A stretch of DNA of 64,000 nt from the NCBI RefSeq assembly GCF_018139565.1, contig NZ_JAGSPK010000003.1, positions 620,001-684,000 of the forward strand. Direction: 5' to 3'. The notes under the pieces are model-generated. The model did no database searches. It saw nothing but the letters and a program-made list of their open reading frames with translations, and was not told the origin of the DNA. The DNA comes from Cognatundibacterium rivi. GTDB taxonomy: Bacteria; Pseudomonadota; Gammaproteobacteria; Burkholderiales; Burkholderiaceae_D. Of this stretch, positions 1 through 64,000 are shown piece by piece. How positions within the stretch are numbered: position 1 is the first letter of the stretch; each line of letters starts with the position of its first letter. The position numbers were made by a program, and so were the translations under genes.

Positions 1-886
1 GTTTGCCGGCTTCGCCTTTTTCTTCATCATCCACCGCGAGTACGATAGATTTCACCGTGCTTTCTAAAGGAATATTCAGGAATGCGGCAACGTCTTCGCA
101 TTTCGCTTTACCGGGTGTCGCTGTTTTGGTCAGTGCTGCGTTCGCGGCAGGACGCGTTGCCGACAATGCCACCGCCTCGGCCGCTTCCATATTGGCCGCG
201 TAATCCGATGTCGGGCAATATACCAGCGCATCTTCACCGGTTTCGGCAATCACATGGAACTCATGCGAACCGGAGCCACCAATCGCGCCGTTATCCGCCG
301 CGACAGCGCGGAATTGCAGGCCAAAACGCTGGAAAATCCGGGTGTAAGCATCAAACATAATCTGATACGATTTTTTCAGACCTTCAACGTCGCGATCGAA
401 AGAATAGGCATCTTTCATCGTAAATTCACGGCCACGCATCAGACCGAAACGCGGACGACGCTCGTCGCGGAATTTGGTCTGAATATGATAGAAGTTCACA
501 GGCAGTTGGCGATATGAGCGGATATCGGAACGCACGACATCGGTAATCGCTTCTTCCGACGTTGGCTGAATGATGTAATCGCGGCCGTGACGGTCTTTGA
601 CGCGCATCAGTTCCGGGCCCATTTTGTCCCAGCGACCGGTTTCCTGCCAGAGTTCCGCAGGCTGGACAACCGGCATCAGCATTTCGATCGCTCCGGCGCG
701 ATTCATCTCCTCGCGGACGATATTTTCGACTTTACGAATCACGCGCAAACCCATAGGCATGTAGTTGTAAATGCCGGATCCCAGACGTTTAATCATGCCG
801 GCACGCATCATCAGTTTGTGGCTGACGATCTCAGCATCGGCAGGGGCTTCTTTAAGTGTAGAAATAAAAAATCGGGTAGCTCGCAT
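1..886 (-). CDS. proS: Prolyl-tRNA synthetase, N-terminal part (cut by window edge)
   Basis: Charges tRNA-Pro with proline in the cytoplasm. About 295 residues are visible, reading leftwards from an ATG at 884-886 and running off the window, so the C-terminal part is missing. The N-terminus ([15 protein letters not shown]) and the following class II core with [17 protein letters not shown] and [16 protein letters not shown] are typical of the long bacterial ProRS. The segment after about residue 225, starting near [15 protein letters not shown], is the beginning of the editing (INS) domain characteristic of that type. It is divergent from rppH. Identification is secure; only the full length is unknown. 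Confidence 0.95.
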
Positions 887-1102
887 GACAGTGATTCTTT
901 TTAAATGGAAGGTTATAATCAACTCAATTTTAAAGGATTAGCTGGCTAATGCGCCCACTCTTTGCATATTTGATGAAGGAAACCGCGTTTTGTTCGCCAG
1001 ACTGGCTGCTGCCCGGAACTAAATGGGCTCGCTTTTTGACGTAACCGACGCTTTCAATTGCAGGGACAAGCCGTTTAGCCACAGAAAGTTTTGAGGTTAG
1101 AC

Positions 1103-1678
1103 ATGCTAGATCGTGAAGGCTTCCGCCCTAACGTTGGCATAATTTTGCTTAACGCCAACAATCAAGTCTGGTGGGGAAAGCGCGTGCGCGAGCACTCATG
1201 GCAATTCCCGCAAGGCGGCATTAAATATGGCGAATCTCCTGAGCAGGCAATGTTTCGTGAGTTGGAAGAAGAAACAGGTTTGCTGCGGGAACATGTCAAA
1301 ATTATCGGCCGCACCCGTGACTGGCTCCGTTATGAGGTGCCAGATCATTTTATCAAACGTGAAATTCGTGGGCATTACCGTGGGCAAAAACAGATCTGGT
1401 TTTTGCTACGCATGGTTGGTCGCGATTGCGATATCAACCTGCGTGCCAGCAACCACCCAGAGTTCGATGCGTGGCGCTGGCATGAATACTGGGTGCCGCT
1501 GGATGTGGTGATTGAATTTAAACGAGGCGTTTATCAACTGGCATTACAGGAGTTATCCCGTTATCTGCACAGAAATGATCACCCCGGAGCCCAGCGCCAG
1601 CGCTCGCCACGACAAACGACGAAGGTCACGGAGAAATTGATGAATCCGGACAAACCTGAACAAGAAGAATCGAAATAA
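1103..1678 (+). CDS. rppH: RNA pyrophosphohydrolase RppH (Nudix)
   Basis: Removes pyrophosphate from the 5' triphosphate end of mRNAs and so opens them to RNase E decay. The 191-residue protein opens with [17 protein letters not shown], the RppH signature start, and contains a complete Nudix box at about residues 38-60 (GGIKYGES ... RELEEETGL). I chose the ATG at 1103, preceded by GAGG at about 1093, over a TTG at 1091 because the family begins at this position. The C-terminal tail after about residue 155 is basic and low-complexity, as in other betaproteobacterial RppH. It is followed after 3 bases by the CNP1-like gene, so the two are probably cotranscribed. Confidence 0.94.
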
Positions 1679-1681
1679 TTT

Positions 1682-2215
1682 ATGGCAAATGACAATCAAC
1701 ACCGCTATGCCAAAGGCTTGTTCGGACTGCTGCTGATTGCAGCCGGATTGCATCTGCCGCTGACGCACGCAGCAGATCAGGAAGACGATGACGTGAACAC
1801 AGCGTGGCAGGAAACGGCGCTGCAATTACCGGCTGCTCCAAAATCGGAAAATCTGCTGCCTTTTTATAACAGCGGCACGCAGACTTTCTCGATTGATAAG
1901 CCATCGGTTTCTGTCGAAAAAGATGGTTCTGTGCGTTACACCCTGGTATCGACTAGCGCCAGTGGCGCAAAAAACGTCAGTTATGAAGCGATACGTTGTG
2001 AAAGCTATGAAAAAAAGCTGTACGCATTTGGTCGCAGCGACGGCACCTGGTCAACATCTCGACGTAAAGAGTGGGACAGAATTTCGAATGCTGGCGCCAA
2101 CAAGCAGCACCATGTTTTATACACCGAGTATTTGTGTGATGGCAATACGGTTGCCGGAAAAGCAGCAATGATCACGGACCGATTAAATGGTAAACGCTCG
2201 CCGTTTAATCGCTAA
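1682..2215 (+). CDS. CNP1-like family secreted protein
   Basis: A 177-residue protein with a signal peptide (a hydrophobic stretch at about residues 12-25 ending near THAAD) and then a region matching the CNP1-like family by its pattern: a tryptophan near the mature start, RYTLVSTSASGAKNVSYEAIRCE, and a C-terminal cysteine near EYLCDG. The two cysteines in the mature part could form a disulfide. Proteins of this family are exported and are commonly found beside rppH in Burkholderiales; their function is not known to me. It starts 3 bases after rppH and ends just before a bidirectional terminator. Confidence 0.75.
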   Translation: MANDNQHRYAKGLFGLLLIAAGLHLPLTHAADQEDDDVNTAWQETALQLPAAPKSENLLPFYNSGTQTFSIDKPSVSVEKDGSVRYTLVSTSASGAKNVSYEAIRCESYEKKLYAFGRSDGTWSTSRRKEWDRISNAGANKQHHVLYTEYLCDGNTVAGKAAMITDRLNGKRSPFNR

Positions 2216-2234
2216 AAAACGCGTGGCTTATACA

Positions 2235-2262
2235 AAAAAAGGTGCTCAGGCACCTTTTTTAC
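2235..2262. terminator. Bidirectional intrinsic terminator
   Basis: A stem AAAGGTGC / GCACCTTT with a TCAG loop, with an A-run before it and a T-run after it. It can stop transcription from the rppH pair on the plus strand and from proB on the minus strand, which converge here; the proB stop codon lies within the 3' edge. Confidence 0.85.
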
Positions 2263-3377
2263 AAAACGACCAAATTGTCGCGGTGTATCAGTTCCTGCTC
2301 TTCAACAAAACCTAGAATCGCTGCAATTTCCGCCGAAGGATGGCGCTTAATCCGCCGCGCGTCTGCGCTGGCATAATTCGATAACCCTCTCGCAATCACC
2401 CGACCCGCTTCATCAACACACGTCACCACCTCGCCGCGGCCAAACTCACCGCTCACGTCCAGCACGCCGATCGGTAACAAGGATTTGCCTTCCCGTGTTA
2501 ATTTCTGTACGGCGCCGGCATCGAGCACAATAGTACCTGCAGTTTGTAAATGATCCGCCAGCCATTGTTTGCGCGCCGCAATCGGTGCCATATCGGAAAC
2601 CAGCTGCGTGCCAATGGCCTCGCCGTTCGCGAGCCTGGCCAGCACATTCTCTTCGCGCCCCCAGGCAATCACAGTATGCGCCCCGGAACTCGCCGCACGT
2701 TTGGCGGCCAGAACTTTGGTCAGCATCCCGCCGCTGCCGAGGCTGGAACCGGCTCCACCAGCCATCGCCTCCAGTGTTAAATCCCCTGCTTTCGCTTCAT
2801 GCACAAATTTTGCAGCGGGATTTTTCCGGGGATCCGCGGTGTACAAGCCTTTTTGATCCGTCAGAATAATTAAGGCATCGGCTTCGATTAAATTCGCCAC
2901 CAGCGCACCCAAGGTGTCGTTGTCGCCAAACTTGATTTCATCAGTGACAACAGTATCATTTTCATTGATGATAGGAACGATACCGAACTGCAACAAAGTG
3001 AATAAGGTCGAGCGCGCGTTCAGATAACGTTCGCGATCGGCCAGATCCGCGTGAGTCAGTAAAATCTGCGCGGTACCAATGTCATGCGCCCGAAAGCTGC
3101 TTTCGTATATTTGCGCAAGACCCATTTGCCCGACGGCAGCGCAAGCCTGCAGCTCATGTATGCCGGTCGGACGTTTTTCAAAGCCCAGCCGCTGGCGCCC
3201 CTCAGCAATAGCACCAGAGCTGACCAGAACAACTTCCTTCCCCATTTGTCGCAATGCGGCGATCTGCACCGCCCATCGTTCTATCGCGACCTTATCAATG
3301 CCTTTGCCGTCATTTGTTACTAACGAAGAACCCACTTTAATTATCAGCCGCTTGGCGTCTTGGATCACAGAATGCAT
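2259..3377 (-). CDS. proB: Glutamate 5-kinase
   Basis: Phosphorylates glutamate to gamma-glutamyl phosphate, the first step of proline synthesis. The protein of 372 residues has the amino-acid kinase domain first ([54 protein letters not shown]) and a C-terminal PUA domain from about residue 275, the normal ProB layout. The ATG at 3375-3377 gives the usual start ([18 protein letters not shown]); a GTG 15 bases upstream is also in frame. A TATAAT-like -10 is at 3417-3422 on the minus strand. The partner proA is not in this window. Confidence 0.95.
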
Positions 3378-3560
3378 AAAGAGTAAAACCACAGTCGATG
3401 GGGAGGAAAGTCTTAAATTATACTTTATGTGGACTTAATCACATTAAACTAAATTAAATTCAGACTTAGCTTTTATTTTCATATCAATATCCTGAGAAAA
3501 TATTATTTCAATACGAATCATGAAATCACTTTTTAAATGACTGACAAAGTATCAGGCGAA

Positions 3561-3587
3561 AAAAAAGCCTGAATTTCAGGCTTTTTT
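3561..3587 (-). terminator. Terminator downstream of obgE
   Basis: A stem AAGCCTGAA / TTTCAGGCTT flanked by an A-run on one side and a T-run on the other. It sits 12 bases beyond the obgE stop and should end the rplU-rpmA-obgE transcript on the minus strand. Confidence 0.85.
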
Positions 3588-3598
3588 GATGAGTCTTA

Positions 3599-4720
<1,122 letters not shown>

Positions 4721-4789
4721 CTAAAAAAGCTTGTATAAATCTTTGCTACCCAGATGGAACAAACGATTTATACAGGATTTCTCGAAACT

Positions 4790-4820
4790 AAAAAGGCTCT
4801 ACCAATGGCAGAGCCTTTTT
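4790..4820 (-). terminator. Terminator or attenuator between rpmA and obgE
   Basis: A long stem AAAAAGGCTCT(ACCA) / (TGGC)AGAGCCTTTTT lies 40 bases after rpmA. On the minus strand it ends with a T-run. It should cut most rplU-rpmA messages before obgE, giving more ribosomal protein than ObgE. Confidence 0.8.
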
Positions 4821-4860
4821 ATCATACTGGCTTGCGCCTTAGCTTGAATTACTTCAAAAC

Positions 4861-5118
4861 TTAAGCTGCAACAACAATTGCGTATTGATGCTTGGAAGCA
4901 CCTTTAACAGCGAACTGTACTTTACCGTTAACCAGCGCGAACAAAGTGTGATCTTTGCCCATACCAACGTTTTCACCTGGGTGAACACGTGTACCGCGTT
5001 GACGAACAATGATACCGCCAGCATTGATAGCCTGACCGCCGTAAACTTTAACGCCTAAGCGTTTTGACTCTGAGTCACGGCCGTTGCGCGTGGTGCCGCC
5101 GCCTTTTTTATGTGCCAT
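4861..5118 (-). CDS. rpmA: 50S ribosomal protein L27
   Basis: Ribosomal protein of the 50S subunit whose N-terminal tail reaches towards the peptidyl transferase centre. The 85 residues begin [18 protein letters not shown] and contain the conserved [10 protein letters not shown] and GKDHTLFAL segments. There is no N-terminal extension of the type cleaved in Firmicutes. It follows rplU after about 43 bases and shares its promoter. Confidence 0.98.
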
Positions 5119-5161
5119 TTAATAGCTCCTTGATACAGGTAATGAACAGGTAATCGAGAGA

Positions 5162-5473
5162 TTAGCCGTTGATAGATACGATTTGCAATTCAGTGTAGTT
5201 TTGGCGGTGGCCTTGACGCTTCTGGTAATGCTTACGACGACGCATTTTGAAAATACGTACTTTGTCGTGACGACCGTGATCTACTACCTTAGCCAGCACC
5301 GTAGCACCTGCGACCAATGGAGTACCAAATTTAATTGTTTCTCCAGCACCCAATGCGAGCACTTGATCAATGGTGATTTCGGAGCCAATGTCTGCAGGTA
5401 TCTGTTCTACTTTAAGTTTTTCACCAGCGACAACTTTATATTGTTTGCCGCCGGTTTTTATGACCGCGTACAT
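5162..5473 (-). CDS. rplU: 50S ribosomal protein L21
   Basis: Ribosomal protein of the 50S subunit that binds 23S rRNA. The 103-residue protein starts [14 protein letters not shown], the standard L21 beginning, and has the basic RNA-binding stretch [16 protein letters not shown] near the end. The ATG at 5471-5473 has GAGG 7 bases upstream; the longer frame to 5515 would add residues not seen in the family. First gene of the rplU-rpmA-(obgE) unit. Confidence 0.97.
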
Positions 5474-5550
5474 GTGAAACCTCATCAAATAAATAAAAGG
5501 GATTTTCTCCCGCACTTCAAAAACGACCTAGGAATTCGGGAAAACCCCAA

Positions 5551-5579
5551 ATTATACATAGACTTAGATCTGGCGTCAA
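5551..5579 (-). promoter_or_regulatory. Sigma70-type promoter of rplU-rpmA
   Basis: On the minus strand a TTGACG box (5579-5574) is separated by exactly 17 bases from TATAAT (5556-5551). Transcription would start near 5544, giving a leader of about 70 bases before rplU. A near-consensus promoter fits highly expressed ribosomal protein genes. Confidence 0.8.
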
Positions 5580-5747
5580 AAACAATTTGCATATTTTTTC
5601 AGCAGAGAAACCCTCGCGAATGAAAGCGGTTTGAGGAATTTCAATAAGAAACGAGAAAACAGATGGATTGCGTACCGGGTTACAGCGCAAATTTAATCTT
5701 GTCGTCGTATAATCTCGCGGTCTTGAATTAATTAGCAGGATTCCCCC

Positions 5748-6728
5748 TTGTCTGCCACTGCAAACCCAAACCCTATTACCGACGTGATTACTGCGGATAT
5801 GTCTGCGGTTAACGATGTTATTCGCCGACAGCTCTATTCTGACGTTCCTCTGGTAAATCAGGTTGCTGAGTACATTATCAGCGCAGGTGGAAAACGCTTA
5901 CGTCCCGTTCTCGTACTACTCATTGCGAACGCTTACGGCTACCAAGGGAAAAACCACCACGACTTAGCAGCAACTATTGAGTTTATTCATACAGCAACTT
6001 TGCTGCATGACGACGTTGTTGATGAGTCATCACTGCGCCGTGGTCGCCAGACTGCGAACGCACTGTTTGGTAACGCGGCATCCGTGCTTGTCGGCGATTT
6101 TTTACATTCACGTGCCTTCCAGATGATGGTCTCTGTTGGCAGCGTTCCGATTATGCAAGTTGTTGCCGACGCCACCAACGTCATCGCTGAAGGAGAAGTG
6201 CTGCAACTACTGAATATGCACGACCCGGATGTGACGGAAGATCGTTACTTACAAGTCATACGCTCAAAGACAGCCAAATTATTTGAAGCATCTGCAAAAG
6301 TAGGCGCTCTTATCGCTGGGGCAAATGAAGAACAGGTAGAAGCGGCGGCAGAATATGGTCGCAGCATCGGTACAGCATTTCAATTAATCGACGACGTGCT
6401 CGACTACACGGGGAACGCAGAAGAGATCGGGAAAAATGTCGGTGATGATTTGCGCGAAGGCAAACCGACTTTGCCTCTGATTTATCTCATGAAAAATGGT
6501 ACGGCCGAAGAAAAAGAACTGGTTCGCACATGTATAGAACAAGGTGACGAGTCACAGTTCGATAAAATCTTACATGCGATTACGCAATCCGGCGCACTGG
6601 ATTACACTAAAGAAAAAGCGGTGGAGGCAGCGCGTCAAGCATCGGCAGCGGTCACACACTTACCAGCCTCTCCATTTAAAGAGGCGCTTCTTACCTTGAG
6701 TCAGTTTGCAGTTCAACGCAATCACTGA
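5748..6728 (+). CDS. ispB: Octaprenyl diphosphate synthase (polyprenyl synthetase)
   Basis: Makes the long isoprenoid side chain of ubiquinone from farnesyl diphosphate and IPP. The 326-residue protein carries both aspartate-rich motifs of trans-prenyltransferases: DDVVDESSLRRG at about residue 89 and DDVLDY at about residue 218, plus GGKRLRP near residue 47. Chain length (C40) is inferred from the family. The start is a TTG at 5748 with AGCAGGA 7 bases upstream; there is no suitable ATG. A TATAAT at 5708-5713 is a plausible -10, but I see no good -35. It is divergent from rplU, as in many Proteobacteria. Confidence 0.93.
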   Translation: MSATANPNPITDVITADMSAVNDVIRRQLYSDVPLVNQVAEYIISAGGKRLRPVLVLLIANAYGYQGKNHHDLAATIEFIHTATLLHDDVVDESSLRRGRQTANALFGNAASVLVGDFLHSRAFQMMVSVGSVPIMQVVADATNVIAEGEVLQLLNMHDPDVTEDRYLQVIRSKTAKLFEASAKVGALIAGANEEQVEAAAEYGRSIGTAFQLIDDVLDYTGNAEEIGKNVGDDLREGKPTLPLIYLMKNGTAEEKELVRTCIEQGDESQFDKILHAITQSGALDYTKEKAVEAARQASAAVTHLPASPFKEALLTLSQFAVQRNH

Positions 6729-6760
6729 ACGTAAAAAATCTCATTCAAACAGAATTTCAA

Positions 6761-6797
6761 TCGAGGCAATCACAGAAATGTGCTTGCCTCGATTTAT
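6761..6797 (+). terminator. Terminator after ispB
   Basis: Stem TCGAGGCAA / TTGCCTCGA with inner CAC/GTG pairing, followed by a T-rich ATTTATT. It separates ispB from pilB. The remaining bases up to 6977 hold no gene that I can see. Confidence 0.7.
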
Positions 6798-6977
6798 TAG
6801 TAGACTCCCCTGAGTTCGGCAGTATTTTTGTCGCATACTTTCACACAAAGACAACAGTTCCGTTGGCTGAACGCAGCTCAGATGTAAAAAAAAGTAGCAT
6901 GCCTTTACAAAAAAGGGCTTCAGTTGCATCATCGCAAAGCAATTCATTCTTTTTGCAAACCTAACCCATAAGTCACT

Positions 6978-8714
6978 ATGTCTGCCGCTCCACCAAACAC
7001 TGCACCGCAAGTAACAACCCCAGGACTTGCCCGAGCTTTAATGCAAGGCAATTTGCTGACGGCAGCACAAACCGACACCATAGTAAAAAAAACACAGATA
7101 GATAAAACACGTTTTATCGATGGGCTATTGCAAAGCAACATTATCAGTTCGCGTGACCTTGCCACGTTTTGCTCTGAAACCTTTGGCTACCCGCTACTGG
7201 ATTTATCGGTAATCAATGAGAGTCTGATTCCAGACAAATTGGTTGATCCCAAGCTCATGCAAACGCAGCGCCTTGTTCCTATTGCAAAAAAAGGAAACAA
7301 ACTGGCACTGGCAGTTTCAGACCCAACCAACAACTCCGCGTTCGACCAGGTTAAATTCCAGACCAGCCTGGGTATAGAACTCATCATGGTGCAGCATGAT
7401 GCGTTGCTAAAAATGTTGGAAAAAATCAGTAAAACGTCAGAACAGAGTCTGAACGATCTGTCTGGTGATGAATTCGATCTGGATTTTAAAGAAGAGGATT
7501 TAGGTCAAGCCGCCGCAGCAGCGGCAGATGCGCAGGCGAATGAGGTTGATGACGCACCTATCGTCAAATTTCTGCAGAAAATGCTGGTTGACGCCATCAA
7601 CATGGGTGCATCCGATTTGCATTTTGAGCCTTTTGAAAAATTCTACCGGATTCGTTTCAGGGTTGACGGTGAGCTAAGGGAAATTGCCCAGCCGCCACTG
7701 GCGATCAAGGATAAGCTGTCGTCCCGCATTAAAGTTATTTCCAAACTCGATATCTCTGAGAAAAGGATACCTCAGGATGGCCGGATGAAATTGGTTCTGA
7801 ACGCCAATAAATCCATCGATTTTCGTGTAAGCACATTGCCAACACTGTTCGGCGAGAAGATCGTTATGCGTATTCTCGACGGATCGCAAGCGCAAATGGG
7901 GATCGATGCACTCGGTTACGATCCAGACCAAAAAGAAACGCTGATGAATGCGATTCAGCGTCCTTACGGTATGGTGTTGGTGACCGGTCCGACCGGTTCA
8001 GGTAAAACGGTATCTTTGTATACTTGTCTGAACGTGATTAACAAACCGGGCATCAACATCTCCACGGCCGAAGATCCGGCTGAGATTAACTTACCCGGCG
8101 TGAATCAGGTCAATGTGAATGATAAAGCAGGCCTCACTTTTGCTGCAGCACTAAAATCTTTCCTTCGTCAGGATCCTGACGTCATCATGGTCGGTGAGAT
8201 CCGCGATCTGGAAACTGCCGATATTGCGATTAAGGCTGCGCAAACCGGTCACATGGTATTTTCAACACTGCATACCAATGATGCTCCATCTACGCTGACA
8301 CGTCTGATGAACATGGGCGTAGCGCCGTTCAATATCGCATCGTCTGTCATTCTCATTACGGCACAGCGTCTGGCGCGCCGCCTCTGCACTTGCAAACGCC
8401 CAGCAGAAGTACTGGATGAAGTACTGCTTGCCGCGGGCTTTAAAGAAGAAGATCTGGATGGGACCTGGAAACCTTACGAACCCGTTGGATGTGATCGCTG
8501 CAATGGGAACGGTTACAAAGGACGCGTCGGTATCTATCAGCTCATGCCAATTTCCGAGTCGATTGAGCGCATTATTTTGAACAATGGCAGCGCCATGGAA
8601 ATTGAAGAGCAAGCACAGCTTGAAGGTATACGCAATTTGCGCCAATCTGGATTGATGAAAGTGCGGCAAGGATTAACCAGTCTGGAAGAAGTACTTGGAT
8701 GTACTAACGAATAA
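6978..8714 (+). CDS. pilB: Type IV pilus assembly ATPase PilB
   Basis: Cytoplasmic hexameric ATPase that powers polymerisation of the pilus fibre. The 578 residues show an N-terminal MshEN-type region, then the GspE/PilT ATPase core: Walker A GPTGSGKT near residue 336, an Asp box, Walker B DVIMVGEIRD and the His box TGHMVFSTLHTND. A zinc-binding four-cysteine module is present (CTCK and CDRCNGNGYKGRVGIY), typical for PilB. First gene of a pilB-pilC-pilD unit; pilC starts 15 bases after its stop. Confidence 0.96.
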   Translation: MSAAPPNTAPQVTTPGLARALMQGNLLTAAQTDTIVKKTQIDKTRFIDGLLQSNIISSRDLATFCSETFGYPLLDLSVINESLIPDKLVDPKLMQTQRLVPIAKKGNKLALAVSDPTNNSAFDQVKFQTSLGIELIMVQHDALLKMLEKISKTSEQSLNDLSGDEFDLDFKEEDLGQAAAAAADAQANEVDDAPIVKFLQKMLVDAINMGASDLHFEPFEKFYRIRFRVDGELREIAQPPLAIKDKLSSRIKVISKLDISEKRIPQDGRMKLVLNANKSIDFRVSTLPTLFGEKIVMRILDGSQAQMGIDALGYDPDQKETLMNAIQRPYGMVLVTGPTGSGKTVSLYTCLNVINKPGINISTAEDPAEINLPGVNQVNVNDKAGLTFAAALKSFLRQDPDVIMVGEIRDLETADIAIKAAQTGHMVFSTLHTNDAPSTLTRLMNMGVAPFNIASSVILITAQRLARRLCTCKRPAEVLDEVLLAAGFKEEDLDGTWKPYEPVGCDRCNGNGYKGRVGIYQLMPISESIERIILNNGSAMEIEEQAQLEGIRNLRQSGLMKVRQGLTSLEEVLGCTNE

Positions 8715-8729
8715 TCGGAGAGCAGTTAC

Positions 8730-9956
8730 ATGGCAACTAATTCCGCCAAACCTATAAAAAAAACCAAAGACGTTCTCTATGCCTGGGAAGGTAAAGATAA
8801 ATTTGGAAAAACAGTGCAGGGAGAAATACGTGCTGGTGGAGAAGCGATCGTTAATGCAACTCTCAGGCGTCAGGGTATTCTGGTTACCAAGCTAAAGAAA
8901 AAAACTTACAGCTCTGGTAAAAAAATTACGGATGCGGACATCACCTTATTCACACGCCAGCTTGCGACTATGATGAAGGCAGGTGTACCACTATTGCAGT
9001 CATTTGATATCGTCGCCAAAGGAAATGTAAACCCATCAGTATCCAAGCTGTTACAGGATATACGTGGCGACGTAGAAACAGGGACCAGTCTGAATCAGGC
9101 ATTCAGAAAATTTCCTTTGTATTTTGATCCGCTGTTCTGCAATCTGGTTGGTGCTGGTGAGCAAGCCGGTATTCTGGAGGATTTGCTGACCCGTTTGGCT
9201 ATTTACAAAGAAAAAACCCAGGCAATAAAGAAAAAAATTAAGTCTGCTCTGACCTACCCGATTGCCATTCTTTCTATCGCGTTTATAGTTACGGCAGTAA
9301 TTATGATTTGGGTAGTTCCTGCATTTAAAGAAGTGTTTACAAGTTTCGGTGCCGATCTCCCTGGGCCAACACTAGTCGTGATGGCGATATCTGACTTCTT
9401 TGTGAAGTACTGGTATATTATTTTTGGCGGATTATTTGGCTCCATTTACTTTTTCTTCCAAACTTGGCAACGCTCCTTACAAATGCAACGCACCATGGAC
9501 AGACTGCTGTTGCAAGCCCCAATTTTCGGTGACGTGATCAGAAAAGCGACGATCGCTCGCTGGACCCGTACTCTGGCAACCATGTTTGCGGCCGGCGTTC
9601 CATTAGTCGAGTCCCTAGACTCCGTCGGCGGCGCTGCCGGTAATGCTGTGTATCTCGACGCTACGATAAAAATTCAGACGGAAGTCAGCACCGGTACCAG
9701 TCTGACTGTCGCAATGCAAAATGCAAATGTATTTCCTTCTATGGTGACGCAGATGGTTGCTATCGGCGAAGAATCTGGTGCACTCGATAGCATGCTGGGG
9801 AAAGTTGCCGATTTTTATGAAGAAGAAGTGGATGAAGCTGTTGCATCTTTATCCAGCTTAATGGAGCCAATTATTATGGTAATTCTGGGTGTCATTATCG
9901 GTGGTCTGGTCGTTGCGATGTATTTGCCTATTTTCAAACTGGGTGCAGTCGTCTAA
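8730..9956 (+). CDS. pilC: Type IV pilus inner-membrane platform protein PilC
   Basis: Polytopic inner-membrane protein that couples the PilB motor to pilin assembly. The 408 residues contain two copies of the T2SS-F domain (about 70-195 and 270-400), each beginning with a FTRQLATM- or RTLATMFAAGVPL-type helix, and hydrophobic segments near residues 170-195, 220-245 and 375-400. The ATG at 8730 is preceded by GGAGAG. Its stop overlaps the pilD start by one base (TAATG), pointing to translational coupling. Confidence 0.95.
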   Translation: MATNSAKPIKKTKDVLYAWEGKDKFGKTVQGEIRAGGEAIVNATLRRQGILVTKLKKKTYSSGKKITDADITLFTRQLATMMKAGVPLLQSFDIVAKGNVNPSVSKLLQDIRGDVETGTSLNQAFRKFPLYFDPLFCNLVGAGEQAGILEDLLTRLAIYKEKTQAIKKKIKSALTYPIAILSIAFIVTAVIMIWVVPAFKEVFTSFGADLPGPTLVVMAISDFFVKYWYIIFGGLFGSIYFFFQTWQRSLQMQRTMDRLLLQAPIFGDVIRKATIARWTRTLATMFAAGVPLVESLDSVGGAAGNAVYLDATIKIQTEVSTGTSLTVAMQNANVFPSMVTQMVAIGEESGALDSMLGKVADFYEEEVDEAVASLSSLMEPIIMVILGVIIGGLVVAMYLPIFKLGAVV

Positions 9957-10819
9957 TGTTAGAAGAAATTTTTTTTGCACAACCCGGAAATGTACTGAGT
10001 ACGGTCATATTAGGCATCTTCGGGTTGTTAGTTGGCAGCTTTCTGAATGTGGTGATTTATCGTCTGCCAAAAATGATGCAGCGAGAGTCAGATAACTATG
10101 TTGCGAACGAAACCGGGCAGGAATTACCCCATCAAGAACCTTATAACCTGACCATACCGCGCTCGGCGTGCCCTCATTGCGGACATAAAATCACTGCGCT
10201 TGAAAATATTCCCATCATCAGCTATCTGGTCATCGGCGGGAAATGTACAGGTTGTAAAGCGCCGATTTCTATTCGCTATCCACTCGTTGAACTGATCACT
10301 TGCTTGCTGAGCGCAGGCATGATCTGGCACTTTGGCAGCGGCATTGCGGGTTTATCTGCGATGTTTTTTACTTACTTCCTGATTGCGATGACATTGATCG
10401 ATGCGGATACGCAATTGCTACCGGATGATCTGACGCTGCCATTGCTCTGGCTGGGCTTGCTGGTCAATCTGAATGGCACGTTCACCTCATTGCCTTCAGC
10501 GGTGATAGGCGCAGTGGCAGGCTATTTATCTCTGTGGTCAATTTACTGGGTATTTAAATTGGCGACTGGAAAAGAAGGCATGGGCTATGGCGACTTCAAG
10601 CTGCTGGCAGCCCTGGGAGCCTGGATGGGTTGGGGTATGCTGCCTGTCATCATATTACTGTCATCCGTTGTCGGTGCCGTTGTTGGCATTGCTCTCATCA
10701 TCATGTCAAAAATGGGGAAAAATACCCCACTTCCCTTCGGACCTTACCTCGCGGGTGCCGGATTGATTGCTTTATTCTGGGGGAAACAGCTATCAGCCAT
10801 GTACCTGAATACCTTCTGA
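9956..10819 (+). CDS. pilD: Prepilin peptidase / N-methyltransferase PilD
   Basis: Membrane aspartic peptidase that cleaves the leader of type IV prepilins and methylates the new N-terminus. The 287-residue protein has the zinc-binding tetracysteine (CPHCGH ... CTGCKAP at about residues 72-100) in the cytoplasmic loop, and the two catalytic aspartates in LIDADTQLLPDD and GMGYGDFKLLAALGA. Multiple transmembrane helices follow. It starts on the last base of the pilC stop and its own stop overlaps the coaE start (TGATG), so pilC-pilD-coaE form one translationally coupled chain. Confidence 0.96.
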   Translation: MLEEIFFAQPGNVLSTVILGIFGLLVGSFLNVVIYRLPKMMQRESDNYVANETGQELPHQEPYNLTIPRSACPHCGHKITALENIPIISYLVIGGKCTGCKAPISIRYPLVELITCLLSAGMIWHFGSGIAGLSAMFFTYFLIAMTLIDADTQLLPDDLTLPLLWLGLLVNLNGTFTSLPSAVIGAVAGYLSLWSIYWVFKLATGKEGMGYGDFKLLAALGAWMGWGMLPVIILLSSVVGAVVGIALIIMSKMGKNTPLPFGPYLAGAGLIALFWGKQLSAMYLNTF

Positions 10820-11472
10820 TGTCTGAGAGATTTACTGTTGGTCTGACAGGTGGCATCGGCAGTGGAAAAACAACCATTGCCAATATGTTTGCCGACTTCG
10901 GTGCGAGTATTATTGATACCGATGTCATTGCACATCAACTGACCCAATCAGGTGGCATCGCCATGCCAGTGATACGCGAACAGTTTGGCGTAGCCTATCT
11001 GACTGACGATGGCGCCATGAACCGGACGCGCATGCGTGAGCTGGTCTTTGCCGATAGCAACGCAAAACAAAAGCTGGAAAATATCCTTCATCCGCTGATA
11101 CATCAGGAAACCGAAAAAGCTGCCGGCGCGGCAACTGGTCTTTATCTTATTTTTGTCGTCCCTTTACTCATCGAATCAGCAACCTGGCGCAACAAGGTGA
11201 GTCGTATTTTGGTTGTTGACTGCGAAGAACAAACCCAGATTCAGCGAGTGATGACGCGAAATAATTTAAGTGAAGAACAAGTACGCGCCATCATGCGAGC
11301 CCAGGCAAGTCGCCAGCAACGACAAGAAGCCGCGGATGATCTTATCTTTAATGACGGTGATCTGAGTTCAGTAAAAGCCGAAGTCCGTGCACTGCATGAG
11401 CACTATGCATCTCTGGCAAAATTATCAACAAACAATCATCACAAAATAGCGCCATCAGATAATTCCCGTTAA
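10819..11472 (+). CDS. coaE: Dephospho-CoA kinase
   Basis: Phosphorylates dephospho-CoA, the last step of coenzyme A synthesis. The 217-residue protein starts MSERFTVGLTGGIGSGKTT with the P-loop (GGIGSGKT) at about residues 11-18, followed by DTDVIAH and the LHPLIHQE lid region. The ATG at 10819 overlaps the pilD stop by one base. Being placed behind pilD is a frequent arrangement in Beta- and Gammaproteobacteria. Confidence 0.95.
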   Translation: MSERFTVGLTGGIGSGKTTIANMFADFGASIIDTDVIAHQLTQSGGIAMPVIREQFGVAYLTDDGAMNRTRMRELVFADSNAKQKLENILHPLIHQETEKAAGAATGLYLIFVVPLLIESATWRNKVSRILVVDCEEQTQIQRVMTRNNLSEEQVRAIMRAQASRQQRQEAADDLIFNDGDLSSVKAEVRALHEHYASLAKLSTNNHHKIAPSDNSR

Positions 11473-11569
11473 GAACAAAAAAAATTCACGTGGCATTTGT
11501 ATTTTCTGACAGTATGGTTCAGAATCACGTGAGGCTAGAGTTGGCATAAATTTAAACAGGGAAACTATT

Positions 11570-12325
11570 TTGATTGTTTACGAATACCCTTTCAACGAGC
11601 GTATTCGAACGCTATTGCGTTTGGAAGACCTGTACGAAAAATTTACTTTTTTTCTGCATCAGCCAGACCCTCTGCAACATCACATCGCGCTTGCAACCAT
11701 TTTTGAAATGCTGGAAGTGGCAGGTCGTGCCGATCTCAAATCCGACTTATTACAAGAACTTGAGCGACAAAAACACACGCTGATCGGTTTCAAGTCCAAT
11801 CCCAATGTGCAGGCAGAAATGCTGGATAAAGTGCTCGACGATGTCGATCGCGTCAGCAGCGCTCTTATTGCCTGTACCGGTAAGACCGGACAAAATATTC
11901 GTGACAATGAATGGCTGATGAGCATACGTGGCCGCACCATCATTCCCGGTGGCGCATGTGAGTTCGATTTACCCAGCTATCACGCGTGGCAAAAAAACAC
12001 GACTGAAAAGCGATTTGCCGACATCACAGCCTGGTTTGCACCGATTGCCCCGCTATTTGATGCGATCAATGTGGTTTTGCGCCTGTTACGTGAGTCCGGC
12101 ACAACAAGCAAAGTCATTGCGCAAACTGGTAGTTATCAGCAGATGTTACAGGGAAAAGTGTATCAACTCCTGCGCGTCAACGTGGCTCGTGAGACTGGTG
12201 CCATTCCTGAAATTTCAGCCAACAAATATATGCTCTGGATACGCTTCATGTCACAAGACGGCGATATGAAACCCAAAGCGTTTGAGGGCGATATTGCCTT
12301 CGATCTCACACTCTGTAATTTTTAA
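11570..12325 (+). CDS. zapD: Cell division protein ZapD
   Basis: Binds FtsZ and bundles its filaments at the division ring. The 251-residue protein begins MIVYEYPFNERIRTLLRLEDLY, matching the ZapD (formerly YacF/DUF1342) N-terminus, and continues through the IRGRTIIPGGACEFDLPSYH region. The start is TTG at 11570 with CAGGGAAA upstream; no ATG fits. The order coaE-zapD-yacG is conserved in Proteobacteria and supports the call. Confidence 0.92.
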   Translation: MIVYEYPFNERIRTLLRLEDLYEKFTFFLHQPDPLQHHIALATIFEMLEVAGRADLKSDLLQELERQKHTLIGFKSNPNVQAEMLDKVLDDVDRVSSALIACTGKTGQNIRDNEWLMSIRGRTIIPGGACEFDLPSYHAWQKNTTEKRFADITAWFAPIAPLFDAINVVLRLLRESGTTSKVIAQTGSYQQMLQGKVYQLLRVNVARETGAIPEISANKYMLWIRFMSQDGDMKPKAFEGDIAFDLTLCNF

Positions 12326-12334
12326 TTTCTGAAT

Positions 12335-12517
12335 ATGGCTACGTTTGTTAATTGCCCCACCTGCAGCAACAAGGTGGAATGGAAAGAAAGCAACCTCTGG
12401 CGTCCATTTTGCTCAGAACGCTGCAAGCAAATCGACCTTGGCGCCTGGGCTGAAGAAAAATACTCCATTCCCGCTGTCAACTTGCCGGAAGACCCCGAAG
12501 AAAACGCTTTAAATTAA
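12335..12517 (+). CDS. yacG: DNA gyrase inhibitor YacG (zinc-binding)
   Basis: Small protein that binds GyrB and inhibits gyrase in E. coli. The 60 residues carry the four zinc-ligand cysteines: CPTC near residue 7 and CSERC near residue 26, followed by the [14 protein letters not shown] segment. It starts 9 bases after zapD. Its stop overlaps by 4 bases with the stop of the convergent TyrR-like gene. Confidence 0.94.
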
Positions 12518-14073
12518 CGCTTTTGCGGTATGCCGTATTTGCGTAATTTTGTCGCAATCATGGAATGGGAAGTCGCCAGTCGGGCGGCCAACTTACGGCT
12601 CGAAGGATATTGCGGGTAAAGCCGTTCAAGCAGCGCCCGTTCAAACGCGGACACCGACAAATCCCAGTTCTCCGCCGTCTCCAGATTGACCTCATCAGCA
12701 CTGATGCTGCCCTCAGCCCAATCCACATCCGCAGCGCCAAGCACCCGCTGATCCGACATCGTAATTGCCCTGAACACGACGTTTTGCAACTGGCGGACGT
12801 TGCCCGGCCAGCGATTCGATACCAGCGCCGCACAGGCAGACGAATTCAGGCGACAAACCGGTTTTTGTGACTGTGTGCAGGCTCGCTCAATAAAATGCCC
12901 GGCCAGCAGCAAAATATCATCAGGCCGGTCACGTAACGCTGGCATCTCCAGATGAAGAACATTCAGGCGGTAAAACAAATCCTCACGAAACAAGCCTTCT
13001 TGTACCATCTTGGGTAAATTCCTGTGTGTCGCACTGATGATACGCACGTCCACTCTGACTTCTTTATCGCCGCCAATACGACGAAACTTACCATCATTTA
13101 AAAAGCGTAATAATTTCGCTTGCAGATACAATGACATCTCACCGATTTCATCCAGAAAAACGGTGCCACCATCGGCCATTTCAAACAAACCAGGTTTGCC
13201 TCCACGCTGCGCACCGGTGAATGCACCGGACATGTAGCCGAACAACTCGCTTTCGGCGAGACTCTCAGGCAAGGCTGCGCAATTTAACTCAAGAAAAGGA
13301 GCATTACTTCTGTTGCTGACGCCATGACAAGCTTGCGCAAGTAACTCCTTACCCGTGCCGGTTTCACCTGTAATCAGCAATGGCGCATCCACCACCGCCA
13401 TTCGGGCTGCACGCTTTTTCAAAACGCGCATCTGCTCGGACTCGCCGATCAATAAGTCAAAGCCACTGCCGGCGGAATTCTGCAAGGCATGAATTCTGCC
13501 GCCGATGCGGGTCGGTGCATGAAACGTCAGCACGGCACCAACGGAGCGCGATAAAGGTGCCAGCTCAGGAAGCAAGGGTTCCGATACCGGCGTCACATCC
13601 ATAAAGAAAGGTTCGCCATACAAAGTCACTTCGCGGCTGGGAATACGAAAACCGTTCGCAATCAGCTCCTCTTGCAGCGCCGCATCATCCAGCACCTGAC
13701 TCAGGGTCAGCCTGCACAGCGCCGCTTCATCCATGCCCGCAACAGCCGCCGCAGCAACATTGGCAATGACCAGATTACCGCTGCCATCAACTGCCAGCAC
13801 CGGGTCCTCCATGACCGCCATCATGGTGTCCAGATGCAAGCGCCGACGTATTCCCGGCAGCACATCAATCACCTCAATCTGACCAACACCATCCACCTTC
13901 TGGCAATCTTCCTGTAAATCAGGAAGCATATATTCGAGCAGCTCCGGGCTGTCGATATAGATATGCGGCGGATCAACCTCCACCGCAATGACATTCAGGC
14001 CGCGCCTGGCCAACACAGCGAGAATTTCATGTGCGATGCCAACCCGGTCACGAAACTGAATATTGATGCGCAT
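12514..14073 (-). CDS. TyrR-like sigma54-dependent transcriptional activator
   Basis: A 519-residue regulator with an ACT domain at residues 1-70, a PAS domain at about 78-185, an AAA+ sigma54-activation domain at about 205-430 (Walker A GETGTGKE at 236-243, GAFTGA loop at 283-288, Walker B TVFLDE at 304-309) and a TyrR-type helix-turn-helix at about 485-512. E. coli TyrR lacks a working GAFTGA loop; this protein has one, so it should act with RNA polymerase-sigma54. It is the last gene of the alr-dadA-rrf2-like-tyrR-like array, 27 bases after its neighbour. A consensus sigma54 promoter and TyrR-box-like sites upstream of alr make that operon its likely target. The effector is unknown; ACT domains usually bind amino acids. 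Related names in other bacteria are PhhR and TyrR. Confidence 0.85.
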
Positions 14074-14100
14074 GAGTTGATGAATGAATGTGGTGGGAAA

Positions 14101-14652
14101 TTAATGCGGCTCAGGAGTATAGTCACGCGGCCGCGCGTAGTGACTGCGAAAGCTATTTGTTGCGGCCAGACCGCGCAAGCGTCCCAGATCAAATTGCTCC
14201 AGTTGCTCCAGCACGGCACGGTTTACCGTCATTCGGACCTGTATCAGTAACAGATCAACGCTCTGCTGGCTTGGATTGCGGCCAGAGCGCAACCCGTCTC
14301 CGGCAAGACTGACATCATTCTCAGCGCCTTTACACAAGGCGCGCTCTTCGGCCTCTACAAAGCAACGATAAACATCCGCCAGTGTAAAGAGCTTGCTGCA
14401 GTCGCGGCAATGCCAGGCATCTTTCTCTTTGCTGTCACGCCCGACCAGACCATTCTGACTCAGAGTCGAGAGAATAGAACGGATCAACCGCGGTGATTTT
14501 CCTGTCGTTTCCACCAGACTGCTGATGTTCGTTGCTCTCGGCATCTCCATCATGATCTGAGCCAGCAGTTCAATTGCCGTATAAAAACGCGTATTCAGAT
14601 TCGCATCTGCAAATATCTGCGTTGATGACAGCAATTGTTCAAACTGACTCAT
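14101..14652 (-). CDS. Rrf2-like winged-helix regulator with CX2C cysteines
   Basis: A 183-residue protein whose N-terminal half looks like an Rrf2 winged helix: a helical segment at 20-36, [22 protein letters not shown] as helix-turn-helix at 43-65, and [11 protein letters not shown] after the wing. Cysteines sit at 82, 85, 97 and 107 (HCRDC, then two more), a spacing unlike IscR or NsrR but able to bind metal or an iron-sulfur cluster. The C-terminal part (about 110-183) is not recognisable to me. Its start overlaps the dadA stop by 4 bases (ATGA), so it is translationally coupled to the catabolic gene. Regulatory target is presumably this operon, but that is inference. Confidence 0.65.
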
Positions 14653-15941
14653 ACCAGTTCCTGAGGCGTCACAACAGGACGATTGACGCTGCCGTAACGA
14701 TCCATGAACAAACCTTCGGTAGAAATTGCCGGACGCTTACCTGACACAATATCGGCAATGAACTGGCCGGAACCGCATGACATCGTCCAACCCAGCGTGC
14801 CGTGACCGGTATTCAAGAATAAATTACGGTAAGGTGTAGGGCCAACGATAGGCGTGCCGTCCGGTGTCATCGGGCGCAAGCCAGTCCAGAATTCGGCCTG
14901 ACTGACATCGCCGCCACCAGGGAATAAATCATTGACCGAGAACTCCAGCGCTTCGCGACGCTCTTTGCGCAGATCGAGGTTATAACCGGCAATTTCAGCC
15001 GTACCGCCAACCCGGATACGATCGCCGAGGCGGGTAATCGCAATCTTATAAGTTTCATCCATCACGGTGGATTCAGGCGCGCGTGTCGCATCGGTGATCG
15101 GCACCGTAATCGAATATCCTTTAATCGGATACACCGGAATTTTGATGCCCAGATCGCGCAACAGGAAAGGTGAATAACTGCCCAGCGCCAGTACATAACG
15201 ATCCGCCTTGAATTCGCCTTCCGACGTGATCACGGAAGTAATCTCATCGCCTTCATGCACCAGTTTCTGTATCGTCACGCCGTATTTAAACTGCACACCC
15301 AGCCCTTCTGCCAGTTTTGCCAGATTCTGCGTGAACTTAAAGCAATCGCCAGTTTCATCGCCAGGCAAACGCAAGGCGCCGACAAATTTTTCCTGCACAT
15401 TCGCTAATGCAGGTTCGACTTTCAGGCAACCCGCTTTATCCAGCGTTTCGTATGGCACATCATAGCGTTTCAGAATGGCGATATCGGCAGCGGCACCATC
15501 AAGCTGTTCCTGATTCCGGAATAACTGCAAGGTGCCCTGAGTGCGCTCATCATAAGAAATGCCTGTATCCGCGCGCAATTGCTGCAGCACATCACGGCTG
15601 TATTCCGCCATGCGCAACATACGGCCTTTATTCACTTCGTAGCGCGCGTTCGTACAATTCATCAGCATCTGCATGACCCAGCGCCAGGTGTTGAGGTCCA
15701 GCGTCGGCTGTATCGCCAGCGGCCCATGCTTCATCATCAGCCATTTGATCGCTTTCAGCGGCACGCCTGGTCCGGCCCATGGTGACGAATAACCTGGCGA
15801 TACTTCACCAGCATTGCCATAACTGGTTTCCAGCGCAGCAGCTGGCTGACGGTCGATCACCGTAACTTCATGCCCGGCTTTAGCCAGAAAATAGGCGGAG
15901 GTGGTACCGATGACGCCGGAGCCGAGGATCACTACTTTCAT
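14649..15941 (-). CDS. dadA: D-amino acid dehydrogenase, small subunit
   Basis: FAD-dependent membrane-associated enzyme that oxidises D-amino acids, chiefly D-alanine, to 2-oxo acids and feeds electrons to quinone. The 430-residue protein begins [30 protein letters not shown], the FAD Rossmann motif, and has the family segments [14 protein letters not shown] and [14 protein letters not shown] near the ends. An AGGAG Shine-Dalgarno lies just upstream. It follows alr (63 bases apart), so racemase and dehydrogenase together convert L-alanine to pyruvate and ammonia. Confidence 0.95.
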
Positions 15942-16004
15942 ATTATTTCTCCTAGATGCTGAATACTGAATTAAGCGCTGATGGTTGGTTAGTCTGTTGT
16001 TGGT

Positions 16005-17141
16005 CTATTGTTTGCCGTCTGGTTTGCCGTCTGGTTTGCGGTCTGTATATTCGCGCTGATAACGCGCACCGAGACTGGTCAGAATTTCGTAAGCGATGGT
16101 GGAAGCTTTACCGGCAACGGCATCGACTGTATTGGTTGCGGAAATCAGATCCACCAGTGCCCCCGGCTGTAAGTGTTCGCTGGCGATTTGCGTCACATCC
16201 AGCGTGATCGTATCCATCGATACCTTACCCACCATAGGCACATCACGCCCGGCGATTTGTGCAATACCACGGTTACTCAGACTACGCAGCCAGCCATCGG
16301 CATAACCAACCGCCACCGTTGCAATGCGGGTCGTTTCGCTGGCCTGCCAGGTCGCGCCATAGCCGACTGTGGCGCCGGCTGAGATTTCGCGGGTCTGAAT
16401 GATGCGCCCCTGCAAGTGCGCCACAGGGAATAAAGGATTTTCCTGTCCCGCAACCGGGGCAATACCGTATAAAGCGGCGCCGGGGCGCGCTAAATCAAAG
16501 TGGAAATCCGGCCCCAGAAAAATGCCGGAAGAATTCGCCAGACTGCCGCCGGCAGCAGGAAGCAGTTGCCGCACCTGCTGAAAACGCTGCAGCTGCTGAC
16601 GATTCATAGGATTACTCTGGTCTTCAGCGCACGCCAGATGACTCATGGCGTAACGCACAGCGATCCCCTGAATAAAATCAGGATCGGCACGCCATTGCTC
16701 AACTTCCGCCGCCGACAGCCCCATGCGTGCCATGCCGGTGTCGAACTGAATGATCGCAGGTAAAGCCGTTTGTTTTTGCGCAGCCAGCTTGCGCCACGCC
16801 AGAATCTGTTCACGACTGTTCAGCACCGGCATACAGCGATGCTCAAGAAATTCAGCCTCATAGCCGACGGGCGAGCCGTGCATCACGATGATCTGAGCCG
16901 CATCCGGTAAATGCGGGCGCAAGCTGATCGCCTCCTCAAGATGCGCGACAAAAAAATGTCGGCAACCTTCATCGTACAACACCTGCGCGACCGGAACCGC
17001 ACCCAGCCCGTAAGCATCGGCTTTGACAGCAGCGCCGCAATGGGCAGTGCCGAGTTTGCTGCGCAGCAGCCTGTAATTGCCCCGCACCGCCTGCAAATCA
17101 ATACGCAGTACCGCGCCACTCTTTCCAGCTACTTGTTGCAT
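16005..17141 (-). CDS. alr: Alanine racemase, catabolic type by context
   Basis: PLP enzyme interconverting L- and D-alanine. In 378 residues the PLP lysine is K40 (AAVKADAYGLG), the catalytic tyrosine Y261 (VGYGATW), and the GYADGW motif follows at 279-284. Placement directly ahead of dadA suggests the catabolic DadX role rather than cell-wall supply, though a single Alr can do both. The last 12 residues are a short repeat of PDGK encoded by three 12-bp repeats (16009-16044), an unusual tail. First gene of a four-gene minus-strand array controlled by the promoter at 17187-17201. Confidence 0.92.
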   Translation of the reverse strand: MQQVAGKSGAVLRIDLQAVRGNYRLLRSKLGTAHCGAAVKADAYGLGAVPVAQVLYDEGCRHFFVAHLEEAISLRPHLPDAAQIIVMHGSPVGYEAEFLEHRCMPVLNSREQILAWRKLAAQKQTALPAIIQFDTGMARMGLSAAEVEQWRADPDFIQGIAVRYAMSHLACAEDQSNPMNRQQLQRFQQVRQLLPAAGGSLANSSGIFLGPDFHFDLARPGAALYGIAPVAGQENPLFPVAHLQGRIIQTREISAGATVGYGATWQASETTRIATVAVGYADGWLRSLSNRGIAQIAGRDVPMVGKVSMDTITLDVTQIASEHLQPGALVDLISATNTVDAVAGKASTIAYEILTSLGARYQREYTDRKPDGKPDGKQ

Positions 17142-17186
17142 GTTCTTCGCACTCCATCGCTACCGGGAAAATGATAAGTATTCATA

Positions 17187-17201
17187 GCAATGCCCGTGCC
17201 A
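17187..17201 (-). promoter_or_regulatory. Sigma54 (-24/-12) promoter of the alr-dadA operon
   Basis: On the minus strand the sequence reads TGGCACG, four bases, TTGC, then T, a full match to the sigma54 consensus TGGCACR-N4-TTGCW. Transcription would start near 17175, giving a leader of about 34 bases before alr. Sigma54 promoters need an enhancer-binding activator; the TyrR-like gene of this operon encodes one with an intact GAFTGA loop. Confidence 0.82.
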
Positions 17202-17260
17202 CGTGAATTAGTCTCATCAATTCAAAGACTTAGCTTATAGCCCGGGAAACCACTCAGAAA

Positions 17261-17286
17261 CAGGTGTATTGATTTCAATACACCTG
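17261..17286. promoter_or_regulatory. Perfect palindrome, TyrR-box-like operator 1
   Basis: Two 12-base arms, CAGGTGTATTGA and TCAATACACCTG, separated by TT. The inner 18 bases have the form TGTATT-N6-AATACA, close to the TyrR box TGTAAA-N6-TTTACA. It is centred about 98 bases upstream of the predicted sigma54 start, a usual distance for an activator site. Confidence 0.7.
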
Positions 17287-17366
17287 TTGCGACATTCACC
17301 CAGAATCACATGCAGAGCCAGACTGAATCGTATCAAAACCGGCACATCGTATATAAATCAATACAG

Positions 17367-17384
17367 TGTGCGTATTTTAATACA
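17367..17384. promoter_or_regulatory. TyrR-box-like operator 2 (imperfect)
   Basis: The 18 bases TGTGCG-TATTTT-AATACA share the right half-site of operator 1 and a weaker left half. The centre is about 200 bases upstream of the predicted start. Paired sites would allow cooperative binding of a dimeric activator. Support is weaker than for operator 1. Confidence 0.45.
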
Positions 17385-17598
17385 GCACCAAATTAAAAAC
17401 GAGCAACGACCATTTTCACCCAAAAAAATATCAGGCAATCGGATACTAAAAAGAAATAGTGATGAATCAGAAAAAGCATCAGGCTTGATGCGACTACCCA
17501 GAACGCCACCGCATCAACTACGCGCTGGAAATTGACTGCGGGCGAAAACGGTACGCGGCACAGCAACACGGAAAATATCGATCAATCAGGCATTTTTA

Positions 17599-17673
17599 GG
17601 GGGGTATATGGCAAAAACACCTTCATCTCCTTATAAATAAAGGGCTTTTAAATATACTCCAGGGAGTATATTT
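17599..17673. repeat. ATACTCC/GGAGTAT repeat element, copy 1
   Basis: A left box GGGGGGTAT (17599-17607), a conserved middle (CATCTCCTTATAAATAAAGGGCT) and a palindrome with 11-base arms, AAATATACTCC and GGAGTATATTT, around AG (17650-17673). The same design occurs at 19624, 23994 and 53381. Confidence 0.8.
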
Positions 17674-17709
17674 TTAATGTCAGAAGCCATTTCTGAGCGT
17701 TGCAGACGT

Positions 17710-17739
17710 AAAAAAGGCGGAACCTGTTGCGGTTCCGCC
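17710..17739 (-). terminator. Terminator downstream of the immunity gene
   Basis: Stem GGCGGAACC / GGTTCCGCC with a TGTTGC loop; on the minus strand it is followed by TTTTTT. It ends leftward transcripts from the Rhs cassette before the alr control region. It is part of the long direct repeat; the second copy is at 19735-19765. Confidence 0.8.
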
Positions 17740-17853
17740 TGTGAAAATACGATGTTAGCAAGCGTAGCGTGCCTGCTCCGTTAGGTGCAGTACGCACACC
17801 GCGCTCCTCAATTAAACGTAACGCCAGCCGACGAACATCAACATCGCCTAATT

Positions 17854-17870
17854 GGTGCGTGTGACGCACC
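17854..17870. repeat. REP-like palindrome GGTGCGT-GTG-ACGCACC
   Basis: A perfect 7-base inverted repeat with a 3-base loop, followed by CTAC. GGTGCG/CGCACC palindromes next to CTAC are a common form of REP-type intergenic repeats in Proteobacteria. It lies where the Rhs scrap loses similarity. Confidence 0.5.
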
Positions 17871-18032
17871 CTACGATTGCTGAGGAATTTACCCAGCAAT
17901 GGTTCGTGCGCCCGCCCATTCATGTGAATGAGCGGATGCCGATTTTGAAAAGAGCAACCTCCTCCCAGCTTATGTGGGCTTTTACATATTGCCCCTGTCG
18001 TCCTATCCGAATTTATTGGTCATAGCCAAATC

Positions 18033-18350
18033 TCACTGACCGCGCTCTTCGGTCACGCAAACAAGGAAGCACTGAAGCAATTCCATTAGATTTCCAATTC
18101 CAGCGCTTCCAATGAACTTACTTTCCATTATTTCAAACTGAATCCAATTTGTTTCACTACGTTCCGAGCGGTGGAAAGGCTTAACGACATCAGAGAGGGT
18201 AGTTTCGTCTAGATCGATTTGCACATACCAGCCGGGATTGTCCGTAGTCTCGATAGTCATCCCATAGGTGTGCTCCCAATCGCCATCACACTGTTCACTT
18301 AACCATGCTTCAAGCTGGACTATTACGTCTGTATTTACTAACGATTTCAT
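18033..18350 (-). CDS. Immunity protein of the Rhs toxin, Imm53-like
   Basis: A 105-residue acidic protein with an N-terminal segment LEAWLSEQCDGDWEHTYG and then IETTDNPGWYVQIDL, a pattern I associate with the Imm53 family of polymorphic-toxin immunity proteins. It should bind and neutralise the toxin domain encoded just upstream. Its start overlaps the toxin stop by 4 bases (ATGA), which keeps antidote production coupled to the toxin. The pairing with the toxin follows from position; the family name is from memory and should be tested with a profile search. Confidence 0.72.
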   Translation of the reverse strand: MKSLVNTDVIVQLEAWLSEQCDGDWEHTYGMTIETTDNPGWYVQIDLDETTLSDVVKPFHRSERSETNWIQFEIMESKFIGSAGIGNLMELLQCFLVCVTEERGQ

Positions 18351-19531
18351 CTCTTAGGTAACTCCTCTGGTAGGGCTGGCCGAACATCTTTGACACCGGC
18401 CTCATGAACATGTGGCGTATCCACTTTGGTGCGGTTAGCATTAGTATGCGCTCTCCCGGTTATGTCTACACGTTTGACTTCATCATGCCCAGTGGGGTTT
18501 TTCGGATTTGGATTATACGTAGCCGTATTCGTTGTGTTTCCTGCCGCGTCGCGCTTCATCACCGAATGTGGCCCTTCCGCTTCCGTCACGGGCGAAACCT
18601 TATTTGCATTGCGCCCCCCCTTCTTAGCCTCCCCTTCGCCGACCGCTCCCGACCCGACCTCCAGGATTCTTGGCACGCTCGGAGGCTGTAGCCGCGCCTT
18701 GTGACGATTGCTTGCACCACCCTCACCAGCAGCCTTTTCCGACTGTATGGCAGCCTGTTCCGCCGTCGCCTTCTCCGTCGCACGCGCCGCTTGTTCCGCG
18801 CCATGCTTGGACAATTGTTCGGCAGCTTCGCGCTTGATCTCAGCCTTGATAAGAACCTTGACGCCATCCTTGATCAGAGTCCCAACACCTAGCGTCGCGC
18901 CATCAGTAATGGCCAAAACACCATGGAAAATGGCCATGCCAACACGGCCTTCTCCCGCAGCAGCCTTGCTGTCCATGACACTGCCATAAACCAGCATGTA
19001 CTCAGACCATTCATAACCGGTCGGGTCCGTCAGATTGGTCGGATTGTTGAGTACGTAGGTGTAACGGTTGCAGCTCTGCCCGTTATAGAAATCCTGTACG
19101 TAAGGGTCGGCCGAGAGGAATCTGCCAATGAGCGGCTCGTACACCCGACCATTCATGTGCACCAGATCCAGATCGTCCAGCATTTCGTGACCGGTGTAAC
19201 CTTTGTTGTCGGTCTGGCCGTCTAAACTATCCGGTGTCACTGTGCCATTCACCGCGCTGCTGTCGAAGGTGCGACGCTTACCCCACGTATCATACGCGAG
19301 TTTTTCTTTCAGATTGCCGCTAGCATCGGTAATGCCAACGACACTGCCCAGACGATCCAGGTGGGTCCAGTTGAGTTCGCTGGTGTTGCTGCCCGGCTTG
19401 TCGATTTCAACACCGAGCCCATTTGGCCAGTAGGTTTTGACGGTGGTCTGGCCATTTTTGATCTCGACTTCTTGTGCTCCGGCGTAGTAGTGGTGGTGGT
19501 GACTGTCGGGTTGCCGTTGGGCTGGCTGGTT
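18347..19531 (-). pseudogene. 5'-truncated Rhs gene with C-terminal polymorphic toxin domain
   Basis: An open frame of 395 codons that enters in the middle of an Rhs repeat region (YYAGAQEVEIKNGQ, then WTHLDRLGSVVGITDASGN, YDTWGKRRTF) and contains the complete core end GYTGHEMLDDLDLVHMNGR ... RFLSADPYVQ ... DPTGY. Upstream of a stop at 19532-19534 no Rhs similarity continues, so the 1000 or more residues expected before this point are missing. The first start in frame is a GTG at 19252, which would give 301 residues. After DPTGY come a hydrophobic linker, an alanine/glutamate-rich stretch, and about 90 residues with GPHSVMKRDAAGNTTNTATY, NPTGHDEVKRVDITGRAH and TPHVHEAGVKDVRPALP, resembling the toxin_24 (Ntox24) RNase-type tip. 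The tip looks intact. Without shell and export parts it could not be delivered in the usual way, but it may act as a donor of toxin sequence or an immunity-maintained relic. Confidence 0.75.
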
Positions 19532-19623
19532 TTAGTGTGTTTGCGGGCGCGCTGGAGATTGACTGCGGGCGAAACGGTACGCGGCGCAGCAGCACGCAAA
19601 ACTCAGTCAATCAGGCATTTTCA

Positions 19624-19699
19624 GGGGAGTATGTGCCAAAAACGCCATCATCTCCTTGTAAATAAAGGGCTGTAAAATATACTCCCCGGAGTATATTTT
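19624..19699. repeat. ATACTCC/GGAGTAT repeat element, copy 2
   Basis: Left box GGGGAGTAT (19624-19632), middle CATCTCCTTGTAAATAAAGGGCT, and a palindrome with 12-base arms, AAAATATACTCC and GGAGTATATTTT, around CC (19674-19699). Confidence 0.8.
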
Positions 19700-19734
19700 T
19701 AGCTCCAGAAGCCATTTCTGCGCGTTGCGGGTAT

Positions 19735-19765
19735 AAAAAAGGCAGAACCTGTTGCGGTTCCGCTT
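19735..19765 (-). terminator. Terminator downstream of mutT
   Basis: On the minus strand GCGGAACC / GGTTCTGC with a GCAACA loop and one G-U pair, followed by a T-run. It is the second copy of the hairpin at 17710 and ends the argJ-ATPase-mutT transcript. Confidence 0.7.
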
Positions 19766-19873
19766 ATGAGAATACGATGTCGGCAAGCGTCGCGTGTCTG
19801 CTCGACGGATGCTGTACCGTGATTGAGGCAATCGCACCGACGCTGGGTCAACAAATGATGAAGCGGATGAGAT

Positions 19874-20320
19874 TTAAGAAAGAGACGACACCTGCGCGGA
19901 CATCTGGTCGTTTTGCAATAAGCCCAGCCACTCAAGCAGAGGAATCGTCGCCGGTAACAGGGGTGTGACGCCGACGCTGCCTTGCCAGGCGAATGCCTGC
20001 CCCTCCAGACTTTGCGGCTCGCCCTGCCATTCGCGGCAGATGTAAAAATGCAGGCGGACATGCGCATGCGGATACACGTGCTCGACACCACACCACGGCT
20101 CCGCACTCATTATCTGAATGCCCAGCTCTTCGACAAATTCCCGCTTCAGCGCATGCAGAATAGTTTCGCCGGCTTCGACTTTGCCGCCGGGGAATTCCCA
20201 ATAACCTTCGTAGGGCTTTCCAGCGGGGCGCTGGCCGAGCAAGACGTCGCCGTTCGGCTTCATCAGGATACCAACTGCGACATCAACTGGCTTCACAGCA
20301 ACAGGCGCGACTTCAGACAT
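19874..20320 (-). CDS. mutT: 8-oxo-dGTP diphosphatase MutT-like (Nudix)
   Basis: Hydrolyses oxidised guanine nucleotides so they are not built into DNA. The 148-residue protein has AVGILMKPNGDVLLGQRP at the start and a complete Nudix box at about residues 44-66 (GGKVEAGET ... REFVEELGI). Its start overlaps the stop of the upstream ATPase gene by 8 bases. In many Burkholderiales mutT follows argJ and this ATPase, so the arrangement is conserved. Confidence 0.88.
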   Translation of the reverse strand: MSEVAPVAVKPVDVAVGILMKPNGDVLLGQRPAGKPYEGYWEFPGGKVEAGETILHALKREFVEELGIQIMSAEPWCGVEHVYPHAHVRLHFYICREWQGEPQSLEGQAFAWQGSVGVTPLLPATIPLLEWLGLLQNDQMSAQVSSLS

Positions 20321-21191
20321 GCGGCACCTTCGTCACTTTACCGGCATAGTCGCGGGCAAACTGCCACGCGACGCGACCGGAGCGCGAGCCGCGCTGCAAA
20401 GCCCAGCGCAAGGCTTCGGCGCGGGCTTCTTCAATCTGCGCGGCATCGCAAGCAAAATGGCGGAGCCAGTGAGCAACGATGTCCAGATAATCATCTTGCC
20501 TGAATGGGTAAAACGATACCCATAAACCGAAGCGTTCCGACAAAGAGATTTTTTCCTCGACCGTTTCACCAGGGTGCAGATCACCATCGTCGCCATGCGT
20601 ATAACTGCTGTTGTCCGACATTTTTTCCGGCAACAGATGGCGGCGGTTCGAGGTCGCATAAATCAGGACATTATCGGACTGCGTTGCGATGCTGCCGTCC
20701 AGCGCCACTTTCAGTGCTTTGTAACCGGCCTCGCCTTCCTCAAACGATAAATCATCGCAGAAGATGATGAAGCGCTCAGGCCGCTCTGCAATCAGATCAA
20801 CGATGTCGCCCAGATCAGCCAGATCGCTTTTATCAACTTCAATCAGACGCAAGCCCTGATCGGCAAACTGGTGCAGGCAAGCCTTGATCAGCGAAGATTT
20901 ACCTGTGCCTCGGGCACCGGTCAGTAAGACGTTATTCGCTGGCAACCCTTGTACAAACTGCCGCGTATTCTGCTCAATCTGCGCCTTTTGCGATGCGATG
21001 TTATGCAAGTCATCAAGCTGAATGACGGAGGCGTGACGGACGACCTGCAAATAACCTTGTCCACCACGTTTGCGCCAGCGAAACGCATGACCGAGCTGCC
21101 AATCCGGTGCCGGGGTTGCCATCGGCAGCAAACTTTCCAGCCGGGTTAATACGTGTTCGGCACGGAGTAAAAACTGATCAAGCTGCGTCAT
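20313..21191 (-). CDS. DUF815-family ATPase
   Basis: A 292-residue P-loop protein: Walker A GARGTGKSS near residue 92, Walker B FIIFCDDLSFEE near residue 142, and a sensor region YATSNRRHLLPE with an asparagine and arginine after the third strand. This is the layout of the DUF815 branch of AAA+ ATPases. Its cellular role is not established to my knowledge. It lies 11 bases after argJ and overlaps mutT by 8 bases. Confidence 0.8.
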   Translation of the reverse strand: MTQLDQFLLRAEHVLTRLESLLPMATPAPDWQLGHAFRWRKRGGQGYLQVVRHASVIQLDDLHNIASQKAQIEQNTRQFVQGLPANNVLLTGARGTGKSSLIKACLHQFADQGLRLIEVDKSDLADLGDIVDLIAERPERFIIFCDDLSFEEGEAGYKALKVALDGSIATQSDNVLIYATSNRRHLLPEKMSDNSSYTHGDDGDLHPGETVEEKISLSERFGLWVSFYPFRQDDYLDIVAHWLRHFACDAAQIEEARAEALRWALQRGSRSGRVAWQFARDYAGKVTKVPHV

Positions 21192-21202
21192 AGTTCAGCA
21201 CA

Positions 21203-22441
21203 TCAGGAACGGTAATCGGCATTGATCGATACGTAGTCGTGCGACAAATCACAGGTCCAGACCGTGGCGCTGGCGTTGCCGCGTGCGAGTTTAACGCGGA
21301 CGGTGATTTCGCTTTGCTTCATCACACGCTGCCCGTCTTCTTCACGGTAATCAGGATTGCGGCCACCATTTTTCGCGACCCAGACGTCGTCCAGATACAG
21401 ATTCAGTTTGCTGACATCCAGATCGGTCACGCCTGCATAGCCTATCGCCGCGAGGATACGGCCAAGATTTGGGTCAGATGCAAAGAAAGCGGTTTTCACC
21501 AGCGGCGAATGGGCAATCGAATAGGCGATTTTGCGGCATTCTTCAATGTCACGCCCTTCTTCGACCGCAATCGTCATGAACTTGGTTGCACCTTCACCGT
21601 CACGGATAATCATGTGCGCGAGTTTTTGCGACAGATCGATGACTGCTTTCGCCAGTTGCGCGTATTCCGGTGAACCGATTTCGTTCACTTCCACTTCGCC
21701 CGCACCGGTTGCGATCAGCATGAAAGAATCGTTGGTGGAAGTATCGCCATCAATCGTGATGCAGTTAAACGATTTATCAGCAGCCTGCTTGACCAGATGA
21801 TCGAGTACGGGTTGCGCGACTTTGGCGTCCAGCGCCAGATAGCCGAGCATGGTCGCCATATTCGGCTTGATCATGCCAGCACCTTTACTGATGCCGGTCA
21901 TGGTCACTGTTTTTCCACCGATCTGCACCGTCGCGGATGCCGCTTTCGGCTGCGTATCGGTCGTCATGATAGATTCAGCAGCGAAAAACCAGTTGTCTTC
22001 TTTCAGATTGGCAATCGCTTGCGGCAAACCGGCCACCAGACGATCAACTGGCAAAGGCTCCAGAATCACGCCAGTAGAAAACGGCAGAATCTGCGCCGCT
22101 TCACAGCCCAGCAAATCCGCCAGCGCCGCACAAGTCGCGTTGGCCGCTGCCAATCCTGCATCGCCGGTACCCGCGTTTGCATTGCCGGTGTTCACCACCA
22201 GCGCGCGGATAGGGGCGGAAGCCATGTGCATGCCTTCCAGATGCGCTTTCGAGACCTGTACCGGCGCAGCGCAAAAACGGTTGGTCGTAAACACGCCGGA
22301 AACGGTTGCCGTCGGCGCCAGTTCCATGACCAGCACATCTTTGCGGTTCGCTTTACGGATACCTGCTTCGGCATGCCCCAGACGAATACCGGCAACCGGT
22401 TTCAGATCAGCAGCAACAGGGATGGGGGAATTAACGGCCAT
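21203..22441 (-). CDS. argJ: Bifunctional glutamate N-acetyltransferase / ornithine acetyltransferase
   Basis: Transfers the acetyl group of N-acetylornithine to glutamate in the cyclic arginine pathway. The 412 residues begin with the ArgJ pattern ([35 protein letters not shown]). The precursor is self-cleaved before the threonine of [11 protein letters not shown] near residue 198, which becomes the nucleophile; [12 protein letters not shown] follows. First gene of argJ-ATPase-mutT. Whether it also uses acetyl-CoA (the bifunctional form) cannot be decided here. Confidence 0.94.
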
Positions 22442-22530
22442 GATAGTTTCCTTGCGATGAAATCAAGCCGCCATTGTAGGACATTTTTAGGTCAGCGAAT
22501 GGCAAAAATCAGCACCGGAATGCATGACAA

Positions 22531-22581
22531 AAGCGGATGATAAAAACGGATAACAGAAGTGGATAACAGAAGCGGATGCCC
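22531..22581. repeat. Short tandem repeat upstream of argJ
   Basis: About four imperfect units of 12-14 bases around the core GCGGATAACAGAAG (AAGCGGATGATAAA, AACGGATAACAG, AAGTGGATAACAG, AAGCGGATGCCC). It lies in the 170-base gap between argJ and the acyl-CoA dehydrogenase gene. Confidence 0.55.
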
Positions 22582-22610
22582 GCAGCACCCGCCTCATCCG
22601 GCGCGGGACA

Positions 22611-23819
22611 TTACAGTCCCATCATCATCTGGGCAATGATATTTTTTTGTATCTCGTTAGAACCGCCATAAATCGATAACTTACGCAGGTTGAAATAATT
22701 GGATCCCAGCGAACGCGCATCGCCATCGTTCGCCGCATCGCTGTCATATCCATACACCGCGGTTTCCGGCTGGAATGGCTGCGCCTGCGGCCCCAGTACC
22801 TGCACCAATAATTCGCTGATCGCTTGCTGAATTTCGGTGCCCTTGATTTTCAGTATGGATGCTTCCGGCCCCGGCGCACGCTGACTGGCTTCTGCTGACA
22901 GCACGCGCAGATTGGTAATTTCCAGTGCCATCAGATCAATTTCCACCTGCGCCACGCGCTGCGCAAACTGCGGGTCTGCAAGCAAAGGCTGGCCATTTTT
23001 GGATACGCTCAACGCCAGCTTTTTCAGGCGACCCAGCTCACGTTTGGCGATGCCTATGCCGGCGATATTCGTGCGTTCATGGCCCAGTAAAAACTTGGCA
23101 TAAGTCCAGCCCTGATTTTCCTGACCAACCAGATTTTCTACCGGCACCCGAACCTGATCAAACCAGACTTCGTTAATTTCATGCGCGCCATCCATTGTGA
23201 TAATCGGGCGCACCGTGATGCCCGGCGACTTCATATCGATCAGCAGAAAAGAAATGCCGCGCTGCGGCTTCACCTCTTTATCGGTGCGCACCAGACAAAA
23301 AATCCAGTCGGCATATTGCGCCAGTGTGGTCCAGGTTTTCTGTCCGTTGACCAGATAATATTCGCCGTCAGCGTCGCGCATTCTGACGGCACTGGTTTTC
23401 ACTGCCGCCAGATCGGAGCCCGCACCCGGCTCGGAATAGCCCTGACACCACCACTCATCCGCCGACAAAATTTTGGGCAGATAGCGTTGTTGCTGCTGCG
23501 GTGAGCCAAACGCCATCAGCACCGGTGCCACCATCTTGATGCCGAAGGGTGGCAGGCGTGGGGCACCAGCGGCGGCGCAGGTTTCTTCAAACAGATATTT
23601 TTGCACTGCAGTCCAGCCAGTGCCACCAAACTGCTGCGGCCAGGAACTGCCACCCCAGCCTTGCGCGAATAAAATCTTTTGCCAGCGCACATAATCATCG
23701 CGCTCCAGCTTCCAGCCATTCAACACCTTATCGCAGATATCTGCGGGTAAGGCGCGCGCTAAAAACGCCTGTACTTCGTCACGAAACATGCCATCGGCAA
23801 CACTCAGATTCAGATTCAT
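22611..23819 (-). CDS. Acyl-CoA dehydrogenase family protein
   Basis: FAD flavoprotein that makes a trans-2-enoyl-CoA and passes electrons to ETF. The 402-residue protein has the N-terminal helical domain, the middle beta domain with WWCQGYSEPGAGSDLA and NGQKTWTT near residue 130-170, and the C-terminal helical domain ending YGGSNEIQKNIIAQMMMGL. The glutamate base and substrate range cannot be read off safely; the insert near YGYDSDAANDGDARSLG is shared by the larger, non-classical group that includes PimC-like enzymes. I prefer the ATG at 23817-23819 to one 24 bases earlier. It stands alone, with no visible partner gene. Confidence 0.88.
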   Translation of the reverse strand: MNLNLSVADGMFRDEVQAFLARALPADICDKVLNGWKLERDDYVRWQKILFAQGWGGSSWPQQFGGTGWTAVQKYLFEETCAAAGAPRLPPFGIKMVAPVLMAFGSPQQQQRYLPKILSADEWWCQGYSEPGAGSDLAAVKTSAVRMRDADGEYYLVNGQKTWTTLAQYADWIFCLVRTDKEVKPQRGISFLLIDMKSPGITVRPIITMDGAHEINEVWFDQVRVPVENLVGQENQGWTYAKFLLGHERTNIAGIGIAKRELGRLKKLALSVSKNGQPLLADPQFAQRVAQVEIDLMALEITNLRVLSAEASQRAPGPEASILKIKGTEIQQAISELLVQVLGPQAQPFQPETAVYGYDSDAANDGDARSLGSNYFNLRKLSIYGGSNEIQKNIIAQMMMGL

Positions 23820-23993
23820 CACAAGGCCCGGATTAGTGAACAAAAATTAGAAAGCAGAACCTGCAGTATGCAGTAAACCGGCGCTAGCTGGCACTGTCTT
23901 CCGATGCTGCATGGCGGCAATCCTGCGTGGCAAAGTCAGGCGATCGTCTGTACGCAAGTGCCCGATTTCGCATAAAAGAAGCGGCTAAAACGC

Positions 23994-24072
23994 ATACTCC
24001 CCCCTGTTTTTATAAAAATCGGCTTTATCTCAGCATAAACATTGGGGTGTTTAAGATACTAGGGGGGAGTAT
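23994..24072. repeat. ATACTCC/GGAGTAT repeat element, copy 3 (diverged)
   Basis: Starts ATACTCCCCCC (23994-24004) and ends with its exact reverse complement GGGGGGAGTAT (24062-24072), 79 bases in all. The middle aligns with the other copies (TTTATCTCAGCATAAACATTGGGG). The central left arm is degenerate (GATACTAGG). The 465-base gap 23820-24284 otherwise holds only the secA terminator. Confidence 0.72.
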
Positions 24073-24223
24073 TTTTAAGGCCTTATTGAGCAACAAAACC
24101 GTTGCAGACAAGATTATCACCACTGTCAGCCCAAGCACGGATGCCGCAATATTGATGACCAAGACATACGCAGCCATTGCAGCGACAAACTGCACGATAC
24201 TGATTGCGCAAAAAAATATCCAT

Positions 24224-24255
24224 AAAAAAAGGGATGAATTTCTTCATCCCTTTTT
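24224..24255 (-). terminator. Terminator after secA
   Basis: Stem AAAAGGGATGAA / TTCATCCCTTTT with a TTTC loop; on the minus strand it ends in a T-run. It lies 30 bases beyond the secA stop. Confidence 0.88.
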
Positions 24256-24284
24256 CAATGCATGACACTACAGTCAGGCTTGCA

Positions 24285-27044
24285 TCACGCCAGCTTGCCG
24301 TGGCATTGCTTGTATTTTTTACCGCTGCCGCAAGGGCAAGGATCATTCCGGCCAACCTTCAGCGCGTAAGTAATTTCCTGTTGCCCGTCGTTAGTAGACG
24401 CCGTCGGTGCCAGCATTTCTTCTGGCGACGCATTTTCATCAAAGTCAGCATGCTGGTAATGCACGTTGCCGACTTGCGATTGCGCCATTTGTTCTTCCGC
24501 CGCTTCGATCTCTTCACGTGACTGAATACGGACAGTCACCACAGTGCGAACCACGTCATTTTTGATCAGATCCAGCATTTGCGAGAATAATTCAAATGCT
24601 TCGCGCTTATATTCCTGCTTAGGATTTTTCTGTGCGTAACCGCGCAGATGGATACCCTGACGCAGATGATCAAGTGCGGCCAGATGTTCACGCCAGTGGC
24701 TGTCTATGCTTTGCAACATGACGCTGCGCTCGAAGCCGGCAAAAGATTCTTTACCTACACTCGCGATTTTTTCTTCATAGCTTGCGTTCACCGCTTGCTG
24801 AACGCGTTCAAGAATATCTTCGCCCGTCAGATTCGGCTCTTTTTCCACCATGCTGGCCAGCGGCAGATCGATTGCCCACTCAGAAGACAGCGCTGCTTCC
24901 AAACCTGGAATATCCCATTGCTCTTCGACTGAACCCGGTGGCACATAGGTGTGCACCACATCGGCAAACATACCGTGACGCAACGACGACATCAGTTCTG
25001 TCATGTCGTGCGCTTCGAGCAATTCATTACGCTGCTGGTAAATCACTTTACGCTGATCGTTGGCAACGTCATCGTATTCCAGCAATTGTTTACGCACGTC
25101 AAAATTGCGCGCTTCCACTTTACGCTGCGCAGATTCGATTGAACGCGAAACGATGCCCGCTTCGATAGGCTCGCCTTCCGGCATTTTCAGGCGTTCCATG
25201 ATCGCGCGTACACGGTCACCGGCAAAAATACGCAGCAACTGATCGTCCAGCGACAGATAGAAACGGCTGGAGCCAGGGTCACCCTGACGACCGGAACGAC
25301 CGCGCAACTGATTATCTACACGGCGTGATTCATGACGCTCGGTACCGACGATATGCAAACCACCGGCATTGACTACCTGCTCGTTGAGTGATTTCCATTC
25401 ATCGCGCAATTGTTGCGACTGCGCCTGCTTTTCAGCATCAGACAATGCCGGATTCGCCTCGATCAGTTGCACCTGCTTGGCGACGTTACCGCCGAGCACG
25501 ATATCGGTGCCGCGACCCGCCATATTCGTGGCGATCGTAATCGCTTTCGGGCGACCTGCCTGCGCTACGATTTCCGCTTCACGTGCATGCTGTTTCGCGT
25601 TCAGCACGTTGTGCGGCAATTTGGCTTTGGTCAGAATGCCGGATAACAATTCGGAATTTTCAATCGATGTCGTACCGACCAGCACAGGCTGACCACGTTC
25701 GTAGCAATCCTGTATGTCTTTCAGCATTGCGCCGTATTTCTCATCGGCGGATTTATAAACCTGATCCTGGCGGTCTTTACGCTGCGAAGGACGATTCGGC
25801 GGAATTACCACTGTTTCCAGACCGTAGATTTCCTGGAATTCATACGCTTCGGTATCCGCCGTACCTGTCATACCTGACAGCTTGGTGTACATACGGAAGT
25901 AATTCTGGAACGTGATCGAAGCCAGCGTCTGATTCTCGTTCTGAATCTTCACGCCCTCTTTCGCTTCAACCGCCTGATGCAAGCCATCAGACCAGCGACG
26001 ACCCGTCATCATACGGCCAGTGAATTCATCAACGATGACGATTTCATCATCCAGCACCACATAGTGCTGATCTTTGAAATACAAGGCGTGCGCGCGCAAG
26101 GCTGCGTACAAATGATGGATCAGGCTGATATGTGCCGCGTCATACAGCGATGCGCCTTCTGGCAACAAACCCATCTGGGTCAGAATTTTTTCAGCTTTGT
26201 CGTGACCCGCTTCGGTCAGCAAAACCTGATGCGCTTTTTCATCTTTGGTGTAGTCGCCCGGAACTTCGATCTGGCCTTTGCCATCCGGCGTTTCTTCGCC
26301 TATCTGCAAGGTCAGCAGTTTCGGCACTTCATTAATTTTGTAATACAGTTCGGTGTGATTTTCGGCCTGACCGGAAATAATCAACGGTGTGCGCGCTTCA
26401 TCGATCAGGATCGAATCGACCTCATCGACAACGGCGAAATTCAGACCGCGTTGTACGCGCTCTTTCGCTTCAAACACCATGTTGTCGCGCAGGTAATCGA
26501 AACCGAATTCATTGTTCGTACCGTAAGTGATGTCGGAGGCGTACGCGCCCTGCTTGGCATCGTGATCGAGTTGCGACAGATTGATACCGGTCGTCAGACC
26601 CAGCCAGCCGTAGAGTTGCCCCATCCATTCGGCATCGCGCTGCGCGAGGTAATCATTCACCGTCACCACATGCACGCCCTTACCGGACAAAGCATTCAGA
26701 TAAATCGGCAGCGTGCCCATCAGGGTTTTACCTTCACCGGTACCCATCTCTGCAATTTTGCCGTAGTGCAGAACCATACCGCCTATCATCTGCACATCAA
26801 AGTGGCGCATTTTCAGGACGCGCTTACTGGCTTCGCGGCACACCGCAAATGCTTCTACCAGCAAACTATCTAAGGTTTCACCTTTCGCGACGCGGGCTTT
26901 AAATTCAGCAGTCTTGGCTTGTAAAGCCTCGTCCGACAGAGTTTCCAGCTGAGGTTCCAATGCGTTGATCTCACGCACCGTCTTTTGGTATTGCTTCAAA
27001 AGCCGCTGATTGCGGCTGCCGAATATCTTGGTCAGGAATGACAT
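24285..27044 (-). CDS. secA: Protein translocase ATPase SecA
   Basis: Motor of Sec-dependent protein export; pushes preproteins through SecYEG. The 919 residues show Walker A GTGEGKT at 101-107, the DEAD-type [20 protein letters not shown], the preprotein cross-linking region, NMAGRGTDI in the second nucleotide-binding fold, and the C-terminal zinc module [14 protein letters not shown] that binds SecB and lipids. Length is normal for Betaproteobacteria. A large antisense open frame over it (25977-26873) is a shadow. It lies next to an M23 peptidase and dciA, as is usual. Confidence 0.98.
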
Positions 27045-27214
27045 GCTATGAACGAAAAGTTAAATTCTGAAAAAAGCCGCAGCAAAAATTGCCTGCAAAG
27101 CAACAATATGGGATAACTCACGATTTTACCACGCGGGAACGGCTTGACCAGCAAATCACTGCCTAAACCTTGACGCATTGGTACGAGTTGGTGGCTAATT
27201 GGACAAACTCAAGT

Positions 27215-28171
27215 CTATTTTTGATTCAAAGCGGAAAGACTGGCCTGATTGGCTCCGGCGGACAGAAATTTATGCGGATTTTGTGGCACATCCTTGACCC
27301 GCACCTCGAAATGCAGATGCGCGCCGGTTGAGCGACCAGTTGAGCCGATATCAGCAATATGCTGTCCGCGCTTAACGATATCGCCGAGCTTGACGTAAAT
27401 TTTCGAAGTATGGGCGTAACGGGTAATCAGCTCGCCACCGTGATCAATTTCCAACATATTGCCAAATTGCGGATGATACTCAGCAGCAATCACCACACCA
27501 CCGGCAGCAGCCTGAATCGGCGTTCCGGTCGGCGCAGAAAAATCGATGCCCTCGTGAAACGCGCTGCGCCCGGTGAACGGATCAAGGCGCCAGCCAAAAC
27601 CAGAGGCGTTATACGCCACATTCACTGGCTGTATCGTCGGCAACATTTTTGACTGTATCTTGAAACCCATCAGCTTTGTTTCGACGACATTCATATAGTC
27701 GGAGCGATGCTCAACATCTTTTTCTAACGCGTCCAGCGCCGCCTGAAACTCTTCCATATTCAGTTCATGCGAAGGTGCGCTGGAAATTTCAGGGCCGCCG
27801 CGTGCTGGCAATTCCTTGAAATTAAATTCCTCAGGCTTGACACCGGCCAGACCTTGCACACGCTCGCCCAGCGCATCGAGCCGTATCAGCTGCGCCTGCA
27901 TTTCGCCCAGCTTGACTGCCATTGCCGCCAGGTTTTCTTTGACATAGCGGTCTTTCGCATTCGGATCGTTTGGCAACGCAGCGCTGGCTGGCAAAATATT
28001 TCGTAAGAAAGGTAAATCAGCACTCGCCAAGCGGAATGTAAGTGCCGCCATCAGCGCACCGCAAATAATCGTGATGAGCATAAAACCCAGTATCGCCAGC
28101 ACGACATGATGTGATGACAAGGTCACCGATTTCGCTTGGGTAAAGCGGGAGTGCATTAATATAATTTGCAT
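27215..28171 (-). CDS. M23 family metallopeptidase (membrane-anchored)
   Basis: Peptidoglycan endopeptidase candidate of 318 residues. It has one transmembrane segment at about 22-48, a periplasmic stretch with coiled-coil features at about 75-160, and the M23 domain at about 200-300 with the zinc ligands in HEGIDFSAPTG and HLHFEVRV. The ATG at 28169-28171 has AAGGGG 9 bases upstream; a TTG directly before it is less likely. It is divergent from dciA and upstream of secA. Confidence 0.88.
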   Translation of the reverse strand: MQIILMHSRFTQAKSVTLSSHHVVLAILGFMLITIICGALMAALTFRLASADLPFLRNILPASAALPNDPNAKDRYVKENLAAMAVKLGEMQAQLIRLDALGERVQGLAGVKPEEFNFKELPARGGPEISSAPSHELNMEEFQAALDALEKDVEHRSDYMNVVETKLMGFKIQSKMLPTIQPVNVAYNASGFGWRLDPFTGRSAFHEGIDFSAPTGTPIQAAAGGVVIAAEYHPQFGNMLEIDHGGELITRYAHTSKIYVKLGDIVKRGQHIADIGSTGRSTGAHLHFEVRVKDVPQNPHKFLSAGANQASLSALNQK

Positions 28172-28241
28172 CAATACTACCCCTTAAAAACTCTGTGGAA
28201 TGCGGCTGTAACGCCGCACGGTTTGTGGTAATGTGCTGTCC

Positions 28242-28757
28242 ATGTCAACACCATTCACACCATCACGACCTCCGTATCGAATCAATATCAAGCGCGGACG
28301 CCCGGTTATGGGTGCCACAGGCGCTGGCGATTTTTTGCGTATCAACGATAAGATTTCGCCGCTGTTACCTACGATACAACGTCATTTATCACTGCAAAAA
28401 GATTGCGCGGCAATTTTGCCACCGATATTTGATACTTGTGAAGTCATGCAACTGGCAGATGGTTTGCTGACACTATCCGCGCCGAACGCGGCATTAGCAA
28501 CCAAACTGAAACAACAATGCCCGAAATTGCTGGCCAGTCTGCAAGAACGGGGCTGGCAGATTAACGCAGTCCGCATCAAAGTACAAGTCAGGCGGGTGGT
28601 AGAAAAAGCCGCGCCTGTGAAACAACTGGCGCTTTCAGGCAAAGCCTTGCAGGCATTCAGCACCCTGGAACAAAATCTGGAAAACACATCGCAGAACACG
28701 GATCTGCTGGCAGCATTATCGCGTCTGTTAGAACGCCATCAACAGACAAAAAAATAA
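28242..28757 (+). CDS. dciA: DUF721 protein, DciA-type helicase loader
   Basis: A 171-residue basic protein with the DUF721 region at about residues 40-125 (LQKDCAAILPPIF, LTLSAPNAALATKLKQQCPKLLASL). DUF721 proteins of the DciA group interact with the replicative helicase DnaB and replace DnaC in most bacteria; the gene often sits near secA in Proteobacteria. The start is uncertain: an ATG at 28242 or a GTG at 28233, neither with a strong ribosome site. It is convergent with pduO. Confidence 0.75.
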   Translation: MSTPFTPSRPPYRINIKRGRPVMGATGAGDFLRINDKISPLLPTIQRHLSLQKDCAAILPPIFDTCEVMQLADGLLTLSAPNAALATKLKQQCPKLLASLQERGWQINAVRIKVQVRRVVEKAAPVKQLALSGKALQAFSTLEQNLENTSQNTDLLAALSRLLERHQQTKK

Positions 28758-28782
28758 CGCTGTGCGCACACTGCATCAGCAA

Positions 28783-29334
28783 TCAACGCTCGCGTTCTTT
28801 TTCCCATAGAACATCGCTACCGCCATCAACCCGGTTCAAAACCCGCGATAAAACAAATAATAAATCGGACAAACGATTCATATACTGACGCGGATGATCA
28901 TTGATAGCTTCATTCTTCCCGACGCTCACAATCGCTCGTTCAGCGCGCCGGCAAACGGTGCGGCACACATGTGCCAGCGCTGCAGGCCGGTTTCCTCCGG
29001 GCAGAATAAAATCCCGCAACGGCGGTAAATCAGCGTTATATTTTTCCAACAATGCATCCAGCCGAGCGACCTGCGTTTCTGTAATCAAGCTATAGCCCGG
29101 AATACACAACTCTCCGCCCATATCAAATAAATCATGCTGAATAGAGATCAGCTCATGCCGCAACTGCGGCGATAAGTTTTCACACAACAAGACACCGATA
29201 TGTGAATTCAGTTCATCCACATCGCCCATTGCGTGCACGCGCAAGGCGTCTTTATCGACACGACTGCCATCACCCAGACCTGTGGTGCCGGCATCGCCGG
29301 TACGTGTCGCAATTTTTGAAAGTCGGTTACCCAT
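28783..29334 (-). CDS. Cob(I)yrinic acid a,c-diamide adenosyltransferase, PduO type
   Basis: Transfers the adenosyl group of ATP to cob(I)alamin to give adenosylcobalamin. The 183-residue protein begins with the PduO ATP-binding loop ATRTGDAGTTGLGDGSR and has VCRTVCRRAERAI and NRLSDLLFVLSRV, the cobalamin/ATP site helices. No other cobalamin genes are near, so it probably serves salvage. It is unrelated to the CobA/BtuR type. Confidence 0.93.
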   Translation of the reverse strand: MGNRLSKIATRTGDAGTTGLGDGSRVDKDALRVHAMGDVDELNSHIGVLLCENLSPQLRHELISIQHDLFDMGGELCIPGYSLITETQVARLDALLEKYNADLPPLRDFILPGGNRPAALAHVCRTVCRRAERAIVSVGKNEAINDHPRQYMNRLSDLLFVLSRVLNRVDGGSDVLWEKERER

Positions 29335-29636
29335 AGCTCATATAATTCGGACTGAAGTCGCAGAGCATAAGCCAAAAATGCCGGGAACGCATCATAATAG
29401 ACAGCATCAATATGCTGCTTACCAGCATAAAATAAAAAACCAGCGTTATCGTAGGCCGGATCCGGGTGTACTTAATAACTGCAATACTGAGAGGCTTATA
29501 AGGCTGCTGTCAGAAATGCGCGTCATAATGGCGGACTGGCGACCATTCGTGCCGCCTTCGCTATGCCAATAAACGAGACACACTACATGCATGTGCGCCA
29601 CTGCGCGCATGGAATGAAGAATCATCAGGATACAGA
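29335..29636. other. Intergenic region before the LysR gene
   Basis: About 300 bases between the divergent pduO and LysR genes. It should hold both promoters. I find no convincing -10/-35 pair, no RNA gene and no hairpin terminator. A GTAGGCCGGATCCGG stretch near 29453 recalls enterobacterial REP sequence but has no inverted partner. Confidence 0.4.
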
Positions 29637-30521
29637 ATGGCTACAAGATTACCTCCGGTTCACGCTCTTTCCGCTTTCGAAGCGGCCGCCCGCTTTGGAT
29701 CATTTGCCGTTGCAGCAGAAGAGCTGTGTATTACCCCTTCCGCGCTTTCCCACCGCATACGCTTACTCGAAGAACATTTGTGCGAACGTGTTTTTGTCAG
29801 AGAAGGTCGCAGCGTCACACTGACTGAATTCGGTCGTCGCTATCTTGATGTCGTGCGAAATGTATTGCGCACTTTGTCTGATTTTCCCTTGCCCAACAAA
29901 GCAACGCAAAATCAGATGCGTGTCAAAGTCACTGTGCCGCCAACGTTTGCCCGCTACATGTTCATGCCACGTCTGGCAGAATTCACCAGCAAGCATCCGG
30001 ACATCGAAGTGGAAGTCTATCTGTTTGTTCCCTTATACGATCTCAGCCTGTCGGAAAGTGATGTTGAGGTCAGATTCGGTGCGGGAGAATATCCTAATCT
30101 CGTCACTAAAAAACTGTTTATCGAACCCAGCTTTGCTGTTGCCAGCCCAGCCTATCTGAAGACGATTCCGAAGATCAGCACACCGACCGATTTGCGCCAT
30201 GCATGCCTGCTGCGCTCAGCACTGGAGCCATGGCAGCCGTGGTTTGAAGTGGCGGGATTAGACTGGGCAGAACCAACGCATGGATTACGCGTTGACGATC
30301 TGGGCTTGTTACTTGAAGCGATCAAACATGGTCATGGAGTAGGTTTAACACGTCAGCACTTTGCGCAGGAAATGATCGATAACGGAGAAGTCATACGTTT
30401 ATTTGACACGCAACTGGCAACACCGCCGCACGCCTATCATTTGGTACACGAAGCCCAACCAAGCCTGCGACCCGAAGTAGCATTATTCATTGAATGGATG
30501 CAGTCAGTCTTTAAGGATTAA
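29637..30521 (+). CDS. LysR-family transcriptional regulator, GcvA-like
   Basis: A 294-residue LysR regulator. The N-terminal helix-turn-helix (about 8-65) reads LPPVHALSAFEAAARFGSFAVAAEELCITPSALSHRIRLLEE with the GcvA-like spacing, followed by a periplasmic-binding-protein-like effector domain from about residue 92. Target and effector are unknown; the usual divergent target would be pduO, 300 bases away. Its stop overlaps the convergent GGDEF-EAL stop by 4 bases. Confidence 0.88.
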   Translation: MATRLPPVHALSAFEAAARFGSFAVAAEELCITPSALSHRIRLLEEHLCERVFVREGRSVTLTEFGRRYLDVVRNVLRTLSDFPLPNKATQNQMRVKVTVPPTFARYMFMPRLAEFTSKHPDIEVEVYLFVPLYDLSLSESDVEVRFGAGEYPNLVTKKLFIEPSFAVASPAYLKTIPKISTPTDLRHACLLRSALEPWQPWFEVAGLDWAEPTHGLRVDDLGLLLEAIKHGHGVGLTRQHFAQEMIDNGEVIRLFDTQLATPPHAYHLVHEAQPSLRPEVALFIEWMQSVFKD

Positions 30522-32911
30522 GCACTTGCAGCGCCGACCTGGCGCTGCAACGCTATCCATTGATCCAAAGGCATGGGGTAAGAAAACAAGAAACCCTGCA
30601 TAGAACCGCAACCATTCGCGATCAGAAAATCTGCCTGCTGTCTGGTCTCTACACCTTCGGCAACGACTTTTAAACCAAGATGCGCGGCTATCGATAAAAT
30701 AGAACGGACGATCGCGGTTCCATGTAAATCTTCCGGCGTATCCTGAACGAAGCTTTTATCAATTTTCAGTTCATACAAAGGCAGTTTTTTAAGATACGAA
30801 AAACTTGAATAGCCGGTACCAAAATCATCAATAGAAAACCGGATTCCCAGTGTATTGAATTCCAGAATCCGCCCTACCGTTTCCTGTAAGTTGTCAATCA
30901 GCAGCCCTTCCGTCACTTCAAAAATCAGCCTTGTCGGATCGGCACCAGTTTCTCGCAGAATGCTTTTTACTTTCTCGACAAAGTCCGGCTGCCTGAACTG
31001 CTTGGGGCTGACATTAACGGACAATGCGATCGGCATTCCGACGTCTTTCAACCGATTCAAAGATAGACAGGCTTCGCGCAATAACCAGTCACCTAAACGC
31101 AAAATCAATCCGGAATCTTCGGCAACAGGAATAAACACCGCTGGTGAAATGGGGCCATGTACCGGGTGTGTCCAGCGCATTAACAATTCACCGCCGACGG
31201 GCGTTCCAAGTCGGTTCACCTGCGCCTGTATATGCAAAGACAACTGTTGAGAATCCAAGGCCTCGCCTAACTCCCTCTCCATCGTGAGTCTTTGTTCAAT
31301 CTCGTTTTGCATCCATTTTTCATAAAATGCAATTTGATTTCTTCCGCGCGATTTTGCTCTGTACATCGCAGTATCGGCTTCGCGCAAAAGATCGTCAGCA
31401 GTTTGATTTTCGCGTGGCAACAGGGTCACCCCAATACTGCAACTGGAGTTATATAACAGACCATCGATATCAAAAATCTGCATCATGGTTTGTTGAATCT
31501 TCTCAGTAACCGTCAACGCTGCATGGGTACCGTTAACGAGATCGTCAGAAATATCCACCAATAAAACAACGAACTCATCGCCACCAATGCGGGACACAGT
31601 ATCGACTTCACGCAAGGAGTGCACCAATCGATGAGCGACTTGTTTCAGCAAAGCATCGCCAACAGCATGTCCGCGCGCATCATTGATATATTTAAACTTA
31701 TCAAGATCAATAAATAACACTGCACTGATCAGACCTGTGCGTCTGGCATGGGCGAGCAAAACACCTATTCTGTCCAACAATAAACGGCGATTTGGCAATC
31801 CGGTCAACACATCGAAATATGCTAACCGGTGTATATGTTCTTCAGCCTCTTTCTTTTCATTGATGTCGCGTGCTGTCATGACCCAGTGAGTAAGATTGTC
31901 AGCATCGTTTGTTAAGGGCATCCCATCCACTTCCACCCAGAATTCGCTACCATCCCGCTTATAACAAATCAATTCGACGTGAAAGGCACGCATCTGAGAC
32001 CACGCCGACTGAATCTCTGCCAATTGCTCTGCCTGAGTTCGCTTTCCAGTCATCAAATGAGGAATACGTCCGACAACATCTTCCAGGGTATAGCCGGTCA
32101 TACGTTCAAAAGCATCATTCACGAAAACGATCCGGAGTCGCTCCTCACTCAAACTTTCTGGTAACACGCGGATAATCATAACGACTTCGTTCAGATGAGA
32201 TACCGCAGCAAATATCAGACGTAATTTTTCGTTCACTTTTTTCAAAGCAGACTGTTCCTGCACCAAAGTCTGGCTGCTCATCTGCTGCTGCCGCAATGAT
32301 ATTTCCAGGCGACTCAGCAAAACATTGCAGGAGATGGTCAACACTGCACAGATAAACGAAAAATTAAGTGTAACGACGAGCCAGCGCAGAAACGTATCGG
32401 TATGAAAACTCAACAACTGAATTTCGACGCTTCCCCAATAGCCGCCTAACAATAATGTCAGAGAAGACAGGAGCAAAGAAAAGATCGCCTCACGCAGAGA
32501 ACAGAAAAATGAAGTCATGACCGGAAAGGCCATTAAATAAATTAAGCCTGTCACACCCACTTTTAACAAAAACCAGATCCCCAATACGTAAACGAGTATC
32601 AGGAAACTCCAGACTCTGCGACGAAAACTTAACTTTGGTAAAAATAGTGTCGCACCAACCCAGCAGAGCGCGAGGAAGTCAATAACAACGATGGACCAAA
32701 GACCTTCATTTACTGCCAGCATAATACTGGGAATCGCCGTCACAATTCCCAATATCAGCACACACAACAAGATCACAGACAGGATTTGGAAACGCCACTC
32801 GTGAGTATCGGGAGCTGAATCTTGCGACGCTCGGTACTTATCAAGGAAGAATTGAAAAACAGCCACAGGATCTGTCCTTTTTTCAATCAGGCGGGAGCTT
32901 GTCAGGCTCAT
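30518..32911 (-). CDS. Membrane PAS-GGDEF-EAL protein (c-di-GMP turnover)
   Basis: A 797-residue inner-membrane protein. About six hydrophobic helices occupy residues 45-205, then a coiled stretch, a PAS/PAC domain at about 235-370, a GGDEF domain at about 375-530 and an EAL domain at about 550-790. The cyclase has GGDEF with an inhibitory RxxD site (REVD) five residues before it. The EAL domain has ELLMRW, NVSPKQ, FEVTEG, IDDFGTGYSS, KIDKSF and AEGVET, so the phosphodiesterase residues look present. It may make or degrade c-di-GMP, or one domain may act as sensor. Close to a pilus locus at 7-11 kb, but no direct link is shown. Confidence 0.9.
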   Translation of the reverse strand: MSLTSSRLIEKRTDPVAVFQFFLDKYRASQDSAPDTHEWRFQILSVILLCVLILGIVTAIPSIMLAVNEGLWSIVVIDFLALCWVGATLFLPKLSFRRRVWSFLILVYVLGIWFLLKVGVTGLIYLMAFPVMTSFFCSLREAIFSLLLSSLTLLLGGYWGSVEIQLLSFHTDTFLRWLVVTLNFSFICAVLTISCNVLLSRLEISLRQQQMSSQTLVQEQSALKKVNEKLRLIFAAVSHLNEVVMIIRVLPESLSEERLRIVFVNDAFERMTGYTLEDVVGRIPHLMTGKRTQAEQLAEIQSAWSQMRAFHVELICYKRDGSEFWVEVDGMPLTNDADNLTHWVMTARDINEKKEAEEHIHRLAYFDVLTGLPNRRLLLDRIGVLLAHARRTGLISAVLFIDLDKFKYINDARGHAVGDALLKQVAHRLVHSLREVDTVSRIGGDEFVVLLVDISDDLVNGTHAALTVTEKIQQTMMQIFDIDGLLYNSSCSIGVTLLPRENQTADDLLREADTAMYRAKSRGRNQIAFYEKWMQNEIEQRLTMERELGEALDSQQLSLHIQAQVNRLGTPVGGELLMRWTHPVHGPISPAVFIPVAEDSGLILRLGDWLLREACLSLNRLKDVGMPIALSVNVSPKQFRQPDFVEKVKSILRETGADPTRLIFEVTEGLLIDNLQETVGRILEFNTLGIRFSIDDFGTGYSSFSYLKKLPLYELKIDKSFVQDTPEDLHGTAIVRSILSIAAHLGLKVVAEGVETRQQADFLIANGCGSMQGFLFSYPMPLDQWIALQRQVGAASA

Positions 32912-33050
32912 GCTAGGCCATCATCAGTCATCTCAGATTGCAAATGACCTGCTTCAGATAATCTTATACCAACGAGAAAAATTGTGAAAAAAATATATTT
33001 TTCTGTCGAACAACAATTTCTTGGACAGCACCAACGCCCGTTACGCAACT

Positions 33051-33073
33051 AAAAAGCTTGGGCATCCCTAAGC
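33051..33073 (-). terminator. Terminator after the aldo/keto reductase gene
   Basis: On the minus strand GCTTAGGG / CCCAAGC with an ATG loop and one mismatch, followed by TTTTT. It lies directly after the stop codon. Confidence 0.5.
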
Positions 33074-33994
33074 CTAGTCGACGTTTTTACCTGCGGCAGC
33101 ACACCAAAGCGTAAACCATTGCTCGCGGGTTAATCGCTGTGTGCATGCAAACACCGCTTCGCGCAATGCCGATATACGCCCCGACCCGGTCAATACCATC
33201 GGCGTTGAAGGATGCTGTAAAACCCAGGCAATCGCAACCGTTGCCAACGGCGCTTGAAGTTCCGCAGCCACTTGTTGCAAAGCCACACGGACACGCTGTA
33301 CATCCGCATCCGCAGCGGCTCCGGAGAATAAATCACCGCCGCCCAATGCCGACCAGATCATTGGCGCGATGCGCAACCGCTGGCATAAATCCAGCGTACC
33401 GTCATGCAAAGGCGGCAGATGCAGCAGTGAAAGTTCGACCTGATTTGTGACCAATGGAAAACGTGATGCCAGTAAATCAAATTGCGACGGCGTAAAATTT
33501 GACACCCCGAAATGTGCGACCTTGCCACTGTGCTGTAAATGCTGAAATGCTTCAGCCATTTCATCGGCATCCATCAAAGGATCAGGCCGGTGGATCAAGA
33601 GCAGATCCAGACGATCAATCTGCATTGCCCGCAAAGAATTTTCAGCAGAAGCAATGATGTGCTGGCGACTGGTATCGTAGTGCTGAATATGATGTTCAGG
33701 ACGATGCTGCGACACCAGTTTAATACCGCACTTACTCACAAACTGAAATTCTTTTTTTAATTCAGGCGCTATATGCAACGCCTCACCGAGCATACGTTCA
33801 CTCTGGTAATCGCCGTAAATATCTGCCTGATCTATGGTCGTAATACCGAGTTCCAGCGCCTCTCGCAAAAAACTGACCCGTTCTTGCGGTGTTTTTTGCC
33901 AACTCGCCAGTCGCCACAGACCAAGAACGATACGGGAAAATTCCGGACCACCGGGCGCAATCTGAATACGTGGGGAAATCAATGGCGCATTCAT
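33074..33994 (-). CDS. Aldo/keto reductase, YdhF-like
   Basis: NADPH-dependent TIM-barrel oxidoreductase of 306 residues. The family residues are visible: TTIDQADIYGDYQSE (Asp and Tyr), VSKCGIK (Lys) and LLLIHRPDPL (His). The pattern resembles the YdhF/AKR group. The ATG at 33992-33994 overlaps the stop of the DsbA-like gene (ATGA), so the two are coupled; the longer open frame upstream is the neighbour read in another frame. Substrate unknown. Confidence 0.85.
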   Translation of the reverse strand: MNAPLISPRIQIAPGGPEFSRIVLGLWRLASWQKTPQERVSFLREALELGITTIDQADIYGDYQSERMLGEALHIAPELKKEFQFVSKCGIKLVSQHRPEHHIQHYDTSRQHIIASAENSLRAMQIDRLDLLLIHRPDPLMDADEMAEAFQHLQHSGKVAHFGVSNFTPSQFDLLASRFPLVTNQVELSLLHLPPLHDGTLDLCQRLRIAPMIWSALGGGDLFSGAAADADVQRVRVALQQVAAELQAPLATVAIAWVLQHPSTPMVLTGSGRISALREAVFACTQRLTREQWFTLWCAAAGKNVD

Positions 33995-34641
33995 TTTTTT
34001 TGTATATCCTGAATTGCGGCAACTAATGCTGCCGTTTTGGTGAAGCCGGATGCAATCATGTGCAAGGCATTGTCGTGAACCAAGAGCAATGCAGGGAAAC
34101 CACGTATTCCCCAGCGCTGGCATTGCTCAAATTCCTGTCGCGTGTCCGCCATGCACATCGGCGAGACCAGTGTTTCATAAAAACTGGACGCATCAAAACT
34201 CTCTGCACCGTCGATCTCATTCAGCGCATGCACCGCAATATCCGACAGAATATGCAAATCGGTCACGTCTTTGCCTTCCGCATAAAACGCATGTTGAATC
34301 GCGCGAAAGACCGATAACAACTGGACTGACGCAAGGTGATCCGCCAGCATTTTGCTTGCCACGACTGCGCGACATGCTGGCTCGGTGTCGTATTTAAAAC
34401 CCTCTTGCGTCATTCCTGTCGCAGCAAACGGCAGACCAGTGGCTTCGGCGACATGCGTCCAGTGGCCGCGTATGGTTTGTCGTTGCTCCTCGCCCATGAT
34501 TTCCTGGTTATAGGCGCGCAAACCACCAACGATAATATCCAGACTCGCCTCCGGCATCAGTTCCAGCAAGGCTTGCAGCTCAGGGCCAAAGCCATAGCAC
34601 CAGGAACACATAGGGTCAGCAACGTAAATCAGTTGAGTCAT
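33991..34641 (-). CDS. DsbA-family protein (cytoplasmic thioredoxin-fold, CSWC)
   Basis: A 216-residue protein starting MTQLIYVADPMCSWCYGFGPEL. The CSWC redox motif directly follows the first strand and there is no signal peptide, so this is a cytoplasmic DsbA-like or FrnE-like oxidoreductase, not the periplasmic disulfide donor. A cis-proline is present in GIRGFPALLLV near residue 180. Overlap with the aldo/keto reductase start suggests a shared role in redox or detoxification, which is inference. anmK lies 53 bases upstream. Confidence 0.82.
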   Translation of the reverse strand: MTQLIYVADPMCSWCYGFGPELQALLELMPEASLDIIVGGLRAYNQEIMGEEQRQTIRGHWTHVAEATGLPFAATGMTQEGFKYDTEPACRAVVASKMLADHLASVQLLSVFRAIQHAFYAEGKDVTDLHILSDIAVHALNEIDGAESFDASSFYETLVSPMCMADTRQEFEQCQRWGIRGFPALLLVHDNALHMIASGFTKTAALVAAIQDIQKK

Positions 34642-34694
34642 ACGATATTTCTTTTCGTAGCAAGAAAAATTAAACAGGCCGGAGTATATGCAAT

Positions 34695-35816
34695 TTATGC
34701 GGGATACAGCGCACCAAGAATACGCGGTCCTTTGGCACCGGTGACTGCCGGCAGATTGCCAGGGCGACGCAGACAGAATTGTTGTGCCAGCCAGGCGAAC
34801 GCCATCGCTTCTACTTGCTCCGGTGCGACACCGAGCGCATCCGTGCTGCACACCAGTGCGGATGATCCGGCCTCAAATAAAAACGTCTGCAACATCAGCA
34901 TCAGTCGGCGATTGTATGCACCGCCGCCGCAGACATAGACGGCTTTTACCTGCTGCCCGCCATGCCTGCAAATCGCGTGTGCCAGACTCATCGCGGTATA
35001 GGCACACAATGTTGTCTGAACATCGACCGCAGCCACAGTTTCAAATCCCTGCAATTGCCGCTGCAACCAGGCGGGATGAAACAGATCACGTCCGGTGCTC
35101 TTGGGCGGAGTCAAATGCAAATAAGGCTCGGCCATGAGTTTCTCAAGTAAGGCTGAATTCACAGTCCCTTGCGATGCCCACGCACCATCGGCATCATAGT
35201 TTTTCCCTTGATGCTGATGTATCCAATAGTCCATCAGCACATTACCCGGCCCGGTATCAAAGCCAGTCGTGCTGCCATCCGCGCCAAGAATACTGATGTT
35301 GCTGATGCCGCCGATATTGGCGACGACTCTGCATTCATTGTCGGCGGCAAATACGGCGCGATGAAATGCCGGCACCAAGGGGGCGCCTTGTCCGCCTGCA
35401 GCAATATCGCGGCTGCGAAAATCAGCAATCACATCAATGCCAGTTAATTCGGCCAGCAAGGAAGGATTATTCGTCTGGCGGGTATAGCCCAGCTCAGGCC
35501 GATGCCGTATCGTTTGCCCATGCACACCGATTGCCCGGACATCCTGCAGAGGATATTGCTCAGATAAAAGTTGGATGCACTTGGCATAAGCTTGTGCCAG
35601 CGCATTAGCCAGCATTGCCTCCTGATGCAGCTCATCATTGCTAGTACCCTGCAACATCATTGCCTGCTGTCGTATCTGTGTTGAAAACGGAAGGTAAGCA
35701 CTGGCAAGTAACTCTACCGGCGTTCCCGGTGTTTCAGGCAAGCGCACGAGCACCCCATCCACACCATCAAGGCTGGTGCCAGACATCAAACCAATATACA
35801 AAGAAGTATTCTGCAT
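34695..35816 (-). CDS. anmK: Anhydro-N-acetylmuramic acid kinase
   Basis: Phosphorylates and opens 1,6-anhydro-MurNAc during recycling of the cell wall. The 373-residue protein begins with the GLMSGTSLDGVDGV phosphate-binding loop and contains RDIAAGGQGAPLVPAFH, NIGGISN and GFDTGPGN. The ATG at 35814-35816 is preferred; a GTG 6 bases upstream is in frame. It is next to two peptidoglycan-active genes (an M23 peptidase upstream), matching the role. Confidence 0.95.
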   Translation of the reverse strand: MQNTSLYIGLMSGTSLDGVDGVLVRLPETPGTPVELLASAYLPFSTQIRQQAMMLQGTSNDELHQEAMLANALAQAYAKCIQLLSEQYPLQDVRAIGVHGQTIRHRPELGYTRQTNNPSLLAELTGIDVIADFRSRDIAAGGQGAPLVPAFHRAVFAADNECRVVANIGGISNISILGADGSTTGFDTGPGNVLMDYWIHQHQGKNYDADGAWASQGTVNSALLEKLMAEPYLHLTPPKSTGRDLFHPAWLQRQLQGFETVAAVDVQTTLCAYTAMSLAHAICRHGGQQVKAVYVCGGGAYNRRLMLMLQTFLFEAGSSALVCSTDALGVAPEQVEAMAFAWLAQQFCLRRPGNLPAVTGAKGPRILGALYPA

Positions 35817-35835
35817 ATTCACATCACTAAAATGA

Positions 35836-35860
35836 AAAAGGCCGAACGTAATGTTCGGCC
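35836..35860 (-). terminator. Terminator after the M23 peptidase gene
   Basis: Stem GGCCGAAC / GTTCGGCC with a 5-base loop; on the minus strand it is followed by a T-rich tract. It lies between the M23 gene and anmK. Confidence 0.8.
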
Positions 35861-35878
35861 TGTATTAAGCTTATCGCT

Positions 35879-37249
35879 TTAACGGGATGCCAGCTTCATC
35901 GTTTCCGCTAAACGTTCAGGACGCAGCAAATTGAAGCGGTGGTGCATTTCAGAAGCAACTGCTTTGAAGCGCGGCATATCGTTTCCAGCCAATGGCGGAG
36001 CCTCTGGCAAACTGATGCCCATAGGATCGCGTGCTTCATTATTCACACGGAACTCATAATGCAGATGGGGGCCGGTTGCCCAGCCAGTTGAGCCGACGTA
36101 ACCAATGACTTCGCCCTGACTAACGCGGCTGCCTTTATGTATCCCCGCCGCGAAACGGCTCATGTGCGCATAAGCCGTACTGTAATTGGAATGATGTTTC
36201 ACCACCACCAGATTACCGTAACCATTGCTTGGCCCGACAGAATCCACAATGCCATCAGCGGTCGCACGAATCGGTGTTCCTGTTACAGCGGCAAAATCGA
36301 CACCTTTATGCGCTTTCCACTGGCCTGAAATCGGGTGTACGCGCATCGAGAATCCCGAAGAGATACGGGTAAATTCCAATGGCGATTTGAGGAAAGATTT
36401 TTTGAGAGACTTACCGTCGAAAGTGTAATACCCCCCCTGACCGCCGGCTTCATCAAACCATACCGATTGGTAAGTTTTTCCGGCGTTGGTGAATTCACCT
36501 GCAAGTACCCGGCCGGTTTTCACCAGTTGGCCGTTTTGCCAGAAACTTTCATAAACCACGTTAAACTGATCTCCGCGTTGCAACTTACGAAAATCAATAT
36601 TGGTTTCAAACATGCTGACAATCTGCGACGCCACATTATCAGCAATGTTCGCCTCATCCGTCGCGGCAAACAGCGAGGAAACGATATTGCCGGAAGTCAT
36701 TTCAACGCGACGTTCCAGTGCAGCAGGCGCGTCGGTTGCGACGAAATGTCCGGAAGCATCGCGTTTGACTTCGATATTCCGGGCAGGCTTATCTGTACCG
36801 TCCACCACTGTCGTCTGCAACCATTCCAACTCGCCGTCTTCATTGGTTTTGACGCGGACGGACTTGTCGGTACGCAACTGTAATAAGCTGCGCGCCACAT
36901 TGTCAGTTTTAATGAAAGTATTCGCGTCGGCGTCATCCACGCCCAGTCGCAGCAATAAGCCACTCAGCGTGTCGCCACGACGGACGATCTCTTCACGAAC
37001 ATACTGCTGATCAGCATTGGCCAATGCCGCAACTTGTTCATCGAGGCTGGGCAAAGGTAATTCTTTGGTAATTTTTTTAACCGGCAAATCTGCCGCATCC
37101 GGTGCCAGAGGTGCAACGGCCGTCGCACCTACAGCGCAGACGGCAAAGAATAAAGCAGTGACGGAAACAATACGGGAAACGCGGGTGGAACCTAACAACA
37201 GTCTGGAGCTGCCGGTAGCCACACGAAGTAATTTATCTGATGGTCGCAT
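35879..37249 (-). CDS. M23 family peptidase, MepM-like
   Basis: A 456-residue cell-wall endopeptidase candidate. It has an N-terminal signal anchor at about 27-48, a LysM/OapA-like segment around VRRGDTLSGLLLRLGV at about 88-103, a middle domain, and the C-terminal M23 domain at about 295-400 with zinc ligands in HKGVDFAAVTG and HLHYEFRV. The layout matches E. coli MepM, which cuts crosslinks to allow wall growth. It is divergent from tyrS and upstream of anmK, an arrangement seen in other Burkholderiales. Confidence 0.88.
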   Translation of the reverse strand: MRPSDKLLRVATGSSRLLLGSTRVSRIVSVTALFFAVCAVGATAVAPLAPDAADLPVKKITKELPLPSLDEQVAALANADQQYVREEIVRRGDTLSGLLLRLGVDDADANTFIKTDNVARSLLQLRTDKSVRVKTNEDGELEWLQTTVVDGTDKPARNIEVKRDASGHFVATDAPAALERRVEMTSGNIVSSLFAATDEANIADNVASQIVSMFETNIDFRKLQRGDQFNVVYESFWQNGQLVKTGRVLAGEFTNAGKTYQSVWFDEAGGQGGYYTFDGKSLKKSFLKSPLEFTRISSGFSMRVHPISGQWKAHKGVDFAAVTGTPIRATADGIVDSVGPSNGYGNLVVVKHHSNYSTAYAHMSRFAAGIHKGSRVSQGEVIGYVGSTGWATGPHLHYEFRVNNEARDPMGISLPEAPPLAGNDMPRFKAVASEMHHRFNLLRPERLAETMKLASR

Positions 37250-37487
37250 GCAATAAGTTAAAATTGACTGTTTTTATCGAAAATTCGGGGGTCGCTGCAG
37301 CAATCATATTCTAAGCAAAACATGCTCGAAGAATATGATCGGCGACAAACCAAGGCTGGATTATAAAGCAAGAAAACTTGATCCCAGCAAAATTAAACTG
37401 ACGCCCAGAATCTGGCAAAACGCTGATTATTGATTCAGAATGAGAACCCTGACCAGCGATGTTACAAAAAATCTCGTTTAAATACAT

Positions 37488-38756
37488 ATGACTTCTGCAC
37501 AAAATTCCAACTCCAGTTCCAGCCTGATTACGCCAGCCAAAGCCTTACCACTCTCCGATGCAGTGCAACACGCTCTCGCTGTCACCAAACGCGGTGTTGA
37601 CGAATTGCTCATCGAAAGCGAATTTGCGCAAAAACTCGCCCGCAGTGAACAGACTGGCAAACCTTTACGTATCAAACTGGGGCTGGATCCGACTGCACCA
37701 GATTTGCACCTTGGGCATACCGTTGTTCTGAACAAGTTACGACAACTGCAAGATTTAGGCCATCAGGTTATCTTTCTGATTGGCGACTTCACGTCGATGA
37801 TCGGCGACCCTTCCGGACGTAATATCACCCGCCCACCGCTGACGCGTGAACAGATCGAAGAAAACGCTAAAACTTACTTCAAACAAGCGAGTCTGGTACT
37901 GAATCCGGCAAAAACTGAAATCCGTTACAACTCAGAATGGTGCGATCCGTTGGGTGCACGCGGGATGATTCAGTTGTCATCCAAATATACCGTGGCCCGC
38001 ATGATGGAGCGCGATGACTTCACCAAACGTTTCAAAGCAGGTACGCCGATTTCGGTGCACGAGTTTCTGTATCCGCTGATGCAAGGCTATGATTCCGTCG
38101 CATTACATGCCGACCTCGAACTTGGTGGCACAGATCAGAAATTCAATTTACTGGTCGGCCGCGAACTGCAAAAAGATTACGGACAAGAGCAACAATGTAT
38201 TCTGACCATGCCGCTGCTGGAAGGTCTGGACGGCGTTGAAAAAATGTCGAAATCGAAAAATAACTATATCGCCATCACAGAACCCGCAAATAACATGTTC
38301 GCCAAGATCATGAGTATTTCCGACGAGATGATGTGGAAGTATTACGACCTGCTTTCGTTCTGCTCTATTGAGCAAATTGCGGCTCATAAAAAAGCCGTGG
38401 CTGACGGCCAGAATCCACGCGATATCAAGGTTGCCCTGGCACAGGAAATCGTCGCCCGCTTCCATAATAAACAAGCTGGCGAAGATGCGCTGTCCGATTT
38501 CGTTAACCGCTCGAAAGGTGGCATACCGGACGACGTGCCGGAAGTCAGCCTGAGCGGTGCGCCAGTCGGTATCGCGCAGTTATTGAAACAGGCGAACTTG
38601 TGCGCATCGACCTCGGAAGCCCTGCGTATGGTCGAACAAGGTGGCGTGCGTATTGACGGCACCGTTCTCAGTGACAAAGGCTTGAAAGTGGAAGCCGGGA
38701 TATTTGTATTGCAAGTCGGCAAACGTAAATTTGCCCGCGTAACTTTGTCAGCATGA
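37488..38756 (+). CDS. tyrS: Tyrosyl-tRNA synthetase
   Basis: Charges tRNA-Tyr. The 422-residue class I enzyme has the HIGH-type motif HLGH ([14 protein letters not shown]) near residue 77, the KMSKS loop ([10 protein letters not shown]) near residue 255, and a C-terminal S4 RNA-binding domain from about residue 355. The start ATG at 37488 gives a serine-rich leader typical of the Betaproteobacteria. Its stop overlaps the dtd start (ATGA). Confidence 0.96.
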
Positions 38757-39202
38757 TCGCACTATTGCAACGCGTCAGCCATGCCAGTGTCGTCGTCGAT
38801 GGTGAAACCACCGGCACGATCGGCGCAGGCTTAATGGTACTGGTCTGTGCAGAACGCGGCGACACTGAAACTGAAGCAGACGCCTTACTCAATAAGCTGC
38901 TGAGCTACCGCGTGTTCAGTGATGATGCAGGAAAAATGAACCTCAGCATCACTGATACGCAGGGTGGCTTATTGCTGGTACCGCAATTCACGCTGGCGGC
39001 CAATACCAACGCGGGCACCCGCCCTTCGTTCACGCCAGCAGCTCCGCCGGATGTCGCGCGCCAATTGTTCGACTATTTTGTCCGGCAAGCACAACACAAA
39101 CACAGCACAGTCGAAACTGGCCGTTTTGGCGCCGACATGAAAGTGTCACTGACCAATGATGGCCCGGTCACATTTTGGCTGGAAACAAAAAAGTCGGCGT
39201 AA
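38753..39202 (+). CDS. dtd: D-aminoacyl-tRNA deacylase
   Basis: Cleaves D-amino acids mischarged on tRNA, such as D-Tyr-tRNA, and glycine from tRNA-Ala. The 149-residue protein begins [13 protein letters not shown] and has the two family motifs: VPQFTLAA (usually SQFTL) near residue 77 and [10 protein letters not shown] near the C-terminus. It overlaps tyrS by 4 bases, a sensible pairing since tyrosine is a common D-substrate. Confidence 0.94.
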
Positions 39203-39251
39203 CGATGTCTCTGTCGTGGCATCCACATGCCTGTAACTATCTACAAATCTG

Positions 39252-39911
39252 ATGACTGAAATTCTCCTTATTCGCCACGGCGAAACGGCCTGGAATGCCA
39301 TTAAACGCTTGCAGGGACACCTTGATATTTCATTGAATGCACAAGGAACGCAGCAGGCGAAAGCACTGGCATGGTCACTGCAGAATGAAAAGCTGGATGC
39401 GATCATCTCCAGTGATTTACAAAGGGCAGTGCAGACTGCTGGCGAAATCGCGCGCTTGCAAGGCATCAGCACCCGCATCGATGCTGGCTTACGCGAACGT
39501 TGTTATGGCGGCTTTGAAGGACAACTGTACAGCGAGATTCCGCACGTTTTTCCGGAAGCCTATGCGGCCTGGAAATCGCATGATCCTGATGCAGAGTTTC
39601 CGCCGGGGGAAAATAAAGGGGAGACGACACGTCAGTTTCATCAACGTATCGTCGCGCACATTGAGCACTACGCAAAACAATTCGAAGGAAAAAAAATTGC
39701 CCTGGTCGCCCACGGTGGTGTACTCGAATGCGCGTATCGTGCTGCCAAAGGATTACCGCTGAGTGCTCCGCGTGAGGTCACGATTTACAACGCAAGCATT
39801 AACCGCTTTGAATACAAAGACCATGCTTTGCAACTGATCCAGTGGGGAGACATTGCCCATCTCGACACTGACGCTATGGATGAAATTAATCAAAACGATA
39901 AAGCATCCTGA
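39252..39911 (+). CDS. Histidine phosphatase family protein (GpmB-like)
   Basis: A 219-residue phosphatase of the phosphoglycerate-mutase-like superfamily: catalytic LIRHGETAWN at about residues 6-15, a second arginine in SSDLQRAVQTA, a glutamate in LRERCYGGFEG, and VAHGGVL near residue 152. It could be a GpmB-type or a broad phosphatase; sequence alone does not say. Third gene of tyrS-dtd-phosphatase. Confidence 0.85.
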   Translation: MTEILLIRHGETAWNAIKRLQGHLDISLNAQGTQQAKALAWSLQNEKLDAIISSDLQRAVQTAGEIARLQGISTRIDAGLRERCYGGFEGQLYSEIPHVFPEAYAAWKSHDPDAEFPPGENKGETTRQFHQRIVAHIEHYAKQFEGKKIALVAHGGVLECAYRAAKGLPLSAPREVTIYNASINRFEYKDHALQLIQWGDIAHLDTDAMDEINQNDKAS

Positions 39912-39940
39912 GGCTGTTCATATCGCTCATATCCACAGAG

Positions 39941-39969
39941 AGTGCTGATGCAAACGTCACATCAGCACT
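39941..39969 (+). terminator. Hairpin after the histidine phosphatase gene
   Basis: Perfect 10-base stem AGTGCTGATG / CATCAGCACT with a 9-base loop. There is no T-run after it, so it may be an RNA-stabilising hairpin or a weak terminator. A further near-palindrome, GCCAGCCAGT / ACTGACTGGC, lies at 40020-40039. The stretch 39970-40185 holds the dusB-fis promoter; a TAAAAT at 40149-40154 could be its -10. Confidence 0.55.
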
Positions 39970-40185
39970 ACAACCAACCCACACATGCTGCGCAATTTCC
40001 AGCCAAACAAAACATGGCGGCCAGCCAGTACTGACTGGCGGTCGAAATTTAGAAAAGCAAGTCTAAAGCTATCAAAATAGCGACCTGATTGAAATAAATA
40101 TTCCTTCAGATAGCAGCGTATTTGCTAATTATTTAGGCAGGTTTCAGGTAAAATAGCGCTTCTTCAAATTCCCTCCCACCTCATC

Positions 40186-41196
40186 GTGCAAATTGGTTCC
40201 TACGTCTTGCGTAACAATATTTTTGTGGCTCCTATGGCTGGGGTCACCGACAGACCTTTTCGTCAGTTATGCAAAGAACTCGGTGCAGGTTATGCCGTTT
40301 CGGAAATGGCAGCATCGAATCCGAAATTGTGGGAAACCGAAAAATCGACCCGACGCACTAACCATGCCGGGGAGATGGAGCCCAAGGCAGTACAGATCGC
40401 GGGCGCAGATCCACAAATGCTTGCGGATTGCGCAAAACATAATGTGGATAAGGGCGCGCAGATCATCGACATCAACATGGGCTGCCCGGTCAAAAAGGTG
40501 TGCAATGCGTGGTGTGGCTCAGCGCTGCTGCAACACGAATCTCTGGTCGGCGACATTCTTGATGCCGTGGTCGGTGCGGTTGATGTGCCTGTCACGCTGA
40601 AATTCCGTACCGGCTGGGACAGAGCAAATAAAAATGCGCTGACGATTGCGCGTATGGCGGAATCAGCAGGTATACAAATGCTGACCTTGCATGGTCGCAC
40701 ACGGACTGACGGCTACAAAGGCGATGCCGAATACGACACCATTGCCGCCGTCAAAGCGGCAGTGACTATTCCGGTAGTTGCCAATGGCGATATCACCACG
40801 CCGGAAAAAGCGAAATACGTGTTAGAAGTCACCGGAGCAGATGCCATCATGATCGGGCGTGCAGCGCAAGGGCGACCATGGATCTTTCGCGAAATCGAAC
40901 ATTTCCTCGCCACTGGCGAACACTTACCACCGCCATTGATCAGCGAAGTCAGGCACCTGATGGACAACCACCTGAAAGCCCATTATGAGTTTTATGGTGA
41001 GTATCTTGGTGTCAGAACTGCGCGCAAACACATAGGCTGGTATGTGCAAGACCTCGTCAACGGCGAGGAATTCCGGCAGCAAATGAATTTACTGACGTCC
41101 TGCGAAGAACAACTTGATGCCGTCAGTCAATTTTTTGATCGCATGGCGGGGGAACGGTTACAATACCGCCCCTTTGAAGAAAAAATGGCGGCGTAA
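40186..41196 (+). CDS. dusB: tRNA-dihydrouridine synthase B
   Basis: FMN enzyme that reduces uridines in the D-loop of tRNA. The 336-residue protein starts at a GTG (MQIGSYVLRNN ... VAPMAGVTDRPFR), with the catalytic cysteine region DINMGCPVKKVCNAW near residue 100, HGRTRTDGYKG and NGDI ... IGRAAQGRPW. One oddity is CNAWCGSALL, where most homologues have an alanine in place of the second cysteine. It is cotranscribed with fis, the classic arrangement. Confidence 0.95.
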   Translation: MQIGSYVLRNNIFVAPMAGVTDRPFRQLCKELGAGYAVSEMAASNPKLWETEKSTRRTNHAGEMEPKAVQIAGADPQMLADCAKHNVDKGAQIIDINMGCPVKKVCNAWCGSALLQHESLVGDILDAVVGAVDVPVTLKFRTGWDRANKNALTIARMAESAGIQMLTLHGRTRTDGYKGDAEYDTIAAVKAAVTIPVVANGDITTPEKAKYVLEVTGADAIMIGRAAQGRPWIFREIEHFLATGEHLPPPLISEVRHLMDNHLKAHYEFYGEYLGVRTARKHIGWYVQDLVNGEEFRQQMNLLTSCEEQLDAVSQFFDRMAGERLQYRPFEEKMAA

Positions 41197-41293
41197 AACA
41201 AACCGATATTTGTAATCCGACCGCATAACATCAGCGCCTTCAACATTGAAATGAAAGCGCCGACCGGCATAACCGAACAGTGACAAAAACAGC

Positions 41294-41527
41294 ATGAGCA
41301 AAGATAGCATTCAGGACGCCGTCCATAAAAATCTGGAAAAATATTTCCGCGATCTCGGCGAACAACCCGCCTCCAATATTTACGACATGGTTGTGTTGGC
41401 AGTAGAAAAACCTATGCTGGAAATGGTGATGATACGCGCCTCCAGCAACCAGTCACAAGCAGCAGACATGCTCGGCATTAACCGCAATACCCTGCGCAAG
41501 AAATTGCAGCAGCACGGTTTGCTTTAA
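41294..41527 (+). CDS. fis: Nucleoid protein Fis
   Basis: Small DNA-bending regulator of rRNA, tRNA and recombination sites. The 77 residues end in the Fis helix-turn-helix SQAADMLGINRNTLRKKLQQHGLL. The N-terminal beta-hairpin arm is short, as in Betaproteobacteria. It is 97 bases after dusB and 51 bases before purH. Confidence 0.95.
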   Translation: MSKDSIQDAVHKNLEKYFRDLGEQPASNIYDMVVLAVEKPMLEMVMIRASSNQSQAADMLGINRNTLRKKLQQHGLL

Positions 41528-41578
41528 TTATTTGCCGCCAGCGCCTGACACCGATTTCCTTACTCACTTATCTTCATC

Positions 41579-43144
41579 ATGATCAAACAAGCTCTTATCT
41601 CCGTCTCCGACAAGACCGGCGTGCTCGAATTTGCACGTGAATTGTCTGCACTCGGTGTCAAGTTGCTCTCCACTGGCGGCACTGCTAAATTATTAGCCGA
41701 TAATGGCCTCGCTGTGACCGAAGTGGCAGACTACACAGGTTTTCCTGAAATGCTCGACGGTCGTGTGAAAACACTGCACCCGAAAGTGCACGGTGGCATT
41801 CTGGCACGCCGCGATTTTCCTGAGCATGTGGCAGCGCTTGAACAGCATGGCATTCCGACGATAGACATGGTCGTTGTGAATCTGTATCCGTTCCAGCAAA
41901 CGGTCGCCAAAGCAGAATGTTCGCTCGAAGATGCAATTGAGAACATCGATATCGGTGGTCCAACGATGCTGCGTTCATCAGCTAAAAATCATAAAGACGT
42001 GACCGTCATCGTTGACCCTAGCGATTACGCCGTCGTGCTGGCTGAAATGAAAGCCAATGCGAATGTGGTCAGCTATGACACTAAGTTCACACTGGCAAAA
42101 AAAGTATTTGCACATACCGCACAATATGACGGTGCGATCACTAACTATCTGACCAGCCTCGGTGAAGATAAGGCGCACACGACACGCAGCGCTTATCCAC
42201 AGACACTGAATCTGCATTTCGACAAAGTGCAGGAAATGCGTTACGGCGAAAATCCGCATCAGTCAGCAGCTTTCTATCGCGATTTGAAAACAGTGGATGG
42301 TGCGCTCGCCAACTACAAACAATTGCAAGGCAAGGAACTGTCTTACAACAATATCGCTGATTCCGACGCTGCTTGGGAATGCGTTAAATCATTCAAAGAA
42401 TCCGCTTGCGTCATCGTTAAGCATGCCAATCCTTGCGGTGTGGCGGTAGCACCGACACCATTTGAAGCGTACAGCAAAGCATTGCAAACCGATCCGACAT
42501 CCGCCTTCGGCGGCATCATTGCCTTCAACCGTGAACTCGATGGCAAAGCAGCAGAAATCGTCGCTAAACAATTCGTTGAAGTGCTGATCGCACCATCTTT
42601 CACCGCAGAAGCCAAAGCGATTTTTGCCGCGAAACAAAACGTACGTTTGCTGGAAATTGCCTTGGGCAACGAAGTCAATCAATACGACGTTAAACGTGTC
42701 GGTGGTGGCTTGCTGGTACAGGCACCGGATGCGAAAAACGTTTTACAGGAAGAATTGCGCGTTGTCTCAAAACTGCAGCCAACACCACAACAAATGGCAG
42801 ACATGATGTTTGCATGGCGTGTCGCAAAATACGTTAAATCGAATGCGATTGTGTTCTGCGGCAACGGCATGACGCTGGGTGTCGGTGCAGGTCAGATGAG
42901 CCGTATTGATTCTGCGCGTATCGCCTCGATCAAAGCACAAAATGCCGGATTATCGCTGGCGGGTTCCGCGGTTGCATCCGACGCATTCTTCCCGTTCCGT
43001 GACGGTCTGGATGTGGTGGTGGATGCTGGTGCGACTTGCGTGATTCATCCGGGTGGCTCTATGCGCGACCAGGAAGTTATTGATGCAGCAGATGAACGCG
43101 GTGTAGTGATGGTCTATACTGGCACACGTCACTTCCGTCATTAA
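41579..43144 (+). CDS. purH: Bifunctional AICAR formyltransferase / IMP cyclohydrolase
   Basis: Catalyses the last two steps of IMP synthesis. The 521-residue protein has an N-terminal MGS-like cyclohydrolase domain ([48 protein letters not shown]) and a C-terminal transformylase domain with the KHANPCGVA motif near residue 280. The ATG at 41579 gives the canonical start. Complete and normal. Confidence 0.97.
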
Positions 43145-43179
43145 TCATTCGCCTTGCTCTTTTGCGGGGCAAGGCACTC

Positions 43180-43722
43180 ATGAAGATTTTAGGTATCGAC
43201 CCCGGATTGCGGACTACTGGATTCGGGGTTATTCATAAGCAGGGACAGAAGCTTACTTACATCGCTTCTGGCACCATCAAAACAGTCGAGGGTTCTTTAC
43301 CCGAGCGGCTGAAAACCATCCTTTCCGGTGTTGCCGAAATTGTCCGCACTTATCAACCTGATTGTGCAGCGATAGAAAAAGTCTTCGTCAACGTCAATCC
43401 ACAATCCACCTTATTGCTGGGACAGGCACGTGGTGCCGCCATCTGCGCTTTGGTTGCCGCCGATCTGACGGTTGCTGAATATACTGCCCTGCAGGTCAAG
43501 CAAGGGGTTGTCGGTCAGGGACGTGCCCGCAAGGAGCAAGTGCAGGATATGGTGCAACGGCTGTTAATGTTATCCGGCACACCAAGTGCGGATGCGGCAG
43601 ATGCGCTCGGCGTTGCGATTTGCCACGCCCATAGCGGTGAGGCGTTGGCAACCTTGAGCGCCATTGCGCCCGAACTGGCGAAAAAAGGTTTGCGTGTAAA
43701 AGCTGGCAGGCTGATAGGCTGA
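43180..43722 (+). CDS. ruvC: Holliday junction resolvase RuvC
   Basis: Cuts Holliday junctions after RuvAB branch migration. The 180-residue protein starts [16 protein letters not shown]. The acidic catalytic residues are visible: the Asp of GIDPG, the Glu of AIEKVF near residue 66 and the Asp pair in [12 protein letters not shown] near 138-143. The ATG at 43180 is chosen over an in-frame upstream start because the family begins here. Confidence 0.96.
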
Positions 43723-43960
43723 GCACAACATCTGAAACTAAGCATAGCCCCCTCAATATTGATGCGGCATAGCGAGTCTTTTTGCCTCAAAACCCTTACA
43801 AATACTGCGGCACATCTGCTCGACTTATATTTTTATCTTTCAACGCGACTCAGGAAAGCAACACCAGCCTTGAGTCGTGGAATTTCGCTGGTGCACTCTC
43901 GTCAAGCCGGAGAGAATCGTTTACTATCACTGCTTATTCATACAGTATGAAAGCAGTCTC

Positions 43961-44542
43961 ATGATAGGTCGCATCGCAGGCACTCTGTTAGAGAAAAATC
44001 CCCCGCAGTTACTGATCGATTGTCAGGGCGTAGGCTACGAAGTCGATGTGCCTATGAGCACGTTTTATAACCTGCCGCCTTTAGGTGAAAAAGTGGTTTT
44101 GCTGACCCATCTGGCGATACGCGAAGATGCGCATGTACTGTTTGGTTTTGGGTCCGCAGAAGAGCGTGCAACCTTCCGTCAACTAGTAAAAATCAGCGGT
44201 GTCGGTGCACGTACGGCATTGTCTATCCTTTCAGGAATGTCCGTGGCAGATCTGTCGCAAGCGATTACAATGCAGGAAGTCGGTCGCTTAACCCGCATTC
44301 CTGGCATAGGCAAAAAAACTGCCGAGCGTCTGTTACTGGAACTCAAAGGAAAACTTGGAGCCGATTTATTTACCTCCAACATGGCAGCCGCTGCCGGAGA
44401 TCATAGTGCCGACATTCTGAATGCCTTGTTAGCACTGGGTTATTCCGATAAAGAAGCCATGCTGGCGATGAAGTCCGTACCAAAAGACACGGGTGTCTCT
44501 GAAGGCATCAAGCTCGCCCTGAAATCACTGTCTAAAGGCTAA
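43961..44542 (+). CDS. ruvA: Holliday junction DNA helicase subunit RuvA
   Basis: Tetramer that binds the four-way junction and loads RuvB. The 193 residues start [15 protein letters not shown] and contain two helix-hairpin-helix motifs ([15 protein letters not shown] and [19 protein letters not shown]) in domain II and the RuvB-contacting domain III at the C-terminus. An ATG at 43961 fits the family; the long open frame before it is not coding. The 238-base gap from ruvC is larger than usual and may hold a separate promoter. Confidence 0.95.
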
Positions 44543-44551
44543 AATTACATC

Positions 44552-45595
44552 ATGAGCATACAGACAGATAATCTCTCGATCAATTTCAGCGAACAACGCA
44601 TCATTGCGGCAACGCCGGTATCCGTGAATGAAGAAGCGATTGAACGCGCGTTACGACCAAAGCAACTCGACGAATATGTAGGTCAGGAAAAAATCCGTGA
44701 CCAGCTGGAAATTTTTATCACCGCTGCGCGCCAACGCGGTGAGGCACTGGATCACACCCTGCTGTTCGGGCCTCCTGGCTTGGGAAAAACCACGCTGGCA
44801 CACATTATCGCCAGAGAGATGGGGGTGAATCTGCGCCAGACTTCGGGACCAGTTCTGGAGCGGGCGGGGGATCTGGCTGCACTGCTGACGAATCTGGAAG
44901 CGAACGATGTTTTGTTCATCGATGAGATTCATCGTTTGTCTCCCGTCGTTGAAGAGATTTTATATCCTGCATTGGAAGACTATCAGATCGACATCATGAT
45001 CGGTGAAGGCCCGGCTGCACGATCGGTTAAACTGGATCTGCAACCGTTCACGCTGGTCGGAGCCACAACGCGGGCAGGTATGCTGACCAATCCCTTGCGT
45101 GATCGCTTCGGTATCGTCGCCCGCCTGGAGTTTTATACACCAGAACAACTGACGCGTATTGTCACACGTTCGGCATCCCTGCTGAATGCGCCAATACACG
45201 AAGCTGGCGCACGAGAAATCGCTAATCGTGCGCGAGGCACACCGCGTATCGCCAATCGCTTACTGCGGCGGGTACGTGACTATGCAGAAGTGAAAGGCAA
45301 TGGCGAGATCACCAAAGATATTGCCGATGCCGCCCTCAAAATGCTGGATGTGGATACCGTTGGCTTCGATCTGATGGACAGAAAACTACTGGAAGCCATA
45401 CTGTTTAAATTCGGCGGCGGCCCCGTCGGGCTCGACAATGTGGCAGCAGCCATCGGTGAAGAGCGCGACACCATTGAAGATGTGCTGGAACCTTATCTGA
45501 TACAACAAGGCTATCTGCAACGCACTCCTCGCGGAAGAATTGCCACCACTCTGGCGTACGAGCATTTTAATCTTGTACCGCCTGGGAATGAGTGA
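44552..45595 (+). CDS. ruvB: Holliday junction branch migration ATPase RuvB
   Basis: AAA+ hexamer that drives branch migration together with RuvA. In 347 residues: Walker [15 protein letters not shown] near residue 72, Walker [14 protein letters not shown], sensor 1 [12 protein letters not shown], the arginine finger region, and the winged helix at the C-terminus ([17 protein letters not shown]). It starts 9 bases after ruvA. Confidence 0.97.
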
Positions 45596-45751
45596 TAACC
45601 GGAGATCTATTGCTTCCGGTTTAAATACAAAATCAGTTCAGATACTAAGGTGCAGGAACCCAGCAATCACGATAAGCAAACAATCGGCCTCTTTCGTTCA
45701 TCAAAAGTGAGTCAAACGAATTGTCGATTGCACCAATTCCATACACAAAAT

Positions 45752-45777
45752 AAAAAAGCACCCAAAGGTGCTTTTTT
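45752..45777. terminator. Bidirectional terminator between ruvB and the porin gene
   Basis: Stem AAAAGCACC / GGTGCTTTT with a CAAA loop, flanked by A-run and T-run. It serves the ruvB end and the convergent porin end. Confidence 0.9.
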
Positions 45778-45812
45778 ATTTTCTACGACAGCAAGCTCAC
45801 GCTTGCCGACAA

Positions 45813-46880
45813 TTAGAACGCGTGACGGATACCAACGTTAAACATACGCTCTGTACGACCAAAACCATCTGCCAAATTACTTGCATTTACTTTTGAATCA
45901 TTTGCAATACGAGAGAATGAAGTGTAAACGTTTGTACGTTTAGACAAAGAATGTGTATAACCCAGAGCCAGTTGTGTGCTGTTACGATCAGTACTGACTA
46001 CATCACTAGAAACACGTGTTACACCAGCGATAATATTACCTGCAGCACTGACTGGGAATGTTGCTCCCAGATTCCACAATTTGTAAGCAACAGAATTGTC
46101 ATCTGATTTTACTTTACCATACGCCAACGCTGCTTTTACAACGGTGAAATCATAAGTTGCACCAGCAAAGATATGTTTGATCGCGTTAGTTGGGAGATTT
46201 GCATTTGCTGCTTTTGTACGATCAACGCCATCTTCAGTATGGTACGCAACTGTCGCCAGCAATGGGCCCGCTGCATAAGAACCAGAAACACCGATACCGC
46301 GGCCTTTACCGATATCACCAGCTTGTTCACCGAATGTGTAAGCCAAAGAACCTGTAAAGCCGCTCAGGTTATTAGTTGTATAGTTTGCTGTATTGTTAGA
46401 GCGTGGATTTGTTGCGAAGAACAAATTACCTAAACCTGTTGCGCTTGTGCTGTCTGTTGCGCTACCACCGATAATGCCAGTACCGAACGGATCGATAGAA
46501 TCTACAGCATCAAACATTGGTTTGTTTTGACGACCAAGTTGAATCGCACCGAAATCACCCGACAAGCCAACCCATGCTGCACGACCGAATGCAGTACCAC
46601 CTTGAGCAGACGCACCTGTATCAGCTTGAACACCCATTTCCAGTTTGAAATTTGCTTTCAAGCCGTTACCCAGATCTTCGCTACCTTTGAAGCCCAGGCG
46701 GGAACCGGATTGAACACCACTATCCAACGATGTAATGGAACCTTTACCTTTAGAATATTGACCATTATTTTCGTTTTGAATGGCCATATCCAGTACGCCA
46801 TAAACGGTAACGGAAGACTGCGCCTGCGCGGTACCTGCCACTGCTGCCAATACTGACAATGCGATAAGTGATTTTTTCAT
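45813..46880 (-). CDS. Gram-negative porin, Burkholderiales type (1)
   Basis: Trimeric outer-membrane beta-barrel porin of 355 residues with a signal peptide (MKKSLIALSVLAAVAGTAQAQ) cut after the last AQA. The mature start SSVTVYGVLDMAI is the signature of the OmpC/Omp32-type porins of this order, as are GSRLGFKGSEDLGNGLKANF and WVGLSGDFGAIQLGR near residue 115. The last residue is phenylalanine (IRHAF), the barrel-assembly signal. A GGAG ribosome site precedes the ATG at 46880. A second porin gene lies upstream on the same strand. Confidence 0.93.
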   Translation of the reverse strand: MKKSLIALSVLAAVAGTAQAQSSVTVYGVLDMAIQNENNGQYSKGKGSITSLDSGVQSGSRLGFKGSEDLGNGLKANFKLEMGVQADTGASAQGGTAFGRAAWVGLSGDFGAIQLGRQNKPMFDAVDSIDPFGTGIIGGSATDSTSATGLGNLFFATNPRSNNTANYTTNNLSGFTGSLAYTFGEQAGDIGKGRGIGVSGSYAAGPLLATVAYHTEDGVDRTKAANANLPTNAIKHIFAGATYDFTVVKAALAYGKVKSDDNSVAYKLWNLGATFPVSAAGNIIAGVTRVSSDVVSTDRNSTQLALGYTHSLSKRTNVYTSFSRIANDSKVNASNLADGFGRTERMFNVGIRHAF

Positions 46881-47250
46881 TTTTATTTCTCCAAAGGGTT
46901 TAAGACAATTACGTTGAGTTTCGATCATTCATTTCAACTTGCTGACAAGTGATACTAAAAATGAAACGTCAAAATATATGAGCTGCTAATATCAACAGTC
47001 GTATTTGACCAAATTTGAAGAAGAACAGCCAAGTTAAATCGACGTTCGAGGGTAAATAAGCGAAATTGATGTCTCAATTCCACAACAGACCTTAACCGAA
47101 AATCTATATTACTCCGGACAATAAGAACGTTAGGAAAAGCAAATTCAGCGTGTCTGAATGTGTTTTTTTTAAAATTAAAATAACGAAAAAGCATTAAAAA
47201 TTACAAGGATATCAACGCATCATCATTAATAATTTTCGTTGTTCAAAGAA
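46881..47250. other. Intergenic region upstream of porin 1
   Basis: About 370 bases that are clearly AT-rich compared with the neighbouring genes. It should hold the porin promoter. I find no clear operator and no RNA gene. A 79-codon frame (46955-47194) without a ribosome site or similarity looks accidental. Confidence 0.5.
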
Positions 47251-47278
47251 AAAAAAGCCAGCGGTTCGCTGGCTTTTT
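47251..47278 (-). terminator. Terminator after porin 2
   Basis: Stem AAAAAGCCAGCG / CGCTGGCTTTTT with a 3-base loop. It isolates porin 2 from porin 1. Confidence 0.9.
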
Positions 47279-47305
47279 AATTGCGCTGCCTGATGAAACT
47301 ACATA

Positions 47306-48463
47306 TCAGAATGCATGCAAGATACCAAATGCTGCACGAGTCGCTTTACTTTGAACGCCATCAGTACCGATGATACCCAATGCCAATGTTGTATCTTTCA
47401 AGGCTGAAGAGCCAGCTTTAGCATAAGTCAGCGATGCGTAAGCAGTAGTGCGTTTGCTGAATGCATACTTAGCCAGACCGATGTACTGATCAGCCTTACC
47501 GTCGAAATCGCCTGAACGTTTTGTATTGTAGTAAGCGCCAGTCAGAGTCAACTGATCAGAAACTGCATAGTCAGCACCCAGACCAATAACAGTAATCTTG
47601 CGATTATCGTTTGGCGATGTCACTGCAACCGGAGCCCCCAGTTTGCCTTCAATTGTGTTGTGGCCATAGGTAAAGCGCAACATAGTCGATGGTACAATTT
47701 TGTATTTAATACCACCCGCCCAACCACTCAGAGAAACATTGCCAGTAGGATCTTTCAATTTTGCGAAAGACAATGCTGCACCGTTCGTGCCATCTGTGAA
47801 GATACCTGCGAGGCCAGCGTAAGAACTGGAAGACATTTCGCCGGCTTTTTCACCGAAACCGTACATCGCTGCACCAGCGAAGCCAGAAATGAAAGGGGAA
47901 ACATACTTAACCGAGTTATTTTGACGCAGAGCTGTACCGCCCTGATTTGTACCGAAACCGCCGAAGAATGCGCCAGAGTTCAAGCCCACCAACGCCACGT
48001 TAGGATTTGTACCGGCATGTGCCAGACTCATAGGATCAGCCAGACCAACGGAATCCACACCCAGAATATTGTTACGCCCCATCGTGACGGCACCAAACGC
48101 ACCTGATAAACCAACCCATGAAAGGCGATCAAACAGGGAAGAGTTGTTACCAGCCTGGCTGAAATTTTGCGTCAGGTTACTACCGCCAAAGCCTGCACCT
48201 GCAGCGCCAGTATCATTCGCCAAAGTGCCTTCCAGATTGAAGTTAGCTTTCAGACCGCCGCCCAGATCTTCGCTACCTTTAATACCCCAGCGAGATGTCA
48301 ACAGCTGACCAGCTTCCATCACGGCTTTATTGGTGCCACCCGCTTGATTATTGGTGTACATCACAGCAGCATCAACGATACCGTAGACGGTCACATTAGA
48401 TTGTGCGGATGCCGCAGATGCGAACGCGCCCAGTACAGCAAAAGCGATGAGTGATTTTTTCAT
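47306..48463 (-). CDS. Gram-negative porin, Burkholderiales type (2)
   Basis: Second porin of 385 residues. Signal peptide MKKSLIAFAVLGAFASAASAQ, then SNVTVYGIVDAAV, the GIKGSEDLGGGLKANF strand and WVGLSGAFGAVTMGRNN. It ends in phenylalanine (GILHAF). The protein differs from porin 1 mainly in the loops, so the two probably have different solute preference or are expressed under different conditions. Each has its own terminator. Confidence 0.93.
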   Translation of the reverse strand: MKKSLIAFAVLGAFASAASAQSNVTVYGIVDAAVMYTNNQAGGTNKAVMEAGQLLTSRWGIKGSEDLGGGLKANFNLEGTLANDTGAAGAGFGGSNLTQNFSQAGNNSSLFDRLSWVGLSGAFGAVTMGRNNILGVDSVGLADPMSLAHAGTNPNVALVGLNSGAFFGGFGTNQGGTALRQNNSVKYVSPFISGFAGAAMYGFGEKAGEMSSSSYAGLAGIFTDGTNGAALSFAKLKDPTGNVSLSGWAGGIKYKIVPSTMLRFTYGHNTIEGKLGAPVAVTSPNDNRKITVIGLGADYAVSDQLTLTGAYYNTKRSGDFDGKADQYIGLAKYAFSKRTTAYASLTYAKAGSSALKDTTLALGIIGTDGVQSKATRAAFGILHAF

Positions 48464-48792
48464 TGAATTGTCTCCAGATTTTATAGTGTGATTTGACTTA
48501 ATGTCTGCAGCTCTTAGTTAGGCCGCTTTTTTAATTGTGCTGCAAGTTATTCCCAGCTGATTGATAAACAATCTAGGAACGATTGAACCAAACTACGTGG
48601 ATTTGGGCAAAGAGAATTTGCGAACGACCGTGTTTAAGCAAATTAAATGTGGCGCGGCGACAACAGTGAGCATCAGCACAACGGTAGTCACTTTTAGCCC
48701 TCCTGAATCTGCGCATGCCTTGCGCCAGCTTAAAGCCAGCCCCCGGGTCTGTTGTTTTACAATAGCGCCTTACCTTTTACCGCATCGAAACC
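48464..48792. other. Intergenic region between porin 2 and coq7
   Basis: About 330 bases between divergent genes. It should hold both promoters. I see no RNA gene, repeat element or clear operator. Confidence 0.45.
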
Positions 48793-49428
48793 ATGTCCCT
48801 GCCAAATATAGATCGTATCGTTCTCAGCTTTGATCGCGCGCTGCGCACCGTTTCGGCTCAGGCGAAAAGCTCGCGCCCTTATCCCGCCGAGGCCGTCGCT
48901 ACTGAAGACACGCTGAGTGAGCAGGAAAAAAAACACAGTGCCGGCCTAATGCGGGTCAATCATGTCGGTGAAATCTGTGCCCAGGCGCTGTATGACGCCC
49001 AAAGTGCGTTTTCACATACAGAAGAAGTGACCCGCCAGTTGCAACATTCCTGCATCGAAGAAGAAGATCATCTGGCGTGGACGGCAAGCCGCCTGAGAGA
49101 ACTGAATTCACATACCAGTTTCATGAATCCGCTCTGGTATGCAGGCGCCTACACTTGTGGCGTGATCGCGGCAAAATGTGGCGATGCAGCAAGCCTGGGA
49201 TTTGTCGTTGAAACAGAACGGCAGGTTGAAGCGCATCTGGCCGGACATCTGAAGTCGCTGCCTGCACATGACGAAAGGTCGCGTGCGATTGTCGAGCAAA
49301 TGCGCGTTGACGAGGTGGCGCACGGTGCCGCGGCACAAGCCTTAGGGGCAAGTGAAACGCCGCAGCCGATCAAAATGGTGATGAAACTGATGGCCAAAGT
49401 GATGACATCAACGGCTTACTACATCTGA
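48793..49428 (+). CDS. coq7: 2-polyprenyl-3-methyl-6-methoxy-1,4-benzoquinone monooxygenase Coq7
   Basis: Di-iron enzyme that adds the last hydroxyl group in ubiquinone synthesis. The 211-residue protein has the di-iron ligand set: EEDH after the first helix pair, the glutamate in VVETERQVEAH and the final DEVAHG. The Asn/His pattern NHVGEICAQALY is characteristic of the Coq7/UbiF-replacing group. Together with ispB it points to a ubiquinone-making aerobe. Confidence 0.93.
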   Translation: MSLPNIDRIVLSFDRALRTVSAQAKSSRPYPAEAVATEDTLSEQEKKHSAGLMRVNHVGEICAQALYDAQSAFSHTEEVTRQLQHSCIEEEDHLAWTASRLRELNSHTSFMNPLWYAGAYTCGVIAAKCGDAASLGFVVETERQVEAHLAGHLKSLPAHDERSRAIVEQMRVDEVAHGAAAQALGASETPQPIKMVMKLMAKVMTSTAYYI

Positions 49429-49453
49429 CAGCAGATAGCACGCCTTACCACAA

Positions 49454-49484
49454 CAGCGCCTTTGGAAGGCTGGCCAAGGCGCTG
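49454..49484. terminator. Hairpin between coq7 and the antiporter gene
   Basis: Stem CAGCGCCTT / AAGGCGCTG extended by TGG/CCA. The two genes converge here. No T-run follows, so termination strength is uncertain. Confidence 0.5.
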
Positions 49485-49529
49485 TCGCAATAAAGCATTT
49501 GCAGCGATTCAGCCAGCAGCACCGACGGC

Positions 49530-50792
49530 TTACACAAAATGCAAAAACAGAGCAGCGATACCCGTTGGTAGCGCCGCAGAAGCGATCAGACCCAAGGGGC
49601 TGATCGCTTTTTCACTAAACGAGTCTTTTAAAATCGCAAACCCGGCAGGATTCGGCGCATTGGCAATCACCGTCAAGCCACCACCCGTGACCGCGCCGGA
49701 TACCAGCGCATATTTTGCTGGATCCGGTAAGCCAACAACCAGTGAGCCCAGATAAGTCAGCGCGGCATTGTCCGTCACCGCTGTTAATGCGACCGCGCCG
49801 AAAAACAGGACAGCGTTATCCATACCGGCCAGCAACGGTTGCAGCCACCATTCCTGCTTACCGCCGAGAACCACCAGACCCGCCAGAAAAAATGCAACCA
49901 GCAAGCCTTCTCTCAGCATCAGCCTGTCTTGATACTGTTTGTACGCTTCAGTAAATCCGAGGAAAAATAAAAACAATCCTAAAAATACGACCGGATAATG
50001 CGCAAACCAGACCGTGGCCGCGAGAAAAATAAAATGAATTGCCACCACAGAAAAAGGCACGGGCGCATCCGCTGTCGTCGGTTCCGGTGCTTTCAGTGCC
50101 GTCAGTTCTTTACGGAAGAACACACTCAGCAACAAGGCATTTAATACGACAGCACAAGCAGCCTTCCAGCCGAACATCTGCATCATGAACGCGCTGTTCC
50201 AACCCCATTTCTCTGCCACCATCAACACTGGCGGTGCCGCAAACGAAGTGAGTACGCCACCGATAGAAATGTTGACGAATAAAACGCCCAGCGTCATGTA
50301 CTTCATCCGCTCGGAAATCGCCTGCGAATAAAAGCGATCCCGTAACATCAGCGCTGCCAACGTCATCGCTGCCGGCTCAGTAATAAAAGAACCAAGCAAT
50401 GGCACCAGAGACAGGCATAAAAAATACGACACCAGCTGCGTATTTAACGGCAACGCGCGCGCAATGCGAGAAACAAAAGCCTGCACCGCCCACAACACCG
50501 GCCGGGTGCCAGCCACCACCAGAATCGCAAAGACAAATAAAGGCTCAGTAAAATTCTGCGCTTCAAGATAATGAATCGCTTCTTTCTGATTCACCAGTAC
50601 AGCAATCACGGTGACCAGCACAAAAGCCCAGAAGCCGAAAACGACCTCGACCTCTCCCAGCAAATGCCAGAGGCCAGCATGATGCCGACTTTTGTGTGCC
50701 AGCGAAATAAAAAATTTGGTGGAAAAAGTATGCAGTACAGCGATACCAAAGATCGCCGCCGCTACATACTGAATCAACATATCGGTCGTCAT
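49530..50792 (-). CDS. Putative Na+/H+ antiporter (Na_H_antiport_2-like)
   Basis: A 420-residue membrane protein with about 11-12 hydrophobic segments along its length. Motifs such as SFITEPAAMTLAALMLRDRF near residue 140, NISIGGVLTSFAAPPVLM and AVTDNAALTYLGSLV with VTGGGLTVIANAPNPAG near the C-terminus match the putative Na+/H+ antiporter family, distantly related to NhaD and the ion transporter superfamily. Exact ion is not shown by sequence. Confidence 0.78.
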   Translation of the reverse strand: MTTDMLIQYVAAAIFGIAVLHTFSTKFFISLAHKSRHHAGLWHLLGEVEVVFGFWAFVLVTVIAVLVNQKEAIHYLEAQNFTEPLFVFAILVVAGTRPVLWAVQAFVSRIARALPLNTQLVSYFLCLSLVPLLGSFITEPAAMTLAALMLRDRFYSQAISERMKYMTLGVLFVNISIGGVLTSFAAPPVLMVAEKWGWNSAFMMQMFGWKAACAVVLNALLLSVFFRKELTALKAPEPTTADAPVPFSVVAIHFIFLAATVWFAHYPVVFLGLFLFFLGFTEAYKQYQDRLMLREGLLVAFFLAGLVVLGGKQEWWLQPLLAGMDNAVLFFGAVALTAVTDNAALTYLGSLVVGLPDPAKYALVSGAVTGGGLTVIANAPNPAGFAILKDSFSEKAISPLGLIASAALPTGIAALFLHFV

Positions 50793-50925
50793 TCTGCGTC
50801 CTTTTCCATTAATTTAAGTAGATCAACACGCCACAGCAGCGAACACAATCAACTCCGACATCCACATGTCGCGAAATAAACTGCGCTGACCGTCAAAATC
50901 CCAGCGAGGTTGATTCGATGAACAA

Positions 50926-53211
50926 TCAGATTTTTTCCAGTTTGGCGATACTCAGATCCAGCAGCTTCATACCGAACTTACCGAAATTGATATGTGCACG
51001 TGCATTCGTGCCACTGCCTTCGATATTCACGATCACCCCTTCACCAAACTTAGGATGCGCGACGCCCTGCCCGATACGCCATGCATTCGCATCCGCGACC
51101 TGATTGAAATTCTGTGCGATGCGATTCGCGCCTGCAGCAGGAACATCATCCCATGTAGATTTTTTATTGCCAAACCATTGCGGCTGAATCTTTGGCGACA
51201 GCCATTTCAAGGATTCTTCCGGCAACTCCTCCAGAAAACGCGAGCGCATGTTGTAGCGCGTCTGCCCATGCAGCATGCGGGTTTGCGAGAAGCTCAGATA
51301 TAAACGTTGACGTGCGCGCGTGATCGCCACATACATCAGACGCCGTTCTTCTTCGACGCCGCTTTCTTCCTGCGCGCTGTTCTCATGCGGGAACAAGCCC
51401 TCTTCCAGACCGGTGATAAATACCGCATCGAATTCCAGCCCTTTAGCCGAATGCACCGTCATCAACTGCATCGCATCTTGTCCAGCCTGTGCCTGATTGT
51501 CACCCGCTTCCAGCGAGGCGTGCGACAGAAAAGCCGACAATGGCGACATCACCGTGGGTAGGGCCGCATCCGCATCGATAATGACATTACCGTCGCCGTT
51601 CTCCAACAAAACAGTGTTGGCAGATGCCGGGCCGGTCAGTGCAGGAGCATCTTTGCCAAAGCCTTCTTCCGACACAAACAAACTCGCCGCATTCACCAAC
51701 TGATCCAAGTTTTCTATGCGATCAGCGCCTTCTTTTTCTGTCTGATAATGCGTCTTCAAAGTGCTGAGTTCGATGACGATCTGCACCATCTCAGGCAAAG
51801 GCAGATACTGCGTTTCAAAGCGCGCACCTTCGATCAGTTTGATGAACGCTGCCAGCGATGAGCCGGCTTTGCCGCCGACATACGGCACTGCCGCATACAG
51901 CGAGCAGCCGTGCTGTTTAGCGGCATCCTGCAACTGCTCCAAAGAACGCGCACCAATGCCCCGGGTTGGGAAATTGACCACCCGCAAAAAGGCGGAATCA
52001 TTGTGCAGGTTATCCATCAACTGCAAATACGCAATCGCATGTTTGATTTCGGCGCGTTCAAAAAAGCGCTGACCGCCATACACACGATAAGGAATATTCG
52101 CGCTGAACAAGGCATGTTCGATCACGCGCGACTGCGCATTCGAGCGATACAGAATGGCGATTTCACTGCGCGGCAAACCTTCGCGGATCAGATTTTTCGC
52201 TTCTTCAATAATCCAGTTCGCCTCTTGTATATCGCTGCTGGCTTCCATCACGCGTACAGGTTCGCCATGCCCGGCATCAGTACGCAGATTTTTGCCGAGA
52301 CGCTTGCTGTTATTCGCAATCAGAATATTGGCGCTGTCCAGAATGTGGCCATGCGAGCGGTAATTCTGTTCCAGCTTGATCAGATTCTGCACTTCAAACT
52401 CACGTTCAAATGCCGACATATTGCCGACATTCGCACCGCGGAAAGCGTAAATACTCTGGTCATCATCGCCGACCGCAAACACCGCAGCACCACGGCTGCT
52501 GCCAGCGCCAGCCATGAGTTTCAGCCATTTGTATTGCAGGTCATTGGTATCCTGAAACTCATCGACCAGTATGTGTTTGAAACGTGCCTGATAGTGTTCG
52601 CGCAAAGGCTGATTGCGGCTGAGTAATTCATACGTGCGCAACAACAGTTCGGCAAAATCGACCACGCCTTCACGCTGGCACTGGGCGTCATACAGATCGT
52701 ACAGCCCCACCAGTTTGCGATTGAAATCATCGTAAGCATCGACCTGCGCAGCGCGCAAACCCTGATCTTTGGCGCTGTTAATGAAATACATCAGCGTCTT
52801 CGGCGGGAATTTTTCGTCGTCGATATTATTCGCTTTCAGCAAGCGCTTGATGAACGACAGCTGATCGCCGGAATCGAGAATCTGAAACGTCTGCGGCAAA
52901 CCGGCATCGCGGTGATGCGCGCGCAACAGGCGATTACACAGGCCGTGAAACGTGCCTATCCACATGCCACGGGTATTGATCGGCAACATCGCCGACAAGC
53001 GTGTCAGCAATTCTTTCGCCGCCTTGTTGGTAAAGGTCACCGCCAGCACCCCCTGGGGGGACACCTGGCCGGTTTGGATCAGCCACGCAATGCGAGTCGT
53101 CAGCACACGGGTTTTGCCGGAACCGGCACCCGCTAAAATCAGCGCCGACTGCGCCGGCAAAGTCACAGCGGCTAGCTGTTCAGGATTGAGATTGTGAAGT
53201 AAATTTTGCAT
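50926..53211 (-). CDS. uvrD: UvrD/PcrA-type DNA helicase
   Basis: 3'-5' superfamily 1 helicase for nucleotide excision and mismatch repair. The 761-residue protein has Walker A LAGAGSGKTRVL near residue 30, motif II ILVDEFQDTN near residue 210, GDDDQSIYAFRGA, the QNYRS motif, and motif VI VAITRARQRLYLS near 630. A Tudor-like C-terminal segment VAHPKFGEGVIVNIEG follows. The ATG at 53209-53211 gives the normal MQNLLHNLNPEQ start; the longer frame is not supported. Confidence 0.94.
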   Translation of the reverse strand: MQNLLHNLNPEQLAAVTLPAQSALILAGAGSGKTRVLTTRIAWLIQTGQVSPQGVLAVTFTNKAAKELLTRLSAMLPINTRGMWIGTFHGLCNRLLRAHHRDAGLPQTFQILDSGDQLSFIKRLLKANNIDDEKFPPKTLMYFINSAKDQGLRAAQVDAYDDFNRKLVGLYDLYDAQCQREGVVDFAELLLRTYELLSRNQPLREHYQARFKHILVDEFQDTNDLQYKWLKLMAGAGSSRGAAVFAVGDDDQSIYAFRGANVGNMSAFEREFEVQNLIKLEQNYRSHGHILDSANILIANNSKRLGKNLRTDAGHGEPVRVMEASSDIQEANWIIEEAKNLIREGLPRSEIAILYRSNAQSRVIEHALFSANIPYRVYGGQRFFERAEIKHAIAYLQLMDNLHNDSAFLRVVNFPTRGIGARSLEQLQDAAKQHGCSLYAAVPYVGGKAGSSLAAFIKLIEGARFETQYLPLPEMVQIVIELSTLKTHYQTEKEGADRIENLDQLVNAASLFVSEEGFGKDAPALTGPASANTVLLENGDGNVIIDADAALPTVMSPLSAFLSHASLEAGDNQAQAGQDAMQLMTVHSAKGLEFDAVFITGLEEGLFPHENSAQEESGVEEERRLMYVAITRARQRLYLSFSQTRMLHGQTRYNMRSRFLEELPEESLKWLSPKIQPQWFGNKKSTWDDVPAAGANRIAQNFNQVADANAWRIGQGVAHPKFGEGVIVNIEGSGTNARAHINFGKFGMKLLDLSIAKLEKI

Positions 53212-53380
53212 ACCCCGATTATACGGGACAGACCCTGCGCTGCCGCGCCGATCTGCAGAATATCCGGCAGACCGATCACCATGATCTGATGCAGAAATGC
53301 CGCTGATATGGCTGTACGCGAAACCCGCGCCACAGTTCAGCATGCCGCCCAACTATATGCAGAAACATCAGAAATTCAGC

Positions 53381-53462
53381 ATACTCCCCCTCAAAAATAA
53401 GAAAAGCTGCTTCATCTCCTTATAAACAAAGGGCTTCAAAATATACTCCGGGGAGTATATTT
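53381..53462. repeat. ATACTCC/GGAGTAT repeat element, copy 4
   Basis: Left box ATACTCCCCC (53381-53390), middle CATCTCCTTATAAACAAAGG and a palindrome with 11-base arms AAATATACTCC and GGAGTATATTT around GG (53439-53462). The distance from the left ATACTCCCC to the right GGGGAGTAT is 79 bases, exactly as in copy 3. It sits in the 267-base gap between uvrD and thiE, next to the thiE stop. Confidence 0.8.
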
Positions 53463-53478
53463 GAGGCAAAAAATGCCG

Positions 53479-54102
53479 TCAAAACAGGCGGCTGAAGTCG
53501 GCGGCCGCCTGTTGCGGATTTTCTGCCATATACACGCTGCTGATGGCAGCGACCATTTCCGCCCCGTTCGCCATCAGCGGCTGACAGTTTTGCAGTGTCA
53601 TACCGCCAATCACGACCCGCGGCAGATCAAATTCTTGGCCAGCGTCGCGCACAATATCTGCGGACGTGGTGACCGCATATTTTTTGATTCGCGATGGATA
53701 AAACCCACCGAATGCAATGTAACTGGCGCCACTCGCAACCGCGCTGCGGGCCAGCTGCATATCGCCGTAACACGAGGCACCCAGAATTTTACCGGCACCG
53801 ATCTGCGCACGCGCTTCGGCCACGGAAATATCGGTACCGCCGACATGCAAACCATCGGCATCAATTTCCATGCACAAATCCAGATGGTCGTTGATGATCA
53901 GCGGTTTGTGATAGCGTCGGCACAACGTCAGCAAAGCCGTTGCCTGTTGCCGCCGCAATGGCATGTCTGCCGTTTTGTGGCGATACTGAACAAGCGCCGC
54001 GCCGCCCAGCAAAGCCTGTTCCGTAACAGCAAGTAAGCGTGCGGTATCGTCCCAGTCTGGCGTCACGATATATAAACCACGTAATGCATGTGTCTTAGTC
54101 AT
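53479..54102 (-). CDS. thiE: Thiamine-phosphate synthase
   Basis: Joins HMP pyrophosphate and thiazole phosphate to thiamine phosphate. The 207-residue TIM barrel has QYRHK near residue 39, INDHLDLCMEIDADGLHVGGTD and VAIGGM-like VVIGGMTL near the end. The ATG at 54100-54102 gives the correct MTKTHALRGLYIVTPD start. Last gene of the thiCSGDE operon; 5 bases after thiD. Confidence 0.92.
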   Translation of the reverse strand: MTKTHALRGLYIVTPDWDDTARLLAVTEQALLGGAALVQYRHKTADMPLRRQQATALLTLCRRYHKPLIINDHLDLCMEIDADGLHVGGTDISVAEARAQIGAGKILGASCYGDMQLARSAVASGASYIAFGGFYPSRIKKYAVTTSADIVRDAGQEFDLPRVVIGGMTLQNCQPLMANGAEMVAAISSVYMAENPQQAAADFSRLF

Positions 54103-54107
54103 TTGAA

Positions 54108-54896
54108 TTATCTGCCCGGAATAAATTGCCCGTCTGCGATCGCGTAAGCACGCTGCAGACATTGTTGTGTGTAGATTTGCGCCTGATCTAAAGCATGTCG
54201 CATGGAATGCCCCAGCGCCAGCTGAGCCGCAATGGCAGACGCCAGCGTGCAACCGCTGCCGTGAAATTCACCGGATAAACGCGGCCATTGCCAACGCTGT
54301 TCGTCGCCTGCATGTGAATACCAAAAATTATCCACCAGCGCCCCCGCTGCATGCCCGCCTTTCAGCAAAACATCGGCTGCCGTCATCTGCATCAGTGTTG
54401 TTATCTGCGATGAAGATCCGGCAGCGTCCGGCACCAGCCTTTGCAACTCCGGCAGATTCGGTGTCAGCAGCGTCGCGACTTTCAGCAAAGGCTGTATCGC
54501 AGCGACCGCGTCATCCTCCGATAAACGATCACCGTGACCGCTGCCCAGCACGGTATCCACTACCACTGGCAGACGCGGATTTTTTATCCGCAGCTGCTGT
54601 ATCAGTGCAGCGATGGCGCGCGCATTTTCCGCATTGCCAGCGATGCCGACCTTAATCGCAGCCACCGGTATTTTGTCGAGTAAGCACTGCACTTGCTGCA
54701 GTATCAGCGTGTGCGGCACGGCCTCCAGCGCATAGACATGATCGTTGTCCTGTACGGTTAATGCTGTGATAACCGGCAAGGCATGTGCGCTCTGCGCGGC
54801 GACCACTTCGATATCTGCCTGTATGCCCGCGCCGCCGCTGGGGTCATGCCCTGCGAACACCAACACGCATGGGCGTTGCGGGATCGTCGTTGCCAT
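54108..54896 (-). CDS. thiD: Hydroxymethylpyrimidine / phosphomethylpyrimidine kinase
   Basis: Phosphorylates HMP twice to HMP pyrophosphate. The 262-residue ribokinase-fold protein has AGHDPSGGAGIQADIEV near the start and the anion hole HGSGCTLASAIAA near residue 210. It starts on the last base of the thiG stop (TGATG), so it is translationally coupled. Confidence 0.93.
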   Translation of the reverse strand: MATTIPQRPCVLVFAGHDPSGGAGIQADIEVVAAQSAHALPVITALTVQDNDHVYALEAVPHTLILQQVQCLLDKIPVAAIKVGIAGNAENARAIAALIQQLRIKNPRLPVVVDTVLGSGHGDRLSEDDAVAAIQPLLKVATLLTPNLPELQRLVPDAAGSSSQITTLMQMTAADVLLKGGHAAGALVDNFWYSHAGDEQRWQWPRLSGEFHGSGCTLASAIAAQLALGHSMRHALDQAQIYTQQCLQRAYAIADGQFIPGR

Positions 54897-55705
54897 CAGA
54901 CGATGCGCCCTGCCATTGGTGAAGAAGGCGATGCTGCAAACTTGCGCGGCATACGTCCCGCTAAAAATGCCTCACGCCCCGCCGCTACCGCCAGCCCCAT
55001 CGCACGCGCCATGCGCACCGGATCTTTGGCTCCGGCAATCGCGGTATTCATCAACACGCCATCGCAGCCGAGCTCCATCGCAATTGCGGCGTCGGAAGCT
55101 GTACCAACTCCGGCATCCACCAGCACCGGCACCCTGGACTGTTCGATAATCAATGATAGATTCCACGGATTCAGTATGCCCATGCCGGAACCGATAAGTG
55201 ACGCCAGCGGCATCACCGCAACGCAGCCTATGTCTTCCAGCATACGCGCCTGTATAGGATCATCGCTGCAATACACCATCACATCAAAGCCATCCTGCAC
55301 CAGTGTTTTCGCTGCTTTCAGGGTTTCCGGCATATTCGGAAACAAGGTCTTTTCATCGCCCAACACTTCGAGTTTGCACAGCTTATGTCCGCCCAGTAAT
55401 TCGCGCCCAAGCTGCAAAGTGTAGACCGCATCTGCTGCGTTATAGCATCCGGCCGAATTCGGCAAGATTGTGTATTTGGACGGCGGCACCGCATCCAGCA
55501 GACTCGGTGCATTCGGGTCTTGTCCGATGTTCACACGACGAATCGCCACCGTGATAATTTCCGCTCCCGCAGCTTCTGTCGCCAGACGTGTTTGCTCCAG
55601 ATCTTTATATTTTCCGCTGCCAACCAGCAAGCGTGAACGGTAGGTTTTACCGGCGATGGTCAGGCCGCTATCTACGTTTGTTGTTGTGCTTATTTCTGTT
55701 TGCAT
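54896..55705 (-). CDS. thiG: Thiazole synthase
   Basis: Builds the thiazole ring from deoxyxylulose phosphate, dehydroglycine and ThiS-thiocarboxylate. The 269-residue TIM barrel contains [18 protein letters not shown], the Schiff-base lysine in [28 protein letters not shown] and [21 protein letters not shown]. It follows thiS after a 73-base gap that holds a T-rich stretch with repeated TTTTTTCTG. Confidence 0.94.
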
Positions 55706-55778
55706 GTTTCTATCCTTTTCTGTTTTTTCTGTTTTTTCCGTTAGTGCAGTAAGCTTTGTCTGAGTTATTTTTCAGCGA

Positions 55779-55979
55779 TCAGCCACCGCCGATAGCACGC
55801 ACCACATCGACTTTGTCGCCTGCCTGCAACGCATGTTCTGCCCAGCGCGAACGCGGCACAATCTGCCGGTTCACCGCGACTGCAATCGCGGTATCCATCA
55901 GGCTAAGATCGGCGATCAGCTCTGCCAGCAACTGTGCTGGCCTGAGCCTGTGTGAAGCGCCATTTAACTGGATTTCCAT
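55779..55979 (-). CDS. thiS: Sulfur carrier protein ThiS
   Basis: Small ubiquitin-like carrier whose C-terminal glycine is converted to a thiocarboxylate to supply sulfur to ThiG. The 66-residue protein starts MEIQLNGASHRL and ends in GGG, keeping the required Gly-Gly end. I prefer the ATG at 55977-55979, 8 bases after an AGCGG ribosome site; two in-frame starts lie just upstream. Confidence 0.9.
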   Translation of the reverse strand: MEIQLNGASHRLRPAQLLAELIADLSLMDTAIAVAVNRQIVPRSRWAEHALQAGDKVDVVRAIGGG

Positions 55980-55991
55980 CGTCATCACCGC

Positions 55992-58088
<2,097 letters not shown>

Positions 58089-58261
58089 TTTTTTCCAAAC
58101 AAAAACGGTATTTCTGTCTTTGCCGGAAGAGCGCCATTATAGCGGATTTATTGCGGATTTATTTTGGGCTTATGGCGTGCTTATTGCGAGCTTATTACAT
58201 GCCTAGTCACCGTTTCAATTTTACGGTTGCATGTTGAAAATCAGAAAAACCAATGTCAGTG

Positions 58262-60355
58262 TTAATGCGGCTCTGGTGCCTTAGCGTATGACAAATCCAG
58301 TTTGGACGGTCCCGACACTTCGATCAATTCCACCATGCCATTCGCGATCGCCGTGGACAGGTCCGTTTCCAGCACCGGTAATGCGATCTCAGGCGACACC
58401 AACAAATGCGAAATACCATAAGCACGGTTACGACCATTCGCCTTCCCCAGGTACAACGCCATATCGGCAATCTGCAGTACTTTTTCCCAGCCGAATGCTG
58501 ACTCTGGCACGTCAGAAAATGGCAAGGCAATGAAGCCCGCCGTTACCGTGACCTGTATTTCCTTGTCTCCGGCCATGATGGGTTCGGCCCCAACCGCTTG
58601 CAGCAGGCGTTCAACCAGACCAGCGCTCTGGGATGGCGACGATTTCGGTGAAAACACCAGAAATTCTTCACCGCCCCAACGCAGCACCATATCGGTATCC
58701 CGTACCACTTTCCGCAACCGGTGCGCCACTTCCATCAACACCGCGTCGCCAATGGCGTGCCCCAATCCATCGTTAATCTGCTTGAAATGATCGATATCCA
58801 GCAAGATCAGACAATCCGGATTATTTTCCTGTGCATCACGCCGATCCGCCTCGGCCTGCGCCATCCTTGCCTTCATCATGTCAAGGAAAGAACGGCGGTT
58901 GTAAAGCCCCGTGAGTGGATCACGTATGGCATGAAATTCCAGCTGCGAATTAGCTTCACGCAATTGCAGATTAATCCGCTTTACCCGGCGATATAACAGG
59001 AACAGAAATGCCACCACCAGTACAGTCACAATCGCTCCCAGCAGCGTAACGATTTGCTGCAGGCGATGATTGCGAATGTCGGCGTCCTTCAGGTCGTTTT
59101 CTTTTGCCAGTAATTCAATCTGCTTCTGCTTTTGCTCGGAATGGAACTGTTCCTGTAATGCGGCAACTGCCTTGGCCCGGTCTGAGCGAAATAGTTCGTT
59201 ACTGAGTTCTTGCTGGCGACGCACGGTTTGTAAAGCCTCTTTGTACATACCGGCGCGCTCATACATCGCGGCCTGTTCGCCTAGTACAGCCTCTGCATCC
59301 GGCTTCTGATCCGAGTCGATAAAGTACGTCACTACGTCATTAATCAACTCCACACCTTGGGAAATCTTTCCCTGACCTGCCAGCGAAAACCCCAGATTTA
59401 CACGGGCGATGGTGATGGATTGCTTGTCCTTCAGGGTCTCGGCTTCTTTGAGCGCCTGCCTTGCATAATTTTCAGCCTGACGGTACTGATTCATGATCAG
59501 GTAATAATCGCTGATATTAATCAGACTGGTCACCGCCATGGCGACTAATCCCGCCTCGTTGGCCAGTTTCAGGGCGCGCTTATACGCTTCGGCTGCCTCC
59601 TTATTTCTGTGCAGCGCCGATAAGGCAATGCCCTGACTGATGTTCAGCGATGCCGCCGTTTTGGGTGAACGCGACAAAGGCGACAAAGAAAAAGCTTCAT
59701 CTATCGTCACCAGCGCTTTTTCAGGATCTTTCATGACGGAGTACAACTTGGCAATCGCCTCCAGCTTGTACATGCGGTTTTCGATTTTGCGGGTTGTCAA
59801 CTCATCGGTAAGTCGCAACGCTTCGAGAAAATGCTGCAATGACGCCGCAAAGTTACCGGTAATGTAATACGCCGAACCAAACGCACTGTGCAAACGCATA
59901 CGAACCTCCGCGCTGGCGGATGTATGCAGAGAAGATTGGATCTGTAATAAGTTCTTTATCGCGTCATCGGGCTTACCGTCATCAATCAGTGCGTAACTTT
60001 CCATGATGCGGGCGATTGCCACACCATCCTGATCATGCTCAGACCCTGCCAGTGTTTTTAATTCAGTAATGCTGTCAAGCGCGGACTGTATTCGTCCTGC
60101 ATCGTAATACAGGCTGACGATGACCTTGAGCGCCTCCAGACGTACCTTGGGTGTCGATTTGGCGAACTGATTTTGCTTCAGGAACTCAAGTTGTTTTAAG
60201 GCTTCGGTATTGTCGGTATCAGATAATTTTCGAATCTTGATGATATGTTCAAGATCAGCCTTTTCGTCTGCTTTGGCAGAAGACACCGATAACGAAAGGG
60301 TCAACGCACCACAGACACACAGAGATATAAAAGTCCACGTTCTGAGGTTCGCCAT
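58262..60355 (-). CDS. TPR-GGDEF diguanylate cyclase (periplasmic sensor, cytoplasmic output)
   Basis: A 697-residue protein with a signal peptide at 1-29 (cut after AKA), tetratricopeptide-like helices at about 40-390, a transmembrane helix near 440-460 (TLLGAIVTVLVVAFLFLLYRRV), a short coiled stretch and a GGDEF domain at about 480-640. The active site is RWGGEEF, with an inhibitory RxxD site (RDTD) five residues before GGEEF. So it should make c-di-GMP and be product-inhibited. The TPR region is probably outside the membrane, ready to bind a protein or peptide signal. Confidence 0.88.
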   Translation of the reverse strand: MANLRTWTFISLCVCGALTLSLSVSSAKADEKADLEHIIKIRKLSDTDNTEALKQLEFLKQNQFAKSTPKVRLEALKVIVSLYYDAGRIQSALDSITELKTLAGSEHDQDGVAIARIMESYALIDDGKPDDAIKNLLQIQSSLHTSASAEVRMRLHSAFGSAYYITGNFAASLQHFLEALRLTDELTTRKIENRMYKLEAIAKLYSVMKDPEKALVTIDEAFSLSPLSRSPKTAASLNISQGIALSALHRNKEAAEAYKRALKLANEAGLVAMAVTSLINISDYYLIMNQYRQAENYARQALKEAETLKDKQSITIARVNLGFSLAGQGKISQGVELINDVVTYFIDSDQKPDAEAVLGEQAAMYERAGMYKEALQTVRRQQELSNELFRSDRAKAVAALQEQFHSEQKQKQIELLAKENDLKDADIRNHRLQQIVTLLGAIVTVLVVAFLFLLYRRVKRINLQLREANSQLEFHAIRDPLTGLYNRRSFLDMMKARMAQAEADRRDAQENNPDCLILLDIDHFKQINDGLGHAIGDAVLMEVAHRLRKVVRDTDMVLRWGGEEFLVFSPKSSPSQSAGLVERLLQAVGAEPIMAGDKEIQVTVTAGFIALPFSDVPESAFGWEKVLQIADMALYLGKANGRNRAYGISHLLVSPEIALPVLETDLSTAIANGMVELIEVSGPSKLDLSYAKAPEPH

Positions 60356-60589
60356 CGGTATTTATAAGCAACGAAAGGTAAAAGACAGGAAAGTCTATCC
60401 TAACACTTTATCGCCAAAAAATTACATTTTCGGGACAAATGCGGGAGCGACTAAAAAACACGTAGCAAAACTTCTACGATAATTGACAGGACTACGCAGC
60501 AAAAAGCTGGGCAGAATTATGTAATAGCGCGATATCAGACAGCACTGTCATTTATAATCAATGGTTTAGCACACTAACAACTGACAATC

Positions 60590-63415
60590 ATGGAATTAGC
60601 GAAGTCTTTCGAACCGGCAGAAATCGAACAACAATGGCGCTCCGAATGGGAGAAACGCGGTTATTTCGCGGCCAGCATGGACGATGGCAAACCCTCATTT
60701 TCTATCCAGTTGCCACCGCCGAATGTAACCGGCACGCTGCACATGGGGCATGCGTTCAACCAAACCATTATGGATGGTCTGACGCGTTACTACCGTATGC
60801 GTGGTTACAACACGGCATGGATACCTGGCACCGATCACGCCGGTATCGCGACACAAATCGTCGTCGAGCGTCAGCTCGATGCACAAAAAATTTCACGCCA
60901 TGATCTTGGCCGTGAAAAATTCCTCGAAAAAGTCTGGGAGTGGAAAGAAAAATCCGGCTCGACGATCACCGGCCAGATGCGCCGCATGGGCGCGTCCGCC
61001 GACTGGGATCGTGAATATTTCACGATGGATGCCGAACGCTCGAAATCGGTCACCGAAGTATTCGTGCGTCTGGTCGAGCAAGGTCTGATCTATCGCGGCA
61101 AACGTCTGGTGAACTGGGATCCGGTGCTGGGCACAGCGGTCTCTGATCTGGAAGTAGTATCGGAAGAAGAAGACGGCTCGATGTGGCATATCCGTTATCC
61201 GTTTACGGATGGCTCCGGTCATCTGACAGTGGCGACGACACGTCCCGAAACCTTGTTAGGCGACGTGGCCGTGGCCGTGGATCCAACTGACGAACGTTAT
61301 ATCCATCTGGTCGGCAAGATGTTAAAACTGCCGCTGACGGATCGTGAAATTCCGGTGATTGCCGACAGCTATGTCGATAAAGAATTCGGTACCGGTTGTG
61401 TGAAGATCACGCCAGCACATGACTTCAACGATTACGCCGTTGGTCAGCGCCACAACCTCGACAAAATCAGCATTCTGACACTGGATGCGAAGATCAATGA
61501 AAACGCACCGGCGGCTTATCAGGGCATGGATCGTTTCGTCGCTCGTAAGCAAATCGTCGCCGACCTCGATGCACAGGGCTTACTCGAATCCGTTAAACCA
61601 CACAAACTGATGGTGCCACGTGGCGACCGTACGAATGTGGTGATTGAACCTATGCTGACCGATCAGTGGTTCATGGCGATGAGCAAACCTGCACCGGAAG
61701 GCACGCACTTCCCGGGTAAATCGATCGCTGAAGTCGCGCTTGAAAAAGTCGCTTCAGGCGAAATCAAATTTGTGCCAGAAAACTGGACGAATACCTACAA
61801 CCAATGGCTGAATAACATTCAGGACTGGTGTATCTCACGTCAACTGTGGTGGGGTCATCAGATTCCGGCATGGTATGGCGACAACGGTGAAATTTTTGTC
61901 GCACGCAATGAAGCAGAGGCAACAGCAAAGGCCGCAGCGGCAGGCTATACCGGTGCACTGAAGCGCGATGACGACGTGCTCGATACCTGGTTCTCTTCTG
62001 CACTGGTACCGTTTTCGACCATGGGCTGGCCGGAAGAAACACCAGACATCAAACACTTCCTGCCTTCCTCTGTGCTGGTCACCGGTTTCGACATCATTTT
62101 CTTCTGGGTGGCACGCATGGTCATGATGACCACGCACTTCACAGGCAAGGTACCGTTCAACACCGTGTATGTGCATGGTCTGGTGCGCGATTCCAGCGGT
62201 CAGAAAATGTCCAAATCAAAAGGCAACACGCTTGATCCGATTGATCTGATTGATGGTATCAAAGTTGATGATCTGGTCGCCAAACGCACGGTTGGCCTGA
62301 TGAATCCGAAACAGGCAACGGCGATTGAAAAAGCGACCCGCAAAGAATTCGCCGATGGCATTCCGGCGTATGGTACAGATGCATTGCGCTTCACAATGGC
62401 GAGCTATGCTTCACTCGGTCGTAATATCAACTTCGATCTGGGACGTTGCGAAGGTTACCGCAATTTCTGCAACAAACTGTGGAATGCAACCCGCTTCGTG
62501 TTGATGAATACGGAAGGCAAAGATTGCGGTTTTGGCGCAGACGTGACCGATGCCGATCTGGATTATTCGCCAGCAGATAAATGGATCATCTCGACGCTGC
62601 AACGCGCAGAAGCAGAAATCGAAAAAGGTTTTGCCGACTACCGTTTCGACAATATCGCTTCCGCGATTTATAAATTCGTCTGGGATGAATACTGTGACTG
62701 GTATCTGGAAGTTTCCAAAGTCCAGGTGCAACAAGGTACAGAAGCACAACAGCGCGCCACCCGCCGCTCACTGCTACGTGTACTCGAAGTCACGCTGCGT
62801 CTGGCGCACCCTGTAATTCCTTTCGTGACCGAAGCGTTGTGGCAAACCGTGGCACCGCTGGCTGGCAAGACGCTGAATCCAGCAGGTGACTCCATCATGG
62901 TGCAGCCGTATCCGCTTGCCGTGGCAGCGAATATCGATGAAGCAGCCGAAGCCTGGATGCATGCGCTGAAAGCCATGACCGACGCTTGCCGCAATCTGCG
63001 CGGTGAAATGCAATTATCACCAGCGTTGCGTGTGCCTCTGTTATTGCAAGCAGCAAATGCAGAAGACAAGGCGCGCCTGCAATCCTTTGCACCGTATCTA
63101 CAGGCATTAGCCAAGCTGTCTGAAGTGCAGGTGCTGGATGCCTTGCCAGAATCACCGGCACCGGTCTCCATCGTTGGTGAATCAAAACTGATGCTGAAAG
63201 TCGAGATCGATGTTGCTGCCGAACGCGAACGTCTGAGTAAAGAAATCACGCGTCTCGAAACAGAAATCGGCAAAGCAGAAGCCAAGCTCGGCAATGAAAG
63301 TTTCGTTGCGCGTGCGCCAGCTGCGGTGGTCGCCCAAGAGAAAGAAAGAATGGCGAATTTCTCTGCCACACTGGTCAAACTGCGCGAGCAATTCGGCAAA
63401 TTGCCAGCAGCTTGA
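60590..63415 (+). CDS. valS: Valyl-tRNA synthetase
   Basis: Charges tRNA-Val. The 941-residue class I enzyme has [15 protein letters not shown] (HIGH motif) near residue 42, a CP1 editing domain with [10 protein letters not shown] near residue 215, the [12 protein letters not shown] loop near residue 540, and a C-terminal coiled coil ([21 protein letters not shown]). The ATG at 60590 gives the usual [13 protein letters not shown] start. TATAAT at 60553-60558 may be the -10. Confidence 0.97.
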
Positions 63416-63474
63416 AACAGCGCGTTTCGTCAGTAAGGCAGTGAGTTAAATTAAAGTAGTTGCTCTAAAAATAT

Positions 63475-63503
63475 TGTGCGTGGCGCAAGTATCGCCACGT
63501 ACA
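63475..63503 (+). terminator. Hairpin downstream of valS
   Basis: Stem CGTGGCG / CGCCACG with a 7-base loop, extended by one mismatch to 11 bases. No T-run follows, so it is a weak terminator at best. Confidence 0.45.
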
Positions 63504-63519
63504 ATCAGCGCTCAGGAAA

Positions 63520-63555
63520 GCGGTTTTCAGCAGCAGTCACGCTGATGAAAACCGC
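63520..63555 (+). other. Leader hairpin before the DUF2147 gene
   Basis: Stem GCGGTTTTCA / TGAAAACCGC with a 16-base loop, followed by A's rather than T's on the coding strand. It lies 28 bases before the ATG, so it is part of the leader and not a terminator. Confidence 0.4.
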
Positions 63556-63583
63556 AAAAAAAATAAACTTATTTGGTGAGACT

Positions 63584-64000
63584 ATGAAAAAAACTGCACT
63601 TCTGGCTACATTTCTTTCCCTGTTGTTTTCCTCTTTCGCGCATGCAGAAGAAGCCGCTGTCGGTCTCTGGAAAAATATCGACGATAAAACCGGAAAACCG
63701 AAAGCGCTGATCCGCATCACTGAAACCGGTGGTGAACTGCAAGGAAAAATCGAAAAATTGTTTCTCGAAGCCGATGCAGATAAAAATCCTAAATGCGACA
63801 AATGTGAAGGCACAAATAAAGATCAGCCGATTATCGGCATGACTATTTTGTTCGGTCTGAAAAAAGACGGTGACGAATACAATGGCGGCAAAATTCTTGA
63901 TCCGGGCAATGGTAAGTTATACAGCAGCAAACTGACCCTTGCTGATAACAATAAAAAACTCAATGTCCGTGGCTACATCGGTACACCATTTCTGGGTCGC
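63584..64000 (+). CDS. DUF2147 family exported protein (cut by window edge)
   Basis: 139 residues are visible and the frame is still open at the end. A signal peptide (hydrophobic stretch at 5-18, cut after AHA) leads into GLWKNIDDKTGKPKALIRITETGGELQGKIEKLF, the start of the DUF2147 lipocalin-like domain, with two cysteines (KCDKC) and the closing region NKKLNVRGYIGTPFLGR. Its role is unknown. GGTGAG precedes the ATG. Confidence 0.88.
   Translation, partial: MKKTALLATFLSLLFSSFAHAEEAAVGLWKNIDDKTGKPKALIRITETGGELQGKIEKLFLEADADKNPKCDKCEGTNKDQPIIGMTILFGLKKDGDEYNGGKILDPGNGKLYSSKLTLADNNKKLNVRGYIGTPFLGR

What the first reader, a model, noticed from the sequence alone, without database searches (positions are those of the whole stretch)
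53381..53462. Dispersed repeat family built on ATACTCC/GGAGTAT palindromes (four copies in the window)
Copies at 17599-17673, 19624-19699, 23994-24072 and 53381-53462 share a left CCCC/GGGG box, a conserved middle (CATCTCCTTATAAAYAAAGG) and, in three of them, a palindrome with 11-12-base arms around a 2-base centre. Copies 3 and 4 span exactly 79 bases between the outer ATACTCCCC and GGGGAGTAT ends. They lie in gaps and always close to gene ends. No transposase is near. This could be a MITE, a REP-like sequence, or a protein-binding site; I know no name for it.
Basis: seen in the sequence. Interest (0 to 1): 0.75.

Follow-up and report, generated by a model that had tools for sequence, protein, structure and literature searches.

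The report
Chromosome-wide binding sites of metalloregulator-like protein
The four repeats belong to a family of at least 150 elements of about 80 bases in this bacterium that look like paired binding sites for a small relative of the metal-sensing repressors CsoR and RcnR, which suggests that such a repressor became a chromosome-wide DNA-binding protein; the binding itself has not been tested.

Summary
The repeat family is real: the four window copies belong to at least 150 in this Undibacterium genome. Each copy pairs a half-site, GGGGAGTAT in either orientation, with a palindrome, ATACT-(G/C)6-AGTAT, usually 62 bp away centre to centre. In 12 synteny-matched pairs with U. aquatile, 225 of 228 half-site and arm bases are identical, against 515/574 between the sites and 1180/1440 in the flanks. 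Copies lie near gene 3' ends in both orientations and show no target-site duplication. The palindrome has the published form of a CsoR/RcnR type 1 operator. A divergent CsoR-family (PF02583) gene elsewhere in the genome has the same kind of palindrome just upstream in 12 of 12 genomes, exact ATACT-N6-AGTAT in 8. All genomes in which copies were found also have this gene; the 7 without it searched with the broader model have none. Best explanation: dispersed operator pairs of this protein, kept by selection, probably architectural or insulating. Binding and function are untested, the converse fails (some species have the gene and no copies), and an origin by ancient mobility is not excluded.

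The parts
17593..17675 (+). Copy 1 of the dispersed element (left half-site type A)
   Evidence: model R1, 80.0 bits; sequence
17599..17607 (+). Copy 1 left half-site GGGGGGTAT
   Evidence: sequence
17654..17669 (.). Copy 1 right palindrome ATACT-CCAGGG-AGTAT (operator-like)
19617..19700 (+). Copy 2 of the dispersed element (type A), in a duplication with copy 1
   Evidence: model R1, 80.8 bits
19624..19632 (+). Copy 2 left half-site GGGGAGTAT
   Evidence: sequence
19679..19694 (.). Copy 2 right palindrome ATACT-CCCCGG-AGTAT
23994..24078 (+). Copy 3 of the dispersed element (left half-site type B)
   Evidence: model R1, 52.6 bits; sequence
23994..24002 (-). Copy 3 left half-site ATACTCCCC (inverted form)
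   Evidence: sequence
24056..24072 (.). Copy 3 right palindrome ATACT-AGGGGGG-AGTAT (7-base centre)
   Evidence: sequence
53381..53462 (+). Copy 4 of the dispersed element (type B), the copy named in the finding
   Evidence: model R1, 61.1 bits over 53402-53462; sequence
53381..53389 (-). Copy 4 left half-site ATACTCCCC (inverted form)
   Evidence: sequence
53443..53458 (.). Copy 4 right palindrome ATACT-CCGGGG-AGTAT

Best explanation
Each repeat is a pair of binding sites for a small CsoR/RcnR-family protein that the genome encodes elsewhere (here called type II: 104 aa, own genome C5:55221-55532). The right part of each element is a full type 1 operator, ATACT-(G/C)6-AGTAT; the left part is a half operator, GGGGAGTAT in either orientation, usually 62 bp away centre to centre (about six helical turns). 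The protein probably controls its own gene through the same kind of palindrome, which in the own genome overlaps the apparent -10 region (TTGAAT-17-TAGAGT, read by eye). Shown here: the shared palindrome, the co-occurrence, the positional conservation and the extra conservation of the sites in the copies compared. Inferred: that the protein binds the elements; that tetramers on the two sites bend, wrap or bridge the DNA, as is reported for RcnR on tandem operators; and that, sitting behind genes more than in promoters, the elements work as insulators, transcription roadblocks or chromosome-organising sites and not as ordinary promoter operators.
For: (1) A palindrome of the same kind lies 23-65 bases before the type II start codon in 12 of 12 genomes: exact ATACT-N6-AGTAT in 8, ATAC-N8-GTAT in 11; the twelfth, G147, has ATACTCCCCCCAGGTAT inside the overlapping upstream ORF. 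In a wider set of 30 loci, scored without choosing start codons, it is found in g1 6 of 6, g41 2 of 2, g42 3 of 4, and as TACT-N6-AGTA in g13 4 of 4, but in 0 of 14 loci of g29, g4, g19 and g12; own-contig rate about 0.01 per 300 bases. G041 also has it. In G069 and G042 this site is the only exact ATACT-N6-AGTAT of the genome, in G107 one of two. (2) R1 copies occur in 12 of 145 family genomes; all 12 are among the 42 with a type II protein at E < 1e-20 (Fisher 1e-7, not corrected for relatedness). With the broader model R2, copies occur in 10 of 27 genomes, all with type II; none in the 7 without type II and none in the 6 with type II but no palindrome found upstream. (3) In 12 synteny-matched pairs, half-site plus arms are identical at 225/228 bases, against 515/574 between the sites (p = 2.7e-6) and 1180/1440 in flanks (p = 1.3e-14). 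(4) 14 of 23 U. griseum element loci align with own sequence that I held; in 13 the matching place is inside it and an element is there, left type A in both species; for the fourteenth it falls just outside the window, where one search lists a copy. (5) On contig C10, 21 of 22 half-sites lie in elements. (6) Published type 1 operators: G/C tract of 3-8 bases between AT-rich inverted repeats 6-9 bp apart; RcnR TACT-G6-N-AGTA (passages). (7) In G147 left and right sites have changed together in 3 of 4 loci seen, and its type II protein has the lowest PF02583 score of that kind. (8) The FrmR-like paralog has a differently arranged G/C-tract site upstream and is not found in 5 genomes with elements (G147, G165, G104, G068, G090).
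Against: No binding or function was measured. The converse fails: G041, G042, G069 and G107 have the gene and the upstream palindrome but no dispersed copies, and G164 has the gene and only 2 weak R2 matches. G133 (g42) has the gene but no palindrome was found upstream. In g13 and G143 the palindrome centre is often not a G/C tract, and most upstream palindromes lack a long G tract. In G147 the upstream site is not in a clear promoter. The recurring inverted repeat in the middle of the element is not explained. Lineage-specific consensus sequences point to past multiplication by some copying process. The 12 pairs were chosen by the motif in one species, so constraint is overstated, perhaps twofold. 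Genomes with elements come from only three genera plus MAGs, so the co-occurrence is few independent events.
Confidence: 0.6

Rival explanations
1. Ancient non-autonomous mobile elements (MITE-like) that spread in an ancestor and are now inert; the operator resemblance is secondary or accidental.
For: High copy number and lineage-specific consensus sequences in own genome, G143 and g41; half-site and palindrome tend to be in inverted orientation, like terminal inverted repeats (A/C 26, A/G 10, B/G 13, B/C 3, mixed 14 of 66; Fisher p = 6e-4); own-genome pairs up to 0.98 identical between the sites, at least some of them in duplicated DNA.
Against: No target-site duplication at any fixed offset beyond shuffles; 12 of 13 copies on one contig shared with U. 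aquatile and 13 of 13 testable loci with U. griseum; sites more conserved than spacers; every genome found with copies has one regulator gene.
Confidence: 0.2
2. Structured RNA or single-stranded DNA element (REPIN-like, attenuator or 3' UTR stabiliser) defined by its hairpins.
For: The middle is an inverted repeat in several lineages with different letters (GTCC-N11-GGAC in G143, GGCC-N11-GGCY in g41, a 13-bp stem in L218; read by eye); in some g13 copies the right palindrome extends to 16-18 bp arms (by eye).
Against: No outstanding covarying pair within lineages (largest z 2.33 of 2657 column pairs); RNAalifold finds 5 pairs and none compensated; orientation to tandem genes unbiased, 17 against 25, p = 0.28; no Rfam family reaches threshold at the copies.
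Confidence: 0.1
3. Ordinary promoter operators of a very large regulon of the type II protein.
For: The type II gene itself has the palindrome upstream; some elements lie in promoter regions (U. oligocarboniphilum merR-like gene, L206).
Against: Of 59 distinct contexts 15 are convergent and 2 divergent, the reverse of what promoter operators need (p = 0.0003 against gap length); in tandem pairs 29 of 42 are nearer the 3' end.
Confidence: 0.1

Closest known systems
RcnR operator of E. coli (TACT-G6-N-AGTA, two sites in the rcnA-rcnR gap; passages)
   Same: TACT/AGTA inverted repeats around a G tract; tandem arrangement; same protein superfamily (PF02583)
   Different: RcnR has two sites in one promoter region; here there are about 100-170 elements per element-rich genome, mostly behind genes, with one full site and one half-site, and the centre is usually 6 not 7 bases
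CsoR, FrmR and InrS regulators
   Same: type II protein matches PF02583 (E 1.5e-15) and, weakly, PDB chains named CsoR, InrS and FrmR
   Different: the residue opposite the last Cys of the aligned CsoR chains is Gln; NCBIfam scores of 33, 24 and 21 bits against cut-offs of 175, 133 and 138 for RicR, FrmR and RcnR; none of the 9 neighbour proteins scanned looks like a metal exporter
REP/BIME and REPIN repeats (abstract listing and passages)
   Same: dispersed, extragenic, near gene 3' ends, over 100 copies
   Different: about 80 bp, no GTAG/CGTC tag, no transposase gene seen beside copies, positions shared between the species compared
MITEs such as Correia elements with an IHF site (recalled; listing only)
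   Same: small dispersed elements that carry a DNA-binding-protein site
   Different: no target-site duplication found, and the site pair defines the element

Membership tests
CsoR/RcnR type 1 operator | G/C tract of 3-8 bases | tested here: met
   centres CCCCCC 23, GGGGGG 14 of 66 distinct own copies, most others mixed G/C; often not met in G143 and g13 copies
CsoR/RcnR type 1 operator | AT-rich inverted repeats 6-9 bp apart, TACT/AGTA in RcnR | tested here: met
   ATACT-N6-AGTAT, 94 exact sites against 1 control site in own genome; definition
CsoR/RcnR type 1 operator | present upstream of a cognate family gene | tested here: met
   12 of 12 genomes (8 exact; G147 loose and inside an upstream ORF); 15 of 30 loci (11 ATAC-N8-GTAT, 4 TACT-N6-AGTA), absent in 15, among them G133
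CsoR/RcnR type 1 operator | bound by the protein | not testable with these tools
   needs gel shift, footprint or ChIP
CsoR family protein (PF02583), for the type II gene | family profile match | tested here: met
   E 1.5e-15, 57.8 bits, cut-off 22.8
Copper-sensing CsoR | Cys-His-Cys metal site | tested here: not met
   first Cys kept, Gln opposite the last Cys in the alignments; the roles of the residues and the His position are recalled, and the aligned chains do not show His there
MITE | terminal inverted repeats | tested here: inconclusive
   half-site and centre inverted more often than not, p = 6e-4, but 13 of 52 unmixed copies are not
MITE | target-site duplication | tested here: not met
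   no direct repeat beyond shuffles, 66 copies, k = 2-6 and 8
MITE | autonomous partner with same ends | tested here: inconclusive
   1 of 22 half-sites and no palindrome lies outside elements in 382 kb; the rest of the genome was not examined this way
REP/REPIN | GTAG or CGTC tag and short (20-40 bp) palindrome | tested here: not met
   consensus against the definition in PMC3733652 (abstract, passages)
REP/REPIN | flanks a RAYT gene | tested here: not met
   one PF01797 match in the genome, C16:1680; nearest copy listed is C16:36357 (capped list)
Known RNA family | Rfam gathering score | tested here: not met
   only the TPP riboswitch matched in the window

The most novel reading that the evidence does not exclude
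A protein of the CsoR/RcnR metalloregulator fold has been recruited as a chromosome-wide architectural or insulator protein in Undibacterium and two other genera, with 100-170 dedicated two-site elements at the ends of transcription units in the richest genomes: a kind of nucleoid-associated protein and site system that I did not find in the papers searched.
Probability: 0.33. Interest if true: 0.9.

Novelty: new variant of a known kind. Interest (0 to 1): 0.74.

Why it matters
Extragenic repeats have been known for decades, yet few are tied to a protein that explains them. Here a dispersed, conserved repeat points to one small gene, so the function becomes testable with one purified protein or one deletion. 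If the link holds, it shows how a local metal-sensing repressor can turn into a chromosome-scale DNA-binding system, with species that have only the autoregulator (three g42 species, G041) standing beside species with over a hundred sites.

Tried and rejected
RNA function: RNAalifold on 43 copies gave 5 uncompensated pairs; a scan of 2657 column pairs within lineages found nothing outstanding; Rfam had no match at the copies. REP/RAYT origin: the only Y1 transposase match in the genome is not linked to a listed copy and is flanked by other repeats. MITE origin by target-site duplication: none. FrmR-like paralog as the binder: its upstream site is arranged differently and it is not found in 5 genomes with elements. 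Literature: seven searches listed no paper that appears to describe the element; most subscription journals are not in that library, and I read passages of four papers only. An intrastrand-triplex repeat paper (PMC4666352, passages) describes a different motif. Even spacing: gaps between the 150 listed copies are slightly more even than random (CV 0.82 against 0.98 +- 0.07); I give this little weight because intergenic placement alone may cause it.

Rows dropped and faults: the alignments hold 150 rows each, many of them partial reverse matches to the palindrome; 91 of 150 and 90 of 150 were kept. The last part of the script, meant to tabulate the middle stem, ran on wrong columns and was not used, so the stem was judged by eye. 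In one search, 5 of 67 contexts overlap a crude gene call or lack a neighbour and were excluded, and 3 more were removed as duplicates. In one search, 1 of 13 copies had no ortholog and was left out. In A4 one row, L288, went in on the wrong strand. One search gave upstream sequence for 29 of 30 loci; one search repeated the test for all 30 without choosing start codons. Gene calls are my own codon-usage calls, not an annotation. Model R2 was built partly from G147, G165, G085, g13 and g41 copies, so low counts there include training rows.

Full report
What was checked. The four copies exist as described, with small corrections to lengths.

The family. The middle motif with up to 3 mismatches has 34 genome hits and 0 in the reversed control. 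A sequence-only model from 43 copies (R1) finds 150 copies, which is the scoring cap, so 150 is a lower bound. The copies share a fixed plan: a left half-site, GGGGAGTAT (type A) or ATACTCCCC (type B) at the same place; about 16 bases; a middle part with two subtypes in the window; then ATACT-(G/C)6-AGTAT. In type A the end of the half-site and the start of the palindrome are 46 bases apart in 41 of 48 copies, that is 62 bp from centre to centre. Of 66 distinct own copies, type A goes with a C centre 26 times and a G centre 10 times, type B with a G centre 13 times and a C centre 3 times, and 14 have mixed centres (Fisher p = 6e-4). On contig C10, 21 of 22 GGGGAGTAT sites and 10 of 10 palindromes with 6-7-base centres lie in the 13 elements.

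Placement. Of 59 distinct gene contexts 15 are convergent, 2 divergent and 42 tandem; against gap lengths on C10 the convergent excess has p = 0.0003; in tandem gaps 29 of 42 lie nearer the 3' end; orientation is 17 to 25. In the window, copy 4 lies between the 3' end of a thiamine-phosphate synthase gene and the start of a uvrD-like gene, copy 3 between an acyl-CoA dehydrogenase start and the secA end, and copies 1 and 2 by an ORF pair with Pfam-named toxin and immunity domains; none of the 10 neighbour ORFs scanned has a transposase domain.

Conservation. Twelve of 13 copies on C10 have a copy at the same place in U. aquatile. Over those 12 pairs the half-site is identical at 106 of 108 bases, the palindrome arms at 119 of 120, the centre at 70 of 75, the stretch between the sites at 515 of 574 and the 60-base flanks at 1180 of 1440. 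The copies were chosen by the motif in one species, so the contrast is inflated, though in my judgement not enough to remove it. For U. griseum (G032) I held 23 element loci; 14 align with own sequence in hand. In 13 of these the matching place is inside that sequence and both species have the element there; for the other, L283, the place falls just left of the window, where a copy is listed at C9:619061. Copies were found by the model in both species, so here only position, not letter counts, is evidence; the remaining 9 loci had no match in the part that I held. At the ybgC gap the element is present in 5 of 12 Undibacterium genomes, a remnant in 1, and absent in 6, read by eye, with very different middle parts.

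Distribution. In 145 genomes of the family, R1 finds copies in 12, from 3 of 44 genera. In Undibacterium the R1 counts run from at least 150 (G063) through 98 (G032), 84 (G143), 83 (G156), 13 (G147), 10 (G165), 5 (G085) and 4 (G104) to 0 (G164, G145, G149, G119). A broader model R2 from several lineages gives 42 in G085, 20 in G104, 14 each in G165 and G147, 2 in G164, 101-139 in four g13 genomes and at least 150 in G090. Exact ATACT-N6-AGTAT counts are 168 and 154 in G068 and G090 with 0 in the control, and at background in G145, G149 and G119. An exact pattern scan of public genomes also gave related copies in a groundwater Burkholderiales MAG and two soil Burkholderiaceae MAGs, while other hits outside Undibacterium, and the single viral-contig hit, looked like chance.

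The regulator. The palindrome looked like an RcnR operator, so I searched 15 genomes for PF02583. Besides an FrmR-like paralog in some there is a second, divergent kind (type II) in 12 of them, absent from G145, G149 and G119. A palindrome of the element kind lies 23-65 bases before its start codon in all 12: exact ATACT-N6-AGTAT in 8, ATAC-N8-GTAT in 11, and in G147 a looser ATACTCCCCCCAGGTAT inside the overlapping sensor-kinase ORF. In the own genome this site has no half-site partner and no copy is scored there; in G032 and G156 the model gives weak matches of 20.5 and 21.8 bits over it. In the wider family 42 of 145 genomes have type II at E < 1e-20, and these include all 12 genomes with R1 copies (Fisher 1e-7). 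Among 30 loci scored without choosing start codons the site is found in g1 (6 of 6), g41 (2 of 2), g42 (3 of 4) and, as TACT-N6-AGTA, g13 (4 of 4), and in 0 of 14 loci of g29, g4, g19 and g12. G041 has a variant site. The g42 genomes have one or two exact sites in the whole genome, and in G069, G042 and G107 one is this site. So the gene with its upstream palindrome can exist without the elements, but no genome in which I found elements lacks the gene.

What the protein is. It matches PF02583 and, weakly, CsoR, InrS and FrmR chains. In the printed alignments the first Cys is kept and Gln stands opposite the last Cys; which residues bind copper is recalled. NCBIfam scores are far below the cut-offs for RicR, FrmR and RcnR. 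Neighbours differ between lineages and include a GGDEF/EAL protein, a radical-SAM protein, SlyX, a peptidase, AnmK and a sensor kinase; of 9 scanned, 8 have a Pfam match and none is a metal exporter. This fits a stand-alone DNA-binding protein better than a metal-efflux repressor, but that is inference.

How it probably works. Published work defines type 1 operators as a G/C tract of 3-8 bases between AT-rich inverted repeats 6-9 bp apart and reports TACT-G6-N-AGTA in tandem for RcnR (PMC3902906 and PMC7055735, passages seen; wrapping by RcnR only as a title in the reference list). The element has one such operator and a half operator six turns away, usually in inverted orientation, so two tetramers on one face could bend or bridge the DNA. 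Because the elements sit mostly behind genes and in both orientations, I favour a roadblock, insulator or chromosome-organising role. Binding: about 0.6-0.7 likely. Architectural role: about one in three.

What remains unexplained. The middle inverted repeat recurs with different letters in several lineages by eye but shows no covariation within a lineage. Lineage-specific consensus sequences require some past copying process; no target-site duplication, autonomous partner or clean empty site was found in what I examined. G164 has the gene but almost no copies.

Noticed in passing
window 17573-17778 and 19598-19803: 206-base direct repeat, 84% identical, that carries copies 1 and 2; the ORFs between them include an Imm53 immunity protein and an ORF with a weak Ntox24 match.
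   Followed up: partly
window 57990-58093 (-): TPP riboswitch upstream of a thiC-like ORF (ORF name by eye).
   Followed up: no
L246-L264 (G090, G068) and L173, L191, L193 (soil MAGs): In these genomes many copies have an extra inverted repeat directly to the right, ACTGACC..GGTCAGTTATT, so the element is longer there.
   Followed up: no
L287, L290, L293, L300 (G147): In three of these four loci left and right sites have both changed to GGGGGTAT / ATACCCCCGGGGGTAT, and the type II protein of this genome has the lowest PF02583 score of its kind.
   Followed up: partly
G000:C5:64416-72632 (L324): Four copies, all in the same orientation, within about 8 kb, some 9 kb from the type II gene.
   Followed up: no
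G000:C16:1680-1958 (L031): Single Y1 transposase (RAYT-like) gene flanked by its own CTCTGACCCTAAT repeats, unrelated to the element.
   Followed up: partly
L303-L309, L316: Upstream regions of FrmR-like paralogs carry a C4-6 tract site (such as AGTATA-CCCCCC-TACCCTAT), a different arrangement from the element palindrome.
   Followed up: partly
L206 1-1300 (U. oligocarboniphilum): An element lies between a divergent merR-like gene and a short ORF, with GGGGGAGTATC directly before the ATG; a promoter-side copy.
   Followed up: partly
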